The notes beneath the pieces are model-generated. The model saw only the letters and a list, made by a program, of their open reading frames with translations, made no database searches and had not been told where the DNA came from. Positions 1-64,000 of a stretch of DNA of 64,000 nucleotides are shown here, one piece after another. The stretch comes from Armatimonadota bacterium (GTDB lineage: Bacteria > Armatimonadota > Fimbriimonadia > Fimbriimonadales > Fimbriimonadaceae). Within the stretch, counting starts at the first letter, position 1, and each line of letters opens with the position of its first letter. The stretch is from contig JANYCU010000009.1 in NCBI GenBank assembly GCA_025360125.1, positions 1 through 64,000 on the forward strand, written 5' to 3'. A program made the position numbers and the translations under genes.

Positions 1-87
1 TGATCGTTTACTATCTGACATCTAAATGTTTGAACCTGAGGGCCAATACCCCCTTTGACAGATGTCCAACTTTACCCGTCCCCTACA
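1..87 (-). mobile_element. IS3-family element, left end of a second copy (partial)
   Basis: These 87 bases are the exact reverse complement of 6636-6722, the left end of the complete IS3-family copy further right. They end in the 25-bp terminal inverted repeat (63-87). The element therefore continues off the left edge of the window. Bases 1-21 encode the first seven residues of its OrfA on the minus strand. Full identity over 87 bases points to recent transposition. The flanking trinucleotide CAC (88-90) is the presumed target duplication, whose partner lies outside the window. Confidence 0.9.
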
Positions 88-117
88 CACCGACCTCTTT
101 TCAAAAAGAGGTAACTA
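88..117 (+). repeat. Palindromic half of composite repeat module (copy 1)
   Basis: Stem ACCTCTTTT (93-101) pairs with AAAAGAGGT (104-112), preceded by the foot CACCGA and followed by AACTA. It is the same palindrome as at 2625-2651, 2786-2812, 3224-3250 and 6609-6635. Its upstream box is not visible because the IS copy at 1-87 is inserted three bases before CGACCTC. The stretch 118-226 to its right holds nothing I can recognise. Confidence 0.8.
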
Positions 118-226
118 ATGCTCACCAAATCAAAAAGGTCGTTTTGTGCGCAAGACTTCACTCAATGAATTTTGGAGGAACATGGACACTGATAAGCTCC
201 AGAAATGACAGTTTTATAGGGATCGG

Positions 227-1624
227 CTAAGCATGCCACGAGCGATTTGCCAACTCTGCCATCTGTTTTGCCAGGTCGCTGATCTTTACCTCGCGGTAAT
301 TCAGCAGGTGCGAGCGCATCGTGTCATTGAACAGCTCAGACCAATGGGGCGGAATCTTGTCCACTCCGTTAACGATTCCCCAAACCGAGCCAGCAGTGGC
401 GCCGTTGCAGTCGGTATCGAATCCGGGCATGACCGCTCGCGTAATGGTCAGACCAAAGTCGTTTTCCCCCCACAAGAGCGCGATGGACACAAGCATGGCG
501 TTCGAGATGGTGTGGCACCAACCGTGGGCCGTGGTCTCGTCCCACTTGGCGTGGACGATGCTTACGGCTTCGTCGTATGACTTCCCTTCTTTGTGAGCAT
601 TTAGGATGGAGTCGATGTCCTCTCGCAGACGGCAATTGGTCGGCACGTAAGAGAGTCCGATTTGGATGATCTTTCGGTAGTCGCTCTCAACGTAGGCGGC
701 AGCCAGCATCGCGGCGACCCACATTTCGCCGTAGATCCCGTTTTTGATGTGACTGATTGAGGCGTCGCGCCAGGCACATTCGGCAGCTTGCAGGGGGTTG
801 CCTGGATTGAGGTAGCCGAAAGCATCGGCGCGAATCTGGGCACCGATCCATTCTCGATAGGGGTTTCGGAAGGTCGCACTGTCCGGAGGGAGCACGCTGA
901 TGGTGAAGTTTCGGTAAGCGACGCGCTCAGCGGTGCACATCATGAAGAGCGGGAGGTTAGCGCACCAGTATTCGGCAACGTCGACGGGGCGGAAGTCTTC
1001 ACCGTACTTTTTGACGATGTCGAATCCTGCGATGGTGTAGTTGATATCGTCGTCTTCGACCGCGCTGACGAGCTTGTCTCGCGTCCAATTCTCGGCCCAT
1101 CCAAGTTCAGTTCGCTTGGATCGTCCGCGGATCAGAGCTCGCTCCACCATGTTCGGTTCCCGAACATAATCCGCGAGCGGCCAGTTGCCGGTCTCCTCGC
1201 ACCACGCTTGGATTTCGGGTTTGCGCCACCCTTCGAATGGCTTGCCGAGCATGCATCCGCATATGCGTCCAAGGAGTCCGCCGTGCAGTCTTCTCAGTAA
1301 TTCGGTACTGTTTCCTTCGAATTTCGGAATCTCAAATTGTTCGGATACCGAATGAATATCACCAAGATCAGACGGCTCCGAATACTCGTAATTCTTTCGA
1401 ATGGGGCATCGCTGTACCTTTTCCAAAAGCTCTCCCACTTGGCGATGCCAGGCGACGCCCTTTGGCCCTTTCATTCCGGCGGCGATGAGGGAATGGAATT
1501 CAGGCTCTAAAAGCGAAATGTCGAATCCTTCTTCTTGGGCCTGACGAAGTTCGATTTCTGGTTCGGCAGCAGTGAGCCATACCTGCTTGTTCATCCACTG
1601 GGCGGTCAGTTCATCTTGGGTCAT
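227..1624 (-). CDS. ADP-ribosylglycohydrolase family protein
   Basis: 465 residues. The ADP-ribosylglycohydrolase (DraG/ARH) fold begins near residue 112. The glycine-rich segment GLLGRICGCMLGKPFEGW spans 116-133, an acidic EDDD stretch lies at 190-193 and the hallmark GFDTDCNGATAGSVWG at 401-416; in the family these acidic residues bind two Mg ions and ADP-ribose. Family members remove ADP-ribose from proteins or small molecules; the substrate here cannot be told. About 110 N-terminal residues are an extension beyond the usual ~300-residue domain. It ends just right of the palindrome and IS end. The first residues, MTQDELTAQWMN, recur in two short remnants at 2465-2542 and 2659-2703. The M48 protease gene ends 15 bases upstream, so the two may be co-transcribed. 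Confidence 0.85.
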   Translation of the reverse strand: MTQDELTAQWMNKQVWLTAAEPEIELRQAQEEGFDISLLEPEFHSLIAAGMKGPKGVAWHRQVGELLEKVQRCPIRKNYEYSEPSDLGDIHSVSEQFEIPKFEGNSTELLRRLHGGLLGRICGCMLGKPFEGWRKPEIQAWCEETGNWPLADYVREPNMVERALIRGRSKRTELGWAENWTRDKLVSAVEDDDINYTIAGFDIVKKYGEDFRPVDVAEYWCANLPLFMMCTAERVAYRNFTISVLPPDSATFRNPYREWIGAQIRADAFGYLNPGNPLQAAECAWRDASISHIKNGIYGEMWVAAMLAAAYVESDYRKIIQIGLSYVPTNCRLREDIDSILNAHKEGKSYDEAVSIVHAKWDETTAHGWCHTISNAMLVSIALLWGENDFGLTITRAVMPGFDTDCNGATAGSVWGIVNGVDKIPPHWSELFNDTMRSHLLNYREVKISDLAKQMAELANRSWHA

Positions 1625-1639
1625 TGCGTTTCCGCGAGC

Positions 1640-2461
1640 TTACTTCAGTCCAGCTAGGATGGCGCTTACTTCCGCTTCAACCTTCGCATTGGCGCACGTG
1701 GCCCTCGGCTTACCTTCCTCGAAGTCCATCGCTTGCTGGATTCGTGCCTCTTTTGAGGGGTAGCCGTGCGGTTTGTTCTTGGCACCGCCGTGCTTCATTG
1801 CCTCCAGCGCCTCTACCGCCCCAACCGACGTCCCCATCTGCACCATTGACACATAATCGCATGCCAGTTCTGTGTCCCGAGTGAAGTCCCGCCCCTCTAT
1901 TGCAGCAAAAGTAGTCGTGGCGAAAATGAGGATGATAAGCACAAGGACGATGATAGCCCCCACCCAAGAAAACTCAAGCCTTTGACTAATTCCAAGAAGG
2001 CAAAGAAGAACGATGGCAACGCGAGCCGTCCGCTTTGCAGTGATACTCGGGTCGCCGTCCAGGAGATCGAAGAACTTTTGATGGGTTAGCTCGTGCCCAA
2101 TGAGCCAATCGATGGCTTCTTTGGATAGTTGGTCAAGCGACGCTTTCGAAATATACACAGTTTTTCGGGAGCAGAGAGCATTAACATTCTTGCCACTTGA
2201 GGTCTTCAGCGACATCCCCGACAGACGAAATCTGAGGACCAGTTCGCTGAACGAACCTTGCAGTTCAGACGTGAGTCCAGCATTATCCACCCATCCAATC
2301 ATTGAATAGCGAATAAATGCACCCATGAACCATATCTGCAAGCAGAACATGGTGATGGGCATATTCTGCAGTTTCAATCCGGTTGCCCTGTGAATTGCAA
2401 ACGCGACTATGTCTAGCCCAATCCCGATAAAGATGATTAATGGAGACAAGACAGGGAGCAT
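1640..2461 (-). CDS. M48-family membrane metalloprotease
   Basis: 273 residues with hydrophobic segments near 5-25, 35-55, 148-160 and 166-188. The zinc motif HELTH is at 123-127, and Glu198 in TELACDYVS (with Asp202) is the expected third zinc ligand. This is the HtpX/Ste24-type arrangement, a membrane protease with its active site next to the helices; the usual role is turnover of membrane or secreted proteins, but the substrate is unknown. It lies between a 25-codon remnant ORF, whose stop is three bases before this ATG, and the ADP-ribosylglycohydrolase gene. Translational coupling to the remnant ORF is possible. Confidence 0.8.
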   Translation of the reverse strand: MLPVLSPLIIFIGIGLDIVAFAIHRATGLKLQNMPITMFCLQIWFMGAFIRYSMIGWVDNAGLTSELQGSFSELVLRFRLSGMSLKTSSGKNVNALCSRKTVYISKASLDQLSKEAIDWLIGHELTHQKFFDLLDGDPSITAKRTARVAIVLLCLLGISQRLEFSWVGAIIVLVLIILIFATTTFAAIEGRDFTRDTELACDYVSMVQMGTSVGAVEALEAMKHGGAKNKPHGYPSKEARIQQAMDFEEGKPRATCANAKVEAEVSAILAGLK

Positions 2462-2464
2462 CGG

Positions 2465-2542
2465 CTAACCATTCACCCGCGACCAGCCGGGGAGCAAATC
2501 CTCTCTGTTCATCCACTGGGCGATCAGTTCGTCTTGGGTCAT
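2465..2542 (-). pseudogene. Short ORF resembling the start of the ADP-ribosylglycohydrolase gene
   Basis: A 25-codon ORF whose first residues MTQDELIAQWMN nearly repeat the N-terminus of the 227-1624 gene (MTQDELTAQWMN), after which the two diverge. It stops three bases before the M48 protease start. It could be a duplicated 5' fragment left by recombination, or it could act as a short leader peptide coupled to the protease. The composite module A lies just upstream of it on the minus strand. I see the similarity directly; the origin is inference. Confidence 0.5.
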
Positions 2543-2570
2543 CCTCTTGGGGAAAGCATACTCCGTTGAA

Positions 2571-2651
2571 TCTAATCTCCCGGTTTGTTTTGCTGTTTCG
2601 ATTCCTTTTAACGGATAAAACGCACCGACCTCTTTTCCAAAAAGAGGTAAC
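2571..2651 (+). repeat. Composite repeat module A (box + palindrome)
   Basis: The box TCTAATCTCCCGGTTTG (2571-2587) is followed after 37 bases by the palindrome CCGACCTCTTTTCC plus AAAAAGAGGTAAC (2625-2651). The stem is ACCTCTTTT/AAAAGAGGT (2628-2636 with 2640-2648). The same two parts in the same order and orientation recur in module B and, inverted, in modules C and D. The spacer differs between copies while box and palindrome are kept. Confidence 0.8.
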
Positions 2652-2658
2652 TAGCTGG

Positions 2659-2703
2659 TCACCGCTTATAGATCCACTCGGCGATCGATTCGTCGTAAGT
2701 CAT
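2659..2703 (-). pseudogene. Second short remnant ORF like the ADP-ribosylglycohydrolase N-terminus
   Basis: Fourteen codons, MTYDESIAEWIYKR then stop, comparable to MTQDELIAQWMNRE of the neighbouring remnant. The stop abuts the palindrome of module A (seven bases away), and module B lies 26 bases upstream of its start. The order remnant-module-remnant-module suggests a duplication of a unit containing both. No longer reading frame continues from it. Confidence 0.4.
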
Positions 2704-2729
2704 TGTCTAGTCAATTGACTCACTTGGAC

Positions 2730-2812
2730 CTAATCTCCCGGTTTGCCAAGCGATTTTGAATTCAGATTTCAATAGATTTGGCGCGCCGACCTCTTTTCCC
2801 AAAAGAGGTAAT
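2730..2812 (+). repeat. Composite repeat module B (box + palindrome)
   Basis: Box CTAATCTCCCGGTTTG (2730-2745) and palindrome CCGACCTCTTTTCCC plus AAAAGAGGTAATT (2786-2812). It has the same orientation as module A and is inverted relative to module C. Modules B and C flank the DUF559 gene as an inverted pair, about 575 bp from outer box to outer box. Confidence 0.8.
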
Positions 2813-2860
2813 TGTGACGTCATGAACTACAATTTGATTATAGTAGAATAATATCTACAT

Positions 2861-3217
2861 ATGGCAGACGGAAAACGGAAAAAGTAAGCGCGATATCTCA
2901 GGAACAACATGAGTTTCCCAGAGATTTTGCTTTGGCTGCGAATTCAAAACGATCAGCTTGGATATCGAATTAATCGTCAGCTTCCATTCGGCAACTACAT
3001 ATTGGATTTCTATTGTGCCGAGCTTCGCGTCGCGATAGAAGTTGACGGCGGCGACCATGCGTTTCGCGTCAAAAAGGACCGTGCGCGCGACGAGTGGTTG
3101 AAGAACGAAGGCATCATCGTTCACCGAGTTCCAGCCCGGCTAGTCCTTGCTGATTCCTTCGTTACGGCCGAATTACTCAAAGTCTTTCTAGACGATTTAA
3201 ATGCCTCGAGAGCCTAG
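2861..3217 (+). pseudogene. DUF559 (Vsr-like) endonuclease gene with in-frame stop
   Basis: From ATG 2861 the frame reads MADGKRKK, then TAA (2885-2887), then ARYLRNNMSFPEILLW and onward. The intact homologue at 6247 reads MATKKKKL-ANHLRNHMTLPEVLLW, so the stop replaces a Leu codon, most simply TTA to TAA. Translation could restart at ATG 2909, giving 102 residues that keep the nuclease core: YILDFYC with its Asp, the VEVDGG strand and the RVP strand. DUF559 proteins have a restriction-endonuclease/Vsr-like fold and are presumed DNA nickases or nucleases; no partner methylase is nearby. Whether the truncated form is active is unknown. It is flanked by inverted repeat modules B and C, like cargo between terminal repeats. 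Confidence 0.75.
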
Positions 3218-3223
3218 GTCTAG

Positions 3224-3305
3224 TTACCTCTTTTTGGAAAAGAGGTCGGTGAGCCAATTCCGTTGAGAAAAGTGGAAAATGCTTCGCGAACCGGGAGATT
3301 AGATT
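3224..3305 (-). repeat. Composite repeat module C (inverted)
   Basis: Read on the minus strand it has the box AATCTAATCTCCCGGTTCG (3287-3305) followed by the palindrome (3224-3250). It starts seven bases after the DUF559 stop and ends 16 bases from the stop of the minus-strand membrane gene at 3322. The palindrome with its adjoining T-tract could also act as a terminator for the nuclease gene. Confidence 0.8.
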
Positions 3306-3321
3306 GAGACATCGTTAAAAG

Positions 3322-3717
3322 TCACTTGGCAATGACTTCTTTTGACTTCTTCGCAATTTTTTGAAGTGGCATAAAGCCAAGCAGGGTGACCGCAAGACCG
3401 AGAGCGATCAGGAAACTTCCAAGGTATGCGTTTCGGATCAAGCAACCCACGGTTCCTAAGCTCATACCGAAAGTCGTAGCCATAAACGAAATCAACACCC
3501 AAATCTTTCCGCTCACTGGAATCTCTTCCCTCTGAACCGTAGCAAAGAATATAGTCTTCATCATTGGCCCTACCATGAAGAAAAATGGGGCAGGTACAAA
3601 AGAAGTCCCGAAATTGCGCAGAAATACTAAATTGAGTCCGTAGCAGACGGGGCCAAGTATAACTGATACGGCAATTAGGCTTAGCAATTCAGTTTTGGTG
3701 AGCCTTCCTGGTTTCAT
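3322..3717 (-). CDS. Small four-helix membrane protein, unknown function
   Basis: 131 residues with four likely membrane helices (about 10-33, 40-58, 68-90, 95-117) and a lysine-rich C-terminus, IAKKSKEVIAK, which should lie in the cytoplasm. I do not recognise a family. It is divergent from the DUF3291 gene at 3763, and its 3' end abuts repeat module C. The start ATG at 3717 follows TATAGTGAGGAAAC, in which GAGGA can serve as ribosome-binding site. Confidence 0.6.
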   Translation of the reverse strand: MKPGRLTKTELLSLIAVSVILGPVCYGLNLVFLRNFGTSFVPAPFFFMVGPMMKTIFFATVQREEIPVSGKIWVLISFMATTFGMSLGTVGCLIRNAYLGSFLIALGLAVTLLGFMPLQKIAKKSKEVIAK

Positions 3718-3762
3718 GTTTCCTCACTATACCAATCCCCGACATTGGACTAAACTATCCAA

Positions 3763-4212
3763 ATGCCTGAGTACCACCTCGCGCAGATCAATATCGCCCA
3801 GATGAAGGCGCCGCTTCACCACCCCTCAATGAAGTCGTTTCTGGATCAAATCGCCGAGATGAACGACCTCGCGGAGGCGAGCCCCGGCTTCGTCTGGCGG
3901 CTTAAAGACCAGTACGGCGACGCCACCAGCATTCGGCCATTTGGCAGCACCATCCTGGTCAACATGTCGGTCTGGGAGAGTCCCGAGCAACTGATGGATT
4001 ACTCGTACAAGAGCGCCCACAAGGAGGTCATGCAGAATCGAAAGGAGTGGTTTGACCCGATGGAGGAAGCGCACCTGGCGATGTGGTGGGTTCCGGCGGG
4101 CTATGAACCCACGATCGAGGAGGCAAAGGCCAAACTCGAATACCTGTTTGCCCACGGCGAGACCGAGCGAGCCTTTACGTTCCGAAACGTGTTCCCGATT
4201 CCAACCCAATGA
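3763..4212 (+). CDS. DUF3291 domain-containing protein
   Basis: 149 residues resembling DUF3291, a dimeric ferredoxin-like (antibiotic-biosynthesis-monooxygenase-like) fold. Family features visible are the opening YHLAQINIAQMKAPL, the PGFVWRL segment, SVWESPEQLMDYSY and the closing AMWWVPAGYEPT (about 108-119). No enzymatic activity is established for the family. Its stop overlaps the ATPase start by four bases (ATGA), so the two are one translationally coupled operon. The start lies about 10 bases after a possible -10 box, TAAACT. Confidence 0.75.
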   Translation: MPEYHLAQINIAQMKAPLHHPSMKSFLDQIAEMNDLAEASPGFVWRLKDQYGDATSIRPFGSTILVNMSVWESPEQLMDYSYKSAHKEVMQNRKEWFDPMEEAHLAMWWVPAGYEPTIEEAKAKLEYLFAHGETERAFTFRNVFPIPTQ

Positions 4213-5012
4213 GCAACGTCGGCAACGCTTTCATCAATTCGGTGCGGTACATCCTCCTCGACCAAATCGATTGGGAAACTTATCCCTTCAACATTCCGGC
4301 GGTGGCGAAACTAACCCAGGTCAGCCTCAATCAGCCGATTACCATCTTCATCGGCGAGAATGGAACCGGGAAATCGACGATCATCGAGGGGCTGGCGGCG
4401 ATGCTTGGCATCAATGCCGAGGGAGGCTCGAAGAATTTCAACTTCAAAACTGTTCAAACTCATTCAATCCTTCGAGAGCACATTGCTCCAAATCGAAATG
4501 AACTTCGCGAAGGATCATCCTATTTTCTTCGGGCTGAGACGATGTACAACGTCTTTACCGAAATGGCCTATCTCGACGATGTCGATGCCTCATATAGCAA
4601 ATCGAATTACGACGGCGACGGGAATTTCTTGTCGGTCGACCCCCTGCGCTTCAGTGAAAAATATGGCAACAGCCGAATGCATCAGATGTCGCACGGCGAA
4701 AGCTTTTTCGAGCAGCTCTCCCGGTTCCGCAAGAACGGCCTTTACATCCTAGACGAGCCCGAGGCCGCCCTCAGTCCAAATCGCCAACTCGCGGCAGTAA
4801 AACTGCTCCATGACCTCGCGTTTCATCAGTCCTGCCAGATTTTCATGGCCACCCACTCGCCAATACTGCTTGCCATTCCGGGTGCCAAGATTTACCAGCT
4901 CAGCGGCGATGGAATTGAAGCGGTTGAATACGAAGATACCGAACTCTTTCGCACCTACTGGGCGTTTATGAAAAACCCAAAGTCGTTTATTGATCGTCTC
5001 TTTCGAGACTAG
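4209..5012 (+). CDS. AAA/ABC-type ATPase of the OLD/RecF-like class
   Basis: 267 residues with a full ABC-like ATP site: Walker A GENGTGKST (49-57), signature-like SHGES (161-165), Walker B LYILDEPEAALS (178-189) and a switch-His segment ATHSP (214-218). The long coiled coil of SMC/Rad50 proteins is absent, so it resembles the compact AAA_21/AAA_23 ATPases often annotated as ABC transporter ATP-binding or predicted ATPase. No permease or nuclease domain accompanies it. It overlaps the DUF3291 gene by ATGA. Cytoplasmic; partner unknown. Confidence 0.8.
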   Translation: MSNVGNAFINSVRYILLDQIDWETYPFNIPAVAKLTQVSLNQPITIFIGENGTGKSTIIEGLAAMLGINAEGGSKNFNFKTVQTHSILREHIAPNRNELREGSSYFLRAETMYNVFTEMAYLDDVDASYSKSNYDGDGNFLSVDPLRFSEKYGNSRMHQMSHGESFFEQLSRFRKNGLYILDEPEAALSPNRQLAAVKLLHDLAFHQSCQIFMATHSPILLAIPGAKIYQLSGDGIEAVEYEDTELFRTYWAFMKNPKSFIDRLFRD

Positions 5013-5085
5013 GCACCTTCTCGCTGCCTCCGCAGCCCGAATAGGATACAAATAGTCCAAGCGCTGGCCTCAGAATGAGTCAAAT

Positions 5086-5125
5086 TTATGCTGTGGTGGC
5101 TTCGAGTCTAGCCTCCACAGCATAA
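5086..5125. terminator. Long hairpin after the ATPase gene
   Basis: Inverted repeat TTATGCTGTGG-T-GGC / GCC-T-CCACAGCATAA with a 10-base loop. There is no T-tract after it, so it may be a terminator-like or structural hairpin rather than a classical intrinsic terminator. The rest of the 222-bp gap 5013-5234 holds nothing else I can recognise. Confidence 0.4.
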
Positions 5126-5234
5126 GCGCTTACCGCTAGAAAGTTGCTCACAAACGTCAGGGCTTACGCTGATTGGGCTGCGGAGGCAGCAATTCCCCCC
5201 GGCGGAGCGTTATCTAAGACTAAACTGTACATAA

Positions 5235-5741
5235 ATGTCGTTCATCATTCGTCTCGGAACGGTAGACGATGCAGCTGGCATTGCGAATGTCCAGGTTTCC
5301 ACCTGGCGAGATGCCTACGCCACCATCATCGACCCCGAATTCCTCAGGAATTTTAGCCTCGAAGAAGCGACGAAGACCCAAATTGAACGCATCGAAACTG
5401 ATGGTGCTTACCGACTCGTTGCGCTTATCGAGAGTCAAGTGGTTGGATACGCGGTCTCGAATGTGAAGAAGGATGAGCCGTTCACCAACGACTGGTTCAT
5501 GTTCGCCCTCTACGTCCTTCCCAAGTGCCAAGGTCTCGGAATAGGCAAGGCGCTGATTAGCGGCACCATCGCCAAAGGACGCAAACGCGGATTTAGTCGC
5601 CTGGTCTTTGGGGTGTTCAGTGAGAACGAACCTTCCAAGGAGTTCTATCGACGCCAAGGCGCCCAATTCGTCGAGCGCCTTGACTTCGGAGTCGGCGGGA
5701 AGGTCTACCCTACGGATTATTGTCAGATTTTGATCCACTGA
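5235..5741 (+). CDS. GNAT-family N-acetyltransferase
   Basis: 168 residues of a single GNAT domain. The acetyl-CoA pyrophosphate loop is CQGLGIGKAL (98-107), preceded by the strand ALYVLPK and followed by the C-terminal GVFSENEPSKEFYRRQGA, in which the FY helix-strand typical of the family is seen. The N-terminus IIRLGTVDDAAGIANVQVSTWRDAY matches the common start of these proteins. The acceptor substrate cannot be predicted. It stands alone, followed by the tandem palindrome array. Confidence 0.85.
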   Translation: MSFIIRLGTVDDAAGIANVQVSTWRDAYATIIDPEFLRNFSLEEATKTQIERIETDGAYRLVALIESQVVGYAVSNVKKDEPFTNDWFMFALYVLPKCQGLGIGKALISGTIAKGRKRGFSRLVFGVFSENEPSKEFYRRQGAQFVERLDFGVGGKVYPTDYCQILIH

Positions 5742-5757
5742 CAAATTTACTCCCACG

Positions 5758-6195
5758 GTTCGCCTGACCAGTACCAAAAAAAATTCAATGGTTCAGGCTC
5801 ACCGATCCCTCTTAAGAAAAAAGGGATATCTCCGCTCTGGACTAATTAAGTGTTTGGTTCCCGATGACAAAGAAAATCGCATCGACAATTCTAAGTCACA
5901 GTGAAACAAATTACTCTTGGGAACTTCGTTCCTCCAGTTCGCCTGACCAGTACCGATAAAGAGTTCAACGGTTCAGGCTCACCGATCCCTCTTAAGAAAA
6001 AAAGGGATATCTCCGCTGTGGACTAATTAAGTGTTTGGGTCCCGATGACAAAGAAAATCGCATCGACAATTCTAAGTCACAGTGAAACAAATTACTCTTG
6101 GGAACTTCGTTCCTCCTGTTCGCCTGACCAGTACCGATTAAAAGTTCAACGGTTCAGGCTCACCGATCCCTCTTAAGAAAAAAAGGGATATCTCG
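5758..6195. repeat. Tandem array of ~180-bp repeat units with palindromes
   Basis: About 2.4 nearly identical units start with CGCCTGACCAGTACC at 5761, 5940 and 6121, a period of 179-181 bases. Each unit holds an imperfect hairpin GCCTGACC/GGTTCAGGC, then the foot CACCGA and palindrome TCCCTCTT-AAGAAAAAAGGGATATC (5800-5830, 5980-6011, 6160-6192), then about 110 bases ending in the mini-hairpin GGAACTTCGTTCC. The third unit is cut off just after its palindrome. Spacers are identical, so this is a tandem duplication. It lies directly upstream of the second DUF559 gene. The CACCGA foot is shared with the 1-7.9 kb palindrome family. Confidence 0.85.
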
Positions 6196-6206
6196 CAAGG
6201 GACAGA

Positions 6207-6236
6207 TTGACAAAAAACTGAAACCTACTTTATGCT
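6207..6236 (+). promoter_or_regulatory. Promoter of the second DUF559 nuclease gene
   Basis: Consensus -35 TTGACA (6207-6212), an 18-base spacer, and TATGCT (6231-6236). The ATG at 6247 is only 10 bases later, so the transcript would have little or no leader. Confidence 0.6.
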
Positions 6237-6246
6237 TTGGAAATAG

Positions 6247-6621
6247 ATGGCAACAAAGAAGAAGAAGCTGGCAAATCATTTGCGAAACCACATGACTTTG
6301 CCGGAAGTTTTGCTATGGAATCAAATCAAAAGCAGTCAGACGAGTTACGATTTCAATCGACAATTTTGTCTAGGTCCGTATATCGCCGACTTCTATTGTC
6401 GTGAAATTAGACTCGTCGTCGAAGTCGATGGACTCGTTCACGAATTGAAGGCTAAAGCAGATGCCAAACGCGATAATTGGCTGGCAACACACAGAATCGC
6501 AGTACTTCGCATTCCCGCTAAATCAATCCTTAAGAATCCATATTCTGCGGCACAAAGAATCAAGGAACGATTAGTCGAATTAGAAGCCTCGAAGAATCCG
6601 GAGCGAGATACCTCTTTTTGA
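6247..6621 (+). CDS. DUF559 (Vsr-like) endonuclease
   Basis: 124 residues, the usual size of stand-alone DUF559 proteins. The N-terminal basic stretch MATKKKKLANHLRNHMT leads into PEVLLW (19-24). The nuclease core is YIADFYC (45-51) with Asp48, LVVEVDG (56-62) with Glu59 and Asp61, and the later strand AVLRIPA (85-91), matching the restriction-endonuclease/Vsr-like fold. DNA substrate and biological role are unknown. Its last codons (RDTSF) are encoded by the palindrome of module D, so the repeat overlaps the gene end. The tandem palindrome array lies upstream, and the IS3 copy begins 15 bases after the stop. Confidence 0.8.
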   Translation: MATKKKKLANHLRNHMTLPEVLLWNQIKSSQTSYDFNRQFCLGPYIADFYCREIRLVVEVDGLVHELKAKADAKRDNWLATHRIAVLRIPAKSILKNPYSAAQRIKERLVELEASKNPERDTSF

Positions 6622-6701
6622 AAGAGAGGTCGGTATGTAGGGGACGGGTAAAGTTGGACATCTGTCAAAGGGGGTATTGGCCCTCAGGTTCAAACATTTA
6701 G

Positions 6702-7013
6702 ATGTCAGATAGTAAACGATCATTTCGTCATCATTCAGCCGAGTTTAAAGCCCAAGTAGTCCTTGAGTTGGTCAGGGGGGATATCTCGCTCGGAGAAGCT
6801 TCTCGCCGGTATGAGATTAAGGACTCCATGCTTTCACGATGGAAGAAGGAATTCCTGTACAGAGCTCCCATGGTCTTCGGTCAAATTAACAAAGTAGAGA
6901 CTGAGCAACGGCTTTCGGATTTGGAAGTTCTTTTCAAGGAGCAGTCTCTTGAATTGGCCATCTTAAAAAAGGCAGTACATCGCTCACCAAAGACCAGCGG
7001 AGATGCCTCGTGA
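6702..7013 (+). CDS. IS3-family transposase OrfA (HTH)
   Basis: 103 residues. An N-terminal helix-turn-helix of the Tnp_1 class (FRHHSAEFKAQVVLELVRGDISLGEASRRYEI) is followed by a leucine-zipper-like helix around 65-90 (SDLEVLFKEQSLELAILKKAV) that mediates dimerisation in this family. It binds the inverted repeats and is the N-terminal part of the OrfAB transposase. The slippery sequence A-AAA-AAG at 6965-6971 lies in codons 88-90; a -1 shift there enters the orfB frame without meeting a stop. Confidence 0.9.
   Translation: MSDSKRSFRHHSAEFKAQVVLELVRGDISLGEASRRYEIKDSMLSRWKKEFLYRAPMVFGQINKVETEQRLSDLEVLFKEQSLELAILKKAVHRSPKTSGDAS
6965..6971 (+). promoter_or_regulatory. -1 programmed frameshift site of the IS3 element
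   Basis: The heptamer A AAA AAG is in the orfA reading frame (tta-aaa-aag). After a -1 shift the next codon starts at 6971, in phase with the orfB start at 7010 (39 bases = 13 codons, no stop). This yields the OrfAB fusion transposase, as known for IS150/IS911-type elements. Confidence 0.75.
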
Positions 7014-7846
7014 GAGAGTTCTGCCCCGAGTTTGGCATTTCGGCTCTGTGCCGTGTGCTTGAAGTGCCAAGAAGTTCGGCGAACTACAGGGCGAAGGAAA
7101 AGCGGCCCATCGACGTTTCTGAGCTTAAGGCTACGGTCAAGGAGCTTCGCGCCGAGCACCGGAATTACGGCGTTAAACGCATGTATAAACTGCTCGGATA
7201 TAAGGGCATTGCCGCATCCCGCTCAGAAGTCCACCAAGCGTTCAATGAACTTGGAATCCTTAAGAAAGCTCCTCGTAGAACGGTGCGCACGACCGACTCG
7301 AACCACGGATACAAACGGTGGGAAAACCTCATGCTTAATTTGGTCGTTACCCATCCAGATGAAGTTTGGGTTGCAGATGTCACCGGGATCTACCTGAACA
7401 GCCGTTGGGTCTACCTAGCTCTTCTCATGGACGTTTACACGCGGTTCATCGTCGGGTGGGGCGTGAGCAACTATAACGATTCAAACCTCACGCTGGCGGC
7501 GCTCACAAGGGGATTCGCTCTCGGACGCTCACCAGAGATGCATCACAGCGACCAAGGCTCGACGTATGCCTCCACAGAATACATCAGGATCTTGGGAGCT
7601 AGGGGAATCCAGGTTAGCATGGCTTCCGTTGGCGAACCCAGAGAAAATGGATATGCCGAAAGGCTCAACCGAACAGTCAAGGAAGAAGAAGCCAGAACAG
7701 CCGCTTACTTCACTGTCTCCGACGTCCAAAACGGAATCTGCGAATACGTTGAGTACTATAACCAAACACGGCTGCACACATCACTGAAATACAAAACACC
7801 ATTCGATGCTTTTCAACAATTCTGGGAGAAGGAAAAAAATTCGTAA
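7010..7846 (+). CDS. IS3-family transposase OrfB (DDE integrase core)
   Basis: 278 residues from a GTG that overlaps the orfA stop (GTGA). An HTH_21-like segment (40-90) precedes the rve integrase core. The catalytic triad is visible: Asp123 (VWVADVTGI), Asp181 (HHSDQGSTY) and Glu217 (ENGYAERLNR), with exactly 35 residues between the last two, the DD35E spacing. The C-terminal YYNQTRLHTSLKYKTP is typical. It is made mainly as the OrfAB fusion. No disruption is seen, so the copy should be functional. Confidence 0.95.
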   Translation: MREFCPEFGISALCRVLEVPRSSANYRAKEKRPIDVSELKATVKELRAEHRNYGVKRMYKLLGYKGIAASRSEVHQAFNELGILKKAPRRTVRTTDSNHGYKRWENLMLNLVVTHPDEVWVADVTGIYLNSRWVYLALLMDVYTRFIVGWGVSNYNDSNLTLAALTRGFALGRSPEMHHSDQGSTYASTEYIRILGARGIQVSMASVGEPRENGYAERLNRTVKEEEARTAAYFTVSDVQNGICEYVEYYNQTRLHTSLKYKTPFDAFQQFWEKEKNS

Positions 7847-7944
7847 GACCTCTCTCATCTCGTCAAAAACTGTCCAAAATTCCCCGTCCCCTACAGTAAG
7901 CGAGGCACGAGTGAACCGGGAGAGTAGATTATTCTCCGACCAAT

Positions 7945-8259
7945 TTATCCCTCCACAAACTTCTGCAGGGCGTCGAGCTTGCGGTCCCATGCTTTTGCCC
8001 TCGCCGACAACCAGCCCGCGGCTTCATCGAGAACCTCTAAGCGAAGCGAACGAATGATTTCGCGTCCCTTTGCCGTGCTCGTAACCAGGCCAACATTCTC
8101 CAACACAACCAAGTGTTTGGTCGCGGCTTGGCGAGTCATGCCAAGCCCCTCCACCAATTTCATCGTCGTCATCGGGCCCAGATCGCCCAACCGCTCAACC
8201 ATGGTCATTCGAGCTGGGTCACCAAGGGCTTGATAGATGTCGCAGCGAAGGGTGCTCAT
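7945..8259 (-). CDS. ArsR-family winged-helix transcriptional regulator
   Basis: 104 residues from ATG 8259, chosen because it overlaps the SRPBCC stop as ATGA; a longer in-frame start exists upstream but would run deep into that gene. A single winged-helix domain is seen: MSTLRCDIYQALGDPARM, then TMKLVEGLGMTRQAATKHLVVLENVGLV as recognition helix and wing. No metal-binding cysteine pair of the ArsR sensor type is present, so it belongs to the non-metal group commonly paired with AHSA1/SRPBCC genes. The likely operator lies at 9163-9228, upstream of the operon. Expected action: autorepression of the SRPBCC-ArsR pair. Confidence 0.85.
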   Translation of the reverse strand: MSTLRCDIYQALGDPARMTMVERLGDLGPMTTMKLVEGLGMTRQAATKHLVVLENVGLVTSTAKGREIIRSLRLEVLDEAAGWLSARAKAWDRKLDALQKFVEG

Positions 8260-9161
8260 TTTGAATCTGTCACATAGGCCTTGATGAGGTCCATGCAAAT
8301 CGTCCAACCTTGCTTGTTTAGCCCAAGCGAAGTCGCCCGTCGGGATTCTGGAATGGCGTCAAATCCCATCTCTTTGACGACCAATTCGGTTCCACCCTCA
8401 ATCTCTTTCAAGTGAAATTCTACGGTAGTAGTTTCGCTTTCGGGATATTGGTCCCAGTTGCAACCCTCGACTTGGCCCGGGTGCCACTTCCATGCAAACA
8501 GATTTGGCTCCTCACGGGCAACCACCTTTAGCGAGCCACTCTTCTTGCCAAATTGGAAAGTCGATAGTGAGCCCACGGAAAGGTCGCCATCAATCGATGT
8601 GACAAACCATCCGCACAAGCCCTCAACGGTTGCGATTGCACGCCAAACCTTGTCGATTGGAACCATGAACGTTCGTTCGCGAAAGATATCAAACGGAAGC
8701 TTTGGCTGGCGCTCGTCGTTTTCCACCAGCTTGGTGATTTTTGGAAGTTCGGCATCCCATCCGCCCGAATTGGCATTGAACGCGCTCAATCGACGGGATT
8801 CTGGTAGGTTGGCAAAACCGCTCTCGACCATCGTCAGCTTAGTACCTTCACTAACGGATTCAAGCGTAAACTTCACTGTCGTCATTTCGGATGCCGGATA
8901 TTTGTCGATCGGGCAGTCTTCTCCGGGGTGCCATTGGTAAGCAAATTCGATCTTTGGGTTCATCGTGCTGACAAGGGCAAAGCACTCACCATACGGACCG
9001 AAGTCCAGGGTCAACTTCTCCCCTTCGGCAAATCTGCCCTTTACTCCGTAGCTGAACCATCCAGTCCAGCCTTCGGCGGTTGTTAGCGCGTTCCAAACCT
9101 TGTCGACCGATGCGCGTAGCATCATTTCACATCGAATTTCGTTTTCCGTAATTGTGGCCAT
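8256..9161 (-). CDS. Tandem AHSA1/SRPBCC-domain protein
   Basis: 301 residues made of two AHSA1-type SRPBCC domains (about 5-140 and 155-298). Both halves carry the family pattern: a V(W)KVW..L/I..AEG..GWF opening, a central strand with WHPGE/WHPGQ and YPASE/YPESETTTVEF, and a terminal GWD/GWT helix. The fold is a hydrophobic ligand cavity. In bacteria such genes are often paired with ArsR-like regulators, as here, but the ligand is unknown. An internal duplication explains the double length (single-domain members are about 150 residues). It is the first gene of the operon and overlaps the ArsR start. Confidence 0.85.
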   Translation of the reverse strand: MATITENEIRCEMMLRASVDKVWNALTTAEGWTGWFSYGVKGRFAEGEKLTLDFGPYGECFALVSTMNPKIEFAYQWHPGEDCPIDKYPASEMTTVKFTLESVSEGTKLTMVESGFANLPESRRLSAFNANSGGWDAELPKITKLVENDERQPKLPFDIFRERTFMVPIDKVWRAIATVEGLCGWFVTSIDGDLSVGSLSTFQFGKKSGSLKVVAREEPNLFAWKWHPGQVEGCNWDQYPESETTTVEFHLKEIEGGTELVVKEMGFDAIPESRRATSLGLNKQGWTICMDLIKAYVTDSK

Positions 9162-9162
9162 A

Positions 9163-9228
9163 TATGCAACCTATTAGATGCATTATACAAGAAGACTTTC
9201 ATTTATGCAACTAATTTGTTGCATAAAT
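9163..9228 (-). promoter_or_regulatory. Promoter and probable ArsR operator of the SRPBCC operon
   Basis: On the minus strand: perfect inverted repeat ATTTATGCAA-N8-TTGCATAAAT (9201-9228), whose right arm contains a -35 box TTGCAT. After 17 bases comes a -10 TATAAT (9184-9189), then a further TGCAT...TTGCATA pair before the ATG at 9161. A repressor bound to TTGCATA half-sites would cover both the -35 box and the start region. The most likely binder is the ArsR protein of the operon. Confidence 0.65.
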
Positions 9229-9237
9229 TCATTACAG

Positions 9238-9558
9238 TTACTGACGACCGATTAATGCCATCGTAAGATGAAAGAGAGGCGTCAAGATTGCAAAGAAAGC
9301 CGCCGAGGCAATAATGGCATAAACGATGACGCGGAAAACCTGGTCAATGACTGGCAAATCCTTCCACTTAACAAACTTGGAATTGCCGGGCGTAATAACC
9401 CTGAGGCCATATCGAGTTCGTCCCTGAAGAACCTTAACTGGCCGGGGGCGAAAACACTTGTCGCAGTGACTATGATTGCAAGGAGTTCCGCAATCTGGGC
9501 AGAGCCAAGGTGATTCAGTTCCTTCCTTAACCGAGCTGTCCATAGGCCTATTATACAA
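9238..9558 (-). CDS. Zinc-ribbon membrane protein, unknown function
   Basis: 106 residues. An N-terminal zinc ribbon with two Cys pairs (LCPDCGTPCNHSHCDKC, about 19-35) is followed by a basic linker and one C-terminal membrane helix (about 76-100). It is a paralogue of the next gene upstream (9573-9863), which has the same layout. Function unknown; possibly a small membrane-tethered adaptor. The start could also be Met6. Confidence 0.55.
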   Translation of the reverse strand: MYNRPMDSSVKEGTESPWLCPDCGTPCNHSHCDKCFRPRPVKVLQGRTRYGLRVITPGNSKFVKWKDLPVIDQVFRVIVYAIIASAAFFAILTPLFHLTMALIGRQ

Positions 9559-9572
9559 ATAGGAGTTCGCGA

Positions 9573-9863
9573 TTATTCTGTTGCATGTTTGTGTATCAAC
9601 CGAGAAATCTCTGCCCTTACAATCAACTCGTCACTTATTGACGTCACGTTAAACAGAAGTACCAAAAGAGCGAATTGGCGTGGAAGTCCCCAAATTCCAA
9701 TTGGTCCGTGCCACATGCTTAAAATCGACGTCGCCGGATTGTGGATCGGCATCTCGAAGGGTTGCGGCGCGAAGCAGTTGTCGCACGTTATGAGTTGACT
9801 CAGAGTGCCGCAATAAGGGCAAAACCAGGGTCCACTTCTAGACAGTGATGCAGAAGCAGTCAC
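9573..9863 (-). CDS. Zinc-ribbon membrane protein, paralogue of the 9238 gene
   Basis: 96 residues with a zinc ribbon FCPYCGTLSQLITCDNCFAPQPFE (14-37) and one hydrophobic segment around 58-76. The C..CGT...CDxCF.P.P pattern is shared with the neighbouring gene, so they are a tandem duplication that has since diverged; the downstream halves are hardly alike. No known function. The 14-base gap between them suggests one transcript. Confidence 0.55.
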   Translation of the reverse strand: MTASASLSRSGPWFCPYCGTLSQLITCDNCFAPQPFEMPIHNPATSILSMWHGPIGIWGLPRQFALLVLLFNVTSISDELIVRAEISRLIHKHATE

Positions 9864-9939
9864 AAGCCCATTATACGGAGGTCCAGCAAGATTTAAATTA
9901 CTTTCGTCACCATCGTTGCCAAAGTGACAGAATAGAAAC

Positions 9940-10914
9940 GTGATCGTAGGCCTCGTTTACCTATCAAATTCTGCGCCAACCGTTGTGCGATCCGAGTTCA
10001 TTTATGAATCGGCACCCTTCCCTTCTTGCCACGCATCAACGATCTGCGAGACCCGAAAGGGCGAGTTCTTAGCTGCGTGGTTTGGCGGAACTGCAGAGAG
10101 CAACCCGGACGTGGCAATCTATACCGCCAGACTCAAAGACGGTAAATGGTCGCCCCCTCGAGAAACCGCGAAAGGCCTTGATGACCAACACCACCGACTT
10201 CCCTGCTACAATCCCGTCCTCTTTCAGCCATCAAAAGGACCTTTGATGCTGTTTTACAAAGTCGGCAAAGGACCACAAACGTGGTGGGGGATGCTGATGA
10301 CCTCGAAAGACCACGGAAACACATGGTCGGAGTCAACCAGACTTCCAGTGGGCATTTTTGGGCCGATTAAGAACAAGCCGTTTGAGTTGCCGGACCACAC
10401 GCTTCTTTGCCCATCAAGCACTGAGGTTGATGGCTGGCGGGTGCATTTTGAGTTCACGAAGGATTTTGGGAAGACCTGGACCCGCACTGAGCCGATCAAC
10501 GACGGGAAGCAAATTGGCGCGATCCAACCATCGATCCTTCGACTCAAGGACAAATCGCTGAGGGCGGTTGGTCGGACTCAGCAGGGTTTTGTTTTTGCTG
10601 CTGACTCTCGCGATCAAGGCAAGACATGGTCTCCGATGACGCTTACCAAGGTTCGAAATCCCAATTCCGGACTTGACGCCATCACTTTGCGTGACGGGCG
10701 GCACGTGATGATCGATAACGGCACGCCGACAGGTCGAACTCCGCTCAATGTGTTTGTGTCGAATGAAGGAAGCACTTGGAACGATGTCCTTACGCTGGAA
10801 TCCGAACCTGGCGAGTACTCCTATCCGTCAGTTATCCAAGCGCAGGACGGCACCGTCCACTTCGTCTACACGTGGCGTCGCCAGCGGATAAAGCACGTTG
10901 TGCTAAGGTTCTGA
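9940..10914 (+). CDS. Sialidase-like (BNR/Asp-box) protein
   Basis: 324 residues forming a probable six-bladed propeller of the exo-sialidase type (BNR_2). Asp-boxes are seen at SKDHGNTW (122-129), TKDFGKTW (173-180) and SRDQGKTW (223-230). The front part, CETRKGEFLAAWFGGTAESNPD, is conserved in this family, and many members act on plant or host glycans without true sialidase activity. The complete arginine triad could not be confirmed by eye. The N-terminus is short and only weakly signal-like, so export is uncertain. It starts with GTG shortly after AATAGAAAC. Confidence 0.8.
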   Translation: MIVGLVYLSNSAPTVVRSEFIYESAPFPSCHASTICETRKGEFLAAWFGGTAESNPDVAIYTARLKDGKWSPPRETAKGLDDQHHRLPCYNPVLFQPSKGPLMLFYKVGKGPQTWWGMLMTSKDHGNTWSESTRLPVGIFGPIKNKPFELPDHTLLCPSSTEVDGWRVHFEFTKDFGKTWTRTEPINDGKQIGAIQPSILRLKDKSLRAVGRTQQGFVFAADSRDQGKTWSPMTLTKVRNPNSGLDAITLRDGRHVMIDNGTPTGRTPLNVFVSNEGSTWNDVLTLESEPGEYSYPSVIQAQDGTVHFVYTWRRQRIKHVVLRF

Positions 10915-10942
10915 ATAGTCAGGTAAGCCTCGCCAATTAAGT

Positions 10943-10998
10943 CTGATCCGATCCCTCGGTCATCGTTTTTGCGGATTAGCGAGGCATCGGATTATCAG
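10943..10998. terminator. Hairpin between convergent genes
   Basis: Imperfect inverted repeat CTGATCCGATCCCTCG ... CGAGGCATCGGATTATCAG between the convergent sialidase-like and trxB genes. It could stop transcription from both sides, although only a short internal T-run is present. Confidence 0.45.
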
Positions 10999-11003
10999 CT
11001 CCC

Positions 11004-11939
11004 TCAGTGCCCATGTTCGCTAATCCATCGCTCGGCGTCGATGGCGGCCATGCAGCCCGTCCCTGCCGCGGTGACGGCTTGGCGATAGATGCTATCCGCT
11101 ACGTCTCCTGAAGCAAAAACGCCCGGAACGTTCGTCGCGGTTGTACCTGGCTGAACCTTGAGATACCCAACGTCATCCATGTCGAGGATCCCTTTAAACA
11201 TTTCAGAGTTTGGCTTGTGGCCGATGGCGATAAAGACTCCATCGAGTGGTAAGTGCGAAACTTCACCAGAAATAACATCCTTCAAACGAACTCCAGTTAC
11301 TTTTTTAAAGGGATCAAGGTCGCCCACGATCTCTTCCAAAACCATGTTCGTCATAACCTCAATCTTGTCGTTCGAAAGAACTCGATCCTGCATGATTTTC
11401 GAAGCTCGAAACTCTTCACGACGGTGAACCAAATAGACTTTGGATGCGTGCTTGGTCAGATAGTGGGCTTCTTCCATCGCGGTGTCGCCCCCGCCAAAAA
11501 CCGCGACAACTTTTCCACGGAAGAAGAACCCGTCGCATGTAGCGCAAGCTGAAACTCCGTGTCCACCGAACGTAACTTCTGATTCCAGTCCCAGCCACTT
11601 TGCGCTGGCACCAGTCGAAATCACGATCGCTTTAGCCTGATACTCCTTGTCGTCGGCCCAAACTTTGAATGGGTGAGACGTAAAGTCAACCTTCGAGATG
11701 TTCTCATAAACAACCTCAGTGCCAAAGCGCTCGGCCTGCTTTCGAAAAAGCTCCATCATGTCGGGCCCCATGATTCCGTCGGGAAATCCTGGGTAATTTT
11801 CGACATCGGTCGTGATCGTCAACTGTCCGCCCGGCTGATACCCGGCGAACACCATCGGTTTTAAGTCAGCCCGCGCTGCGTAAAGAGCGGCAGTATAGCC
11901 AGCTGGACCGGAACCAATGATGATGACGTCTTGAATCAT
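11004..11939 (-). CDS. trxB: Thioredoxin-disulfide reductase
   Basis: 311 residues, the normal length of low-molecular-weight TrxB. FAD-binding GSGPAG (9-14), the NADPH domain GGGDTA (149-154) with HRR (about 178-180), and the redox-active CATC (132-135) are all present. ASGDVAD near the C-terminus is the second FAD contact. It reduces thioredoxin with NADPH in the cytoplasm. It stands alone; a thioredoxin-like TlpA protein is found at 23923 but is not linked. Confidence 0.97.
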   Translation of the reverse strand: MIQDVIIIGSGPAGYTAALYAARADLKPMVFAGYQPGGQLTITTDVENYPGFPDGIMGPDMMELFRKQAERFGTEVVYENISKVDFTSHPFKVWADDKEYQAKAIVISTGASAKWLGLESEVTFGGHGVSACATCDGFFFRGKVVAVFGGGDTAMEEAHYLTKHASKVYLVHRREEFRASKIMQDRVLSNDKIEVMTNMVLEEIVGDLDPFKKVTGVRLKDVISGEVSHLPLDGVFIAIGHKPNSEMFKGILDMDDVGYLKVQPGTTATNVPGVFASGDVADSIYRQAVTAAGTGCMAAIDAERWISEHGH

Positions 11940-12016
11940 ATAGCCTCAGATGGTACCTTCCATCCTCTATTTTCGTGGTTCATTCTCGTTACCTTCTACG
12001 TCTATAAATGCTAGAG

Positions 12017-12301
12017 ATGTCCGAAGATATCCAAGAAAGATCCGCCCCCACCATTTATGACCACTTGGCCGTCCTTTTGGACCAACTAAGTGGCGTTGCC
12101 TGGCAAAAACTTGGGCTGCAACCCGACATGGTCACTGGCAAAATCGAACCAGACCTTAGTCAAGCAAGAGTCGCTATCGACGTCGTGGCCTACATTGCTT
12201 CGCAGCTCGAATCCCAGCTCGACGAGGAAGATAGGAAACACATCCACTCTCTTGTTCGTGACCTCAAAGTCAATTACGTTCAAAAGCAAGGGGCCAACTA
12301 A
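12017..12301 (+). CDS. DUF1844 domain-containing protein
   Basis: 94 residues from ATG 12017. The earlier ATG at 12008 overlaps the apparent -10 box TATAAA (12003-12008), so it cannot be the usual start; the later one gives an 8-base gap. The DUF1844 core is recognisable: a helical segment with KIEPDLSQARVAIDVVAYIASQLE and the closing LVRDLKVNYVQK. The family is widespread next to translation or infA-like genes but has no proven function. First gene of a three-gene operon. Confidence 0.75.
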   Translation: MSEDIQERSAPTIYDHLAVLLDQLSGVAWQKLGLQPDMVTGKIEPDLSQARVAIDVVAYIASQLESQLDEEDRKHIHSLVRDLKVNYVQKQGAN

Positions 12302-12303
12302 GG

Positions 12304-12783
12304 TTGACCACCCGAATTAACGCAAAACTGCGAGAGCTGCTTTCCATGATTCTCGACCTTCGAGGAGTGAGTTTTCAGTTGACTGAGGACATTCATGAAG
12401 TCAACCAAACCCAAACAAAGTTGATCTCGTTCGAACTCAAATTCGTGGAAATGGTTGAGTTAATGGAGGAAGCTCAGCGATACGGAATTTCAAGTGGATG
12501 CAATTCGCGCTACTTCTCTCTGAAGCAAACGTTGAGTGACTCTTATCATGACTTGCGGCCATTCCTTTTGGCCTATGTCCGGCTCGATATTGAAGACGAG
12601 CGAATAGGACTTCGGACCCTCGGTCACGGGACCGATGCATTTGAAGCTATTTGGGCCTTTGGGAACCTTCAAGAATTTGTTGAAGTGCATGATGTTTTTT
12701 TTCGAGATCGCGTAGCCCGAGCACTGGATGCAATCAAAGACTATACTGATCACCTGCATTGCCTGCTTGAGACACGAGTATGA
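12304..12783 (+). CDS. Helical protein of unknown function
   Basis: 159 residues starting with TTG two bases after the DUF1844 stop. Predicted to be all-helical; the middle (LRPFLLAYVRLDIEDERIGLRTLGHGTDAFEAIW) is the most distinctive part. I do not recognise a family. It is translationally packed between DUF1844 and a GNAT gene (ATGA overlap at 12780), so a shared job with the acetyltransferase is possible but unproven. Confidence 0.6.
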   Translation: MTTRINAKLRELLSMILDLRGVSFQLTEDIHEVNQTQTKLISFELKFVEMVELMEEAQRYGISSGCNSRYFSLKQTLSDSYHDLRPFLLAYVRLDIEDERIGLRTLGHGTDAFEAIWAFGNLQEFVEVHDVFFRDRVARALDAIKDYTDHLHCLLETRV

Positions 12784-13718
12784 TTACCGATTGGCGCGAC
12801 GTTGACCTAAATAAAGTTCTCGAATTGTGGAATTCGTTCTATCCCGAGCAGTATCACATCGACCTCGAAGTCTTGCGAATTAACACCATCGACAGCCCGA
12901 CTTTTGATTGGGGTGCCTCCCTGCTTGATCTGGATTTCGAAAACATGCTCCGGGCATTTGTGATCATCAAGCGAGCACCGTGTAAGTTTCACAAAGTTGC
13001 CGACTCAGACGCTATGCATCTCAGCGGACTGGCTTTCACTGATCCCCTTCAAATGGTTGATGTCTTCAGTGAATCAAAGCGGGTCATGCGTGAACGCGGT
13101 GCGTCGTCGGTCCTGTTTGGCATGGATTCTCGGCATTTTTGGCCCGGTGTTCCGGTTGACAAGCCTCGCCTGAATGACTTTCTTATGATTGAAGGATTTT
13201 CGCTTGGCGGTGAATACTTTGATCTCGAAAGCGACATTTCTGATTACCAGCCGCCTCGAGAACTGCCGACCGAAGGGGTCGAATTTCGGGTTGTGACCGA
13301 GGACGACCATGCCATGTTGGTCAAGTTTTTTGACCGCGAGTTTCCGGGCAGATGGCGATACGATATTCTCACCAAAATCGAGAAGGAAGGTTCGCATCGG
13401 GGCGTGGTAGGTCTCTTTCATAGCGACGCCATTCATGGCTTCGCTTCGATTCAAGACTCACAAACCAAATACCCAATCGCTGGTGCCGTTTGGCGAAAGA
13501 GCCTCGGTCCAAATTGGGGCAGCTTGGGACCAATAGGCGTCAGTCAAAAAGTTCGTGGGCATGGTTGGGGTGGAGCGTTGCTGTCGGCTGGCCTGCTGGA
13601 ATTAAAGTCTCGAAACGTCAAGAACTGCATCATTGATTGGACAACTCTTGAAGATTTTTATGGCAAGCATGGGTTCCAAAAGTCCCGCATTTATCGAGCT
13701 GGCAAGCTGATTCTGTAA
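12780..13718 (+). CDS. Two-domain GNAT acetyltransferase
   Basis: 312 residues with two GNAT-like halves. The N-terminal half (1-145) is degenerate. The C-terminal half has the acetyl-CoA loop SQKVRGHGWGGALL (about 259-272) and ends in TLEDFYGKHGFQKSRIYRAGKL, the family's final strand. Similar double GNAT proteins acetylate small amines or act in aminoglycoside or mycothiol-type pathways; the substrate here is unknown. The start overlaps the preceding stop as ATGA, so it is the last gene of the DUF1844 operon. Confidence 0.8.
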   Translation: MITDWRDVDLNKVLELWNSFYPEQYHIDLEVLRINTIDSPTFDWGASLLDLDFENMLRAFVIIKRAPCKFHKVADSDAMHLSGLAFTDPLQMVDVFSESKRVMRERGASSVLFGMDSRHFWPGVPVDKPRLNDFLMIEGFSLGGEYFDLESDISDYQPPRELPTEGVEFRVVTEDDHAMLVKFFDREFPGRWRYDILTKIEKEGSHRGVVGLFHSDAIHGFASIQDSQTKYPIAGAVWRKSLGPNWGSLGPIGVSQKVRGHGWGGALLSAGLLELKSRNVKNCIIDWTTLEDFYGKHGFQKSRIYRAGKLIL

Positions 13719-13747
13719 GTTTTGGAGCGATTTGAATCAACAATTCG

Positions 13748-13753
13748 TATAAC
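13748..13753 (+). promoter_or_regulatory. -10 box TATAAC of the first duplicated beta-protein gene
   Basis: TATAAC lies 11 bases before ATG 13765. The 50 bases before the ATG closely match those before the paralogue at 14646, including the half-palindrome CGATTTG...CAA(T/A)TCG. The leader would be only a few bases. Confidence 0.55.
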
Positions 13754-13764
13754 ATTGTTGAATC

Positions 13765-14505
13765 ATGTCAGTTATCGCAATCGCCAGCTTTCTCTATCTT
13801 CAATCACCAATCACACTGATCTATCAACCAGCTATCGGCTCCTCATACAAGTCCGAAATGAATGTTGAGCAATCTGGGCCAATGGGAGATTCATCCACGT
13901 CAATGAAGTCGTTGGTCAAAGTGCTCAGCTTCACCGATGGCTACTACAAGCTTCAAACAACGACATCCGATGTAAAGATCACGGGTGGGCCAGGCGATAC
14001 TTCTGAGATTGCGAAGTCAATGGAAAAGGAAAACACCTCTTACGTTGACAAGAATTTCAAGTTCAAGATCGAAACAAAGGATGCGGCCGCGGACCCAAAA
14101 AGCAAAGAAATGCTGAATGGCCTTACTCAGGCTTTTTCGGGAATTACTTATCCGACCAAGCCAATAGAGATAGGTGACAAGTGGAACAATTCGATCGACC
14201 TGGGCGCGCTGTTAAAGGGGACGATTCCTGACCCAAGTGCGAAGGTCGAAGGTAAAGTGAACTTGGTTTATAAGCTGCAGAAGGTAGATGCGACTTCGGT
14301 AACCATCGAAACCACCATGAGCGGAACGATCAACATTGAATTCTCGGGTCAAACTATTACGATGAAAATTAGTGGTGGCGGTACGTCAGGCATGGAACGC
14401 GCTACGGGTACTCCGCTTAACTCCAATTCCAAGGTTACGATGGATATGGAAGTTGCTGGACAGACCATGGCCATCACTCAAAAGATCACCATTAAGCGAA
14501 TTTGA
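13765..14505 (+). CDS. Secreted beta-rich protein, DUF6263-like
   Basis: 246 residues with a short hydrophobic N-terminus (MSVIAIASFLYLQSP) that could be a signal peptide. The rest alternates in beta-strand pattern: GSSYKSEM, KVLSFTDGYYKLQT, ITYPTKPIEIGDKWNNSIDLG (about 131-151), VYKLQKVDATSVTIETTMSG. This resembles DUF6263-type periplasmic beta-barrels of unknown function. It is a tandem paralogue of the 14646 gene, with which it shares the YPxKPIxIGxxWxNSID block and the upstream region. Confidence 0.6.
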   Translation: MSVIAIASFLYLQSPITLIYQPAIGSSYKSEMNVEQSGPMGDSSTSMKSLVKVLSFTDGYYKLQTTTSDVKITGGPGDTSEIAKSMEKENTSYVDKNFKFKIETKDAAADPKSKEMLNGLTQAFSGITYPTKPIEIGDKWNNSIDLGALLKGTIPDPSAKVEGKVNLVYKLQKVDATSVTIETTMSGTINIEFSGQTITMKISGGGTSGMERATGTPLNSNSKVTMDMEVAGQTMAITQKITIKRI

Positions 14506-14515
14506 GCTTGCGATT

Positions 14516-14545
14516 TGACACCCTGAATTCAAATTTAGGGTGTCA
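14516..14545. terminator. Hairpin after the first beta-protein gene
   Basis: TGACACCCT (14516-14524) pairs perfectly with AGGGTGTCA (14537-14545), loop 12 bases. No T-tract follows on the plus strand, so it may only weaken read-through. Confidence 0.45.
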
Positions 14546-14628
14546 CAGGTGTTTCCCAAAAGACCCGAATCCATCGTTCGCCCAAGCTAATTCTTTTAGT
14601 TTTTGAAGCGATTTGAACTTACAAATCG

Positions 14629-14634
14629 TATAAC
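14629..14634 (+). promoter_or_regulatory. -10 box TATAAC of the second duplicated beta-protein gene
   Basis: TATAAC again lies 11 bases before the ATG (14646). It is preceded by the perfect inverted repeat CGATTTG-N6-CAAATCG (14610-14629 region), conserved with the first copy except for one base. This may be an operator. Confidence 0.55.
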
Positions 14635-14645
14635 CTTGTTGAATC

Positions 14646-15407
14646 ATGCCAATTATTGCAATTGCCACCGTGCTTGTACCGCAAGCAGCTATCACTTTGA
14701 TGTTCCAGCCAAAAGTTGGAACTTCCTATAAACAAGCTACGTCCATGCAGCAAACCGGTCAAATGGGTAACTCGGGAATGTCGATGACGACAAACACGAA
14801 GGTCCTGAGCTTTGAGAAGGGGTTTTATAAACTAGAAAACACGCCTTCAAACGTCAAAATGACCGGAGCGATGTCGAGCGGAAATGCAGGCAAGACAATG
14901 GAGAAGCCATCCATCATGTACATGGATCAGCACTTTAAGCCAAAGCTTGCTGGAAATGGTTCCGCCGGGATGGCTCAGATGATGAGCGGTATGAACAACG
15001 CCTATGCGGGCATTACATTTCCGTCGAAGCCGATTAAGATTGGCGAAACGTGGACCAACTCGATCGACATGGGCCAAGCCATGGGTGCCGCCGCAAAGGC
15101 AGCTCCTGGAATGAAATCTTCCGGGAAAATGAACATGACCTACAAGTTGCTCAAAGTCGAAGGCAATTCGGTACTGATCGGCCTCAACATCAGTGGTTCG
15201 GTCAACATGAGCATGGCCGGAGCACAAGGCCAGCCTGGCGGTGCATCTGGATTCAAGATGTCGATGACATTTAGTGGCACTGGAACTTCGAGTATCGAAA
15301 AAAATACGGGAATTCCAATTGGCTCCAACACCAAAATGACGATAAAGTCAAATTTTGGCGGAAAGGACATGACGATGAGCCAAGTCATGACATCAAAACG
15401 AGCATAA
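14646..15407 (+). CDS. Secreted beta-rich protein, paralogue of the 13765 gene
   Basis: 253 residues with the same design as the preceding gene: short hydrophobic start MPIIAIATVLVPQAAI, then beta-strands including KVLSFEKGFYKLEN and ITFPSKPIKIGETWTNSIDMG (about 125-145), ending FGGKDMTMSQVMTSKRA. It is richer in Met, Gly and Ala (GMAQMMSGMNN, AGAQGQPGGASG). A tandem duplication including the promoter is the likely origin. Function unknown; a periplasmic or surface location is inferred. Confidence 0.6.
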   Translation: MPIIAIATVLVPQAAITLMFQPKVGTSYKQATSMQQTGQMGNSGMSMTTNTKVLSFEKGFYKLENTPSNVKMTGAMSSGNAGKTMEKPSIMYMDQHFKPKLAGNGSAGMAQMMSGMNNAYAGITFPSKPIKIGETWTNSIDMGQAMGAAAKAAPGMKSSGKMNMTYKLLKVEGNSVLIGLNISGSVNMSMAGAQGQPGGASGFKMSMTFSGTGTSSIEKNTGIPIGSNTKMTIKSNFGGKDMTMSQVMTSKRA

Positions 15408-15414
15408 TTCTCAC

Positions 15415-16179
15415 ATGTTGGCAATCGAAGGGCTCGCCTTGGGACTACTTAGTGGTCTCATCGCGAGCCTTATTCGTTACCGAAACATCAGATTAGCGAC
15501 GAGAATTTCTGTCGCCTTGGGCATCGTTTTCCTGCTCTATATATTTTCATTCTTATTGCGGGCAAAATCGGCTCAGGGTGATGACGCCCAAATGGCGTTT
15601 GTGACTGTGACGTTTTTCGGCATTATTGGCACCGGAATACTGGCCGCACTGGCGTTGGCTTTTGGTGCCCTTCAAGGAATGATCAATGGTCAAACGGCCT
15701 GGAAGAACGCCATCACATTATTGCTGGACATCACATTGATGCTCATTTGCTCGATCCTGGTTCAAACCTTCATAATTAGTTCAATCAGGCTATTCGACGT
15801 GCAGGGACTTCGCGATTCGAAAGCCGAAAGTGAACGAAAAATTCAGGCTCTGCATAATCAGATGCCCCCACCGTATAGCATCATGGATCTCAATTCACTA
15901 CGATCTTATATCTACCAAATAGATCATGAAATTGCTCGTCCGGGACCTCCGGTTTCACCAATCGTAACCACCAACTTAAAGGCGATCGACGAAATAGAGC
16001 GATCGATTACGAAAGAACCCGACGTTGCCTCGTACACTCGAGATTCCGAGCGTCGAGTAAGATTTCACCTGATGCTTGGCCTAGGGTGGCTTGTTTCCGC
16101 CTTTGCTTATCCTATTTTCCTCAAACGTCGAGATCGAGCAAATGGGTCAGCAAGATTGATTCCACCCGTTTCTCTGTAA
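15415..16179 (+). CDS. Four-helix membrane protein, unknown function
   Basis: 254 residues. Hydrophobic helices at about 5-20, 27-48, 60-88, 97-122 and 205-228, with a hydrophilic loop 125-200 that contains DSKAESERKIQALHNQMPPP. No family recognised. It starts eight bases after the second beta-protein stop and so may be co-transcribed with it. Its last 59 bases overlap the end of the convergent gene at 16121. Confidence 0.55.
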   Translation: MLAIEGLALGLLSGLIASLIRYRNIRLATRISVALGIVFLLYIFSFLLRAKSAQGDDAQMAFVTVTFFGIIGTGILAALALAFGALQGMINGQTAWKNAITLLLDITLMLICSILVQTFIISSIRLFDVQGLRDSKAESERKIQALHNQMPPPYSIMDLNSLRSYIYQIDHEIARPGPPVSPIVTTNLKAIDEIERSITKEPDVASYTRDSERRVRFHLMLGLGWLVSAFAYPIFLKRRDRANGSARLIPPVSL

Positions 16180-17164
16180 GCGAACGTTCGTCGAATGGAA
16201 AATGGTCTCGCTCATTGAGCTTTACGCATACCGATACGAGGCCTTGCCGCTCATCGTTTGTTGCGACAAAGCATAGCGGAAGGCCAGAATCAATATGCCA
16301 CTCCAATAGTGGATCTACGAGTTCACCAAGCTTCGCGTGAAAGCGCTCGGTTCCCTCTTCGCTCAGTGCCAGATCGCCGAAGTCAAAAATCGCCATTGAT
16401 TTCGGCTCGGATTTCAGTTCATTGAGCAGGGCAGGAATGTTGACATCCGAAAATGTTGCCATCCGTTCGGGCCGAAAACCCGATAACTTGGCCAAACCGC
16501 GATTCGATAGCGACCGAGCAAATATCCGCCACGGATATCCCACCGCAAGGGCCCGATTCGGCACTGGAATACGATGACCTTGCCCCCATGGCCAACATAA
16601 GTTGATCGGCGCAACTCCGAGGTCAATCCGACGAGCATTAAACTCTTGCTCTGCGAGCAAATTCACTGAGTCGTCGATGAACCTTCGAATCTCCTTTTCC
16701 CCATCACCTTCGGGCGCCGAAGCATCAATACCCTTCTCAATTAGTTCAGAAGGTCGGCTCGTTCGAATTTCCAGAGTCCTTTCGCTTACGAGGGCATGAT
16801 CGAATCCTTCGCCAAATACCACAGTCAAATTTTTCGTATTGAGGCGCGCCATTTGCTGGCGAATCTGGTTCGACTCCAGCTTGGTTGGGAGAGCGGGAGG
16901 CATGGCCACGGAATTTCCCGCAAGCGACACCAAGGAGACATGAAACTGGAGTGAACCGTCGGGAGGATTCATTCCTAGGGCAGCTACGGTGAGCGGACCT
17001 TGGTTCAGATGGAGGTTCGAATGCCCCAATAGAGCTGATCCAAAGAACTCGTCCGGCTCCAATTGAAATTGAAAGGTCTTGGTTCGAGCCGCAATCGATT
17101 CAAATGCCGGAGGCAAGATGCCTTCCGCGTCAGTGAGGAGCCGCGGCAGGACGAGAATAGCCAT
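16121..17164 (-). CDS. ApgM-like protein (cofactor-independent phosphoglycerate-mutase relative)
   Basis: 347 residues. The segment APINLCWPWGQGHRIPVP (about 188-205) strongly recalls the WLWGQG-(R/K)P block of the archaeal-type phosphoglycerate mutase ApgM, within the alkaline-phosphatase superfamily. The C-terminal part (AIFDFGDLALSEEGTERFHAKLGELVD, then LCFVATNDERQG) fits the second metal-binding lobe. The N-terminal metal/Ser nucleophile segment is not recognisable, so it may be a degenerate member without mutase activity. Its start overlaps the purF stop (TAATG), implying translational coupling and perhaps a link to purine or phosphate metabolism. Confidence 0.55.
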   Translation of the reverse strand: MAILVLPRLLTDAEGILPPAFESIAARTKTFQFQLEPDEFFGSALLGHSNLHLNQGPLTVAALGMNPPDGSLQFHVSLVSLAGNSVAMPPALPTKLESNQIRQQMARLNTKNLTVVFGEGFDHALVSERTLEIRTSRPSELIEKGIDASAPEGDGEKEIRRFIDDSVNLLAEQEFNARRIDLGVAPINLCWPWGQGHRIPVPNRALAVGYPWRIFARSLSNRGLAKLSGFRPERMATFSDVNIPALLNELKSEPKSMAIFDFGDLALSEEGTERFHAKLGELVDPLLEWHIDSGLPLCFVATNDERQGLVSVCVKLNERDHFPFDERSLTEKRVESILLTHLLDLDV

Positions 17165-18639
17165 TACTCGTCGAAGAGATGACCTTGGCCAGCGGTAACC
17201 GTCGCCATTTCGCCCACGTGCGGCGGGTCATCAAAGGCGTGCTTCTTGAGTCCATCAGGGATCTCAAGCGGATATTTACCCGTAAAGCAGGCGGTGCAAA
17301 ATCCTTCTGTTTTGCCATCGACGGCTTTCTGCGCACCCTCGACGCTCAGGTAACCAAGCGAGGTGCATCCAATGTATTCGGCTAGCTCGGGAATCGTCAT
17401 GCGGGCAGCCGCAAGCTCCCCTTTTGATGCCATGTCGATGCCGTAAAAGCACGGGTAGACAATTGGCGGGGCCGTAATTCGCACGTGAACCTCAAGCGCA
17501 CCCGAGTCAAACATCATCTTGACGAGTTGCTTGGTGGTCGTTCCGCGAACGATCGAGTCGTCGACGAGAATGAGACGCTTGCCCCGGATATGGTCTTCGA
17601 GCGGAGTCAATTTCATGCGAACGCCGATTTCGCGCATCCGTTGGTCGGGCTGGATAAATGTCCGATGGATGTACCGACTCTTGGTCATGCCCTCGCGAAA
17701 GGGGATACCGCTTTCCTTGGCGTAGCCAAGAGCAGCGGGAATGCCGCTGTCGGGCACTGGGACCACGATATCTGCTTCAACCGGATGCTCTTGGGCCAAC
17801 TTTTCGCCCATTCTCAATCGAGCACTGTAAAGGCCCGTTCCAAACATTCGTGAATCGGGGCGGGCGAAGTAAATAAATTCAAACAGGCACATCGCCTCGC
17901 GAGGTGACTCAATACCTTGCTCGACCCTCATTCCATCTCGGGTGACCACGACAATCTCGCCTGGCTTTAGGTCCTGATCGACAACTGCTCCGACGGGGCC
18001 AAAGGCGCATGACTCGGATGCAATCATGTATCCCTTTTCGCCAAGCCGGCCAATCGAGAGGGGACGAATTCCTAACGGATCGCGGAAACCGATGAGCATG
18101 TTTGGGGTCAATACTACGACCGAAAAGGCACCCTTACAAAGTCGCAAAACCTCTCGAACGGCCTCAACGGGTCCATTTTTCAGGTTGTTGACGATGATTC
18201 GAGCGAGGACTTCGGAGTCTGACGTCGAGTCAAAGTGCTCGCCTTCGGCTTGCATTTTGAGTCGCAACTCGACGGCGTTGATGAGGTTTCCGTTATGAGC
18301 GACGGCAATCTCGCCCACCAAACTTTGGCAGTAGATGGGTTGGGCATTCCGCAGAACGCTGGAGCCAGTCGTGCTGTATCGGTTGTGGCCAACCGCCATA
18401 TCGCCTTTCAGACTCTCTAAAATTTCGGGGGTGAATATCTGGTTGACCAGCCCCATGTCTTTGTGCATTCGCACTTTTTCGCCGTCACTGACCGCAATGC
18501 CAGCTGACTCTTGACCGCGATGTTGAAGGGCAAAAAGGCCAAAAAAGGTGGTGTTGGCTACTTCCTCGCCGGGGGTAAAGACTCCGACAACGCCACATTC
18601 CTCTTTGATGGCATCTCCTAGCAGTTCGCGGTGATCCAT
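17164..18639 (-). CDS. purF: Amidophosphoribosyltransferase
   Basis: 491 residues, normal length. The N-terminal Ntn glutaminase has the nucleophile Cys15 after a short propeptide (EECGVVGVF), LQHRGQESAGIAV (39-51) and the GHNRYSTTG block (84-92). The C-terminal phosphoribosyltransferase has the PRPP loop LVDDSIVRGTT (358-368). It catalyses the first committed step of purine synthesis, PRPP plus glutamine to phosphoribosylamine. Propeptide and Cys at 251 and in the C-terminus suggest the Bacillus-type Fe-S form, but I did not verify all four ligands. It is not near other pur genes. The ApgM-like gene follows with overlap. Confidence 0.96.
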   Translation of the reverse strand: MDHRELLGDAIKEECGVVGVFTPGEEVANTTFFGLFALQHRGQESAGIAVSDGEKVRMHKDMGLVNQIFTPEILESLKGDMAVGHNRYSTTGSSVLRNAQPIYCQSLVGEIAVAHNGNLINAVELRLKMQAEGEHFDSTSDSEVLARIIVNNLKNGPVEAVREVLRLCKGAFSVVVLTPNMLIGFRDPLGIRPLSIGRLGEKGYMIASESCAFGPVGAVVDQDLKPGEIVVVTRDGMRVEQGIESPREAMCLFEFIYFARPDSRMFGTGLYSARLRMGEKLAQEHPVEADIVVPVPDSGIPAALGYAKESGIPFREGMTKSRYIHRTFIQPDQRMREIGVRMKLTPLEDHIRGKRLILVDDSIVRGTTTKQLVKMMFDSGALEVHVRITAPPIVYPCFYGIDMASKGELAAARMTIPELAEYIGCTSLGYLSVEGAQKAVDGKTEGFCTACFTGKYPLEIPDGLKKHAFDDPPHVGEMATVTAGQGHLFDE

Positions 18640-18718
18640 GGATATGTTAAGGATACCGGACTAACTGGGGGTGGCCTGCCTAGTTTTGGGGCCCATTCGT
18701 TGGAATGTACTGATTAAG

Positions 18719-18752
18719 CAAAAAAGGCGGTAGCAAATGTTGCTACCGCCTT
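18719..18752 (-). terminator. Intrinsic terminator of rpmB
   Basis: Read on the minus strand, GGCGGTAGCAA pairs with TTGCTACCGCC across a 4-6 base loop (18725-18752) and is followed by a run of T (A-run 18720-18725 on plus). It lies 20 bases after the rpmB stop. Confidence 0.85.
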
Positions 18753-18772
18753 ATTGATTCAAAAATGAATGT

Positions 18773-19048
18773 TTAAACGTTGTAGGATGCTTTCTTCATC
18801 CAAGCTTTTGGAATCGGCTTGAGACCACAAATAACTCGAGCGAACTCTGGGCTCTTCAAGACGCTGGTTGCAATGACCAACTTGACTGAGTTGCCACCAG
18901 GAACCTTGACGCGGACAGCCTGAAGGTTGGCGTGCTGGATTCGGTTCTTGTGGGGAGCTTTGTACTTCCAACCTTGCGAGTGGCGGTTCCGAATGAACTT
19001 CGCCGTTGTATTCCCTTTCTTTCCACTCACTTGACAGATCTTAGCCAT
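18773..19048 (-). CDS. rpmB: 50S ribosomal protein bL28
   Basis: 91 residues from ATG 19048 (MAKICQVSGKKGNTTAKFIRN). The longer open frame above has no homology and would overlap the upstream membrane gene. The bL28 hallmarks are the N-terminal CxxxGK, RNRHSQGWKYKAPHKNRIQHANLQAVRV and the C-terminal LKPIPKAWMKKA. It is a structural protein of the large subunit. It is somewhat longer than the usual 60-80 residues. A strong terminator follows. Confidence 0.95.
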   Translation of the reverse strand: MAKICQVSGKKGNTTAKFIRNRHSQGWKYKAPHKNRIQHANLQAVRVKVPGGNSVKLVIATSVLKSPEFARVICGLKPIPKAWMKKASYNV

Positions 19049-19104
19049 GACTTCAACTCCGCCGAACTGGATCGGCGCGAATGAATAAGATACCACAGGA
19101 TTGA

Positions 19105-20013
19105 TTAGCTTTGCAACGGGTCTTGTCGCTGCTGGTATTCCAACCACTTTTCGGAACTCCATTTTGAGTTGCGGAGCACCGCCCAAACAGTCAGGGCTGC
19201 AACGAGTTCGGCGACGAGGAAATATGCGTCGGTTGGGCTCTCAAACATGCTGTTCATGAAAAATTGGCAGGCAAACCAGATAGCTACCGCCACTAACGAC
19301 GGTCGAAATGCCTTTTCAAAAAGCAAGGGCAGGAAAATGCTGACCGTAAGTCTCACAAGAAGTTCAGTTATGCCATAAGTAACCGAAGAAACCCTTAGCA
19401 AATGATGTGGCAGATGCCGTCCATTGAACACTAGGCTAGATGCGAGCATGACTTCAGTTCCAAGGCGAGCAATAAGTAGTAGGGTGATGAAACCGAACCT
19501 TGAGGTTTGCTGGTTCTGAGTCAATGAAAGAATGGCTATCCAAGCAAATGCGGCAATTCGAATAGCACCATATCCGTAAATGAAAAACCAACTTTGCAGT
19601 GAATACGAATAAACCTTGCCCTTGTAATAAGACTCAAATAAATTATCGTCTAAAGTCAAGTTTGTGATGCTCTTTAGCTGAATTATGGCCGCAAGAATCA
19701 ACATTGCCGCCGGCACCACGGCGATCCAGACTGCGGCTGTGTTAGCGTTCGCAAACGCACGGGAACAGGCGAGACGGGCAAAGCTTCCGCCGTAAAGGTA
19801 AAAGGGCAATACAAAGACCGTCAGATAGGACAAGAATTCGCTCCAACGCAACAGACTCAGGTGCATGCTTTGGGCCACGTGACCAAAGTTTGATACGGCG
19901 CTAACAATTGGCGGAGCTAAGACAATCCCGATCAACAGGACAAAGTGCCACCAAGCCAGGGGTCGAACGACTTCGTCCGTGTGAGCGTCTCTTGTGGGGA
20001 TTCGATAAACCAT
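19105..20013 (-). CDS. Polytopic membrane protein, unknown function
   Basis: 302 residues with about seven hydrophobic helices (25-45, 60-80, 95-112, 145-165, 180-197, 210-235, 265-285). No family signature recognised. It follows the 20017 gene by three bases; both are similar in size and hydrophobicity, so they may form a two-component membrane complex. Starts at ATG 20013 directly after the upstream stop. Confidence 0.55.
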   Translation of the reverse strand: MVYRIPTRDAHTDEVVRPLAWWHFVLLIGIVLAPPIVSAVSNFGHVAQSMHLSLLRWSEFLSYLTVFVLPFYLYGGSFARLACSRAFANANTAAVWIAVVPAAMLILAAIIQLKSITNLTLDDNLFESYYKGKVYSYSLQSWFFIYGYGAIRIAAFAWIAILSLTQNQQTSRFGFITLLLIARLGTEVMLASSLVFNGRHLPHHLLRVSSVTYGITELLVRLTVSIFLPLLFEKAFRPSLVAVAIWFACQFFMNSMFESPTDAYFLVAELVAALTVWAVLRNSKWSSEKWLEYQQRQDPLQS

Positions 20014-20016
20014 TGG

Positions 20017-20850
20017 CTAGCTCTCGATTTGAAGTGCACGCCGCTCTCGGTTGTGCTGAAAATAATTAACAATCCAAATAAATGTTCCGCCCCCAATAAG
20101 GCCCATCGCAACTGATTCTGCCCGAGTCAAATACATGAAAAATTGGACCAGAAAAAATGCGCCCAGAAAGACTGTGAACGCCTTGATTGAGCTTCTTCCG
20201 CGGTGCAAGAGTCCTATCAAGACAATTGCCTTTCCCGCTTCAAGGACTATAGTAAGAATTGGAGAAATCATCTGAAGCAGTTGGCCAGAAGGCAACTCCT
20301 TCGTTGAAATCGTAAAGGACACAAATTGGATTACTTGAACGAATATTGGTATTCCTGCTGCGAGGAGTACGAATTTGACTCGATCGGCATAATCGGAAGC
20401 ATTGGCAAAGATTAGGAGCGCGACCAACCCGCTGGGCACCGATACAAATATTGCAGCGAGACTCATTGTTCGAGCTTCTGTAGAATCATATTGAAAAGAT
20501 GGCAGTTGAATACCGATTTTGTTCCCCATGTGAAGGTTGAACAGTACTTGCGACACAAGTAAAAGTACGATAGGCAAAATTGCCAGAACAATTGAAATTC
20601 CGTCTGACTTCCGGGAAATACGCTTGACCATTTCTCGGTAGCTGAGCGATCCTTTCCAGAATATCGGCATGCACATGATCAAAACACCCAACACAACGGA
20701 TGGCCCCATGATCAGCAACAGATTTGGTCGATTTGCCGACGCAGGAATATCGAAGAACATAAAGGTCAGAGCCCAAATTATCATCGGACCCTTCATGAGG
20801 AAAAGAGTCAACCAGAGATTCCATTGCTCGCGAATCGCTGCCTTGTCCAT
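20017..20850 (-). CDS. Polytopic membrane protein, unknown function
   Basis: 277 residues with seven to eight hydrophobic segments (10-33, 45-63, 80-105, 130-152, 165-190, 205-222, 228-262). The C-terminal HNRERRALQIES is basic and probably cytoplasmic. First gene of a pair with 19105, sharing one transcript. Function unknown. Confidence 0.55.
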   Translation of the reverse strand: MDKAAIREQWNLWLTLFLMKGPMIIWALTFMFFDIPASANRPNLLLIMGPSVVLGVLIMCMPIFWKGSLSYREMVKRISRKSDGISIVLAILPIVLLLVSQVLFNLHMGNKIGIQLPSFQYDSTEARTMSLAAIFVSVPSGLVALLIFANASDYADRVKFVLLAAGIPIFVQVIQFVSFTISTKELPSGQLLQMISPILTIVLEAGKAIVLIGLLHRGRSSIKAFTVFLGAFFLVQFFMYLTRAESVAMGLIGGGTFIWIVNYFQHNRERRALQIES

Positions 20851-20954
20851 ACCGCCATTCTATCACGGTTCTCCTCACTTCCTTGCTACTCCGCAACTTC
20901 GCTTCTTAGCTCTGTTGCTACAAACTGCCAACAGCGAACTGCTAAACTGAATCA

Positions 20955-22037
20955 ATGACTGACTCCATGCTCCGAACGCCGCTGTTCGATGCCCACCTTG
21001 CTCTCAACGCTCGAATGGTTCCTTTTGCTGGCTACGAGATGCCCGTGCAGTACACGAGCATCCTTGTCGAATCCAAGGCCGTTCGGGAAGGCGCAGGAAT
21101 GTTCGACGTCTCGCACATGGCCAGGCTGAGATTCAAAGGCGAAAAAGTCATCGAATTCCTCGAGTGGATCACCTCAAACGACGTGGCTAAGCTCGAAGAC
21201 GGCCACGGTCAATATTCCCTGCTCCCCAACGCCACGGGCGGGTGCGTCGACGATATCATCGTCTACCGAATCACGGCGACTGAGTTCGCCATGGTCGTAA
21301 ACGCCAGCAACCACGCCAAAGACGTGGCTTGGATCAAGAGCCAAAATATCCTCGGAGTCGAAATCACCGATGAGACCGACGACACGGCAATGATCGCCGT
21401 CCAGGGCCCAACTGCCCGTTCAATCGTCGCCAAAATGTCGGATAACCCTGAAGCCATCAACTCAGTCGGCCTTTTCGGAATTGTGAACTGCAACGTCGCC
21501 GGAATCCCGTGCTTTGCGCCATGCTCGGGCTACACCGGAGAAGACGGATTCGAACTTATCTGCCCAGCCAACCAAGCCGAAGCGCTTTGGAATGCCCTTC
21601 TCGCCAACGGCGTCGCGGCCTGCGGACTTGGTTCTCGTGATACGCTTCGCGTAGAAGCCGGACTTCCCCTTTATGGCCATGAGCTTGAAGACGATCTATC
21701 TCCAATTGCGGCTGGCCTCGGCTGGGTCGTCAGCAAAACAAAGCAATTCATTGGTTCGGACATCATTAATGCCGCTCGCGATAATGGAACTGCCACCAAA
21801 CTGCAGGGAATCCGATTGAACACGAAGCGGCTTATCGCCCCGGGCATGAAAATTTATGTTGGCGGCGAGGAAGTCGGCGAGGTTTCGAGCGGAGTTGTTT
21901 CTCCGTTACTCGACACCGGACTTGCATTTGGATTCATTCGATCGGACATCAAGCTTGGCACCGAATGTGAAATCGACGTTCGTGGCAAGCGAGAAGCCGG
22001 AATGGTTGTCAGCAAGCGGTTCTTTAAGCGAGCCTAA
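20955..22037 (+). CDS. gcvT: Aminomethyltransferase (glycine cleavage T protein)
   Basis: 360 residues, the usual GcvT length. The opening RTPLFDAHLALNARMVPFAGYEMPVQYTS, MFDVSHMARLRF (about 48-59) and GYTGEDGFEL (about 194-203) are GcvT blocks, and SRDTLRVEAGLPLYGHELEDDLSPIAAGLGW carries the folate-domain residues. It transfers the methylene carbon of lipoyl-bound aminomethyl to tetrahydrofolate in the glycine cleavage system. gcvH and gcvP are not in the window. The start follows TAAACTGAATCA, a likely -10 region, giving an almost leaderless message. Confidence 0.95.
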   Translation: MTDSMLRTPLFDAHLALNARMVPFAGYEMPVQYTSILVESKAVREGAGMFDVSHMARLRFKGEKVIEFLEWITSNDVAKLEDGHGQYSLLPNATGGCVDDIIVYRITATEFAMVVNASNHAKDVAWIKSQNILGVEITDETDDTAMIAVQGPTARSIVAKMSDNPEAINSVGLFGIVNCNVAGIPCFAPCSGYTGEDGFELICPANQAEALWNALLANGVAACGLGSRDTLRVEAGLPLYGHELEDDLSPIAAGLGWVVSKTKQFIGSDIINAARDNGTATKLQGIRLNTKRLIAPGMKIYVGGEEVGEVSSGVVSPLLDTGLAFGFIRSDIKLGTECEIDVRGKREAGMVVSKRFFKRA

Positions 22038-22210
22038 TCCTCGACCTCAGCCTGGGCGACAACGTCTCGAAATTTTTGCCGCTTCTCTTCGTCTTTTTTC
22101 TTGAGGCGGGTGAAATAGTAAAATCCGCCCCACATCACCGACAGGAACAGAACTCCGGCCGCGGTGATGATCACATACAAGTTTTTAAAGTCGACACTTT
22201 CGTTGAGCAT
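22034..22210 (-). CDS. Small single-helix membrane protein (58 aa)
   Basis: A 58-codon ORF starting MLNESVDFKNLY, with one membrane helix (about 12-32, ending VMWGGFYYF) followed by a strongly charged tail (TRLKKKDEEKRQKF, then DVVAQAEVED). The layout (one helix plus coiled, charged cytoplasmic tail) is that of small CcoQ-like or CcmD-like accessory proteins, but I cannot assign it. It is convergent with gcvT, with the two stop codons overlapping by two bases. Codon use and composition look like real coding. Confidence 0.65.
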   Translation of the reverse strand: MLNESVDFKNLYVIITAAGVLFLSVMWGGFYYFTRLKKKDEEKRQKFRDVVAQAEVED

Positions 22211-22309
22211 GGGCTACATTGCCAGTTTAACCGCCCTAAATCCCAAATCAACCAGAATTGAATTCACTTGTCGGGCAATTACGGCACGACCTATGCATTC
22301 CAACCCATT

Positions 22310-22858
22310 ATGGGTACCTGGTTGTTCGCGGCTTTGATGGCTTCCAACTCACGCAAAGTCGTGTGGCACTCTGACTTCAGCAGCCTTCCCCTTTCGAAGC
22401 GGCGTGCCTACGGCAGACTCATCAAGACAACCTTTACTTGCCAAGACGCCACGATTAAGAAGCTTAAGCCAATTCAATTTCTTAACCAAAACCATGAGGT
22501 CACGCAAGAAACTCCGGTGTACGCTCTCACTCTCAACGGAGGCCAAGGTGCCAGCGTAGTCATCTACTTCACTCGAAAACTAGGGCAGAGCCTTGAACGC
22601 TTCGAATATCGCCACCACCCCGCCGATCGACCGCAAAAAGGATCCACTGTTTTTGGAGTGACGACCGCACAATTTATCGCCCCTGACCCCAAGTCGGGCC
22701 AACCCCTATCTCGAATGTACCGAGAAGCCTTTTCAACTCGACTCGTATTAGGCTCGCCAATCGGAGACCGACTGACTGGCTCCATCATCATGGTGTTTCC
22801 CGATTCCAACCGGAGCTTCGTTTCCGGATCATTTAAAGCCCGATTGCTTGGATTTTGA
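22310..22858 (+). CDS. Probable secreted protein, unknown function
   Basis: 182 residues from ATG 22310 (MGTWLFAALMASNSRKV), preferred because it leaves a short hydrophobic start; a TTG 42 bases upstream would add 14 polar residues. The body is beta-rich (SVVIYFTRKLG, STVFGVTTAQFI, TGSIIMVFPDSNRSFVSGSFKARLLGF). No family recognised. It is 29 bases ahead of the metallopeptidase gene and probably in the same transcript. Confidence 0.55.
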   Translation: MGTWLFAALMASNSRKVVWHSDFSSLPLSKRRAYGRLIKTTFTCQDATIKKLKPIQFLNQNHEVTQETPVYALTLNGGQGASVVIYFTRKLGQSLERFEYRHHPADRPQKGSTVFGVTTAQFIAPDPKSGQPLSRMYREAFSTRLVLGSPIGDRLTGSIIMVFPDSNRSFVSGSFKARLLGF

Positions 22859-22887
22859 TATCCCTAAAGTATCATTATTGAGACCGT

Positions 22888-23922
22888 ATGACGACCCTCG
22901 CCGTGTTTCTCGCTTTAAAATCCTTGTGCGGTGACCTCACTGAGGTTCGGCAACGCGAAGCACCACTTGAGATCGTCAAAAAGTCGCCGCTCAAATTCCC
23001 GCCGAACAAAAAGCCGTATGAATTTGAGTGGCTAACCGAAGGTTATGCTCACGCTTGGACATCATCGCTTGAGCCCCAACTTCGATTCCGAGTTTTCGCC
23101 CAAGACCGCAAAGTTCACTCGGCCCTGAGCATCCAAACCACAGAGCTATTGCTCAAACTCTGGTCGTACAATTTTTCTGAACTCAAAATCGACCACAAGC
23201 CCGATTATTCGCGAAGTTGCGTTGATGTTTACCTTTGCTTTGCGGGGGACCCTGGCGGCGAACAGCTTTTCGACGAAGACCCACAGGCCAAGGGAATGTC
23301 ATCAAAGGTCAACACGATTTACATTTATGACCTGCCGAGTCTTAAAGAGCCGCTCGAAAAAGTCCGCGAACTTTGTCATGAATATGGCCATGCTTCTCTT
23401 CCCGCCGTCGGCGGGTACGACAAACCTGAATATTGGGCCAACGGCTATTTAGGTGAAAAGCTTTTTATGAGTTGGCTCGCTCAGCAGCCCAACTTGTCGT
23501 CCGACCAAATCTTTGATTGCGACCCCGCCCTCTTGAAAAAATGGGTAGCGAAAACTTGCGAGCCCCTTATTACAAAGGGCGCAACCAACTATCCGGCAAC
23601 AAAATTCCTTGTTGGAAAAACCAGCGAATCCATGAACCATTACATCGGCCTTATGCTCTGGATGCAGTCCATTTTGCCTCAGAAAACCTTGGGGCGAACC
23701 ATGAAGCTTATGAGGACGTATAACCCCAAAGAAGTCCCCGAGGCAATCGTGAATGCAATGGATGGGATGGAATCGTGCACCTTTACCGCTCCTCCTTATC
23801 TGGTCGGTAAGAAGGTCTGGCTCCCGTTCGGCTACTTAAAAATAACGGGCGCGACGGTGTTGTCTCGGAACGGCGGCTGGATTTGCATCACCGCTCCGAA
23901 GACTCCTATTTCAGTTCTGTAG
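22888..23922 (+). CDS. Predicted secreted zinc metallopeptidase (gluzincin type)
   Basis: 344 residues with a short, weakly hydrophobic N-terminus. The zinc motif HEYGH (164-168) in ELCHEYGHAS is followed 22 residues later by Glu190 in NGYLGEKLFM, a good third ligand for a gluzincin. The downstream Tyr/His in SMNHYIG may support catalysis. No known peptidase family is clearly matched. Expected location is periplasm or outside, but the signal peptide is weak. The neighbour upstream is a small secreted protein. Confidence 0.65.
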   Translation: MTTLAVFLALKSLCGDLTEVRQREAPLEIVKKSPLKFPPNKKPYEFEWLTEGYAHAWTSSLEPQLRFRVFAQDRKVHSALSIQTTELLLKLWSYNFSELKIDHKPDYSRSCVDVYLCFAGDPGGEQLFDEDPQAKGMSSKVNTIYIYDLPSLKEPLEKVRELCHEYGHASLPAVGGYDKPEYWANGYLGEKLFMSWLAQQPNLSSDQIFDCDPALLKKWVAKTCEPLITKGATNYPATKFLVGKTSESMNHYIGLMLWMQSILPQKTLGRTMKLMRTYNPKEVPEAIVNAMDGMESCTFTAPPYLVGKKVWLPFGYLKITGATVLSRNGGWICITAPKTPISVL

Positions 23923-24426
23923 TCAGAGCAGGCTCTGCGCCAACTTGTCAAAGTCGGCAGGGCTGTCCTTCAAAAATCCAGTTCGAACAGCTTTGACCTT
24001 GCCATTCTTGTCAACAAACATAATGCAAGGGATTCCGGTGATTCCCAACTTTTCGCCAAGAGGTTCGTTTCCGGTGGTAAACGTATAGGTGTATTTATGC
24101 TCCTTTGGGTACTTCTTTGCGATAGCAAGTCCGCCGGATTCTTCCAAAATATCCGCTCCAATCACAACCAAACCTTTGCTTGCATACTTCTGATGAATCG
24201 CCTGCATAGTTGGGCTGGCTGCCTTGCATGGACCACACCAGGTAGCCCAGAAATCGAGGATGTATGGCTTGCCTTTCAGCGTCTTATTGCTAACCGTTTT
24301 TCCATCGAAAGTCTTCGACTTAAACGTCGGAACAGTTTTACCAACAAAAGATTCGGGGCCCTTCTGACCGTACGCAAACGCGCCGTACACGAGGGCGACA
24401 GGCAAAACCCATCTGAGAATTTTCAT
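23923..24426 (-). CDS. TlpA/ResA-like thiol-disulfide protein
   Basis: 167 residues from ATG 24426; the longer frame above has no signal-peptide logic and would cover the divergent promoter. Signal peptide MKILRWVLPVALVYGAFAYG (1-20). Thioredoxin fold with the active site WCGPC (63-67), the ILDFWATW strand before it, and the cis-Pro GIPCIMF (about 127-133). Redoxin of the TlpA/ResA class, periplasmic, usually a reductant for cytochrome c maturation or other Cys pairs. CATAAT lies seven bases before the ATG, so the message is leaderless. Confidence 0.85.
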   Translation of the reverse strand: MKILRWVLPVALVYGAFAYGQKGPESFVGKTVPTFKSKTFDGKTVSNKTLKGKPYILDFWATWCGPCKAASPTMQAIHQKYASKGLVVIGADILEESGGLAIAKKYPKEHKYTYTFTTGNEPLGEKLGITGIPCIMFVDKNGKVKAVRTGFLKDSPADFDKLAQSLL

Positions 24427-24479
24427 ACTCTTTATTATGCTTAAACTGCGGCAATCGTTCCACGGGGCATAATGATTGG

Positions 24480-25859
24480 GTGAAAAACAGGACTGTTGGA
24501 TTCCTCCTGGCACTCTTATCGTGCGTCCCGCTGCTGCTTTTTCACGCCACAAAATCTGATTTGCTGCTCGATACCGACACAAGTTTTCTGATTTCAAAGC
24601 TTAATCAATACAACAATCCTTGGCGATGGTTCACTCACGATTGGCCGCTGGAAAACCACTTCTTTCGACCTATCTCGACTCTCTTTTTCGAGTTTGATAA
24701 CCGGGTACATCCCGGTTCTAACCCTGGATTTGGACTCACCAACGCCCTCATTTGTTGCCTTGCAAGCCTCGCGCTCTACTGGTTCCTGTGTGAAGTAAAA
24801 CGGTCGATTCCCGTGGCCGTTGCTGGCACATGGCTGTTCGTTTGCTGGACCCTAGGCGGCTGGTTCTTTGGCACCGGATGGATTACGCTGATTATCTATG
24901 TGCCCTGGGTGCTCAGCCTCGTTATCCTGGTCCGTATGATCGCGGAACGCAAGTTCCTCTGGTCATCAATTGGGGTTGCATTTGCTGGTTTCTTTGTCTG
25001 GTGGCAACTCCCCTACAACCAACCAGATATGTCCTTCCGAACTTTGTACTGGTTGCCTGGTCGCACTGCGACCTCGATGGCGATTTTCGCTTTAGTGGCT
25101 TTGGCCAGCTATGTTCGATTCGAACGGCTCGGGGCCGCCAGTCGGCCGGAACGAGAGCCGACTCCCTTAGATCCTCCTGCGACCCGCTCAAGCAATCAAC
25201 GATCCGAACCTTACAACGCTTGGGGCTGGTTTGGACTGAGTGCTGTCGCCACCGCCATCGCCCTTGGCGCATATGAGCAAGCGGTGATGATCCCGACCCT
25301 CATCTTTATCCTCGGGGTCTGGCTAAGAGTTTCGGGCTACCAAACTCGATTTGCCTACCAGATCATTTTCTGGGGCCTCGTGGTTGCCTATGCGGTGTAC
25401 CGAGTTCAGATCATTTCGGTGGCACCGAGCAACTATCAAAAGCAGCAGTTCCGCCACGGTGCCGGACTCTATATTGACATTTTCAACTACGCTATTCCGG
25501 GACTTTTTGGAATGATCACCGCGCTTTCAACTCTTGCAACTAGTGTGTTGGTGATCATGAATGACGTTTTCTGGGGTGCGGTTGGGTCATTTATCGCAAA
25601 CGTTTCAACTTGGGTCACGATCCGCAAAACATTCATCAAACCCGCGATTGCGCTTTCGTTGGCGGTCTTTGCGTACCTGCCGATGGCGTTTCTCAAGCAG
25701 TTTGGGCATTACCATTACTTGCCTGCCGCGATGATGACGCTATTCGTTATCTGCCTGTTTGAGTCGTATTGGCCGAGGCTCATTGGGGCGGTGTCACCCG
25801 GCGCGATTCAGGCTCCAAAGCGGGAAACCCGTGCACCGGGATCGTTACCGAAGGTTTAA
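24480..25859 (+). CDS. Polytopic membrane protein, GT-C-like
   Basis: 459 residues with about nine to ten membrane helices. The first loop has the acidic DTDTSFLISKLNQYNNPWRWFTHDWP and FFRPISTLFFEFDNR, which resembles the first periplasmic loop of GT-C glycosyltransferases (membrane-bound dolichyl/polyprenyl-phosphate-sugar users). The activity is not provable by eye. A short disordered loop (about 215-240) and a proline-rich tail are present. It starts at GTG 24480, six bases after a -10 CATAAT, and is divergent from the TlpA gene. Its stop overlaps the convergent DUF4272 gene by four bases. Confidence 0.6.
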   Translation: MKNRTVGFLLALLSCVPLLLFHATKSDLLLDTDTSFLISKLNQYNNPWRWFTHDWPLENHFFRPISTLFFEFDNRVHPGSNPGFGLTNALICCLASLALYWFLCEVKRSIPVAVAGTWLFVCWTLGGWFFGTGWITLIIYVPWVLSLVILVRMIAERKFLWSSIGVAFAGFFVWWQLPYNQPDMSFRTLYWLPGRTATSMAIFALVALASYVRFERLGAASRPEREPTPLDPPATRSSNQRSEPYNAWGWFGLSAVATAIALGAYEQAVMIPTLIFILGVWLRVSGYQTRFAYQIIFWGLVVAYAVYRVQIISVAPSNYQKQQFRHGAGLYIDIFNYAIPGLFGMITALSTLATSVLVIMNDVFWGAVGSFIANVSTWVTIRKTFIKPAIALSLAVFAYLPMAFLKQFGHYHYLPAAMMTLFVICLFESYWPRLIGAVSPGAIQAPKRETRAPGSLPKV

Positions 25860-26488
25860 TTCCAAGGCATCCCCTTTCGCCATCCAATGGCTAGTTCATC
25901 CCATGGCTTGTCTAGGATGAGCCATTGAAGCGCGCACCTTTGATGCTCGACCCACTCCCATTTCACCTTAATGTTGTTCGGAAATTTCCCGCTCCTCTGT
26001 TGGTCGACAAAGGCCGCCTGAACGCAACTACATATGTCGAGCATCTGAAGAAGCTCATTGATCGGACGCAAAGTGGCACGATCAAAGATTTCGTGTACGC
26101 TAATTTTTGGATTTGCGAGCGGCAAATTGGCTGGCACCGTATCCGGCAGGATTTTGCCGGGATGTAATTCTGGAACAATGTTAAGTGCCCAAGCGAAACT
26201 CCATGCGCAGTAAGGCATATAAAAGAAAACAAGTGGCTTAACGTTTCGAAAAATTGACTCGGACTCAAACGGTGACAACGCGTCCTTAAGCCCATTTTCC
26301 GTTAGCCAATCTTCGACCTGTTGCATTGGATAGTGAACTGCGATGCATGAAATAGAGTTTGCACCTAGAAGGCGACGAACGCACTCATCTCTTGTTCGGA
26401 TTATTTCGCCAGTCGTGAGTGGAGGACCGACGGTCAAACTTGGCTTGAGTCGAAGACTTTTGACATACTTGTTCGAAGCATCTCGCAT
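25856..26488 (-). CDS. DUF4272 family protein
   Basis: 210 residues from ATG 26488; the longer open frame upstream would overlap pheT by more than 200 bases. It matches the DUF4272 pattern: EIIRTRDECVRRLLGANSISCIAVHY, then VEDWLTENGL, the tryptophan-rich AWSFAWALNIVPELHP (about 115-130), LRPINELLQMLDICSCVQAAF and the closing RCALQWLILDKPWDE. The family is soluble and of unknown function. It begins 13 bases after the pheT stop and is probably co-transcribed with it. Confidence 0.7.
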   Translation of the reverse strand: MRDASNKYVKSLRLKPSLTVGPPLTTGEIIRTRDECVRRLLGANSISCIAVHYPMQQVEDWLTENGLKDALSPFESESIFRNVKPLVFFYMPYCAWSFAWALNIVPELHPGKILPDTVPANLPLANPKISVHEIFDRATLRPINELLQMLDICSCVQAAFVDQQRSGKFPNNIKVKWEWVEHQRCALQWLILDKPWDELAIGWRKGMPWN

Positions 26489-26501
26489 GATTACCTTGAG
26501 C

Positions 26502-28568
26502 TTATCGAAGGACTGCGCCCAGAGCTTCCAACTTGCTAACGATTTGGTCGCGAACTGCGTTCGCTTCCTCGTCGGTGAAGTTGCCTTGCTTGCGGAACTG
26601 CAAACCAATTCCCAGGGAATGCTTTCCTTCCGAAATATTTGCGCCTTCGAACACGTCGAACAGCCATTGCTTCTCGAGAACATCACCACCGCCCGCAGAG
26701 ATGGCTTGCTCAACTTTCTCGAATGGGACGGACTTATCGATGAGGATGGCGATATCGCGATTGACTGCGGGATTTCGGCTGATGTTTCGGATATTCAGTT
26801 GGGGCTCCATGAACTGTTGGCCATATTCCCAATAAATGGTGCCGATGATTGTGTCCGGTGATAGACCCGAAGCTTGTGCAACGTCGGGATGGATTTGTCC
26901 AAGAAGACCAAAATCTTCCCCATAGATAGTAATCAAGGCGACTCTATTCGGGTGATAGCGATCATCAAGAGGATGAACATATCCGGGCACTAATGGAGTG
27001 TATGAAACATCGTGGGAAATCCCCAACGCTTCGAATGCAACATCGAGTACGGCTCTTGTAGAATAAAAGTCGGCTTGAGGAACGCTTTCCCCTTTCCGGT
27101 TCGCCGGATACAATGCGCCTTGAGACAATAATGACATTTGTAGCCGCTCTTGGTAGGTTCCTTTGTGGTCATGGAACACTTTCCCCATCTCGAAAAGGTG
27201 GACGTCCTTGCCGCCATTTCGCTTTGCTGCCTCTGCGAGTCCAGGCAATAGCGAGTTTCTCAAAACGCAATGTTCAGGTGAAGCCGGATTTCTTGGCGCG
27301 ACTCGATTGGAAGATTTGGAATCGAGAGGATGGAAGTCCCGCAACGAGTGCGAAATGATTTGGGTCATTCCTGCTCGAATCAAGGCTTCCCTTAGTCGGT
27401 CAGTCAGAAGGTGCTTACCGTGCGATCCACCCAGCGGGGTGCTGCCTGCCGGATACGCTTCGGGAATGAGTTCGTAGCCATGCACTCGGCCCAATTCTTC
27501 GACCAAGTCCTCTTCGCGAACGATGTCGGGACGCCAACTCGGCGGGACCACCATGAGTGAGTCGCCCATCGCGGACGCATCCATCCCCAGTCGCTTCAAA
27601 TAAGTATTCGCTTGCAATGGCGAAATGGAAACGCCCAAGAGCATCGAAGCCCGATCGACCCGGAGTTTCACTGGGGTGAAGGTTTGCTTGCCCGGATAAA
27701 GATCGACGATGTTCGAGACTTGAATTGACGGCTGGCATTCCAGCAGCAACTCGGTAAATCGCAGCGTCGCCGCAACGACTCCGTCAGGATCAACGCTTCG
27801 CTCAAATCGGTAGCTCGCCTCGGTGGCAAGTCCAAGTTGCTTCCGAGTTTTACGGACAACTATGTTGACGAAGTTAGCTGATTCGAGCAACAAGTTCGTA
27901 GTACCGTCGGTGACTTCGGTTTCAAGTCCTCCCATGACGCCAGGAACTCCAACGGGCTTTGCCGCGTCGCAGATCATCATCTGGCCATTCAATTCATGCT
28001 CGACTCCGTTAAGAGTTGTGAGCATTTCGCCTGGTTTGGCTTCTCTCACGACGATTCGGCCCTCGGTCAGCTTATTTCGATCAAAGGCGTGAAGTGGCTG
28101 GCCAAGTTCCAGCATGATGTAATTCGTGAGGTCGACCAACAAACTGATCGGACGCATCCCCGAGACATCAAGGCGCTTTTGCATCCACGCTGGCGATGTG
28201 TCCTTTGCATTGACTCCGGCAAACCTTCGCACTGCAAATCGCCGACATGATTCGGACTCGATTCTGGCTACTTCGGTGTCAAGTAAAAGTGTTTCGGGAA
28301 CACTGACATCACCGAATCTTGATGCTGCGCGGGAGTAAAGTCGAGTCGGATTGCTGTTTTGATCTTTCGCGAGAACCTCGCGAGCGAGGCCAAAGACCGA
28401 GAGTCCATCGCCTCGATTCGACATGACCTTGATGTCGAGAACAAACTCATCGCCAACTTCCTCAATGCCCTCCAACTCAAAACCAGCCATGGTGAGCAGG
28501 TCACCGATCTGGTGAGCCGTCAGCTCGGTTTCGACATAATCGCAAAGCATTGAATAAGGGAATTTCAT
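26502..28568 (-). CDS. pheT: Phenylalanyl-tRNA synthetase beta subunit lacking the tRNA-binding OB domain
   Basis: 688 residues, about 100 fewer than typical bacterial PheT (about 790-810). The N-terminal B1 half (GDLLTMAGFELEGIEEV) runs directly into VMSNRGDGLSVFGLAREV, so the EMAP-like OB domain that normally follows GLEVEGVE is absent. B3/B4 editing (ISLLVDLTNYIMLELGQPLHAFD), B5, the catalytic-like core and the C-terminal anticodon-binding domain (RNPAVNRDIAILI...LRKQGNFTDEEANAVRDQIVSKLEALGAVLR) are present. It forms an alpha2beta2 enzyme with PheS; pheS is not adjacent. The loss of the domain is the notable feature. Confidence 0.9.
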   Translation of the reverse strand: MKFPYSMLCDYVETELTAHQIGDLLTMAGFELEGIEEVGDEFVLDIKVMSNRGDGLSVFGLAREVLAKDQNSNPTRLYSRAASRFGDVSVPETLLLDTEVARIESESCRRFAVRRFAGVNAKDTSPAWMQKRLDVSGMRPISLLVDLTNYIMLELGQPLHAFDRNKLTEGRIVVREAKPGEMLTTLNGVEHELNGQMMICDAAKPVGVPGVMGGLETEVTDGTTNLLLESANFVNIVVRKTRKQLGLATEASYRFERSVDPDGVVAATLRFTELLLECQPSIQVSNIVDLYPGKQTFTPVKLRVDRASMLLGVSISPLQANTYLKRLGMDASAMGDSLMVVPPSWRPDIVREEDLVEELGRVHGYELIPEAYPAGSTPLGGSHGKHLLTDRLREALIRAGMTQIISHSLRDFHPLDSKSSNRVAPRNPASPEHCVLRNSLLPGLAEAAKRNGGKDVHLFEMGKVFHDHKGTYQERLQMSLLSQGALYPANRKGESVPQADFYSTRAVLDVAFEALGISHDVSYTPLVPGYVHPLDDRYHPNRVALITIYGEDFGLLGQIHPDVAQASGLSPDTIIGTIYWEYGQQFMEPQLNIRNISRNPAVNRDIAILIDKSVPFEKVEQAISAGGGDVLEKQWLFDVFEGANISEGKHSLGIGLQFRKQGNFTDEEANAVRDQIVSKLEALGAVLR

Positions 28569-28696
28569 GCGAAGGTCTATTTTACTTGTTTAATGATTCT
28601 CATTGAATGAGTTCAAATGAAGCTAAGCCTAATTTAATAGGGGTCCAGGACATTGAAGTTTGGGTGAATCTGCTCCGCAAATTGGCTCCGCATTGT

Positions 28697-28702
28697 TATA
28701 AT
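28697..28702 (+). promoter_or_regulatory. Consensus -10 box before the 28710 gene
   Basis: TATAAT ends seven bases before ATG 28710. Transcription would start at or next to the ATG, giving a leaderless mRNA. There is no room for a ribosome-binding site. Confidence 0.6.
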
Positions 28703-28709
28703 CACTCTA

Positions 28710-29246
28710 ATGCGAAAGATTTGCCTTATCCTTATTGCCTTCACTCTAACCTGCGTCGCCAGTGCTCAAGCACCAGACTTTGGTGGTATTGCCCAAAAGG
28801 AGGCTATTAAGAAAATGAACTTCATGGTGGGCGAATGGGCAGGCACGGGCTGGGCCGATGTTAGCGGCACGCATCGGTCATTTAATGGTGAAGAAACGAT
28901 CTCATCGAAATGCGACGGCGCGATTCTCTCCCTAGAAGGAAACCATTCGATGGACATTCAGGGCCGCAAGATCCCGATCCACAACGCGTTTGGCATGCTT
29001 CGCTACGACGAAAAAACGAAGAAGTATCACATGCGGGCCCATTTGGCGAACGGATTGGAGAACGAATATGAATTCACCGCGACCGCCGATGGCTACACCT
29101 GGTCTCAAGATCATCCAACGTGGGGGCACGTGGTTTATACGGCCGTCTTTACCGACAAGACTTGGGTTGAATACGGCGAAGGCGAGAAGGATGGTAAGAA
29201 ATCTCGCGTTTACGAGATGACGATGGCCCGTAAACCAGCGAAGTGA
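28710..29246 (+). CDS. Secreted lipocalin-like/DUF1579-like protein
   Basis: 178 residues with a clear signal peptide (MRKICLILIAFTLTCVASAQA, about 1-21). The mature part starts with MNFMVGEWAGTGWADVSG, the typical opening of DUF1579/THAP4-like heme- or lipid-binding beta-barrels, followed by strands AILSLEGNHSM, FGMLRYDEKTKKYHMRAH, YTWSQDHPTWGHVVYTAVF and the ending YEMTMARK. Probably periplasmic; ligand unknown. A DUF559 nuclease gene follows 13 bases later and may be co-transcribed. Confidence 0.65.
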   Translation: MRKICLILIAFTLTCVASAQAPDFGGIAQKEAIKKMNFMVGEWAGTGWADVSGTHRSFNGEETISSKCDGAILSLEGNHSMDIQGRKIPIHNAFGMLRYDEKTKKYHMRAHLANGLENEYEFTATADGYTWSQDHPTWGHVVYTAVFTDKTWVEYGEGEKDGKKSRVYEMTMARKPAK

Positions 29247-29259
29247 GGACCAATACCAA

Positions 29260-29655
29260 GTGGATCACGAGAAAAACAGCAAACAGACTGTCCAAATGGC
29301 GCGAGGACTTCGAAAACGCATGTCACTGCCGGAAGTACTGCTTTGGACCCGCCTCAAACCATCAGTCAATGAGCAGTTTGATATTAGGAGGCAGCATCCT
29401 ATCTTAAGCCGATATGTTCTTGATTTCTTCATTCCTCATCTTCAAATTGCGATCGAAATTGATGGGAAGCATGCTCATGAATTTAAGGAGGAAAGAGACC
29501 AAAAACGACAGGCAGAAATTGAAGCCATCGGTATTTGCTTCGTTAGAATTCCTGCGAGTTGGGTTCTCAGAAGCCCGAGCGAAGTCACAGATTTCATACT
29601 TAGCCTTTGTTCGGGCGAGATCACGACCGATGATCTTGACGACTCACTGAAGTAG
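29260..29655 (+). CDS. DUF559 (Vsr-like) endonuclease, third copy
   Basis: 131 residues from GTG 29260. MSLPEVLLWTRLKP (21-34), YVLDFF (52-57) with Asp55, IAIEIDGKHAHE (63-74) with Glu66 and Asp68, and CFVRIPA (93-99) give the DUF559 nuclease core. It is clearly related to the 2861 and 6247 copies but has a longer acidic C-terminus (TTDDLDDSLK). It follows the secreted protein gene by 13 bases. Downstream (29671-29740) are two long palindromes unlike the P family, so this copy also sits beside palindromic DNA. Confidence 0.8.
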   Translation: MDHEKNSKQTVQMARGLRKRMSLPEVLLWTRLKPSVNEQFDIRRQHPILSRYVLDFFIPHLQIAIEIDGKHAHEFKEERDQKRQAEIEAIGICFVRIPASWVLRSPSEVTDFILSLCSGEITTDDLDDSLK

Positions 29656-29670
29656 GACATCGTGTACTAA

Positions 29671-29740
29671 AGATGCTCTCCTGAGGAGAGCTGGCGCGCG
29701 CTTCATTCCTAAATCTTCGGTCATTAATGAAGCGCGTGAC
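29671..29740. repeat. Two palindromes after the third DUF559 gene
   Basis: The perfect palindrome GCTCTCCTGAGGAGAGC (about 29672-29688) is followed by an inverted repeat CGCGCTTCATT ... AATGAAGCGCG with an 18-base loop (29697-29736). They could terminate the operon or belong to another repeat family. No copy of the CCGACCTC palindrome is seen here. Confidence 0.6.
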
Positions 29741-30362
29741 TGAGAGGGGGATTTGAACTTGGATATGGCTGAAAACATCAGATCAATATCCCCCCACCCG
29801 TCTTTCTCGCGTTTCGCCAACAATTGACGGATAGCATTTGGAATTCAATAACGCTTTAGCAACATTTTGTGTACCAAGTTCGCTCGAAATCCACCCTCCC
29901 TCAGTGAGGGACCTTGGGTTTGTGGCTGGCATCAAAAACTGCAACGCAAGGATTGCCAATTGCCAAAATAAATCTAGGTTACAACTGCAACATCTGTCCG
30001 AATCGCGCGTGGAACACAATAAGGGCCTCTCGTGAGGTGAAACTATGAAAACAAACCATTCGCGAAATCCTTGGAGCCAACGACGGCCTCCTACTCTTCC
30101 AATCTTAAGTTTTGGAATCGGGACCAAACCGATTCAAGCAATCGACATCAGCCCCGAGCCGCACTTGGCTGAACGGGTCCGAGCCTACTTAGCAAATACC
30201 CATTGGCAACGCTTCGCATCCCCCTTTCGTCATGTCTCCCGGCTTGACAACTGAACTGGAACCCTAATCTTAGGTAGATATACCCAAGCCTATTGGCCCA
30301 TCTATGGAACCACCTAAAAGTGGCCCGGGTCATACGTCCAGTTAGTAACGGTGGGGATTCCA
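29741..30362. other. Gene-poor stretch of 620 bp
   Basis: No convincing coding region. A 69-codon frame (30045-30254) has a good GAGGTG site before its ATG but its residue composition (many Pro, Arg, His) does not look like a real protein. Small palindromes occur (for example CCTCCCTCAGTGAGGGA near 29900). The last 60 bases may form a stem between GGAACCACC (about 30304-30312) and GGTGGGGATTCC, which would cover the ribosome-binding site of the next gene. Confidence 0.4.
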
Positions 30363-31439
30363 ATGAAAATCAAGTCAATTGCTCTCGCTTCAATCATGGT
30401 GGCCACGGCCACAGCCTCAATGACGGCACTTGCGCAGTCCGACAAGTCCACTACTCAATTGTCATGGATCGGAAACACTTGTCCGATTAGGATGTCAATG
30501 ACTTTGAACCTAGAGCCAAGTGCAACCGGAATCGTTTTATGCGGAGATTCGAACCCGGTTTTCTTGAGTTTTGCCAACGCGCTGTTTAATCCGAAGGAAT
30601 ACACGATTGACCGTGTCGCTACGGTTACAACGTTGGATCCGACCGGACGGGCGAACCATTCGATGACAGTTTCACCACCGGAATCATTCCGAGCAATCTT
30701 GGCCGGTACAACTTCGCTCATTGGAAGCGGTGGCAATAACCGCCGAACCTTCTCGGCGAATGACGTTCATCATAATGCGTTGGAACAGATTGTGGCAGAT
30801 GAGTTAGTTCCGTTTTTTGATAGCAATGATTCAACCATGCTTCGCCTTCCGCCCGCCATTTCTTCCGGTGCACCAGTTGATCCGATCGGGCATATCGTCT
30901 GCGTGGTCAAGACCAAAACTAAGTCAAATCAATCCAATGATCGAGTGAAGGTTCAAGCGATCCAAACGACCACTGATCCAACCTTCGTCGACGAAATCAG
31001 TTCACAGAACGTCCGTATCCTGCTCCAAGGCGGCGACGGCAAAGGTCAGATGATGGTTACTCCCATTTCGATGGGTGCCATGAAGTTAACCAAGGCCGAC
31101 GCTGGTCGTGCTCTCGATGCATCCCTTGACAAAGAAAAGAAAATTCAATCTTGGGTGAAGGACTGTTATGATCGACGAACCTCTGCTTTTGATCCTTCAT
31201 TGACGAACGTTCTCCAGTTCGATATTTCGTCGGCCGAGGCCGAAAAGCTTGCGGCTCAGTTTCAGCCTGGCCAAAGCATGCGCGTTAAGGTCAAGTTCCC
31301 ATGGCTATGCGACGCCGACTGCGACATGACCCAGCCGTTGGCCAAATCTTGGATTGATAAGATTTCCCCGACGATGTGTCGAGTTTCTATTGTGCTAACA
31401 CCAGCAGTCTGTCGGTTGCTCCCTACGGTCAATAAGTAA
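30363..31439 (+). CDS. Secreted protein of unknown function
   Basis: 358 residues from ATG 30363, preferred over 30351 because GGTGGGG lies at the right distance before it. Signal peptide MKIKSIALASIMVATATASMTALAQ. The mature protein has Cys pairs (NTCPIR, IVLCGD, VKDCYD, WLCDADCDM, PTMCRVS, AVCRLL), probably disulphides. No family recognised. An intrinsic terminator follows at 31471. Confidence 0.6.
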   Translation: MKIKSIALASIMVATATASMTALAQSDKSTTQLSWIGNTCPIRMSMTLNLEPSATGIVLCGDSNPVFLSFANALFNPKEYTIDRVATVTTLDPTGRANHSMTVSPPESFRAILAGTTSLIGSGGNNRRTFSANDVHHNALEQIVADELVPFFDSNDSTMLRLPPAISSGAPVDPIGHIVCVVKTKTKSNQSNDRVKVQAIQTTTDPTFVDEISSQNVRILLQGGDGKGQMMVTPISMGAMKLTKADAGRALDASLDKEKKIQSWVKDCYDRRTSAFDPSLTNVLQFDISSAEAEKLAAQFQPGQSMRVKVKFPWLCDADCDMTQPLAKSWIDKISPTMCRVSIVLTPAVCRLLPTVNK

Positions 31440-31470
31440 TAACTGAATCTGAACAGAACATGAACAAATG

Positions 31471-31502
31471 CCTCTCATCTTCAAACGATGAGAGGTTTTT
31501 GT
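31471..31502 (+). terminator. Intrinsic terminator
   Basis: CCTCTCATC (31471-31479) pairs with GATGAGAGG (31487-31495), loop 7 bases, followed by TTTTTGT. Classical Rho-independent terminator after the secreted protein gene. Confidence 0.9.
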
Positions 31503-31526
31503 CGTTGTTTTCCAACAATCTAACCT

Positions 31527-32867
31527 ATGCTCGCGACAACAGGTGAGATTTTGGCCGCCTTAAGCAAAGCCCTCGACATGGTTGAGGGTCAGCCACTCGG
31601 TCATGCCTTCCGGACGTCGCGTATCGCTCACGAGATCGCTCGCCAAATTGGCTTGCCTCATGAGCAGCAAGTGGATGCGTTCTTCGCCTGTCTTATCAAA
31701 GACTCGGGTTGTTCCAACAATTCGGTTCGCATCCACAAGATTTTCGGCGGAGATGAATTACTGAAAAAGCAGGCGGTTAAGTTTGTCGACTGGAGCAATT
31801 CGCTTGACTCGATTAAGTACGCCCTGTCGCATATCGAGTGGGGGGATTCTGTCACTGACAAATTGAAAAAATTTGCCTCAATTGTTGGTCCGCCTAACAA
31901 AATCATGAATGAGGTGACCGAAGCACGGTGCACGAGGGGGGCTGCGATCGCACTTGAACTCGGATTTAATTTTCAAGTTGCCACCGCAATTCAGGCCCTG
32001 GATGAACATTGGGACGGCAAAGGATCACCAAAGGGACTCAAAGGCGATTCGATTCCCATTTTGGCCCAGATACTCTGCGTCGCCCAGACGATTGAGGTGT
32101 TCGTGACTACTTTTGGTGTCGAAGGGGCAAAAGTAATGATGACCGAACGCCAAGGAAGATGGTTTTCACCCGAAACCAGTTCAGCCGCAAACGCGGTTTT
32201 ATGCAATCTCCCCTTTTGGGACGACCATTTTTCACACGTGAAAGGCGAGATCGTACCGTTCCCCGTCGCGGAGGAAGACTTGGACCGCGACATGTCGTTG
32301 GACTCGGTTTGCCGCTGCTTTGCGCAAATTATTGATGCGAAGTCGACTTTTACGGGTGAGCATTCGACTCGGGTGACGCAATATGCAGTCGAACTGGCCC
32401 AATATTTTCAATTTGAAAAGGAGCGGTTGGTGACGCTGGAACACGCGGCTCTGCTTCACGATATTGGCAAATTGGGCGTATCCAATTCAATCCTGGAAAA
32501 GCCAGCGAGATTAGAGATCGCCGAGTTCGAAATGATCAAGAAGCATCCCCAAATGTCAGCTCAGATTCTTGGGCAGATCCGGGGATTTGAGCGGGTCACT
32601 GCCATCGCGGCTGCTCACCATGAACGACTTGATGGCAAGGGCTACTATCGAGGGCTCGAAGCGAACCAGCTGGATCTTGACATGCGAATCTTGACTGTTT
32701 CCGACGTGTTCGACGCTCTCACGGCTCGGCGGCCGTACCGCGAACCAATGTCTCCAGAAGACGCCATTGCGTTGATGCGAAAGGACGAAGAAACCGCATT
32801 TGACCCTTTGTGCCTCAGGGCATTAGAAGAGATTCATTTGGGAGGAGAAGTTAGACGGGCCGCCTAA
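31527..32867 (+). CDS. HD-GYP-type phosphodiesterase with a degenerate N-terminal HD domain
   Basis: 446 residues. The C-terminal domain (about 260-440) has HD catalysis residues GEHSTRV (277-283), HDIGKLG (311-317) and HHERLDGKGYYRG (364-376); the GYP signature reads GYY. The N-terminal half (about 5-200) repeats the fold (GHAFRTSRIAHEIARQIGL, then HWDGKGSPKGLKG) but the HDIG position reads KDSG (58-61), so it should not bind metal. HD-GYP enzymes hydrolyse cyclic di-GMP; with GYY instead of GYP the nucleotide specificity is uncertain. Cytoplasmic. A GGDEF cyclase is at 59243. Confidence 0.8.
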   Translation: MLATTGEILAALSKALDMVEGQPLGHAFRTSRIAHEIARQIGLPHEQQVDAFFACLIKDSGCSNNSVRIHKIFGGDELLKKQAVKFVDWSNSLDSIKYALSHIEWGDSVTDKLKKFASIVGPPNKIMNEVTEARCTRGAAIALELGFNFQVATAIQALDEHWDGKGSPKGLKGDSIPILAQILCVAQTIEVFVTTFGVEGAKVMMTERQGRWFSPETSSAANAVLCNLPFWDDHFSHVKGEIVPFPVAEEDLDRDMSLDSVCRCFAQIIDAKSTFTGEHSTRVTQYAVELAQYFQFEKERLVTLEHAALLHDIGKLGVSNSILEKPARLEIAEFEMIKKHPQMSAQILGQIRGFERVTAIAAAHHERLDGKGYYRGLEANQLDLDMRILTVSDVFDALTARRPYREPMSPEDAIALMRKDEETAFDPLCLRALEEIHLGGEVRRAA

Positions 32868-32901
32868 TTCACTCTGAGAACGAAACGAAAGGAATCACGC
32901 G

Positions 32902-32907
32902 TACAAT
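32902..32907 (+). promoter_or_regulatory. -10 box before the 32916 gene
   Basis: TACAAT ends eight bases before ATG 32916, again pointing to a leaderless transcript. Confidence 0.5.
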
Positions 32908-32915
32908 ATTTCTAT

Positions 32916-33962
32916 ATGCACGCTACGGTGGTTGGAGTTATATTGGGCCTAGTGTCTAATGTGGCAGCTTGGGCTTCGCCAACGGAGGTTCGTGACAGAG
33001 TCGTCGTCAAATACACGGTCTTGACTCAGAAACTTGAGGCCGTTCCCAGCGCAAAAATTGTGATCGTTGGCCCAATTGGCTCCTTGTTTTTTCCCCAGGC
33101 ACGAGTCACTGATGACAAGGGCAAGCTTGAATTGCAATTGGTTACGGGGGAGTATTACTTCTTCATCGAAGAGCCAACCATTGGCTATGCTTACAACCAC
33201 TTTCACATCAAAGAAGGAGTGGAAATCGATGCTCCGTTGGTACCTTTTTCAAATCCACCTGAATTGACCGTCTATACGTTCGACCGAGACACATCGGCAC
33301 CCCTTTTCAACATCAACGTTAGCGCAACGCTTCCGATGGGAAAATCCGTCTCAGGAACTTCGAGTTCGGGAACCTATTCAATCCCATTCGATTGGAATGA
33401 TCCGGCCGCTGGTTTGACTGTGACCATCCAGCATGCAAAGTACGATGACTTTCAAAAGGTTTACGACCAGCCTCGCTCGTCATTCTGGCTGGTACCAATG
33501 ACCAAAGGCACCAAACGAGTGAGGCAAACACCCAAGCCCGCGGAACCCGAAAAGGTTCCACCACCCATAACCAAGCCAGCCCAAAAAATCGATCCAATTC
33601 CAAGTGGTCCGCCGCCTAAAAAAGTGGACACCAATGCCATAAAATTGGGTGGATATATACAAATGGCATCGAAGAACTATGCTGTGATTGGCGCCAAGTC
33701 GACGGTCCTCGTAAACATTCGCTATTCGGGGGGAACGCAATCGAAATTGCCGGGAAATATCCTTGTTGCGGTGAAGAACCCGAAAGGCAAAGTGATCACC
33801 ACGCAAACGTTCTCTACGTCTTTAGTGCTTAACAAATCAATGGGATACAGATTCGACGTGAAGCCGGACATGGTGGGCAAATTTACGGTGAGTGTCGATG
33901 CGACCGGAGACGGATCGGCAAAGTGGAACGGGACATTCACGTTTACCGCCAACGCTAAGTAG
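32916..33962 (+). CDS. Secreted multidomain beta protein with Pro-rich linker
   Basis: 348 residues with a signal peptide (MHATVVGVILGLVSNVAAWA). Carboxypeptidase-regulatory or Ig-like strands occupy about 20-195, including LVTGEYYFFIEEPTIGYAY. A proline-rich linker follows (about 203-240, TPKPAEPEKVPPPITKPAQK). The C-terminal domain (245-348) has MGYRFDVKPDMVGKFTVSVDATGDG, an Ig-like pattern. No catalytic signature. Probably periplasmic or at the surface. Its stop overlaps the convergent pafA-like gene by eight bases. Confidence 0.6.
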   Translation: MHATVVGVILGLVSNVAAWASPTEVRDRVVVKYTVLTQKLEAVPSAKIVIVGPIGSLFFPQARVTDDKGKLELQLVTGEYYFFIEEPTIGYAYNHFHIKEGVEIDAPLVPFSNPPELTVYTFDRDTSAPLFNINVSATLPMGKSVSGTSSSGTYSIPFDWNDPAAGLTVTIQHAKYDDFQKVYDQPRSSFWLVPMTKGTKRVRQTPKPAEPEKVPPPITKPAQKIDPIPSGPPPKKVDTNAIKLGGYIQMASKNYAVIGAKSTVLVNIRYSGGTQSKLPGNILVAVKNPKGKVITTQTFSTSLVLNKSMGYRFDVKPDMVGKFTVSVDATGDGSAKWNGTFTFTANAK

Positions 33963-35433
33963 GTTCGAAGATCGGGTTGCCCCACTGATCCCACGGGTTT
34001 TCGTAGGTATCAAATGGATTGCTCAGGTCGACAAATTTCTGACGATCAACCTGTGCATAGTTCCAATCAAAGGCATAAATCGGAGTTCCCTTTCGCTTCG
34101 TGACCATTTCGACGAGCTTGCCACGACCGTACGCCCGCGTATCCGACGGTGGATCGGTTTGGGCCACCATCACGTCAACTTCTTTAAGAATCCGTCGCGG
34201 ATTTAGCCCGTAGAAAAGCGATTGGGCAGGATCGATGTTGTGGTATTCCAAATCAACCGAATGTAAGGCATCGTCACTCCAATCAGTTCCCTCTTCGGCG
34301 ATGTACTGCTCACAAATCTTCTTCTTGGCGACCCAATCCAGCCGATCATCCATCACCATCGGGTCTATTTCTAATTGGTCAAGGGTTGCCTTCCATTCGG
34401 CCAATATCCAATCAGTCTGTTCGCTCTCGCCCGCCAAGCATTCCGCGGCTTCCAAAAATTTTCTCTGAACCGCAATCGCATTCGAACGTGAACCGTCGAT
34501 CATTTCGACTTCCCATTGGTAAGTTTCATCGCGCGAAATTTCTCGAATCGCAGACAGCGGGTTCGCCAGCAAACTCGAAGCATCAATCAGGCCCGCTTCG
34601 CAGACTCGAATCGTTAACATCGTCGCCCCAATCTTAAGGGCATAGGCGTACTCGTTCTGATTGGCTTCGCCAAACAAAATGTGAAGCCTAGTCATGCCGT
34701 TTTGTGAGTACATCGTCTCCCATTTCGGATTAATCAGCGCGCGATTGAACCGCACCCGTGAGGCAATCGTCTTGAGGATATGATCGGACCGTTGGGATAG
34801 CTGGAATTTCACGGTTGGATCAGCCATCACCCCATAGACATGCGAAACCCAGATGTAATCAATCGGGTTCTGATCCATTTGCTGACTTGTGGGAGGGGCA
34901 CCCTCATAAAGAATGTGGCCCCCAACCCGCCCAACCCCCGCATAAATCTGTCGAGTCACCAGAAAAGGCACCAGGAAATTGATGTTCCCATTCATCAGTT
35001 CTTCCTGAGCTTGAACCAAGTAATTTTCGTGACAACCAAACGTATGGCCGCCAAAGTGGTCAATAGAGTTGTTGTAGATCGCCACCGATTCTTGGAGGCG
35101 CAGGTCTTTAATTGCCTGAACAATCAGCCTTTGCCCGGCTCGATCATTGGCAACCAAATCCTTGAGCGACTGGCATTCAGCGGTCGCGTATTCGAGGTGG
35201 GACCCAACCGCATCAACATAAAGCCGCGCTCCGTTGCAAAGAAATCCGCCGCTTTGGGCAGGCTCAAACACATCGTCCCGGGCGTGATAATCGATGGCGC
35301 CAACCTTACGTTCGAAGAACAAATAGTCTTTAAGCGCCTCAACAACGTCCTCGGGTCGTCCAAGGTCTTCGTCCATGACCAAGCAACCAAACTCGGTCTC
35401 GACTCCAAAAACTCGCTGGCTAGGGGGATTCAC
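33955..35433 (-). CDS. pafA: PafA-like ligase for Pup/UBact (orphan)
   Basis: 492 residues from GTG 35433 (a longer frame to 35511 has no homology). The opening RVFGVETEFG is the PafA/Dop glutamine-synthetase-like start. FLCNGARLYVDAVGSHLEYATAECQSL follows PafA ([22 protein letters not shown]) rather than Dop. YNNSIDHFGGHTFGCHENYLV, FLVTRQIYAGVGRVG, FQLSQRSDHI, and the later VDLEYHNID are also PafA-like. PafA joins the C-terminal Glu of a ubiquitin-like modifier to lysines using ATP. No Pup/UBact gene, Mpa/ARC ATPase, Dop or proteasome subunit is seen nearby. It has an insert around ILYEGAPPTSQQMDQNPID compared with actinobacterial PafA. Confidence 0.8.
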   Translation of the reverse strand: MNPPSQRVFGVETEFGCLVMDEDLGRPEDVVEALKDYLFFERKVGAIDYHARDDVFEPAQSGGFLCNGARLYVDAVGSHLEYATAECQSLKDLVANDRAGQRLIVQAIKDLRLQESVAIYNNSIDHFGGHTFGCHENYLVQAQEELMNGNINFLVPFLVTRQIYAGVGRVGGHILYEGAPPTSQQMDQNPIDYIWVSHVYGVMADPTVKFQLSQRSDHILKTIASRVRFNRALINPKWETMYSQNGMTRLHILFGEANQNEYAYALKIGATMLTIRVCEAGLIDASSLLANPLSAIREISRDETYQWEVEMIDGSRSNAIAVQRKFLEAAECLAGESEQTDWILAEWKATLDQLEIDPMVMDDRLDWVAKKKICEQYIAEEGTDWSDDALHSVDLEYHNIDPAQSLFYGLNPRRILKEVDVMVAQTDPPSDTRAYGRGKLVEMVTKRKGTPIYAFDWNYAQVDRQKFVDLSNPFDTYENPWDQWGNPIFEPT

Positions 35434-35555
35434 GTTGCTATGTTCTACTACGCAATGGCAATACACAATGTTCTGGCCATTGTTCTGCATCAAATGGTGG
35501 TGCAATCTCATAAAGAGAACTGGACGCCTTGTTTTCCAGTTCTGAAACCGACAAA

Positions 35556-35584
35556 AAAGTCCCTCGATTAATCGAGGGACTTTT
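35556..35584 (-). terminator. Terminator between the outer-membrane protein gene and pafA
   Basis: Near-perfect palindrome AAGTCCCTCGATTAATCGAGGGACTT with T-runs on both sides (AAAAAA at 35553-35558 on plus). It isolates pafA from the upstream minus-strand gene. Confidence 0.8.
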
Positions 35585-35624
35585 CGTTCACCAGAAAGAA
35601 CCTTTCTAGCTGGTCAAGCTCTGT

Positions 35625-36137
35625 TTAGAAGTGCTTGGAATAGACGAGGCCAACTGTGTTTGGTACCACACCTTGGATGCTTTGGCTAACTCGGAGAACC
35701 AATTCCAATGATGCAGAATTATTGATGTTTACACCGAGCAAGAATGTGGCACCGCCAACAGTCTTGGTTCGAGATGTGCTGCTCGAAGTAGAAACTCGGT
35801 TGCTCATGACACCAGCTCCAAAACCGAAGTAGTTTTGGTTTCCACCTTCTTGACCGCTGGAAAGAGGTGCTCGGTAAACGAACATTCCTGAAGTTGACTC
35901 AAGTTTGTTGCCAAAGTTGGTGTGAGAGTCAAAGTTGAGGTCCAAGCTAAGACCACGGTGAAGGTGTGAAAGGTCGTAACCAAGTCCAGCAGTAAAACCT
36001 TCAAACTTGAGGTTGTTAACAGAATTGCTGTCTGCGAGACCGCTGAATCCAGCTCGAAGAGTCCATGGTGAAGATTGGGCTTGCGCGCTGACTGCAACAA
36101 GGATGCCGAGTGGTGTTAGGATTGTAGAGAGTTTCAT
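35625..36137 (-). CDS. Outer-membrane-type beta-barrel protein
   Basis: 170 residues from ATG 36137 (MKLSTILTPLGILVAVSAQAQS is a good signal peptide). The mature part alternates polar and hydrophobic residues, with aromatic belts (GFTAGLGYDLSHL, NYFGFGAGVMSN) and ends in Phe (VGLVYSKHF), the C-terminal signal for BAM-dependent insertion. This supports a Gram-negative envelope. No family assigned. A terminator follows. Confidence 0.7.
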   Translation of the reverse strand: MKLSTILTPLGILVAVSAQAQSSPWTLRAGFSGLADSNSVNNLKFEGFTAGLGYDLSHLHRGLSLDLNFDSHTNFGNKLESTSGMFVYRAPLSSGQEGGNQNYFGFGAGVMSNRVSTSSSTSRTKTVGGATFLLGVNINNSASLELVLRVSQSIQGVVPNTVGLVYSKHF

Positions 36138-36166
36138 GATTTCCAACGCTAATGCGAACCAATAGT

Positions 36167-37849
36167 TTAACCGTTTTTTAAGTTCTCCGTCAACCTGACA
36201 ATATTACGCTTGGTTAGGAAGGCCAGGACGTAGTAGCCATCGGTAAATTTACGGGGTTGTAGGGCCTCGATAATTTGCCTCACCGATTTTGGTCCGTGGC
36301 GGACGATGCTTAGCACTTCGATAATATCTTGCGGTCTTGCGAGCATAGAAACCTCTTCGTAAACGGCCATTTCCATCTTGCCAGAAAGGAGCAAATTTCC
36401 AGTTTCGGTAAGTTCAATCATGTCCGAATCTTGCACTGTTCTCGAACCCAAAGGAGGCAATAGTCGTTCGAAATCGGTGGGCATCATGAGTTGACCAGCT
36501 TGTTGACGACGAGCTTCGCGAACGGCTTCAGACTCCAGTTTTGCTTCGGCTACTTGAGTCCTAAGGGTTTCTAATATTCGATTATTAATGTGAGTGCTTG
36601 TAAAAGCTTTCGATGTCTCTAATGCCCCTTCGCTAAGCCGCTTTCTTAGGTCTGAATCATGTAAGAGTTGATCTAATTTCTCGATCAATACCGCTTGATC
36701 GAGGACAATGCACTGGGCGAGTAGCATGCTTTCGATCCCAAATCCCGTGACAGGGCTAAATGCTCCGATTCGGCTTGAGCCGGGGAACCAGTGAGTAGGG
36801 ATAAACATGCCGTTGACTCCTTCTCGCACCGCTTCCCGCATGCCATCCCAATCGGAAACAAGCGCGGGCAATCCACACGCCATAGCTTCTATCGGGGCAA
36901 TACCGAGCCCTTCAGTCGGGTTGTCGCACGGAAGCACGAAGAAATCAGCTACCCACATTCTCTTCGGCACTTCTTCGGGTGGACACGGCCCTAGCAATCT
37001 ACATCGGTCGTCGATCTTGGCATCGCGCAGCCATTCGGCGATTTTGTCATATGCGGTTTCGGTACTTTGAGGACCGCCAATCACCAACCAATCGTTTGGT
37101 CCGGAGCACGCGGCAAAGGCTTGGATAAAGGGAATGATGTCGGCCTTGCTATGAGGGCCAACCCGCGAGTGGTAAATGGCAACATTGGCATTTTGGGGAA
37201 TGCCCATTCGACTCCTTGATTCCCATCGCTCGTGATCAATTGGGGGTCGAAATCTCGAGACGTCGATGGGTCTTTGAATGACATCTAAACGAAAGGGTGG
37301 TTCCGAACAACCAAGTTCGGCGAAGACTCTGAGCAAGAATTCTTTCATCGATTGGCTGATGCACTGGATGCTGTCGTATGGAACTGGCGATGCAGCGAGA
37401 ACCGACTTTACCGACTGCCAGAGGTTTTGAGTGCTGATTACATGGGTATCGACGCTGTGAGCGATTGGTCCCTGGGCAAATGCGTCACGAAGGTATCGGT
37501 CTCGGGCCATAAACATGGGGTCTAGCGAGCGAAGAACGCGCGGAATTCCGTCGGCCCAAACATCGGCGATGCTGTGGAAGGGATAGAAGCTAAGTTTGCC
37601 TTTGCCTCGGCTTTCGGGGTCGAGCAAATGGAGGGCGGACTTCTGAATGATCTCGTGCTCGGACATCACATCTGGCGGCAGGAAGACTTCGAGGGCCTCT
37701 ATTTCTGGCGAATTGGCTGCCCAACGCAAAAAGCGAGTTGTGCCAAGAAAGGCGCCGTGCAGGTTTTCTCCGGTCGGAGGATTTAAGTAGGTGCAGTCGG
37801 CCAGGACGATACTGATTCGCACGGATAAAGGATGACATCTTTGGCCCAA
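36167..37849 (-). CDS. GT4-type glycosyltransferase with C-terminal winged-helix-like domain
   Basis: 560 residues. The GT-B fold is seen: N-terminal half to about 230, then VIYHSRVGPHSKADIIPF, LLGPCPPEEVPKRMWVADFFVLPCDNPTEGLGIAPIEAMACGLPALV, where Glu-x7-Glu (TEGLGIAPIE) is the catalytic and nucleotide-binding motif of GT4. The C-terminal ~90 residues (SKMEMAVYEEVSMLARPQDIIEVLSIVRHGPKSVRQIIEALQPRKFTDGYYVLAFLTKRNIVRLTE in two pieces) look like a winged helix, an unusual addition. Acceptor unknown. A start at the internal GTG (V10) is possible. Confidence 0.75.
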   Translation of the reverse strand: MGQRCHPLSVRISIVLADCTYLNPPTGENLHGAFLGTTRFLRWAANSPEIEALEVFLPPDVMSEHEIIQKSALHLLDPESRGKGKLSFYPFHSIADVWADGIPRVLRSLDPMFMARDRYLRDAFAQGPIAHSVDTHVISTQNLWQSVKSVLAASPVPYDSIQCISQSMKEFLLRVFAELGCSEPPFRLDVIQRPIDVSRFRPPIDHERWESRSRMGIPQNANVAIYHSRVGPHSKADIIPFIQAFAACSGPNDWLVIGGPQSTETAYDKIAEWLRDAKIDDRCRLLGPCPPEEVPKRMWVADFFVLPCDNPTEGLGIAPIEAMACGLPALVSDWDGMREAVREGVNGMFIPTHWFPGSSRIGAFSPVTGFGIESMLLAQCIVLDQAVLIEKLDQLLHDSDLRKRLSEGALETSKAFTSTHINNRILETLRTQVAEAKLESEAVREARRQQAGQLMMPTDFERLLPPLGSRTVQDSDMIELTETGNLLLSGKMEMAVYEEVSMLARPQDIIEVLSIVRHGPKSVRQIIEALQPRKFTDGYYVLAFLTKRNIVRLTENLKNG

Positions 37850-37889
37850 GATTTGTGTCTCGGACTTACTTGCCTATCCTGACGGAGAA

Positions 37890-38570
37890 TCAGAGCAAGG
37901 GTCTTTTCTTAATGTCTGGCCATTTCCGAGGGAAAAATGGCGGAGTTTGGCGATTCTTTTTGAAAATCGGAAAAGCCCGCATCACATCGGTTCCCGGTAT
38001 GAGCTGTTCTCGTGTCTCAATCAAATCGAGCCCGAGCTTTGTCCAATCACCGCTCGTCAAATCATCCGACGGAGTCCGCATCGGTATAAAATATCCACCA
38101 ATCTTAACTTGGGCCGCGGAAATCTCAAGCTGAATTCCAAATGGCGCCACGGCTCGTCCGGTTACTGCATCAAACCGCTGACGCTCTTTCACTTCTTCGG
38201 CCCGAATGTGCTCAATCGTCAAATTGTCTCGGCGATGCCGATCCAAAAATCCCAGCATCTTTCCGTTGGCATCTAATGCAGTCACGGTCATTTCCGGAAA
38301 AGCCAAAGCAATCGGCCAACTAGGAAATCCTGGGCCACAGCCAATATCCAAAATTGAAGCACCAGGAACCAAATCTGAAATGATCTTGCCTACGATGATC
38401 GAATCGAGAAAGTGCCGGATGTAGCAATCCTCTTTTGGCACCCTCGTCAGGTTCATGACTTCGTTTGCTTCGTACAGGTCTTCTTCGAAGTATTCAAACT
38501 CTGCGAGTTGCTCCTCCGACAAACTGATTCCCAGTTCTCCACAGGCCGCACTCAAAGCAATTCGATTCAT
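37890..38570 (-). CDS. rsmG: 16S rRNA (guanine527-N7)-methyltransferase
   Basis: 226 residues, normal length. SAM motif ILDIGCGPGFPSWPIAL (about 73-89), preceded by the RsmG-specific NLTRVPKEDCYIRHFLDSI, and motif AVTGRAVAPF in the middle. It methylates G527 of 16S rRNA; loss gives streptomycin resistance in other bacteria. mnmG, its common neighbour, is absent. Its start is five bases from a possible divergent ATG at 38576. Confidence 0.9.
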   Translation of the reverse strand: MNRIALSAACGELGISLSEEQLAEFEYFEEDLYEANEVMNLTRVPKEDCYIRHFLDSIIVGKIISDLVPGASILDIGCGPGFPSWPIALAFPEMTVTALDANGKMLGFLDRHRRDNLTIEHIRAEEVKERQRFDAVTGRAVAPFGIQLEISAAQVKIGGYFIPMRTPSDDLTSGDWTKLGLDLIETREQLIPGTDVMRAFPIFKKNRQTPPFFPRKWPDIKKRPLL

Positions 38571-38638
38571 TAATCATGAGTGTATCTCGCATTCGCGCGT
38601 CGCCATTGGTATGGTTCTTGCGGATTAGACCGTTAAGG

Positions 38639-39592
38639 ATGGTTTCTGCACTGATTTGCTTAGTAAGTACGGGGTTTTCAAATGCTCATATATTAATGAT
38701 TCCTCGGGTTCAGGGGCTTCCCTCGCCTCACCCACTTGCAATCTCTGCCGACGGAAAGACTGTAGTCGGTCAATTTGCCCCTGGATCCCCTTTTACTTGG
38801 CGGGGCGGCGAAACTGCCCGGTTTAAACCATCCTCCAATCCAAACATCCTCGACCAATTTGCTCAGGGAGTTTCGGCCAACGGGAAAATTATTGTTGGCA
38901 AGGCGAATGGAGCCTACATTTGGGTCAAATCAAAAGGAATGAGGTCCATTGGCGGTCCAACTTCGTATGCTTACGCCACAAGTGAGGATGGCTCTGTCGT
39001 CGCGTGTCAAGAAGAAGGAAAGAAAGAATACCGAGGCTATCTTTGGTCGGTAACTGGCACAATTAAGCTTGAAACCTTCGCTCCAACTTGCCTTTCCGGC
39101 AACGGAAAAGTCGCAGCAGGAATCCGTACCGAACACGGCTCAGTCCGAGCATTTCACTTTCACAATCAAGTTTCCGAGGAGCTACCACTGCCTGAGGAAT
39201 TCACCGACTCCGCGGCTTATGCCGTCAATAAAGATGGCACTTGTATTGTTGGAGATGCGTTCAATTCAGCGGGAACATTTGCTGCAGTGTGGAACAAGGG
39301 CGTTTTTACCAAATTAGACAATTTGGCCCAACAAGAAACCGTCGCCAAAGCCGTCACTCGTGATGGCACCATCATCGGCGGGTATGCAGGATCGGAAGCT
39401 GTCGTTTGGACTAGCGAAGGAAAAGCGAACTATCTTGAATTGATCCTCAAGCACGCTGGCGCAAATACTACTGGCTGGAAATTTGAAAGCATCAACGGAA
39501 TTTCTCGCGTGGGCGACACTGTCTACTTGACGGGTTGGGGGCACTTCAATGGCCGCGACGCTGGCTACTATGCCCGATTTCACGTCGATTAG
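38639..39592 (+). CDS. Secreted HAF-repeat beta-propeller protein
   Basis: 317 residues from ATG 38639, preferred over 38576 because it starts a signal peptide (MVSALICLVSTGFSNA), has AAGG before it and leaves room for the divergent rsmG start. The body repeats the HAF-like pattern: LAISADGKTVVGQF, GVSANGKIIVGKA, ATSEDGSVVACQ, CLSGNGKVAAGI, AVNKDGTCIVGDA, AVTRDGTIIGGYA, each about 45-50 residues, which should form a propeller. Such extracellular repeat proteins have no known enzymatic role. Confidence 0.7.
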   Translation: MVSALICLVSTGFSNAHILMIPRVQGLPSPHPLAISADGKTVVGQFAPGSPFTWRGGETARFKPSSNPNILDQFAQGVSANGKIIVGKANGAYIWVKSKGMRSIGGPTSYAYATSEDGSVVACQEEGKKEYRGYLWSVTGTIKLETFAPTCLSGNGKVAAGIRTEHGSVRAFHFHNQVSEELPLPEEFTDSAAYAVNKDGTCIVGDAFNSAGTFAAVWNKGVFTKLDNLAQQETVAKAVTRDGTIIGGYAGSEAVVWTSEGKANYLELILKHAGANTTGWKFESINGISRVGDTVYLTGWGHFNGRDAGYYARFHVD

Positions 39593-39617
39593 CAAAACCT
39601 AAAGCCCCAAAAAGGTG

Positions 39618-39623
39618 TATAAC
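39618..39623 (+). promoter_or_regulatory. -10 box before the lipoprotein gene
   Basis: TATAAC ends five bases before ATG 39629, consistent with a leaderless transcript. Confidence 0.55.
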
Positions 39624-39628
39624 GAGGC

Positions 39629-40029
39629 ATGCGCATTTTAAGATTGTTGCCGTTAGCCCTTGTTTGCCTGGTTGGTTGTGCCAGAGGACCAGCATTCGTC
39701 GGAAAATGGACCATGACGATGCCGGAGGAACGGTCGGCATGGAATTTACATCGAATACCTTTAAGCAAATCACTGATGCAAGTGGAATGCATATGGAAGC
39801 ATCAGGAACTTACGTCTATGATGGCAAGAAGATGACCATGACGCTCACCGATATCAAAGTGCCAGATCAACTAAAAGCATTTGCAAAACCAGAAGATATC
39901 GCCAAAGCCAAGGCAACTCCTTCGGTAGTTGAAGTAAAACTCGAAGAAGAAAAATTGACATTGACTCCAACGGGCGGGGCAGCGTCAATGGGTGCTGCTG
40001 CAGGTGGCACCTTCACACGAGTAAAATAA
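39629..40029 (+). pseudogene. Lipoprotein gene with a single-base frameshift
   Basis: The frame from ATG 39629 gives a lipoprotein signal (MRILRLLPLALVCLVGC, lipobox LVGC) and GPAFVGKWTMTM, and then loses sense near 39725. The next frame (+2) continues in protein-like sequence: GGTVGMEFTSNTFKQITDASG and onward to stop 40029, with alternating beta pattern (GTYVYDGKKMTMTLTDIKVP) and a Gly/Ala-rich C-terminus. Joined, they make about 133 residues. One lost base around 39720-39727 explains it, either a real mutation or a sequencing error. It is followed by a bidirectional terminator. Confidence 0.65.
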
Positions 40030-40040
40030 TCTCAGTCAAT

Positions 40041-40080
40041 AAGAAGGTCCATTGAGTTTCAATGGACCTTCTTCTCTTTT
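40041..40080. terminator. Bidirectional terminator
   Basis: AAGAAGGTCCATTG pairs with CAATGGACCTTCTT across a 5-base loop (40041-40073), followed by CTCTTTT on plus and preceded by AATAAG on the other side. It lies between the frameshifted lipoprotein gene and the convergent acyl-CoA dehydrogenase gene. Confidence 0.85.
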
Positions 40081-41269
40081 ATTCTACGGGCCAGGTCGGC
40101 AAAACTCGGCTGATTGGTCGGTCTGCCCGGTATCCAAGTTCGTATTCTGCTTGCATGAGCGTGTGGATTTCGTGAGTGCCTTCGTAAATCATCGCACCGC
40201 GAGAGTTTCGGAAGTACCGCTCAACCGGGAATTCATCGCAGTAGCCATAGGCACCGTGAATTTCAACCGCTTTATTCGCAGAGTCAAAAGCCGCTGCGCA
40301 GTTGGTCCACTTTGCCATTGAGCACTCTTTGGTGTGCCGTTGTCCCGTGTTCTTCATCCAGCCGACCTTGTAGTAAAGTAGACGGCCGATTTCCCGGCCC
40401 TGAACCATCGAAGCGATCATTTGTTGAACCAGCTGTTTCTTGCCGATGACTTCGCCGCCGACAGTTCGCTCGTTCGCATATTTGGTGCAAGCGTCAAGAC
40501 AGGCGGTAATGATTCCAACCGCACCAGCCGCAACCGTGTAACGTCCGTGATCAAGGGCACTCATCGCGACTTTGAATCCATCGCCCTCTGAACCGATCAT
40601 GTTCTCGGCAGGAACGCGCATGTTCTCAAAGAAAATTTGCCCGGTATTCCCAGCTCGGACGCCAAGTTTGCCTTTAATCGCCCTACTCGAAAACCCTGGG
40701 GTGTTTCGGTCGATGATGAAAGCTGCAAACGGAGCTTTGGCTGTGGTCTTGGTCAACCTTGTGATGACTAAAAATTGGTGGGCGTAGTCGGCCAATGAAA
40801 TCCACGTCTTCTCTCCATTGAGAAGGTATGAGTCGCCATCCTTTGTGGCGGTTGTTCTCAGGTTCGCCGCGTCGGAGCCTGCGTTGGGCTCGGTGAGGCC
40901 AAATCCGCCCCATTTGTTCCCCGCTGCGAGGTCGGGCAGCCAGCGTTGCTTTTGCTCCTCGGTCCCCCATTGCAGCAAGGTCAATGCATGAAGTCCCGAG
41001 TGAACGGACATAACGACTCGAGCCGTCGAATCAGCTCGTTCCAACTCTTCGCAGACAATTCCAAGGGAAATATAGTCGGTATTTGAGCCGCCATATTTGG
41101 TCGGAATAGAAATGCCCATCATTCCGCCTGCAGACATTTTCTCCAGCATTTCGGCGTCGCTACGATGCTCTCGATCTCGCTCGGCGAGTCCGGGCAAAAC
41201 TTCGTTTTGTCCGAATTTGTAGGCCATTTCACGAATCAATTCGTGCTCTTGCGTCAGGGCAAAATCCAT
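40079..41269 (-). CDS. Acyl-CoA dehydrogenase
   Basis: 396 residues, a full-length short- to medium-chain type acyl-CoA dehydrogenase. FALTQEHELIREMAYKFGQNEVLPG opening; FGLTEPNAGSDAANLRTTA (FAD and substrate loop); FENMRVPAENMIG; QQMIASMVQGREIGRLLYYKVGWM; and the catalytic base in AMIYEGTHEIHTLMQ (Glu of YEGT near residue 367). FAD-dependent oxidation of acyl-CoA, passing electrons to ETF. Glutaryl- or isovaleryl-CoA as substrate cannot be excluded. Not linked to other beta-oxidation genes here. Confidence 0.92.
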   Translation of the reverse strand: MDFALTQEHELIREMAYKFGQNEVLPGLAERDREHRSDAEMLEKMSAGGMMGISIPTKYGGSNTDYISLGIVCEELERADSTARVVMSVHSGLHALTLLQWGTEEQKQRWLPDLAAGNKWGGFGLTEPNAGSDAANLRTTATKDGDSYLLNGEKTWISLADYAHQFLVITRLTKTTAKAPFAAFIIDRNTPGFSSRAIKGKLGVRAGNTGQIFFENMRVPAENMIGSEGDGFKVAMSALDHGRYTVAAGAVGIITACLDACTKYANERTVGGEVIGKKQLVQQMIASMVQGREIGRLLYYKVGWMKNTGQRHTKECSMAKWTNCAAAFDSANKAVEIHGAYGYCDEFPVERYFRNSRGAMIYEGTHEIHTLMQAEYELGYRADRPISRVLPTWPVE

Positions 41270-41383
41270 TCCGAGAGTGTACCGGGCGCCTGAGCTGGGA
41301 AGCTGGGAAGATGGGAAGCAAAGAAGCCCTCACTCTCAAGCAACGCGCCAAAGACTGAAGGCTTCTTGGCAAATGGCTGAAAG

Positions 41384-42265
41384 CTATTTGATCTTTAACT
41401 TAACTACTTTCGCTTCACGACTCGTCAAGTCTTGGGCCGTAATCTTCCGGAATCCTGGCTTGGCAACTTTGACGGGGAATGTCCACCGCCCGTCCGGCTT
41501 AACCGTTCCGCGCATCGATGGCTTATTATCGACCAACAACATTACCTTGTCGCCCGGGTTGCCCTTGCCACCGATCTTGATGATGCCGTGGGGCACGACA
41601 TTGAAATTCGTATGACTGCTGATTACAAAAATTGGTTTTGCCGCTGCCTTAACAGGCGGTACCTTCGATTCCGTTGGCTTCCCTTCGTGGTTAAGAATCT
41701 TATCGTTGACTCCGCCTGCCTTTCGATTGCTTGGGCTATTGGGGTCTGAGCTTGAATCGCCAGGTTCTGGATCCTTCGGAGAATTATTAGCTGGCTCGTT
41801 TGTAACGGGCTTGTCCATATTCACGTCCAGTACGGATGGGTTTTCTGCGACATTTTCGCCACCAAATTTCTTATCTGAAGCCGTAAATTCGAGCTTCATG
41901 GACGCATCCTTACCGTTCGAATCTTTGTACTGAGCTAGCAAAACGTGCTTGCCAGGCTCTTTGACTTCAACTTCGGCATCGTATTGACCGTCTTCTGAAT
42001 TGGCTTCTAGGCTCTGGATCTGTTTTTCATCCAAGAAAATCTCAACTTTAGTGCCTTTCGCTAAGACTCCTTCGACTTTGTAAGTGCCGATTCCATACTC
42101 AGCTTTCGTCGCCGGGTCCGAAATCACTAGTTCCTTCGAGTTGGCACTTACCGATCGCGCCGACTTTACTTTTTCAGCGACCGCCGACGGTCCTCGAAAC
42201 GACAAAGCAATTGCGCTGACTCCACAGCAAAGGGCAAGAACTCCCTTAATCATTCCGGTATTCAT
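41384..42265 (-). CDS. Secreted protein with two Ig-like domains
   Basis: 293 residues from ATG 42265 (preceded by GGTGAGAAG; the longer ORF overlaps the upstream gene). Signal peptide MNTGMIKGVLALCCGVSAIALSFRG. Ig-like domain at about 45-125 (KVEGVLAKGTKVEIFLDEKQIQSLEANSEDGQYDAEV), an acidic, Pro/Ser-rich linker (NNSPKDPEPGDSSSDPNSPSN), and a second Ig-like domain at about 210-290 (GNPGDKVMLLVDNKPSMRGTVKPDGRW). Surface or periplasmic. It is in one transcript with the coiled-coil gene upstream. Confidence 0.6.
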   Translation of the reverse strand: MNTGMIKGVLALCCGVSAIALSFRGPSAVAEKVKSARSVSANSKELVISDPATKAEYGIGTYKVEGVLAKGTKVEIFLDEKQIQSLEANSEDGQYDAEVEVKEPGKHVLLAQYKDSNGKDASMKLEFTASDKKFGGENVAENPSVLDVNMDKPVTNEPANNSPKDPEPGDSSSDPNSPSNRKAGGVNDKILNHEGKPTESKVPPVKAAAKPIFVISSHTNFNVVPHGIIKIGGKGNPGDKVMLLVDNKPSMRGTVKPDGRWTFPVKVAKPGFRKITAQDLTSREAKVVKLKIK

Positions 42266-42266
42266 A

Positions 42267-43145
42267 CTAAGACTTCTCACCCGCAGCATAGAGGGCAGCT
42301 TCTCGACGCCATTTCATGATGTCGATTGTTTGCCAATTCTGAGGCTCAACAATTTCAGTAATTCGGCTCGGCGATGCGGCAGCTAATTGCGCAAATGTCC
42401 GAATTCCCGCTTCGTAAAGCTTGGTTTGGTAAATATTTCCGATTCCTTCAATCTTCTCAAGTGGATCCTTGGCCTCAACCATCGGGTTCGATTCGATGCG
42501 TAAAGCAGGTCGTTCTTCAACGGCAAGGGCGGTCGCTCCAACTGGAGATGCCATGGCGCTGATCTTCGTATCATTTTCTACGACGGTCATTTCCGGCGCA
42601 GGTTCGGCAGATGCTACAGCTGCGATTGATTCCACTTCCTCAGCTTCCGCACTCCCCTCTTTATGATCTGGTGCCGCTGGAGTAGGGGTTTCTTCTACCG
42701 CCTCGACAACTGGTGCTGGTTCGACTGACGCAGCTGGTTCAGCACCGACAACCGTGTCAAACATCTCGGCTTTAGCCTTGTAATCTTCTAATTGCTGAAG
42801 GGCTACCGCCAATCTGGATTCCAAATCAGCCTTTTCACTGAGTTGCTTTTCTAAAACTTTTACTCGCAATTGAGCATCGGCTGAGTCCGAAGTACTTTCC
42901 AATTGTTGAACTTTCTCTTCCAGTTTTCGAGCGTAAGCATGAACCTCGTCAACCTTCGATTGACTTTCAAAATTTGCTTCGATTTGAGCCTGAAGTTCGG
43001 CGACCTTTCCGCTTGAATCAAAATCTCCTGCCGCGGCAGTCCCTTTCTTGCCAAACTTGTCAATCAACGCGGAAGCCCCAAACGCTCCTGCGGCACCAAA
43101 CAGCAATCCACCCGGTGAAAACAATGAACCCAAATCTAAACTCAT
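42267..43145 (-). CDS. Coiled-coil protein with C-terminal helix-hairpin-helix domain
   Basis: 292 residues. A hydrophobic N-terminus (LFSPGGLLFGAAGAFGASALI, 7-27) that may anchor it, then a coiled coil (about 45-125, KVAELQAQIEANFESQSKVDE, KLEEKVQQLES), an acidic Ala/Pro/Glu linker (130-215), and a DUF4332-like HhH pair at the end (DPLEKIEGIGNIYQTKLYEAGIRTFAQLAAASPSRITEIVEPQNW). HhH domains of this kind follow other proteins in many phyla and may bind nucleic acid or protein. Function unknown. Confidence 0.65.
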   Translation of the reverse strand: MSLDLGSLFSPGGLLFGAAGAFGASALIDKFGKKGTAAAGDFDSSGKVAELQAQIEANFESQSKVDEVHAYARKLEEKVQQLESTSDSADAQLRVKVLEKQLSEKADLESRLAVALQQLEDYKAKAEMFDTVVGAEPAASVEPAPVVEAVEETPTPAAPDHKEGSAEAEEVESIAAVASAEPAPEMTVVENDTKISAMASPVGATALAVEERPALRIESNPMVEAKDPLEKIEGIGNIYQTKLYEAGIRTFAQLAAASPSRITEIVEPQNWQTIDIMKWRREAALYAAGEKS

Positions 43146-43281
43146 GCGTAAAATTCCCTACTAGATTCAATTGTCGCAAAATTACAGTCAATTTTATAGG
43201 GTAAATCCAAATTTCGATCAGAAGTTTTCCCAGCAGTAGTACTTAGGTTCCATGGAACGGGTAAACCCGTACGCAATCGCA

Positions 43282-46071
43282 ATGAAATATTCGGCAATTA
43301 TTGTATCTTTCCTCGCTGCGAGTTCCTTCGGTCAATTTGTTACGGGGGAAAAGAAGTTTCCCGTTACCAGCGAAGGTCCTCTTTCGACAATTCTCAATCA
43401 ACTCCAGCCACGCCAACTCGGCCCAACCAATATGGGTGGCCGAATCATGGATATCGCGGTTCAAGACTCCAATTCAAGCATTTTCTACGTGGCAAGTGCT
43501 TCGGGAGGACTGTGGAAAACAGTCAACGGTGGAATTTCATTCGACTGCGTCTTCGATTACGGTGGAAGCGTCAGCATGGGATCAATCGGGCTCTCAAAGT
43601 CTAATCCCAATATCATCTACCTTGGAACTGGCGAACAATCGAGTCGAAACTCCACCGCTTGGGGCGACGGAGTCTATAAGTCTGAAGACGCAGGAAAAAC
43701 GTGGCACCATATTGGCCTAACCGATACCCGGCACATTGGCCGAGTCGTCGTTCACCCGACCAATCCCAACATCGTCTATGTTGCGGCCGTTGGCCGACTT
43801 TGGGGCCGCAGCGAAGAGCGCGGCGTCTACAAGTCAATTAATGGTGGCAAAACGTGGGATTTGGTCTTCACGCAAGGAGACCGAGCAGGTGTTGTTGACC
43901 TCGATATGGATCCAAGTGACCCGAATACACTTTACGCCTGTGCGTGGGACCGCCTCCGATGGGCTTACCTCTTCCAAAGCGGCGGCATCGAGTCTGGAAT
44001 GTTCAAGACAACTGACGGTGGCGCTCATTGGCACCAAATGAAGAACGGATTGCCGACTGGCGAGCTTGGTCGAAGTGCCATTAGCGTCTATCAGAAAGAT
44101 CCGCGAATCCTTCTTGCCACGGTTGAATATCGAGTACCAGGAGCGGCTGTCCGAGTCAGTAATGATGAAGACGAGGCAAATATGGACGATCAATACGCTC
44201 AGCAAGGCGGGGGAACTCCTCCGGCGACTGCGCCAAAGCAAGATCCAAAGAAGGTTGCCACACCACAAAAACCGGCACCTAAGCCTGACCCTCGAATGGC
44301 GCAGGTAAACGGAACCCAAATGAATGGCGGCGGAATGTTCTTGAGTCGAGACAAAGGCGAGACTTGGGAATTCATTCGACAACATAACCCACGCCCGTTC
44401 TACTTCTCAAATCCAAACATCGATCCAAACGATTTCAATCGGATTTACATTGGTGGATTGAACCTACAAATGACCCCTGATGGTGGAAAAACCTGGTCCA
44501 ACCTGGCTCCAAACGTCATCCATGCCGATCACCACGCAATGTGGATCGACCCGAAAGATTCCAATCACCTCATTACTGGTTGCGACGGAGGAGTCTATCA
44601 GTCGCGCGACATGGGCAAGACTTGGTATCACCATAACACCCTGCCAATCGGGCAGTTCTATGCCGTCTCATTCGATGGCCAGATTCCTTATTGGGTTTAT
44701 GGTGGATTGCAGGATAACGGCGGTTGGGCTCTCCCAACCCAAAACCCAAGAGGCTATGTCAACCCAATCGATGCCATTAACTTGAACGGTGGAGACGGAT
44801 TCTATGCCGAAGCCGATCACGTCGATTCGGAATACGTTTATAGCGAAAGCCAAGGTGGTGCGGCCCAACGAACCAATCGAAAGACGGGTCAACGACGAAG
44901 CATCCAACCTCGTTCAATCGAAGGTGCGCCAGCCCGATACAACTGGAACACCCCAATCCACATCAGCCCTCACGACAACAAGACAATCTACATCGGTGCC
45001 CAACGACTGATGATGTCGACCAACCGAGGCGACACATGGAAGGCAATTTCACCCGATCTCACAACCATGAATCCATGGAAGATCACTCGAATTGAAATCG
45101 CCAAGCGGGTCAGCGTTAATCCTGAAGATACGGGTGCTGAAAACCATTGTACGATCGTCACAATTGACGAATCGGCCATGGAAAAAGGTCGAATTGCTTG
45201 CGGATCGGACGACGGCCTCGTCAACGTAACCCTCGACGGTGGAAAAACATGGGATGACGTTACTTCGCACATTCCTGGTCTCCCTCGCGGTCTCTGGATC
45301 AGCCGGGTCACTTGGTCGCACTGGCAAAAGGATCGCCTCTACGTCTGCGTAGACGGTCACCGAAGCAACGACTTCCGACCATACCTGTATGTTAGCGATG
45401 ACGCAGGTAAGACCTTCCGATCCTTGTCCAACGGACTAGCGGATTGGGACAGTCTCTATGTCATTCGAGAAGGCGAGCAAAATCCAAATCTGTTGATCTT
45501 AGGTTCAGAAATGTCCCTGCGGTTCAGCATAGATAGCGGAAAGTCGTGGAGCCGAATTCGAGGAAACTTCCCAACGGTTGCCGTTCACGATGTCAAGGTT
45601 CATCCTAAGATGCACGACCTAGTTGTTGCAACTCACGGCCGAGCCCTTTGGACCATCGACATTGCCGCTCTCGAAGGCATGACCGAGGGAGTTCCAAGTA
45701 AGACAGGAATTCTCGGTTGCTCCCCGGGCATTCGAATGCCAGTCATCACAGGCGATGCGTTGACCGGAGATCAATTCTACAAGAGTCGAAACACTCAGCC
45801 GATGGCTCGCATCTATTACTTCCTCGCAGATGACGTGAAGGAAGACAGCACGGTGAACCTCACCGTACAGACACCAGGCGGTGCCGAAGTGAACATTGCT
45901 GGCGGAGCCGACATGAAGCTCGTAAAGGGCCTCAATCGATTTGAGTGGAACCCTCGAATCGATGGAAACATGGCAGCCGCAGGAACCTATAAGGTCAAAC
46001 TGACGATCGGCAAAGCAACCTACACCAGCACCGTTGACGTTCTTGAAACCAAGAGCTTCATGGACAAGTAA
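43282..46071 (+). CDS. Large secreted Asp-box (VPS10/BNR-type) propeller protein
   Basis: 929 residues from ATG 43282 (MKYSAIIVSFLAASSFGQ is a signal peptide; the ten residues before it are not). Two propellers of the sortilin/BNR glycosyl-hydrolase-like type: repeated Asp-boxes such as SEDAGKTWHHIG, SINGGKTWDLVF, TTDGGAHWHQM, SRDKGETWEFI, TPDGGKTWSNL, SRDMGKTWYHH, TLDGGKTWDDV, SDDAGKTFRSL and SIDSGKSWSRI. A Gln/Pro/Lys-rich linker (about 305-345) interrupts the first. No catalytic acid recognised. Periplasmic or surface; many bacterial members are of unknown substrate. Confidence 0.85.
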   Translation: MKYSAIIVSFLAASSFGQFVTGEKKFPVTSEGPLSTILNQLQPRQLGPTNMGGRIMDIAVQDSNSSIFYVASASGGLWKTVNGGISFDCVFDYGGSVSMGSIGLSKSNPNIIYLGTGEQSSRNSTAWGDGVYKSEDAGKTWHHIGLTDTRHIGRVVVHPTNPNIVYVAAVGRLWGRSEERGVYKSINGGKTWDLVFTQGDRAGVVDLDMDPSDPNTLYACAWDRLRWAYLFQSGGIESGMFKTTDGGAHWHQMKNGLPTGELGRSAISVYQKDPRILLATVEYRVPGAAVRVSNDEDEANMDDQYAQQGGGTPPATAPKQDPKKVATPQKPAPKPDPRMAQVNGTQMNGGGMFLSRDKGETWEFIRQHNPRPFYFSNPNIDPNDFNRIYIGGLNLQMTPDGGKTWSNLAPNVIHADHHAMWIDPKDSNHLITGCDGGVYQSRDMGKTWYHHNTLPIGQFYAVSFDGQIPYWVYGGLQDNGGWALPTQNPRGYVNPIDAINLNGGDGFYAEADHVDSEYVYSESQGGAAQRTNRKTGQRRSIQPRSIEGAPARYNWNTPIHISPHDNKTIYIGAQRLMMSTNRGDTWKAISPDLTTMNPWKITRIEIAKRVSVNPEDTGAENHCTIVTIDESAMEKGRIACGSDDGLVNVTLDGGKTWDDVTSHIPGLPRGLWISRVTWSHWQKDRLYVCVDGHRSNDFRPYLYVSDDAGKTFRSLSNGLADWDSLYVIREGEQNPNLLILGSEMSLRFSIDSGKSWSRIRGNFPTVAVHDVKVHPKMHDLVVATHGRALWTIDIAALEGMTEGVPSKTGILGCSPGIRMPVITGDALTGDQFYKSRNTQPMARIYYFLADDVKEDSTVNLTVQTPGGAEVNIAGGADMKLVKGLNRFEWNPRIDGNMAAAGTYKVKLTIGKATYTSTVDVLETKSFMDK

Positions 46072-46090
46072 GCTGAGCAGGAAAAGACTG

Positions 46091-46123
46091 GGCGGTTGGC
46101 AGCAATGCCAACCGCCTTTTTTT
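46091..46123 (+). terminator. Intrinsic terminator after the propeller gene
   Basis: GGCGGTTGGCA pairs with TGCCAACCGCC across a 4-base loop (46091-46116), followed by TTTTTTT. The last T bases reach the stop of the convergent GH2 gene. Confidence 0.92.
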
Positions 46124-48980
46124 ATGGGGTCTGAACTATCAGTTGGCTAGTGGGCAAACCAGGCGTTTCGACTCGGATAGCACCACTTGACTTCGTCAGC
46201 GGCGTCCTTACCAATATCGAAGCCACGCCCATCTCGCAGGACACCTCGCCCTCACCCGCAATCTGAATTCCTTTGGCGGTAAAGCGTAACTTCCGACTTT
46301 CGCTCGGACAGATAACTCCATTTTTGTCCACGACCGCCGCCCGAACGAAGACCAAGTCATTTCGGCCAACTGCGTAGCCAAGATCATCTAACCAAACCTT
46401 CAGATGGTCTGCCGTGTTCGCCGTCCGAATGAGGTCGGCAACCTCTCCACCATCGGCCCGACCAGCAACGACTTTCAGCGCTCCGGATTCGTAACCTACA
46501 GCATCAAAAACGATCGGTGGGTGAATCAAATGAACCGTATTGGACCCGTCAAATGGTTTTGCATCTTCGTACTTTGTTGTTCCTCCTATCATAGATGCTC
46601 TACTTTGAGCTAAAAGTCTTCCATTAACACTTAGGATTGCGACGTCACAGTTGGTAAACACCACCACGCGTCGCGTCGCCTTTCCTGGCTGCCAGTCTGC
46701 GACCAGTTTCACATATGGCGCCCTTTCGGTCTGACTCTTGTAAAACCAGAAGCTTGGCTTTTGACGCCTCATCAAGTCACATAGTCCGCTATCTGAGGTT
46801 CCTTCGCCATACGGCACGTTGTGGTCAAACATTTCCCACGTACCATATCCCATCGTCCAGGGCAGTTGCGGGCGCAGGTGGTTGACCGACCAAACGTGGT
46901 TCCATGTCTCGCCAAGTAGCTTGTCGATTCCCTGCCCGATCTTGACCCGGGATGAACTGCCCGTGCCGCCGAATTCATAGTCACCGTACTCGCGAATGTA
47001 GCCCGGTTTACCGGGCATCGCATCTTGAGGCCGACTATAGTTTTCGTCCTTCCATTGGTTGTAAGCAATATCCCAAGGCGCACCCGGCTTCGCGTCTCCC
47101 GCAAGGAGGACGTTCTTGCCAAGAAGGGTTGAACGCGCGGCGTCCGCCCAGCTCTGAGCGGTTTTGTTATCGGGATACGTTTCGTTGAGACTCGTCTCGA
47201 ACCAAGCGACACACGGATGCGATGCCTCGCGTTGAATCAGTTCTTGAATGTCTTGCTTGACTTGGTTTTCGAATCGAGGATCCTTATTGAGAAACTGCCA
47301 ACCTGCGATGCAAGGAATGGTGAGGATTCCGAGTTCATCGCAAGCGTCTAGAAACTCTTCGGACTGAGGATAGTGCGACAGGCGAACGATGTTGTGCCCC
47401 GATTCTTTGATCAATTTCGCGTCTCGATAATTGGCTTGACGAGAGAGCGCGGGACCGACCCATGGATAGTCTTGGTGGCGATTGGTACCGATCAACTCAA
47501 GGGTTTTGTAGTTCAGTTCAAACCCATGTTCTCGGCTCACATTGATCCAACGGATGCCAAATTTCTGGGTGTAGGAATCGACAATCCGGTTTTCGGAGTC
47601 CATGATCCTGGTTTTCATTTGGTAAAGGTGTGGATTACTTGGCGACCACAGAATCGTATCGGAAACATCCATCTTATCGACCGCCGTTTTAGTCGAATGG
47701 GGATCGACTTTTACCGTTGAGTAGGTCGGGAAATTGACATTCAATTCATGAACGAGTTTGAGCACCTGTATTCGATCCGAATCATTTCGGATGCTTGTGA
47801 CCATATTTAGTCGACAAGTAGTACCAATGACATAATCGGTCGTGACAATCGGAGCCGTCTCGGTGCTGTCACTCGAGTTCGACCGGACAATGTGAATTGG
47901 ATTCTGAATCTCCAGCTTCGCCTCGCGATGAATACCCGCCCCGTACATGAAGTCCAAATCTTGTTGGGGCTTGCCCGGCGGAACTAGCGGATTGTCGCTA
48001 TTATCCAGCCTAATCAGCAGGTCATTTTGGGTTTTGGCCTTTCCGGTCAGGTTCGCAACAAGGGGCAAGTAACCGCCCCTCCGCGTAGCCAAATGTTCGC
48101 CATTGAGCCAGAGGTCCGACACTTGCATCGCGGCTCCGATTGTGAGTTCGATTGACTGCTTTAATTCCGCAGGTGCGATATCGAGAGTGCGTCGATAATA
48201 AGTAACACCTTGCCAAACCTCCGATTTATTGAGCGGACGCACCCACGCGGCGTGCGGCAAAGTCGCTGGTTTCCAGGCCAATTCCTTCATTCCAGAAAGC
48301 TCGGCCATCTTTATCTTCTCAAGCGAATCTGCCTTCAAATCAAATCGGGCATCGCCCGTCTCAACCGTCGCAATGTGATACTGGCTCTCCCAATCCTTTT
48401 TGGCTTTCGCATCGAGATTTCGGATTAGCCCGAGCTCAGCAATCGCCAGAAATGGTTCAACCCCGCGGTGTCCATCAGCAACAACTAATCGCATAAAACG
48501 CCCAGACGTAGGGGAAAACGCACGCTGAAAGAGGCTCAAATCGTTCGGAACTGCATCCGCAACAATCGGAGTTCCCCACGAAGCGCGATCATTCGACAGA
48601 AACACTTGGACGTGGTTCGGTTGGCCGTTTTTCGGCCCGGTCTGCCGACACAGCATCCGAAAGCCTACCGCCTCGGTTTTGACACCAAGATCAATAACCA
48701 ACTCATGCGGATATGGGGCAGCTCCTTCAAACCATTTGGTATGCCAAAACGTCTTCGGGTCGCCGTCAAATGCCTTGCTCGCGATGGCGTTTTCCCCCGC
48801 AGCTTCTTGGCTCGACACGCTAACCACACGCCACGGGCTAGTCGGAACTGCGTCACCACCCGTCCAAATCGATGGCTGACTGGCCAAATTGACAAATTTC
48901 CAACCTTCGTTCAGTGGGACAGTTCGACCAGAAAACGTGTGAGGCAGATTGGCTTGGAGGGCAAGGAACAAGGCAATCAT
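46122..48980 (-). CDS. Secreted GH2-family glycoside hydrolase with F5/8 C-type module
   Basis: 952 residues from ATG 48980, which overlaps the VOC stop as ATGA. Signal peptide MIALFLALQANLPHTFSG. An F5/8 C-type (discoidin) module lies inside the N-terminal part (SKAFDGDPKTFWHTKW, about 68-83). The GH2 sugar-binding, Ig-like and TIM-barrel domains follow (VTYYRRTLDIAP, NRHQDYPWVGPALS, HNIVRLSHYP). The acid/base Glu is in SLNETYPDNK (about 600) and the nucleophile in IREYGDYEFGG (about 666). Activity is beta-galactosidase, glucuronidase or mannosidase; which one cannot be told. Polysaccharide breakdown in the periplasm or outside. Confidence 0.88.
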   Translation of the reverse strand: MIALFLALQANLPHTFSGRTVPLNEGWKFVNLASQPSIWTGGDAVPTSPWRVVSVSSQEAAGENAIASKAFDGDPKTFWHTKWFEGAAPYPHELVIDLGVKTEAVGFRMLCRQTGPKNGQPNHVQVFLSNDRASWGTPIVADAVPNDLSLFQRAFSPTSGRFMRLVVADGHRGVEPFLAIAELGLIRNLDAKAKKDWESQYHIATVETGDARFDLKADSLEKIKMAELSGMKELAWKPATLPHAAWVRPLNKSEVWQGVTYYRRTLDIAPAELKQSIELTIGAAMQVSDLWLNGEHLATRRGGYLPLVANLTGKAKTQNDLLIRLDNSDNPLVPPGKPQQDLDFMYGAGIHREAKLEIQNPIHIVRSNSSDSTETAPIVTTDYVIGTTCRLNMVTSIRNDSDRIQVLKLVHELNVNFPTYSTVKVDPHSTKTAVDKMDVSDTILWSPSNPHLYQMKTRIMDSENRIVDSYTQKFGIRWINVSREHGFELNYKTLELIGTNRHQDYPWVGPALSRQANYRDAKLIKESGHNIVRLSHYPQSEEFLDACDELGILTIPCIAGWQFLNKDPRFENQVKQDIQELIQREASHPCVAWFETSLNETYPDNKTAQSWADAARSTLLGKNVLLAGDAKPGAPWDIAYNQWKDENYSRPQDAMPGKPGYIREYGDYEFGGTGSSSRVKIGQGIDKLLGETWNHVWSVNHLRPQLPWTMGYGTWEMFDHNVPYGEGTSDSGLCDLMRRQKPSFWFYKSQTERAPYVKLVADWQPGKATRRVVVFTNCDVAILSVNGRLLAQSRASMIGGTTKYEDAKPFDGSNTVHLIHPPIVFDAVGYESGALKVVAGRADGGEVADLIRTANTADHLKVWLDDLGYAVGRNDLVFVRAAVVDKNGVICPSESRKLRFTAKGIQIAGEGEVSCEMGVASILVRTPLTKSSGAIRVETPGLPTSQLIVQTP

Positions 48981-49366
48981 TTCATTCCCCAAAGGCTCGG
49001 GGTCGCAAATTCGAGGATGTTTCCGGCGGTGTCCTTAAAGTAAATTGAATGAGCACCATTCTTCCAGTAAATCTCATCGATGATTGGTAAATTATGAGTG
49101 GCTAGCCGTTCCCGCCAGGATTCAATTTCCGATTCAGATGCCGCAAACGCCAAGTGGCCCGCTCCGACCGTACCGTGAGCTGGAACGCCGGAGTCGGCAA
49201 TAACCGTCTTACTCGCCTTAAAAATGATCAAAACGCTGCCTTCGCATCGCAAAAACAGGTCACGCTCGGGATCAAAAATCATCTCCTCAAGCTCAAGGAC
49301 TTTCGTATAGAAATCTCGTGCCGCAACCAAGTCCTCGGCGTACAAAACAGATTCAAGCACTCGCAC
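48977..49366 (-). CDS. VOC/glyoxalase-like protein
   Basis: 129 residues of a single VOC unit (two beta-alpha-beta-beta-beta modules). MRVLESVLYAEDLVAARDFYTKVLELE opening; GHLAFAA (metal-ligand His); and the closing HSIYFKDTAGNILEFAT, with Glu as second metal ligand. Family members are glyoxalase, dioxygenase or fosfomycin-resistance-like enzymes; the substrate is not predictable. Upstream partner of the GH2 gene, overlapping by ATGA. Confidence 0.85.
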   Translation of the reverse strand: MRVLESVLYAEDLVAARDFYTKVLELEEMIFDPERDLFLRCEGSVLIIFKASKTVIADSGVPAHGTVGAGHLAFAASESEIESWRERLATHNLPIIDEIYWKNGAHSIYFKDTAGNILEFATPSLWGMK

Positions 49367-49435
49367 AAAATCAGGTTACCCCTGGGGATTATTCGTGGGC
49401 CAGCAACAGAAAACCGATAGGTACACTTGAGTCGC

Positions 49436-49651
49436 ATGGATAGAGAAAACTCAGTTGGAATTCCACGAAGTCAGTTGCTCTATTCGTTAGGCAACCGCAA
49501 GATTGTTGAATTTGCCCGCGAGACCGATTCGTGTTTGCTCTGCTGTCGCCCAAAAGTAAACGAGGCCGGATTGTGTCGATGGTGTTATTCATCGCTCGAC
49601 ACCCCAGAAATTCACGCCGCCGTTAAGTGGACGAGCGGAGTCGGGCCATGA
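49436..49651 (+). CDS. Small zinc-ribbon protein
   Basis: 71 residues from ATG 49436 (a TTG at 49427 is also possible). One four-Cys ribbon CLLCCRPKVNEAGLCRWCY (about 33-51) similar to small regulatory zinc ribbons. Polar and probably cytoplasmic. Its stop overlaps the start of the next gene as ATGA, so the two are translationally coupled. No function assigned. Confidence 0.55.
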   Translation: MDRENSVGIPRSQLLYSLGNRKIVEFARETDSCLLCCRPKVNEAGLCRWCYSSLDTPEIHAAVKWTSGVGP

Positions 49652-50466
49652 TCTATGTTCTGATCGGTTTGATTATTGGCCTATTAGCGGGATTTATCTT
49701 CTATCACCGAACACGAAAACCGTACTTCGCCCATGCCGAATACTGGGTCTACTCGAATAATCACGAGATGCCCAGCACCGAAAAGCTGATGGTTCGCCTC
49801 GTGGGAAGCAATCCTTACGTCCAGCAGGGTCAAAACCCAATCGGCGGTGCAGAGGGACTTGTCCTCAGCGACATTCGACTCAAAATTGCCTTGCTCCTCA
49901 AAACAAGGAATCAGAACCTGTTCGACGGGCGGCGAGTCCCCGCCTCAATCGCAGACCAGCACGATTTTATTCGCGAAATCGGCTCGTTTCAATCCATCGT
50001 GAAGCTTCAGTACATCAGCACAACGAAATTGAAAGACAAGCGACACCTTCAATTCTTAATGCATGCGGCCGACGCAACCGCCGAAATCTGCGAATCGGGC
50101 TGGATTCTCGACAAAGTCACCGGAGTACTTCGAACCAAGACCGAGCAAACGGAAATCCTCGCCAAGAATTTCAACGTAACCAAGCTCGAATTCCATGCCC
50201 GGCTTGAGGCGAACATGGACAATTCATTCTCGTCGTTTGGGCTGATCAAGGTAGGAATTGCTGACTTCGATACCCATCCTGTCGCGGCTGATCAAGTTCA
50301 GTTGGTGCGAGAGATTTTGGAACGGTACATGACCCTGAGTTGGGAGAGAGGAGAAGCATTTCCCGACCCAATCAAAGCCTACGACGATGAGTTCTTCATG
50401 CTCCAGAAACCAACCCGACACAACCGCACCATCATGCGAATTGTTCGCAAACAAATGATCCCTTAA
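49648..50466 (+). CDS. Membrane-anchored protein of unknown function
   Basis: 272 residues from ATG 49648 (ATGA overlap decides the start). One N-terminal membrane helix (MIYVLIGLIIGLLAGFIFYHR) and a large soluble domain beginning AEYWVYSNNHEMPSTEKLMVRLVGSNPYV. The middle (HLQFLMHAADATAEICESGWILDKVTGVLRTK) looks like a compact alpha/beta fold, somewhat like DUF4261. The coupled zinc ribbon gene before it suggests a shared complex. Its stop overlaps the convergent xth gene. Confidence 0.5.
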   Translation: MIYVLIGLIIGLLAGFIFYHRTRKPYFAHAEYWVYSNNHEMPSTEKLMVRLVGSNPYVQQGQNPIGGAEGLVLSDIRLKIALLLKTRNQNLFDGRRVPASIADQHDFIREIGSFQSIVKLQYISTTKLKDKRHLQFLMHAADATAEICESGWILDKVTGVLRTKTEQTEILAKNFNVTKLEFHARLEANMDNSFSSFGLIKVGIADFDTHPVAADQVQLVREILERYMTLSWERGEAFPDPIKAYDDEFFMLQKPTRHNRTIMRIVRKQMIP

Positions 50467-51233
50467 CGATCAAATTCGGCAATGACAAACGTGTGATCGC
50501 TAGGCCGCTCTCGCAATCTTGCCTCGACATCAATCACACAAGAAGTACATTGCTCGGCCAGAGCTTCTGTCGTGTAAATATGGTCGATCCGCCATCCAAT
50601 TCCCCTTTGAACTGCGCCAGGAACCACAAAATCCCAATAAGTGTACTGCTTGGGCTCAAAATTATGAACTCGAAAGAGGTCGATCAGCCCGTAGCCGACG
50701 ATCTTTGAGAGTCTTGAGAATTCGTCTGGATGGTGCCCGACGCTACCGAGCAACTTCGCCGAATCCCATACGTCGTGAGGCTGGGGCGCAACGTTAATAT
50801 CTCCCATCCAAAGCAGTTGCATGCTTGAGTCTTGAGCATCAAGAAGCTCCCGAAACTTCTCGAGCCACTTCATTTTGTATTCCCACTTTTCCGAACCAAC
50901 TGTATTTCCATTGGGAACGTAAGTGTTGATCATTCGGATTCCCTGAATAGTTGCCGCGATAATCCGCGCATCCTCGGGCATATCAGGCTCTCCGAAGCCC
51001 TTGGAGACATCGGTCATGGGGTGCTTCGAAAGAAGCGCCACGCCGTTCCAAGCCTTTTGGCCGTTCAGTGCTACTTCGTAGCCGAGGGCTTCAAATTCTG
51101 CTCGGGGAAATTTGTCATCTTCGACTTTCGTTTCTTGTATTCCAAGAACGTCGACAGGATTTTCCTGCAGCCATTGAACCAATAGCGGAAGTCGAGCTCG
51201 AACGGAAGCGGCGTTGTAGGTAGCGACTCGCAC
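50463..51233 (-). CDS. xth: Exodeoxyribonuclease III
   Basis: 256 residues, normal length. Catalytic blocks of the EEP fold: YNAASVRARL with Asn7, IQETKVED with Glu in QET (about 33-35), MGDINVAP (Asp/Asn pair, about 143-150), WRIDHIYTT and RPSDHTFVIAEF (Asp/His, about 245-247). It cuts DNA at abasic sites and removes 3'-blocking groups in base-excision repair. Stand-alone gene. Confidence 0.93.
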   Translation of the reverse strand: MRVATYNAASVRARLPLLVQWLQENPVDVLGIQETKVEDDKFPRAEFEALGYEVALNGQKAWNGVALLSKHPMTDVSKGFGEPDMPEDARIIAATIQGIRMINTYVPNGNTVGSEKWEYKMKWLEKFRELLDAQDSSMQLLWMGDINVAPQPHDVWDSAKLLGSVGHHPDEFSRLSKIVGYGLIDLFRVHNFEPKQYTYWDFVVPGAVQRGIGWRIDHIYTTEALAEQCTSCVIDVEARLRERPSDHTFVIAEFDR

Positions 51234-51242
51234 GTCTTCATT

Positions 51243-51947
51243 TTAGCTCTTTGGATAATGAAACGGAATCACCCGTGTCCGGTCCTTTTCAAGGATTTTG
51301 ATTTCACACTTGCTGCCCGGCTCGAACTTAGTCGTCTCCGCAATCAGCGAAACCCTTCGATTGAGGCCCCATCGAATCTCTGGCATCAAGTCATTTTCAG
51401 TTGGTTTGCTCGGCCATGCGGTAAATTTTGCCAAGACTTGATCCCATGTATCCTTTAAAACTTCATCCGGACGCCGCTGCTGAATGTCTTGCACAACATG
51501 ATAGTCAACTGGCGTCCAAGGTTTGTCAACCTGGTGCATCTCAATTTTGATCTTGTCGAGTGCTTCGGGTTTCGCCGAATTGTCGACGTCACCATCAATC
51601 ATATCGACGGTACAAAGTCGGGCTAGCCGAACAACAGCGAAGGTTTTGCCAGTGAATTGGCCTGCGCACTTCTCCCAAGTCGCGTTGACAACCTCTTGTG
51701 AGGTCCCAGCCGCCAATTGGTACCCAAGCCATCGACTGAGCAAACCTGGAGTGACAAAGACGACTTCTTCGACGTTTTGATTGCGTTCACCATCGAACCA
51801 CTGTCCAATCACAATTCGAGAGTCTTTCTCGGTTCGGTCAATTCCTTTGCCTTTAGCAAAAAGTTGCTTGCCTAGTTTCAGTTCCGATTCAATCGGGGTC
51901 CCGACCACCGAGTCCGAAATCGCAACAAAACACAACAGAGACGTCAT
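51243..51947 (-). CDS. Probable secreted protein of unknown function
   Basis: 234 residues; short hydrophobic start (MTSLLCFVAISDSVVG) that may be a weak signal peptide. The rest is a mixed alpha/beta protein (VVIGQWFDGERNQNVEEVVFVTPGLLSRWLGYQL, KTFAVVRLARLCTVDMID) and ends KIEILEKDRTRVIPFHYPKS. No family recognised. It is divergent from pyrC. Confidence 0.5.
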   Translation of the reverse strand: MTSLLCFVAISDSVVGTPIESELKLGKQLFAKGKGIDRTEKDSRIVIGQWFDGERNQNVEEVVFVTPGLLSRWLGYQLAAGTSQEVVNATWEKCAGQFTGKTFAVVRLARLCTVDMIDGDVDNSAKPEALDKIKIEMHQVDKPWTPVDYHVVQDIQQRRPDEVLKDTWDQVLAKFTAWPSKPTENDLMPEIRWGLNRRVSLIAETTKFEPGSKCEIKILEKDRTRVIPFHYPKS

Positions 51948-51988
51948 ACAATCATTGTTGGCAAGAAAATCTAATCCAAAATAGTGAA

Positions 51989-53320
51989 ATGAGTTTCGAT
52001 TTAATTATTCATGGCGCGACCGTCATCACGCCATTTGGCCGAGAACGCCAGGATGTGGCTGTCCTTAATGGAATCATTGAGGCCGTAGGAGACTTATCGG
52101 GATTTGAAGCCACAGAAATAATTGACGCAAAGGGACTTTATTTGATGCCCGGAGGAATCGATACTCAGGTTCATTTCCGAGAGCCCGGACTTACCCATAA
52201 AGAGGATCTGGCTTCAGGATCATTGGCCGCCATTTGCGGTGGGGTCACAAGCTTTCTCGAAATGCCCAACACCAAGCCGGAGACAACCACGCCGCAAGCA
52301 TTGGCTGATAAGGTTTCAGCGGCAACTGGGCGCTGCTGGTCGAACTTTGGCTTCTTTTTCGGGGCAACTCCATCGAACGCATCCCATCTAAGCGAATTTG
52401 AAAATCTCCCCGGCACTCCAGGCGTCAAAATCTTTGTCGGAAGCTCCACTGGTGACCTTTTGGTTGACAAGGAGGAAGACCTCCGCCAGGTACTTTTGAA
52501 CGGTCATAAACGGGTCGCCGTTCACTCCGAAGACGAAGCCCGAAATATTGAGCGCAAAGCCCTCATCAGCGATCACCCAACCCCTCATGAGCATCCATTC
52601 CTGCGTGATGCTGAAAGCGCCCGGATCTCGACCGAGCGATTGATTCGCCTCTGCGAAGAGACGGGCAGGCCGATCCACATCCTGCACATCTCGACCGCCG
52701 ACGAATTACCATTGATTGAGGTTGCCAAGGCCAAGGGCCTGCCAATAACGTGTGAAATAACTCCCCAGCACCTTTGGTTTGCTGCACCAAGTTGCTATGA
52801 TAAGCTTGGAACTAAGGCGCAAATGAATCCGCCCTTGAGGGATGCATTTCATCAAAGAGCCCTTTGGGATGCCCTTGATCGAGGAGTTTTCGATGTCTTT
52901 GGATCCGATCACGCTCCTCACACGATCGAAGAAAAGGCGAAGCCCTATCCAAGTTCCCCCAGCGGCATGCCCGGCGTTGAAACGATTCTCCCCGTATTGT
53001 TGGATTTCGCAGCTCGGGGAAAAATTTCGTATGAGACCATCGTTGCGATGTTCTGTGCCCGCCCGGCCGAGTTATACAGCATAAAGCGCAAAGGAAATGT
53101 GGAACTTGGCTCCGATGCCGATCTCGTGCTGTTTGACCCCAATCAATCTTGGACGGTTGACGAAAAGATTCTTCACTCCAAAAGCGGTTGGAGTCCTTAC
53201 GATGGCGTGACCCTGACGGGCAAAATCCGGTCAGTTTTTCTCGCAGGACAGTTGGTATCGTCGAATGGACAACCAGTCGGTACGCCAAAAGGGCGCTGCC
53301 TAGAATTTGGTGAGCAGTAA
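51989..53320 (+). CDS. pyrC: Dihydroorotase (class I type)
   Basis: 443 residues. Amidohydrolase motifs: VHFREPG (61-67), the carboxylated Lys in GVKIFVGSSTGD (Lys near 154), VAVHSEDE (about 177), HILHISTADE (about 230), and FGSDHAPHT with the catalytic Asp (about 309). The usual first metal His (HVH) reads TQVH here, a known variant of this family with one His replaced by Gln. It closes carbamoyl-aspartate to dihydroorotate in pyrimidine synthesis. The DinB gene follows two bases later and may be co-transcribed. TAGTGAA lies before the ATG. Confidence 0.88.
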   Translation: MSFDLIIHGATVITPFGRERQDVAVLNGIIEAVGDLSGFEATEIIDAKGLYLMPGGIDTQVHFREPGLTHKEDLASGSLAAICGGVTSFLEMPNTKPETTTPQALADKVSAATGRCWSNFGFFFGATPSNASHLSEFENLPGTPGVKIFVGSSTGDLLVDKEEDLRQVLLNGHKRVAVHSEDEARNIERKALISDHPTPHEHPFLRDAESARISTERLIRLCEETGRPIHILHISTADELPLIEVAKAKGLPITCEITPQHLWFAAPSCYDKLGTKAQMNPPLRDAFHQRALWDALDRGVFDVFGSDHAPHTIEEKAKPYPSSPSGMPGVETILPVLLDFAARGKISYETIVAMFCARPAELYSIKRKGNVELGSDADLVLFDPNQSWTVDEKILHSKSGWSPYDGVTLTGKIRSVFLAGQLVSSNGQPVGTPKGRCLEFGEQ

Positions 53321-53322
53321 TC

Positions 53323-53781
53323 ATGGACCAACGCGAACACCTCCTCATCCTTGCCGACTATGAAAAATGGGCGAATGAGCAATGGCTCAAATTCTTCGCA
53401 GAGGCTCCATCCCATCCTGGCGGCGGCCAATTCGTTGCCAAGGCAGATGAAGTTCTGGGGCACATCGTCCAATGCTATTGGCATTGGTTTAACTTGATGT
53501 CGGGCACCAACGTTGAGACCACTGGTGACCGAAAGGTTGATATGGCGGCCCAGCACGCCAAGATGCGGGACTACATTTCAGGATGCGACCTTGAAGCTAA
53601 AGTTCAGCGCTCTTGGCCAGAATACGGAACGTATGAGTGGAAGACCTACCAGTTGATTCAACACGCGCTTTGCCATGGATCATATCATCGTGGACAGATT
53701 CGTGCCTTGGCCGAAGCCCACGGCTTTGAGGAATGGCCCGATACGGACTTTGAAGCCTTTGCTGGTGTTAAGATTGGTTAG
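53323..53781 (+). CDS. DinB-family protein
   Basis: 152 residues of the DinB/YfiT four-helix bundle. His residues that bind a metal in the family are HIVQCYWHW (about 47-55) and HGSYHRGQIRA (about 119-129). Members often act as thiol- or metal-dependent transferases (bacillithiol/mycothiol) or unknown enzymes. It starts two bases after the pyrC stop. Function in this organism unknown. Confidence 0.85.
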   Translation: MDQREHLLILADYEKWANEQWLKFFAEAPSHPGGGQFVAKADEVLGHIVQCYWHWFNLMSGTNVETTGDRKVDMAAQHAKMRDYISGCDLEAKVQRSWPEYGTYEWKTYQLIQHALCHGSYHRGQIRALAEAHGFEEWPDTDFEAFAGVKIG

Positions 53782-53811
53782 CCATTTCGCCAAGCGGTAT
53801 CCTTATATCGT

Positions 53812-54417
53812 ATGCCTCAGCTCATTCTTGTTCGTCACGGACAGTCACTCTGGAACCTCGAGGATCGATTTACGGGCTGGGTCGACGTACCATTGACCGC
53901 CCTTGGCGAGCAAGAAGCCCTCAACGCGGGATTGAAGCTCAAAGGCATCCAAGTTGACGTTGCCTACACAAGCACGCTACAGCGAGCCCAGAACACGCTG
54001 AAGAACATATTGTCGAGCATGGGGGTCGAAGTACCGACGATTCGGGATGAGGCCCTGAACGAGCGCCACTATGGCGATTTGCAAGGATTGAACAAAGCTC
54101 AGACCGCGGTAAAGTTTGGCGCAGACCAAGTAAAGATTTGGCGTCGAAGTTATGACGTTCCGCCTCCGAACGGTGAATCTCTCAAAGACACCGCGGCAAG
54201 AACCCTTCCCTTCTTTGATCGATGCATTCTTGGCGATATCGCTCAAGGAAAAAACGTTTTGGTCGTCGCTCACGGAAACTCAAATCGTTCGATCGTCATG
54301 CAGCTTGATAAGCTGACTCGCGAGCAGGTTCTGGAGCTGAATTTAGGAACGGCCGTTCCACTCATCTATGACTTAACGCCCGAAGGCGAAGTCTTGGGTA
54401 AGAAGATCCTCAGCTAG
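53812..54417 (+). CDS. gpmA: 2,3-bisphosphoglycerate-dependent phosphoglycerate mutase
   Basis: 201 residues. Histidine-phosphatase core: LVRHGQSLWNLEDRFTGWVDVPLT with catalytic His (RHG, 8-10) and the GpmA-typical FTGW; ERHYGDLQGLNKAQTAVKFG (86-105); VAHGNSNRSIVM with the second His (about 150). It interconverts 3- and 2-phosphoglycerate in glycolysis. At about 200 residues it is shorter than E. coli GpmA (250), closer to the compact type. GTAT before the ATG lacks a clear RBS. Confidence 0.9.
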   Translation: MPQLILVRHGQSLWNLEDRFTGWVDVPLTALGEQEALNAGLKLKGIQVDVAYTSTLQRAQNTLKNILSSMGVEVPTIRDEALNERHYGDLQGLNKAQTAVKFGADQVKIWRRSYDVPPPNGESLKDTAARTLPFFDRCILGDIAQGKNVLVVAHGNSNRSIVMQLDKLTREQVLELNLGTAVPLIYDLTPEGEVLGKKILS

Positions 54418-54595
54418 ACTTTTTCTTTTCGAGCTGCTTAGTTCGAGCCTCTAAGTGCTCGATCTTGTCGTTCATTTCGTTGAGCAGATTATCAGGAGTT
54501 TCTTCCTTCTCTTCTTTTTGCTTCAACATCCAAGCGAGTACGCCAACCCCAACTCCGATTCCCATTAGCAGGGTCAACGTCTTTTTCATCTTCAT
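54410..54595 (-). CDS. Small membrane protein with coiled-coil tail
   Basis: 61 residues: one N-terminal membrane helix (TLTLLMGIGVGVGVLAWML, 6-24) and a charged coiled-coil tail (EEKEETPDNLLNEMNDKIEHLEARTKQLEKKK). Resembles YtxH-like small anchors but is not clearly assigned. Convergent with gpmA (8-base overlap). A bidirectional terminator lies upstream of its start, separating it from the SBBP gene. Confidence 0.55.
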   Translation of the reverse strand: MKMKKTLTLLMGIGVGVGVLAWMLKQKEEKEETPDNLLNEMNDKIEHLEARTKQLEKKKSS

Positions 54596-54614
54596 AACTC
54601 TACCCAGAATATAC

Positions 54615-54651
54615 GAAAAAAGGGTTCCAGCCGTTGCTGGAACCCTTTTTC
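54615..54651. terminator. Terminator for the SBBP surface protein gene
   Basis: AAGGGTTCCAG pairs with CTGGAACCCTT across the loop CCGTTG, with AAAAAA before (54616-54621) and TTTTT after. On the minus strand it terminates the large SBBP gene ending at 54668, 20 bases upstream. Confidence 0.88.
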
Positions 54652-54667
54652 ATTTTAGTTGCTGTTA

Positions 54668-57600
54668 CTAGATTATGACGAACAGCGTGGTCGAGACACT
54701 CGTCCCGTTTCCGGATGGACTAACCGTGGCCGTTATCTGAGTCGACAAGTTCCGTGGAATTCGTCGAGTCTGCAGAGTAATGGTCGTTGAGTTAGTGCCG
54801 AGCGGAATGGTGAAGGTCTTGATCGAGCCAGCGATATTTACCAACGAAGAGTTCGTAAAGATCAACTTACCAGGAGTTGCCACTGGAACATTGCGGTTCA
54901 CAGTAACCACGACTTGAATCGTGGAGTTCTGACGAACCCGGTTCGTTGGCAGGATCTTGATACTCGTCACTTCCGTAGCCTTGATTACCAATGTTGCGAA
55001 CACAGGTGGCAATGTTCCGGCACTCGCCGTAAACGTTGCAGTAACAGTGTCAGAAACAACTGGTGTTGTTATGGCAAAGGTCGCAACTGGGTTTCCAACA
55101 GTGAATACTGGCTGAGTAATACCTACACCAGCGATATCGCAAGTGATGGTATTCATTGAGAAGCCAGTAATCGCAGGAGCACTCAAGGTGATTTTTCCAG
55201 TTGCACCTTGACCACCAAACACCGAGTTCGGCGTAATGGTGAAGGTGTACGTGAGAGCCAATACTTGAAGAGTATCGGATTTCACCAATCCTGGAATAAT
55301 CGGAGACGGACCTCGGTAGGCCGAGATCTTGACGTTCTCATCACCATTGAGAGCAAAGAGCCCTCGAATGTTAAAGGTCGTCTGAGTTGTCCCTTCTGGA
55401 ACGATGACCTCTGTGATAGGTACGTTGCTTGCATCAACCGGAGTGGCTATTCCTGGTTTATCAGAGAATAGTTGAACCCGTGCACCACCCACTGGCGCTG
55501 CCGCCGAGAGGGTTACGGTACCAACCGAAAGTCCACCACTTGGAATAACGTTCGGATTAACGACCAGCGAACTGACCAGATTAGCCTGAACATTAAGTGT
55601 CGCCGTCAGCGGACCATCAATTACTGTGTTGTCTGAAGGGCTCACGACTCGAACGACCTTAACTACTCGGCCGATATCGGCGGCTTCGAATGGCGTTACG
55701 ATCGTAAACGCACTTGATTGATTTGAGTTTGCCGGGATTGTAACCTGCGTCGGAGTCAGAACATATCCAGCCGGATTGCCGTTGATTGAAACATTCAACG
55801 TGCCAGCAGCACCTGTCTTACCGTCAAGATTGACATAACCCGTCACCGTACCACCCGCCGAAACAGGGTTAGGCGTGAGGACAATGTTAGTCAGTCTCGC
55901 AACGCTAACTCCAAGTGTTGCCGTTCGAACCACTCCAAGCAAGCCAGCATTGACCTGTGCAGTTGTTGCAGCATCCACACCATTGGTTGCAATGGTGAAG
56001 GTCGCTTGGCTTTGTCCCGCAGGAATGGTCAAGATGTTCGTCGCTACGTTCGGACCATCAGGGAATGAAACTACAGTTGGAACATCAGTCGTAAGGAGAA
56101 CACTCACACCACCTGTTGGAGCCACGCCGTTAAGCTTGACTGTTGCAGTTGTTGTGTTTCCACCAACGATGCTTGCACCATTGATGATGATTGTGTTCAA
56201 CCAAGGAACGATTTGAAGAGTAGCCGTCTTAAGGTTTCCAGAGTAGTTGGCTTTAACTTGGACGTTGACCTGGGCTGGTACAACTTTGCTGTATACGTTG
56301 TACGTTCCAGTTGTTTGTCCGGCAGGGATAATTATTTGCGAAGTAGTTGCAGCCGAAGTTGCAAGGAATGAGGCTGCTGCCCCATCTACCGCAGGGTTGA
56401 CAAACGAGAGATTAATTGTGGCGCCGCCTGCTGGTGCAGGACCCGAAAGAGTAATCGTTCCAACCGAAGAAGGAGGATTGGCAAGGCCTTGCGGATCACC
56501 ACCAGGAATTGGCGAAGGCGCCAAGGACATGGTACTAATAAGAGGCAATGACTCTCGGAATCGCAGTACGAAACCGTCTCGTCTGTATTGGATGCCTACA
56601 AGGGCACTTGGGCTGCCTCCAAAGGTCATATCGGGGAACCCGTCCTGGAAGTATGCATTGGCATCAGTAATTCTTCCGGGCCCCTGATCGGGCTCTGGGA
56701 ACTGCTTGAACGCCAAATTGGTGATAAATTCAGGATCAAGTCCACCAGATCGACCATTAATATCAGGTCTCCAAGTAACCACTGTACCAGTTGAATTGAT
56801 CAATGCATACCGGCGCCATGTGTCCGTCCAACCATAAACCCAAACGTCGCCGTTCGGGTCAACAAATGGAGCGAAGACTGCATCATCGAGAATGCCACCA
56901 ACATAAGTTGATCGAATGATAGAGGATGCCGTTTTGTCAAGGATCAGGAGCCAACCATCATTGGTTCGGACTTCTGGGATTGCTGGCATCGTATAGGCAG
57001 CACGAATAGGATTGACCAGCGGGATCGATCCTCCGTTTTGACGAGTATCAGACTCATACGGATCCCCTGGCGGGTTTTGAGTTGAGTCGTTGGCACTTAC
57101 AACGCCAGTTAGATACGCATTACCAATAGAGTCAACACCAATACCACAGGCAGTAATGTTTCCTCGGTTTCGAATATTGGTGGAGTAAACAATGGTTCCT
57201 CCGTCTGAACTAATCTTTGTAACAGTGATATAGTTCTCGCCGCTTTGGTAGATTTCACCAAAAACGCCAGAAGTTCTCGGGAAGTCGAACGAAGCTGATC
57301 GACCAAGCACGTATACGTTACCAGCGGGGTCGGTTGCGATCGTCGAACCGCCGAATTCAAACCCGGTGCCAGTGCCGTTTCCATCGTGGGTTCTAAAGAA
57401 CCCTTCGGTAACATCACCTGCAGCACCACCAACCAGTCCAGACCATGTCATGGTGCCAGCTGCGGCAAATTTTCTTACCCAAATATCGCTCTGTCGTTGT
57501 AGTCGACCATTCTGCCAAACGCTTGGCGTGGTCACAAACTTCGGAGTGCCTTGAGCAGTATCAGAGTTACCAGTGGCATTCAAAGTCCCCGAAAGGAAGA

Positions 57601-59026
57601 AGTTGCCGAGCAAGTCGTATGCGCCGCCCGTCAAAGTGACGGTATTTGGAGCGGTTGCTGCGGGCAGGCCCGATGCACCAGGGATGACAACGAAACCGTT
57701 CGTTTCGTCGTAGTCGACAGTGCCATAGAAGCTACCGCTGTTTGCGCCTGGAACAAATCCAGTGGCGCCATTGGCGGCCTTACAAAGACCAGTCAACATC
57801 ATTCGGATCGTTGCGCCTGGGGTAATGCTAGATTGTGGTCGCATTGAAAGCGACGTCACAGCAGTTACATCAGGGGTTGCCGTTGGTCCGCCAAAACGGA
57901 ACAATACTGGATTGCCCGAAATTGGGTGGAAAGGCGTTAAAATTGTCGTTGGATCAGAGGTGAAACGCAGGACCCAAACGTTTCCAGGGTTGCTATCTCC
58001 CGCGAATGAGGCAGAACTCGTAGAACCAACAACCCAAACGTTTCCGAGTGGATCGATTCTGACAAAGTTGCCTTGATCGTCGCCAGTTCCCGGAATCAAA
58101 GCGGAGTAATCGTGAACGTATACGTCACCCGTCAATCGTGATACGAATGCGTCTTTTCCGCCCAATCCGTTGAATCCAAACGGGCCATAGAGGACTGGAT
58201 AGATTGCGGAACGAGTGTAACCAGTAAGGTAAACGTTACCAACTGCGTCAGCTGCAACGCCTCGGACTTCATCGAAACCTTGGTCGCCACCATAGTAGGT
58301 GCCATAAACCAGCGGGTCAATGACAAGGTCCTTTGAGTGGTCGTAGGCACCAACGTTAAAACCAATGTGGGTAGCGTCAATCTGCTTAAAGCTAACCGGG
58401 ACTGAAATCTTCTTACCACCAACCATTTGGTAGGCAAAAAGACCTTCTTGGAACTTATCTCCAAGAACAGTATTGATTTGGAGCTTGTTGCCGGCAATAA
58501 CCTTAGCGCCTGCACCCTTGAAGTTGAACCGAATATCGTCGGATTTCGCACCTGGGTGAAGCAAAAAGTCATAGCGAGGAGCCTTTCCGTCAAAGTAAGC
58601 AACTGCGTCGACATTGTCGTAAACGCCGTTCAGCTTGACCTGACGATAATTGTGGGCTACGGGCATATTCTTACTTACGAATTGCTTAGTGCCCGCTTCA
58701 GAAGAGCCAACAGCCGTGAACGGCTTTGCTCCGTCGAACAACATTCCAACGGTATGACCAGCATAGGCCGCATTACCCTTGTCAGCGTTCGTTCTCTGAT
58801 ATTGGAAAACAAAGCCCTCTTTCGAGACCCAGAAATCCATTCCCGCGGCATGGCCGCCAAAAAGAGCTCTTTCATCCCATTGACCGACATTTTTTGTAAA
58901 CGTCGATGGTCGGGACTTTAACATTGATTGCCCAGCTTCAGGCTTCATCACTTGCGCATTCGCAAACGGGGAAACACCCAAAACCAAAGCACCGAGCCAA
59001 ATACGACTGCAGATTGATTTAGACAT
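54668..59026 (-). CDS. Giant surface protein with SBBP propeller and tandem Ig-like repeats
   Basis: 1452 residues from ATG 59026 (MSKSICSRIWLGALVLGVSPFANA is a signal peptide; the longer frame has no support). The N-terminal domain (FTKNVGQWDERALFGGHAAGMDFWVSKEGFVFQY) is DUF7948-like, followed by SBBP propeller repeats (YGTYYGGDQGFDEVRGVAADAVGNVYLTGYT; DPAGNVYVLGRS; DSIGNAYLTGVV). From about residue 880 seven ~90-residue Ig/Calx-beta-like repeats follow (VTLSAAAPVGGARVQLFSD, IPAGQSQATFTIAT, VIPEGTTQTTFNIRG patterns). Typical of secreted adhesins or S-layer-associated proteins of this group. No C-terminal anchor seen. Confidence 0.85.
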   Translation of the reverse strand: MSKSICSRIWLGALVLGVSPFANAQVMKPEAGQSMLKSRPSTFTKNVGQWDERALFGGHAAGMDFWVSKEGFVFQYQRTNADKGNAAYAGHTVGMLFDGAKPFTAVGSSEAGTKQFVSKNMPVAHNYRQVKLNGVYDNVDAVAYFDGKAPRYDFLLHPGAKSDDIRFNFKGAGAKVIAGNKLQINTVLGDKFQEGLFAYQMVGGKKISVPVSFKQIDATHIGFNVGAYDHSKDLVIDPLVYGTYYGGDQGFDEVRGVAADAVGNVYLTGYTRSAIYPVLYGPFGFNGLGGKDAFVSRLTGDVYVHDYSALIPGTGDDQGNFVRIDPLGNVWVVGSTSSASFAGDSNPGNVWVLRFTSDPTTILTPFHPISGNPVLFRFGGPTATPDVTAVTSLSMRPQSSITPGATIRMMLTGLCKAANGATGFVPGANSGSFYGTVDYDETNGFVVIPGASGLPAATAPNTVTLTGGAYDLLGNFFLSGTLNATGNSDTAQGTPKFVTTPSVWQNGRLQRQSDIWVRKFAAAGTMTWSGLVGGAAGDVTEGFFRTHDGNGTGTGFEFGGSTIATDPAGNVYVLGRSASFDFPRTSGVFGEIYQSGENYITVTKISSDGGTIVYSTNIRNRGNITACGIGVDSIGNAYLTGVVSANDSTQNPPGDPYESDTRQNGGSIPLVNPIRAAYTMPAIPEVRTNDGWLLILDKTASSIIRSTYVGGILDDAVFAPFVDPNGDVWVYGWTDTWRRYALINSTGTVVTWRPDINGRSGGLDPEFITNLAFKQFPEPDQGPGRITDANAYFQDGFPDMTFGGSPSALVGIQYRRDGFVLRFRESLPLISTMSLAPSPIPGGDPQGLANPPSSVGTITLSGPAPAGGATINLSFVNPAVDGAAASFLATSAATTSQIIIPAGQTTGTYNVYSKVVPAQVNVQVKANYSGNLKTATLQIVPWLNTIIINGASIVGGNTTTATVKLNGVAPTGGVSVLLTTDVPTVVSFPDGPNVATNILTIPAGQSQATFTIATNGVDAATTAQVNAGLLGVVRTATLGVSVARLTNIVLTPNPVSAGGTVTGYVNLDGKTGAAGTLNVSINGNPAGYVLTPTQVTIPANSNQSSAFTIVTPFEAADIGRVVKVVRVVSPSDNTVIDGPLTATLNVQANLVSSLVVNPNVIPSGGLSVGTVTLSAAAPVGGARVQLFSDKPGIATPVDASNVPITEVIVPEGTTQTTFNIRGLFALNGDENVKISAYRGPSPIIPGLVKSDTLQVLALTYTFTITPNSVFGGQGATGKITLSAPAITGFSMNTITCDIAGVGITQPVFTVGNPVATFAITTPVVSDTVTATFTASAGTLPPVFATLVIKATEVTSIKILPTNRVRQNSTIQVVVTVNRNVPVATPGKLIFTNSSLVNIAGSIKTFTIPLGTNSTTITLQTRRIPRNLSTQITATVSPSGNGTSVSTTLFVII

Positions 59027-59242
59027 AGACACTAAAAAGACACCTCTAACATGCATCCAAAAATTGGATTCACCGTGCGAAAAAAGACGCACGTATTCAT
59101 ACCAACTTTGCCATTATATTGCAGAACTCGCGATTAAGCTAGTCCTAACGACAAATCAAGACGAAGTTCCTGCAAGAAATGTTTCCTTGGGAACCCTTTT
59201 TTCTTGTATGAATTCATTCAGTACGTGGAATAAACCCTCAAG

Positions 59243-60271
59243 ATGTTTAAGCGCAAAGAGTCGACGTGGGCTCAATCTGCCCCGAATAGTGCCCCGGCAA
59301 TCCGATTCGGCTTGACTGCGTCATCGATTCTCAAGAAGCTCGTAATCGTGCCAAATGATCCGGCATCAATCGAATTTTTTGGAAAGATTGAGGGCCTTTC
59401 TCAAGAGGTTGTAGCGCTGAATCTCACACCTTCCCAAGTGAACGAAATTTCGGACGAACTCGACGCCACGGTTTCCAAGTTTTCCAGAAACCAACGAAGG
59501 GCAGTTGAAGACAGTATCGGGGTCGTTTACGAAGGGCTCCACGAAATTCTTTCGTCGCTCGAAAGCGCGATCATTTCCAGCGATAGCCTCAGACATGCAG
59601 CCGAAGCCTCGACATCACACCTTGTTGACCTCCAATACGCAAAGAATTATGAAGAGGTCATTTCGGGACTAAAAAAGGAGATCGCCAGTCTGAACACTGC
59701 CGTTGGCCAATATCGAGAAGAAGCAAAATTAATTCGGAATGTCGCGGCAAAACACGTTGAACAGCTTAGAACCAAACTAAAAGTTGCCGAAAAGGCGGTG
59801 TCGGTCGATCACCTGACAAAACTCGGAAACCGAAATGCGTTTGATCTTCAAATCAGTTTTGCGATTTCGCGGCTCGCTCAAGGTGACGCTTACTCGCTCG
59901 CCATCCTCGATGTTGACAAGTTCAAATCAATCAACGATTCTTTTGGACACTTGGGGGGAGACGCTGCCCTCATCGCCATTTCAAAGCGGCTCACCGAAAC
60001 ATTTTCGCAAATCGGAACCACCGTGGTTCGAATTGGCGGCGACGAATTTGCCGTCCTTTATAAAGGACCAAGTTTGCAGCTCGCAGCGAAAGTGGAACGG
60101 GTGAACTCCGGCCTGGCCAAGAGTTCATTTGAATACAACGGATCAAAAATCGATCTACACGCAAGCTATGGAGTTATTGATCTCACAACGGATCACACCC
60201 CCGAGTCAGCCTTCGCCGATGCCGACTACGAGATGTATCAATCAAAAAGGGGCAAGAAGAGCGCAGCTTAG
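59243..60271 (+). CDS. Diguanylate cyclase (GGDEF) with N-terminal helical region
   Basis: 342 residues. The N-terminal ~185 residues are helical/coiled coil (LKKEIASLNTAVGQYREEAKLIRN), no PAS or TM domain. The GGDEF domain covers about 187-340: DHLTKLGNRNAF (189-200), LDVDKFKSINDSFGHLGGD (222-240), and the catalytic RIGGDEFAVLY (263-273). The usual RxxD inhibitory site before GGDEF is absent, so product feedback should be lost. It makes cyclic di-GMP from GTP. The cyclic-nucleotide-binding gene at 60268 is convergent and overlaps its stop by four bases. Confidence 0.88.
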   Translation: MFKRKESTWAQSAPNSAPAIRFGLTASSILKKLVIVPNDPASIEFFGKIEGLSQEVVALNLTPSQVNEISDELDATVSKFSRNQRRAVEDSIGVVYEGLHEILSSLESAIISSDSLRHAAEASTSHLVDLQYAKNYEEVISGLKKEIASLNTAVGQYREEAKLIRNVAAKHVEQLRTKLKVAEKAVSVDHLTKLGNRNAFDLQISFAISRLAQGDAYSLAILDVDKFKSINDSFGHLGGDAALIAISKRLTETFSQIGTTVVRIGGDEFAVLYKGPSLQLAAKVERVNSGLAKSSFEYNGSKIDLHASYGVIDLTTDHTPESAFADADYEMYQSKRGKKSAA

Positions 60272-60723
60272 ACGTGAAATTCTTCGATCGCGTTCAGCGC
60301 GGCAATCTGCTGATTAGCTTTTCGGAGTCGATCACACAACAGTGTGCTGAGATTGACCAACGCTCGAACCGCCATCTCGGGCTGTACACGAAGCAACTCA
60401 CGCAATGGTTCTTCATTCATGATCAAAACTTTACAATCGGTATGTGCCACAACGGATGACGACCGTCGCCTTCGATCCAAGAATGAAACTTCGCCGAATG
60501 GCATGTTTGGCTTGATATAGGCAATCGGATCGCCCGTGACCGCCAAAATTTCCGCGGTACCTTCGGCAAGAATCATCAGGTGCGTCGAAGGATCGTCAAC
60601 CCGAACAACATACTCCCCCGCTGGAAAATTTCGAATCTCGGATATGGCCGCAATCTGAGCGATAAATTCCTCGGTAAACCCCTTGGCAAGATAACTGCTA
60701 GCGATGATCTGTTTTAAGTCCAT
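60268..60723 (-). CDS. Cyclic-nucleotide-binding-domain protein without HTH
   Basis: 151 residues from ATG 60723, chosen because a TATAAT (60733-60738) ends nine bases before it; longer frames add unlikely residues. One cNMP-binding beta-barrel (about 10-125): FPAGEYVVRVDDPSTHLMILAEGTAEIL, PNMPFGEVSFLDRRRRSSSVVA with the phosphate-binding cassette FGE..LxxRxRSSSV. A C-terminal helix (RVQPEMAVRALVNLSTLLCDRLRKANQQIAAL) replaces the DNA-binding domain of Crp, so it is a stand-alone sensor. Ligand could be cAMP, cGMP or c-di-GMP. Confidence 0.8.
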   Translation of the reverse strand: MDLKQIIASSYLAKGFTEEFIAQIAAISEIRNFPAGEYVVRVDDPSTHLMILAEGTAEILAVTGDPIAYIKPNMPFGEVSFLDRRRRSSSVVAHTDCKVLIMNEEPLRELLRVQPEMAVRALVNLSTLLCDRLRKANQQIAALNAIEEFHV

Positions 60724-60732
60724 TAAGACATC

Positions 60733-60738
60733 ATTATA
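60733..60738 (-). promoter_or_regulatory. -10 box deciding the start of the cNMP-binding gene
   Basis: TATAAT on the minus strand ends nine bases before ATG 60723, pointing to a leaderless transcript and excluding the upstream in-frame starts. Confidence 0.6.
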
Positions 60739-60812
60739 GTTCTCTGCGACCGTCATATGAAGATGGACGGAAAAAATGCCGTTTGGGTTTACCAATCAGG
60801 GCCAAGGTCTTA

Positions 60813-61763
60813 CTAAACCTTCGCGGTTTCCTTGAACTGCTCAACGTGCTTCAAACAGCACGCTCGAACCCGAGCCCGAATGCGATTGATGTACTTCGCG
60901 CGCTCCGTAACGCTGACCGCCCCTCGCGCATCCAGAAGGTTAAAAACGTGCGAACATTTAAGCGCAAGGTCGAGTGCCGGATAGACCAGCGCAGCCGGAC
61001 CACTTCCCTTTGGCGGGAGCTCCTTCTCTCCCCCGGGGTTGGCCGATGTAAGAATCCCTTGCTTCGAATCCCAAAATACTTCGGTCTCGATAACTCGCTT
61101 CGATTCTTCCTCGTACATGTCGAACATTTTCAGCAGCATCTCGGTCGAGGCGACCTCAAAGTTATAAACGTTGTCCTGTAGCTCAAGCTGGTAGTCGACA
61201 TCAAAATACTTGAGGTCGTCGCTCCACTGCAGATCCTTCCAAAACGACTGCTGATTGTTCAGCATCAAGCAAAGTCTTTCGGGTCCATAGGTAATCTCGG
61301 CGCAAACCGGATTACATTCAATTCCACCCATCTGCTGGAAGAAAGTGAACTGAGTAACTTCCGCTCCGTTAATCCAAACTTCCCAACCCACTCCACTCGC
61401 ACCCGCCGCTTGGCTCTCCCAATCGTCCTCGACAAATCGAATGTCGTTCTTGGTAGTATCAATCCCGATCGCATCGAGAGACCCGAGATACAAATCAACA
61501 ATATTCTCCGGCGACGGCTTCATGATCACCTGATATTGGTAATATCGCTGACTCCGCTGCGGATTGAGGGTGTATCGCCCGTCGGCGGGGCGGCGAGAAG
61601 GCTGAATATAAGCGACGTTCCAATCGTCCGGCCCAAGGACCCGCAGAGTCGTTGCCGGATGCATGGTTCCCGCTCCAACCTCAGTGTCGTACCCTTGCAG
61701 GATCGCGCAACCCTGCTCAGACCAGTACTCATTGAGGCGTCGGATCAATTCTTGGAACGTCAT
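60813..61763 (-). CDS. glyQ: Glycyl-tRNA synthetase alpha subunit
   Basis: 316 residues, slightly longer than the usual 290-305. Class II signature motifs are seen: [64 protein letters not shown] (motif 2 region at the end), [37 protein letters not shown] (motif 3-like). It forms the alpha2beta2 glycyl-tRNA synthetase with GlyS. glyS is not adjacent, an unusual split. Confidence 0.95.
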
Positions 61764-61806
61764 GCTATTTCTATTTTGGCATTAACCTGGGCAACTTGCC
61801 GAGCAA

Positions 61807-62187
61807 TTAGGGACCGATGTGTCTGAAGTCGTTGGATATCGGTCGATTTTGGTTGTTCACCGTTCCGGAGACAACCGCAATGGCAGTGGCAAGCAAGCCA
61901 AGGATTGCAACCGAAGCAAAGACAACCGTGTAAGCCTCGTGCTTTTGTACTTCCGTATCCTTCGGCAGGTTCGAATACTTGGCGATGGACGCGCGAACGA
62001 TCACCATTCCGAGCCCACAAAAAACGGCTGCCAATACCCATTCAATTGTTCGCATTCTCGAAAAGAGTTCGGCCGAGATACTGGCGGGGCGCGGTGCAAT
62101 CGCAATCGAAAGCGCAACTAAACCAAGGATGGCCATGAAAATACCGCTTAAACCTGCCAAGACTATTCCGAACTTTCTTACCGACAC
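61807..62187 (-). CDS. Membrane protein of unknown function (126 aa)
   Basis: 126 residues from GTG 62187 with four hydrophobic segments (about 8-33, 48-65, 86-110 and a possible short one) and a polar C-terminus (NNQNRPISNDFRHIGP). No family recognised. Divergent from the 62223 gene, with their -10 boxes overlapping around 62205-62212. Confidence 0.5.
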   Translation of the reverse strand: MSVRKFGIVLAGLSGIFMAILGLVALSIAIAPRPASISAELFSRMRTIEWVLAAVFCGLGMVIVRASIAKYSNLPKDTEVQKHEAYTVVFASVAILGLLATAIAVVSGTVNNQNRPISNDFRHIGP

Positions 62188-62222
62188 CGTTAGACATATT
62201 ACGCTTTATACTGATGAGTGAT

Positions 62223-62717
62223 ATGGATCAGCGTGAGCTTGTTCGAAGTTTAGAGGAGTACTTCCGCAAGGAAGAAGAAGAAGCCCACCAACTGCGAAAA
62301 AAAGTCCACGCCCAACGCGAATCGATATCTGACGAGGAATGGTGGGCCGAGCTGATCGAAAGAACCAAGAATATTCGCCCCACCATGTTGGAGGTCTTCG
62401 AGCGCAACAAAGTCGAAATGATCGCCAAGCGATTTGAGACAATCCAATCTGAAGAAGGGTTCCGCGAGAAGTCGGTCCAACGTCGAGCGATGGACCTCCT
62501 TCCTTATGTCTCTTCCCTTCGGTCCGAGCAAGGCGATATTGGCCCTCTCACCGAAGATCAAATTTCCCAAGCCACCACCAAGATGGAGGCAGCCAGCCTC
62601 AAACTAGCTTCACAAGCAGAGGCCAAGTCCGACAAAACGGCAAAGCGATTCGAACTCAGCGAGATGTCGTCGGAACAATTAAGCGACTGGATTCTCGACC
62701 CGAAAAACCAAAATTAA
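62223..62717 (+). CDS. Charged helical protein of unknown function
   Basis: 164 residues from ATG 62223; the -10 TATACT (62207-62212) ends one base before the earlier ATG 62214, so the later one (10 bases after the box) is preferred. Highly charged and helical (RELVRSLEEYFRKEEEEAHQLRKKV), with an HEAT-like or coiled-coil appearance. No family recognised. Convergent with the alpha/beta hydrolase gene (four-base overlap). Confidence 0.55.
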   Translation: MDQRELVRSLEEYFRKEEEEAHQLRKKVHAQRESISDEEWWAELIERTKNIRPTMLEVFERNKVEMIAKRFETIQSEEGFREKSVQRRAMDLLPYVSSLRSEQGDIGPLTEDQISQATTKMEAASLKLASQAEAKSDKTAKRFELSEMSSEQLSDWILDPKNQN

Positions 62718-64000
62718 CCGATCGACCTCTTCAGCCAGTCGCTCAGAATCTCAATAATATTCGGATTGAATTTCCCGCCCCTTCCCCACTTCTGCATGCT
62801 ATCGGCAAACGAATCGGTATTCGAAAACCCGTGATCACTATGCGGAACCAGAATGAACTCCGCTGACCCTGGATGCTTTTTGTTCATCATCTCTGCGATG
62901 AATTCATGATCTGAACGAGTCGAAATGAAGTCATTCTCACCCCAAATCGCGGCAACTTTCGCATCAATCTTCGCCCACGCTCCTGGCAAATTCTTCGTCG
63001 CGAGAGTTTGGAAGAACCCAATTCCCACTCCCGAATAAGTCTTGCCATCCGGAATCATCGCATTCACCCGAGCCTTCAACGCCGGATACTTGCGGACGAT
63101 GTCGGCTGGCTTCATTTGCTCATAAAACAAGTGGTGACAAACGGCCCCCATCTCGACCATTTCTGCATCGAGCGCATCGGGCGAGGCTCCACCAAGCAAT
63201 GACTGCCGTCGAGTGTTTTCGAGCATGTACTCGTTCCATGTTTTCGAGATGGTGGCAATCGCCGCAACCGCCGCAACTTTCTCTGTTTGCGCGACCAACG
63301 GGCCAAACACTCCGCCCATGCTATGCCCGACGATCGCAATCTTGTTCTTGTCCACGAATCCGTAAGACTTGGTCAACCGTACCGCCTGCAAGTAAGCATC
63401 GAGTTCGGTGTCGAAACCTAAGTTCGTATACTCCGGACCTTCGCTGTCACCCTGACCCGGCTTGTCGATTCGCACAATCGCATACGTCTTCGAAAGCGGC
63501 CCCATGATGTTGCCGTATGAGATTCCGGGATACTCGCCGTCAAGGCTGTACGCCCCGATTCCCCCAATCCAGAAAATCGTCGGAAAGGGTCCCTCGCCTT
63601 GGGGGTGGGTCGAGATCACCCGAATTCGCTTGCCAAGACTCAGCACTTGGTCGTACTCGACCACAACCCCATCACCTTTTTGCATCGGACGCTTAACCGC
63701 AGTTCCGGTCAATTCAACTGACTTGCCCGCTCGCATTACTCCAACCTTGACGATCTGACCTCCGCTGACCAGTCGCATTATCGACATAAAGTCAGGAACG
63801 GTCGCAGTCTTCTTGCCGTTCAGGCTCAAAACCACATCGCCAACCGCAAACTTCATAACCTCGGCCGTGGAACCTGCAATCACCCTCGTGACTTCAATCG
63901 ATGCCGTCGGAACATTCAGCTGCTTCGCTTTTTCAACCGCAATTGGAGTCAGTTGAGCACCCAACATCGCCTTTCGAGGCAACGGTGCTCCACGCTCGAT
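62714..64000 (-). CDS. Alpha/beta hydrolase with N-terminal PDZ-like domain (5' end outside window)
   Basis: At least 428 residues; the frame is open to the right edge without a clear start. A PDZ-like domain (about the first 105 residues: GAQLTPIAVEKAKQLN, VTRVIAGSTAEVMKFAVGDVVLSLNGKK) is followed by an alpha/beta hydrolase. Catalytic Ser in GHSMGG, Asp in GENDF and His in HSDHGF are all present; the oxyanion loop is IGGIGAY. Similar PDZ-hydrolase proteins are secreted peptidases or esterases (prolyl-oligopeptidase-like). Substrate unknown. Confidence 0.8.
   Translation of the reverse strand: MERGAPLPRKAMLGAQLTPIAVEKAKQLNVPTASIEVTRVIAGSTAEVMKFAVGDVVLSLNGKKTATVPDFMSIMRLVSGGQIVKVGVMRAGKSVELTGTAVKRPMQKGDGVVVEYDQVLSLGKRIRVISTHPQGEGPFPTIFWIGGIGAYSLDGEYPGISYGNIMGPLSKTYAIVRIDKPGQGDSEGPEYTNLGFDTELDAYLQAVRLTKSYGFVDKNKIAIVGHSMGGVFGPLVAQTEKVAAVAAIATISKTWNEYMLENTRRQSLLGGASPDALDAEMVEMGAVCHHLFYEQMKPADIVRKYPALKARVNAMIPDGKTYSGVGIGFFQTLATKNLPGAWAKIDAKVAAIWGENDFISTRSDHEFIAEMMNKKHPGSAEFILVPHSDHGFSNTDSFADSMQKWGRGGKFNPNIIEILSDWLKRSIG

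Follow-up and report, generated by a model that had tools for sequence, protein, structure and literature searches.

An IS3-family insertion sequence in a genome of the Armatimonadota (family Fimbriimonadaceae) very probably encodes a transposase with a preference for a single base of a two-hairpin module that is repeated in the genome. Genome-wide mapping of all copies together with their flanks, as had been proposed in a first-pass annotation of this DNA, places five of the six left ends at the identical base of the module and in the same orientation, after a hairpin of the form ACCTCT..AGAGGT. The modules belong to a class of REP-like repeats that is linked to genes of DUF559 nucleases. The window analysed here, a stretch of 64,000 nucleotides from the start of one contig, contains one complete copy of the element (copy 2), the left end of another (copy 1) and several modules that are unoccupied.

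The sequence features of copy 2 place the element in the IS3 family, since it has a helix-turn-helix OrfA, an rve-domain OrfB with a DD(35)E triad, an overlap of the two frames with an A6G heptamer, and TG ends.

6636..7895, + strand: complete IS3-family element, copy 2 (1260 bp), with the target duplication GTA on both sides
6633..6635, + strand: target duplication GTA, left of copy 2
7896..7898, + strand: target duplication GTA, right of copy 2
6636..6660, + strand: left terminal inverted repeat TGTAGGGGACGGGTAAAGTTGGACA, which agrees with the right end at 22/25 positions
7871..7895, + strand: right terminal inverted repeat, paired with the left end
6702..7013, + strand: OrfA, from its domain match (HTH_Tnp_1, PF01527)
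7010..7846, + strand: OrfB, from its domain match (rve, PF00665) and triad (D-57-D-35-E)
6965..6971, + strand: A6G slippery heptamer, predicted -1 frameshift
1..87, - strand: left end of copy 1, truncated where the contig begins and matching element positions 1-87 with 100% identity
88..90, - strand: presumed target duplication of copy 1 (CAC on the + strand, GTG in module orientation), read from one side

Frameshifting between the overlapping OrfA and OrfB at the A6G heptamer would join them into an OrfAB fusion that is free of internal stops and counts 382 residues with its stop, and the catalytic triad consists of D123, D181 and E217 with a spacer of 35. OrfB matches NF033516 with 228.6 bits (cut-off 160), and the ends are of the IS3 type, with inverted repeats that start with TG and a 3-bp duplication that is GTA or GTG.

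Both copies in the window had been reported to lie at an identical base and in one orientation relative to a palindrome, with a GTA duplication on both sides of copy 2 and identical left-end 87 bases. Re-reading the flanks bears out each of these observations. As a minor correction, the reverse complement beside copy 2 reads CGACCTCTCTTTC and not CGACCTCTTTT. In module orientation the junctions are AGAGAGGTCG-GTA/TGTAGGGG for copy 2 and AAAAGAGGTCG-GTG/TGTAGGGG for copy 1, with the same base and orientation in both.

The 58 contigs of the genome contain one complete copy and nine end fragments, each of which is 100% identical to the query over its own length. Together these make six left and five right ends and hence six copies, a small number of which most are read from one end, with the contigs breaking inside the element. 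Because the ends are identical in all copies, the spread of the element is recent. The five left ends at the module share the flank TACCTC..GAGGT(C/A)GGT(G/A), four of the five right ends run on into the remainder of the same module, and the 3-bp duplication is found wherever both sides can be read. The left end on C56 (GAGGTAGGTG) matches the right end on C17 (GTGAAACC..TTGAACCTGG) in that AGGT pairs with ACCT, as expected of a formerly intact module when the two arms are rejoined. The C37 and C36:1 ends fit C15 and C8 by module type, in either order, and the assembly yielded no right end for copy 1. If insertion were random, at least five of six copies would fall on the 16 sites of the used type with a probability of about 1e-28; the value rises to about 6e-20 when GT[GA] is taken as the only possible target. 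Recognition of the repeat as a target, which was first proposed from two insertions, now has five behind it.

The target had been described as a lone palindrome of about 25 bp that is entered at the foot of its stem and not in its loop. The palindrome is present, but it is only the first half of a module of about 80 nt. Insertion does occur outside the loop of hairpin 1, but the point of entry, at CG/GTG/A (or GTA), is 5 nt outside the foot of this hairpin, on the 5' arm of a second stem. In an alignment made by eye and by script, the parts of the module are, in order, hairpin 1, with a pyrimidine arm, a loop and a purine arm; a stem of four bases; an internal loop with GA on each side; a third stem; and a tail rich in purines. 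With a covariance model trained on eight copies, about 40 credible modules were found in the genome, with the C6 matches doubtful.

6609..6630, + strand: hairpin 1 of the module at copy 2
7896..7928, + strand: rest of this interrupted module (second stem and purine tail AACCGGGAGAGTAGATT)
92..113, - strand: hairpin 1 of the module at copy 1
2571..2651, - strand: unoccupied module (covariance model, 89 bits)
2729..2812, - strand: unoccupied module (covariance model, 82.5 bits)
3223..3303, + strand: unoccupied module (covariance model, 90.7 bits)
5746..5830, - strand: unoccupied module, ATCCCTT variant (covariance model)
5925..6011, - strand: unoccupied module, ATCCCTT variant, in a 181-bp tandem repeat (covariance model)
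6106..6192, - strand: unoccupied module, ATCCCTT variant, in a 181-bp tandem repeat (covariance model)

The four-base second stem covaries (CGGT/ACCG, AGGT/ACCT, CAAT/ATTG, CGAT/ATCG, CAGT/ACTG and CGCT/AGCG), as read by a script that maximised pairing and is consequently biased to pairs, with the place of the stem fixed after hairpin 1 in nearly all copies. All five used modules carry the ACCTC..GAGGT hairpin, a type that accounts for about 16 of the roughly 40 modules, which suggests that sequence matters as well as structure. The three modules of the ATCCCTT type (5746-6192), two of them in 181-bp tandem copies, lie just upstream of a DUF559 gene. Rfam gave no match within positions 1-9000.

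The sixth copy, whose left end is on C39 and whose right end is at C36:82707, is inserted in a cytochrome c-type gene, where GTG is duplicated and the module is absent. Joining the two flanks minus one GTG gives a single open frame of 465 codons that presumably encodes a cytochrome c peroxidase-type protein, a name given by reading the sequence and not by a database match. The 12 bases of the left flank outscore 99.8% of the sampled positions, and 96.5% when the comparison is with positions that end in GTG. A 4-bp stem is also present with the spacing that it has in the module, as it is at 5% of random GTG sites. This site is a weak look-alike of the module site. A copy in unrelated sequence had been named beforehand as the observation that would speak against targeting, and it occurs this once; the other five copies are in the module. 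Because one copy lies in a gene without the module, targeting of the module is a strong preference, neither absolute nor a requirement.

The transposase complex, perhaps through the helix-turn-helix of OrfA, may recognise the AGAGGTCGGTG block, a predicted binding in which the symmetry of the hairpin possibly assists. Recognition would precede the copy-out-paste-in step that is typical of IS3. Because the modules are mostly intergenic, landing in them would rarely harm the host. It is quite possible, though we do not favour it, that the transposase reads a short linear sequence alone (about GGTCGGTG) and that the hairpins are incidental. All used modules have AGAGGTNGGT[GA] in common, the off-module site has GGT..GTG too, and modules of the same architecture with other hairpin sequences are unused. 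However, the nearest relative of the element also lies in a hairpin repeat, one of different sequence, and the off-module site has its stem at the same spacing, though so do one in twenty GTG sites.

Group IIC introns insert at terminator hairpins, and by analogy the transposase or a target-capture complex might read an extruded or single-stranded hairpin. We regard this as unlikely: only the ACCTC subfamily is used, and although the structure of the module is conserved and its second stem covaries, this covariation speaks for a function of the module itself and not for target finding by the element. Duplication of the module together with the element, without independent insertion, would account for element ends that are identical in all copies, but it is contradicted by flanks that differ beyond the module, by hairpin 1 sequences that differ between copies, by duplications that vary (GTG or GTA) and by the copy within a gene, and we consider it highly improbable.

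Our preferred reading, a transposase with a preference for one base of the module, can be set beside the habits of the element's relatives. At E <= 1e-60, these occur in only two other genomes (G058 and G007) of the 291 in the phylum. No relative above 46% OrfB identity was found in these 291 genomes or in a scan of genome contigs, so there are no copies of the same element in other species for comparison; plasmid matches reach at most 41% identity. The nearest relative (G058, another genus; OrfB 46% identical) is inside CTTCCCCC..GGGGGAAG with the duplication TCC. Its hairpin, TTCCCCC..GGGGGAA, occurs at 27 places in G058 with surroundings common to those that were read, and the relative enters it at a point differing from that of the present element; no second copy was found in G058. 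The G007 relative (45%) has two copies, both within CCCAACG tandem repeats and not in hairpins, and reading the locus of a Poribacteria relative did not locate its element ends. A liking for repeats is thus shared among the relatives, but the exact target is not.

DUF559 genes accompany the modules in the window.

2909..3217, + strand: DUF559 gene between modules; a longer family match (2873-3157) holds one stop, and the gene may be degraded
6247..6621, + strand: DUF559 gene whose end overlaps hairpin 1 of the module entered by copy 2

A third DUF559 gene of the window is at 29284-29607, and all three have pyrimidine/purine hairpin modules beside them. A second DUF559 match has one in-frame stop, as does that at 2873-3157, and both may be decaying. 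Most of the 11 DUF559 genes in the genome have such hairpins adjacent. Across the host's family, hairpins with a pyrimidine 5' arm are concentrated around DUF559 genes (3.28 per kb within 500 bp versus 0.41 further out) and are found near DUF559 in 30 of 32 loci, whereas other hairpins do not differ between near and far. Intergenic sequence of this genome alone gives 3.67 per kb near DUF559 versus 0.31 elsewhere, from the small numbers of 12 and 14 hairpins. Of 34 plasmid DUF559 loci, 12 were chosen for their diversity before the flanks were inspected. Every one of the 12 has such hairpins no more than 500 bp away, and eight have them on both sides. These loci come from Alphaproteobacteria, Photobacterium, Deinococcus and Cyanobacteria, which adds three phyla to that of the host, and the Photobacterium locus is rich in such hairpins throughout. 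In Sphingomonas parapaucimobilis, a DUF559 gene flanked by hairpins on both sides lies within an NAD(P) transhydrogenase operon and looks like an insertion. A DUF559 match in Pseudanabaena galeata likewise has hairpins to either side and falls within a single, very long annotated gene.

RAYT was considered as the partner of the modules and rejected: the 10 of 22 Y1_Tnp (RAYT-type) loci that were checked in this genome have no pyrimidine/purine hairpin within 500 bp; they have other palindromes. Two Y1_Tnp genes of this genome carry a palindrome of their own, CCGTGGGTGC..GCACCCACGG. The motif CGTCATTCC, which we take to be that of the CGTC-tagged REP class, is absent from the DUF559 loci examined, and identity with that class is thus not supported.

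The association of DUF559 with these hairpins is well supported, and DUF559 proteins may be what moves the modules. We see even chances that they are the partners, perhaps the movers, of pyrimidine/purine hairpin repeats in several phyla. The arrangement would then resemble REP/RAYT but have an unrelated nuclease at its core, and the IS3 element would prey on it. If DUF559 is the partner, then these repeats, which are common and lack a known mover, and a large set of functionally uncharacterised proteins would explain each other. A literature search that left out most subscription journals found no publication linking DUF559 to such repeats. The target class looks new, and its link to DUF559 is likelier to surprise a specialist than the targeting habit.

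REP/RAYT units consist of repeated intergenic hairpins that flank a small nuclease or transposase gene (PMC2817692). The intergenic modules described here likewise flank a small nuclease gene, but the gene of REP/RAYT is a Y1 transposase and that of the modules is DUF559, a Vsr-like nuclease; work on one DUF559 protein, from Caulobacter, has treated it as a nuclease of this kind (PMC12907096). The CGTC-tagged REPs, which a 2013 survey reported as a class without a dedicated transposase (PMC3733652), might be related to the modules.

The targeting habit is a further case of a known kind. According to their citation in PMC1525189, IS1397 of E. coli and ISKpn1 of Klebsiella are IS3-family elements with REP/PU palindromes as targets. 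The likening to IS1397 in the first-pass annotation is apt. Both of these elements, like the present one, target repeated palindromes; their targets are enterobacterial REPs, whereas the module has a different architecture and lies beside DUF559 genes. ISPsy8 of P. syringae DC3000 is closer still. This IS3-family element also has two ORFs with PF01527 and rve domains and enters one point of a repeated palindrome with a 3-bp duplication, in five of five copies (PMC1525189). However, ISPsy8 enters the REP hairpin at its symmetry axis, and the strand that carries the REP is the same in four cases and the opposite one in the fifth, whereas the present element enters the second-stem arm outside hairpin 1 in a fixed orientation. 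Type 1 REP-targeting insertion sequences have 100% of their copies in the repeat (PMC1525189), as does ISPsy8; here five of six copies share a single insertion point in a repeated extragenic palindrome and one is elsewhere, in the cytochrome c-type gene. With this element, IS3 transposases that land on repeated hairpin modules have a clear example outside Proteobacteria.
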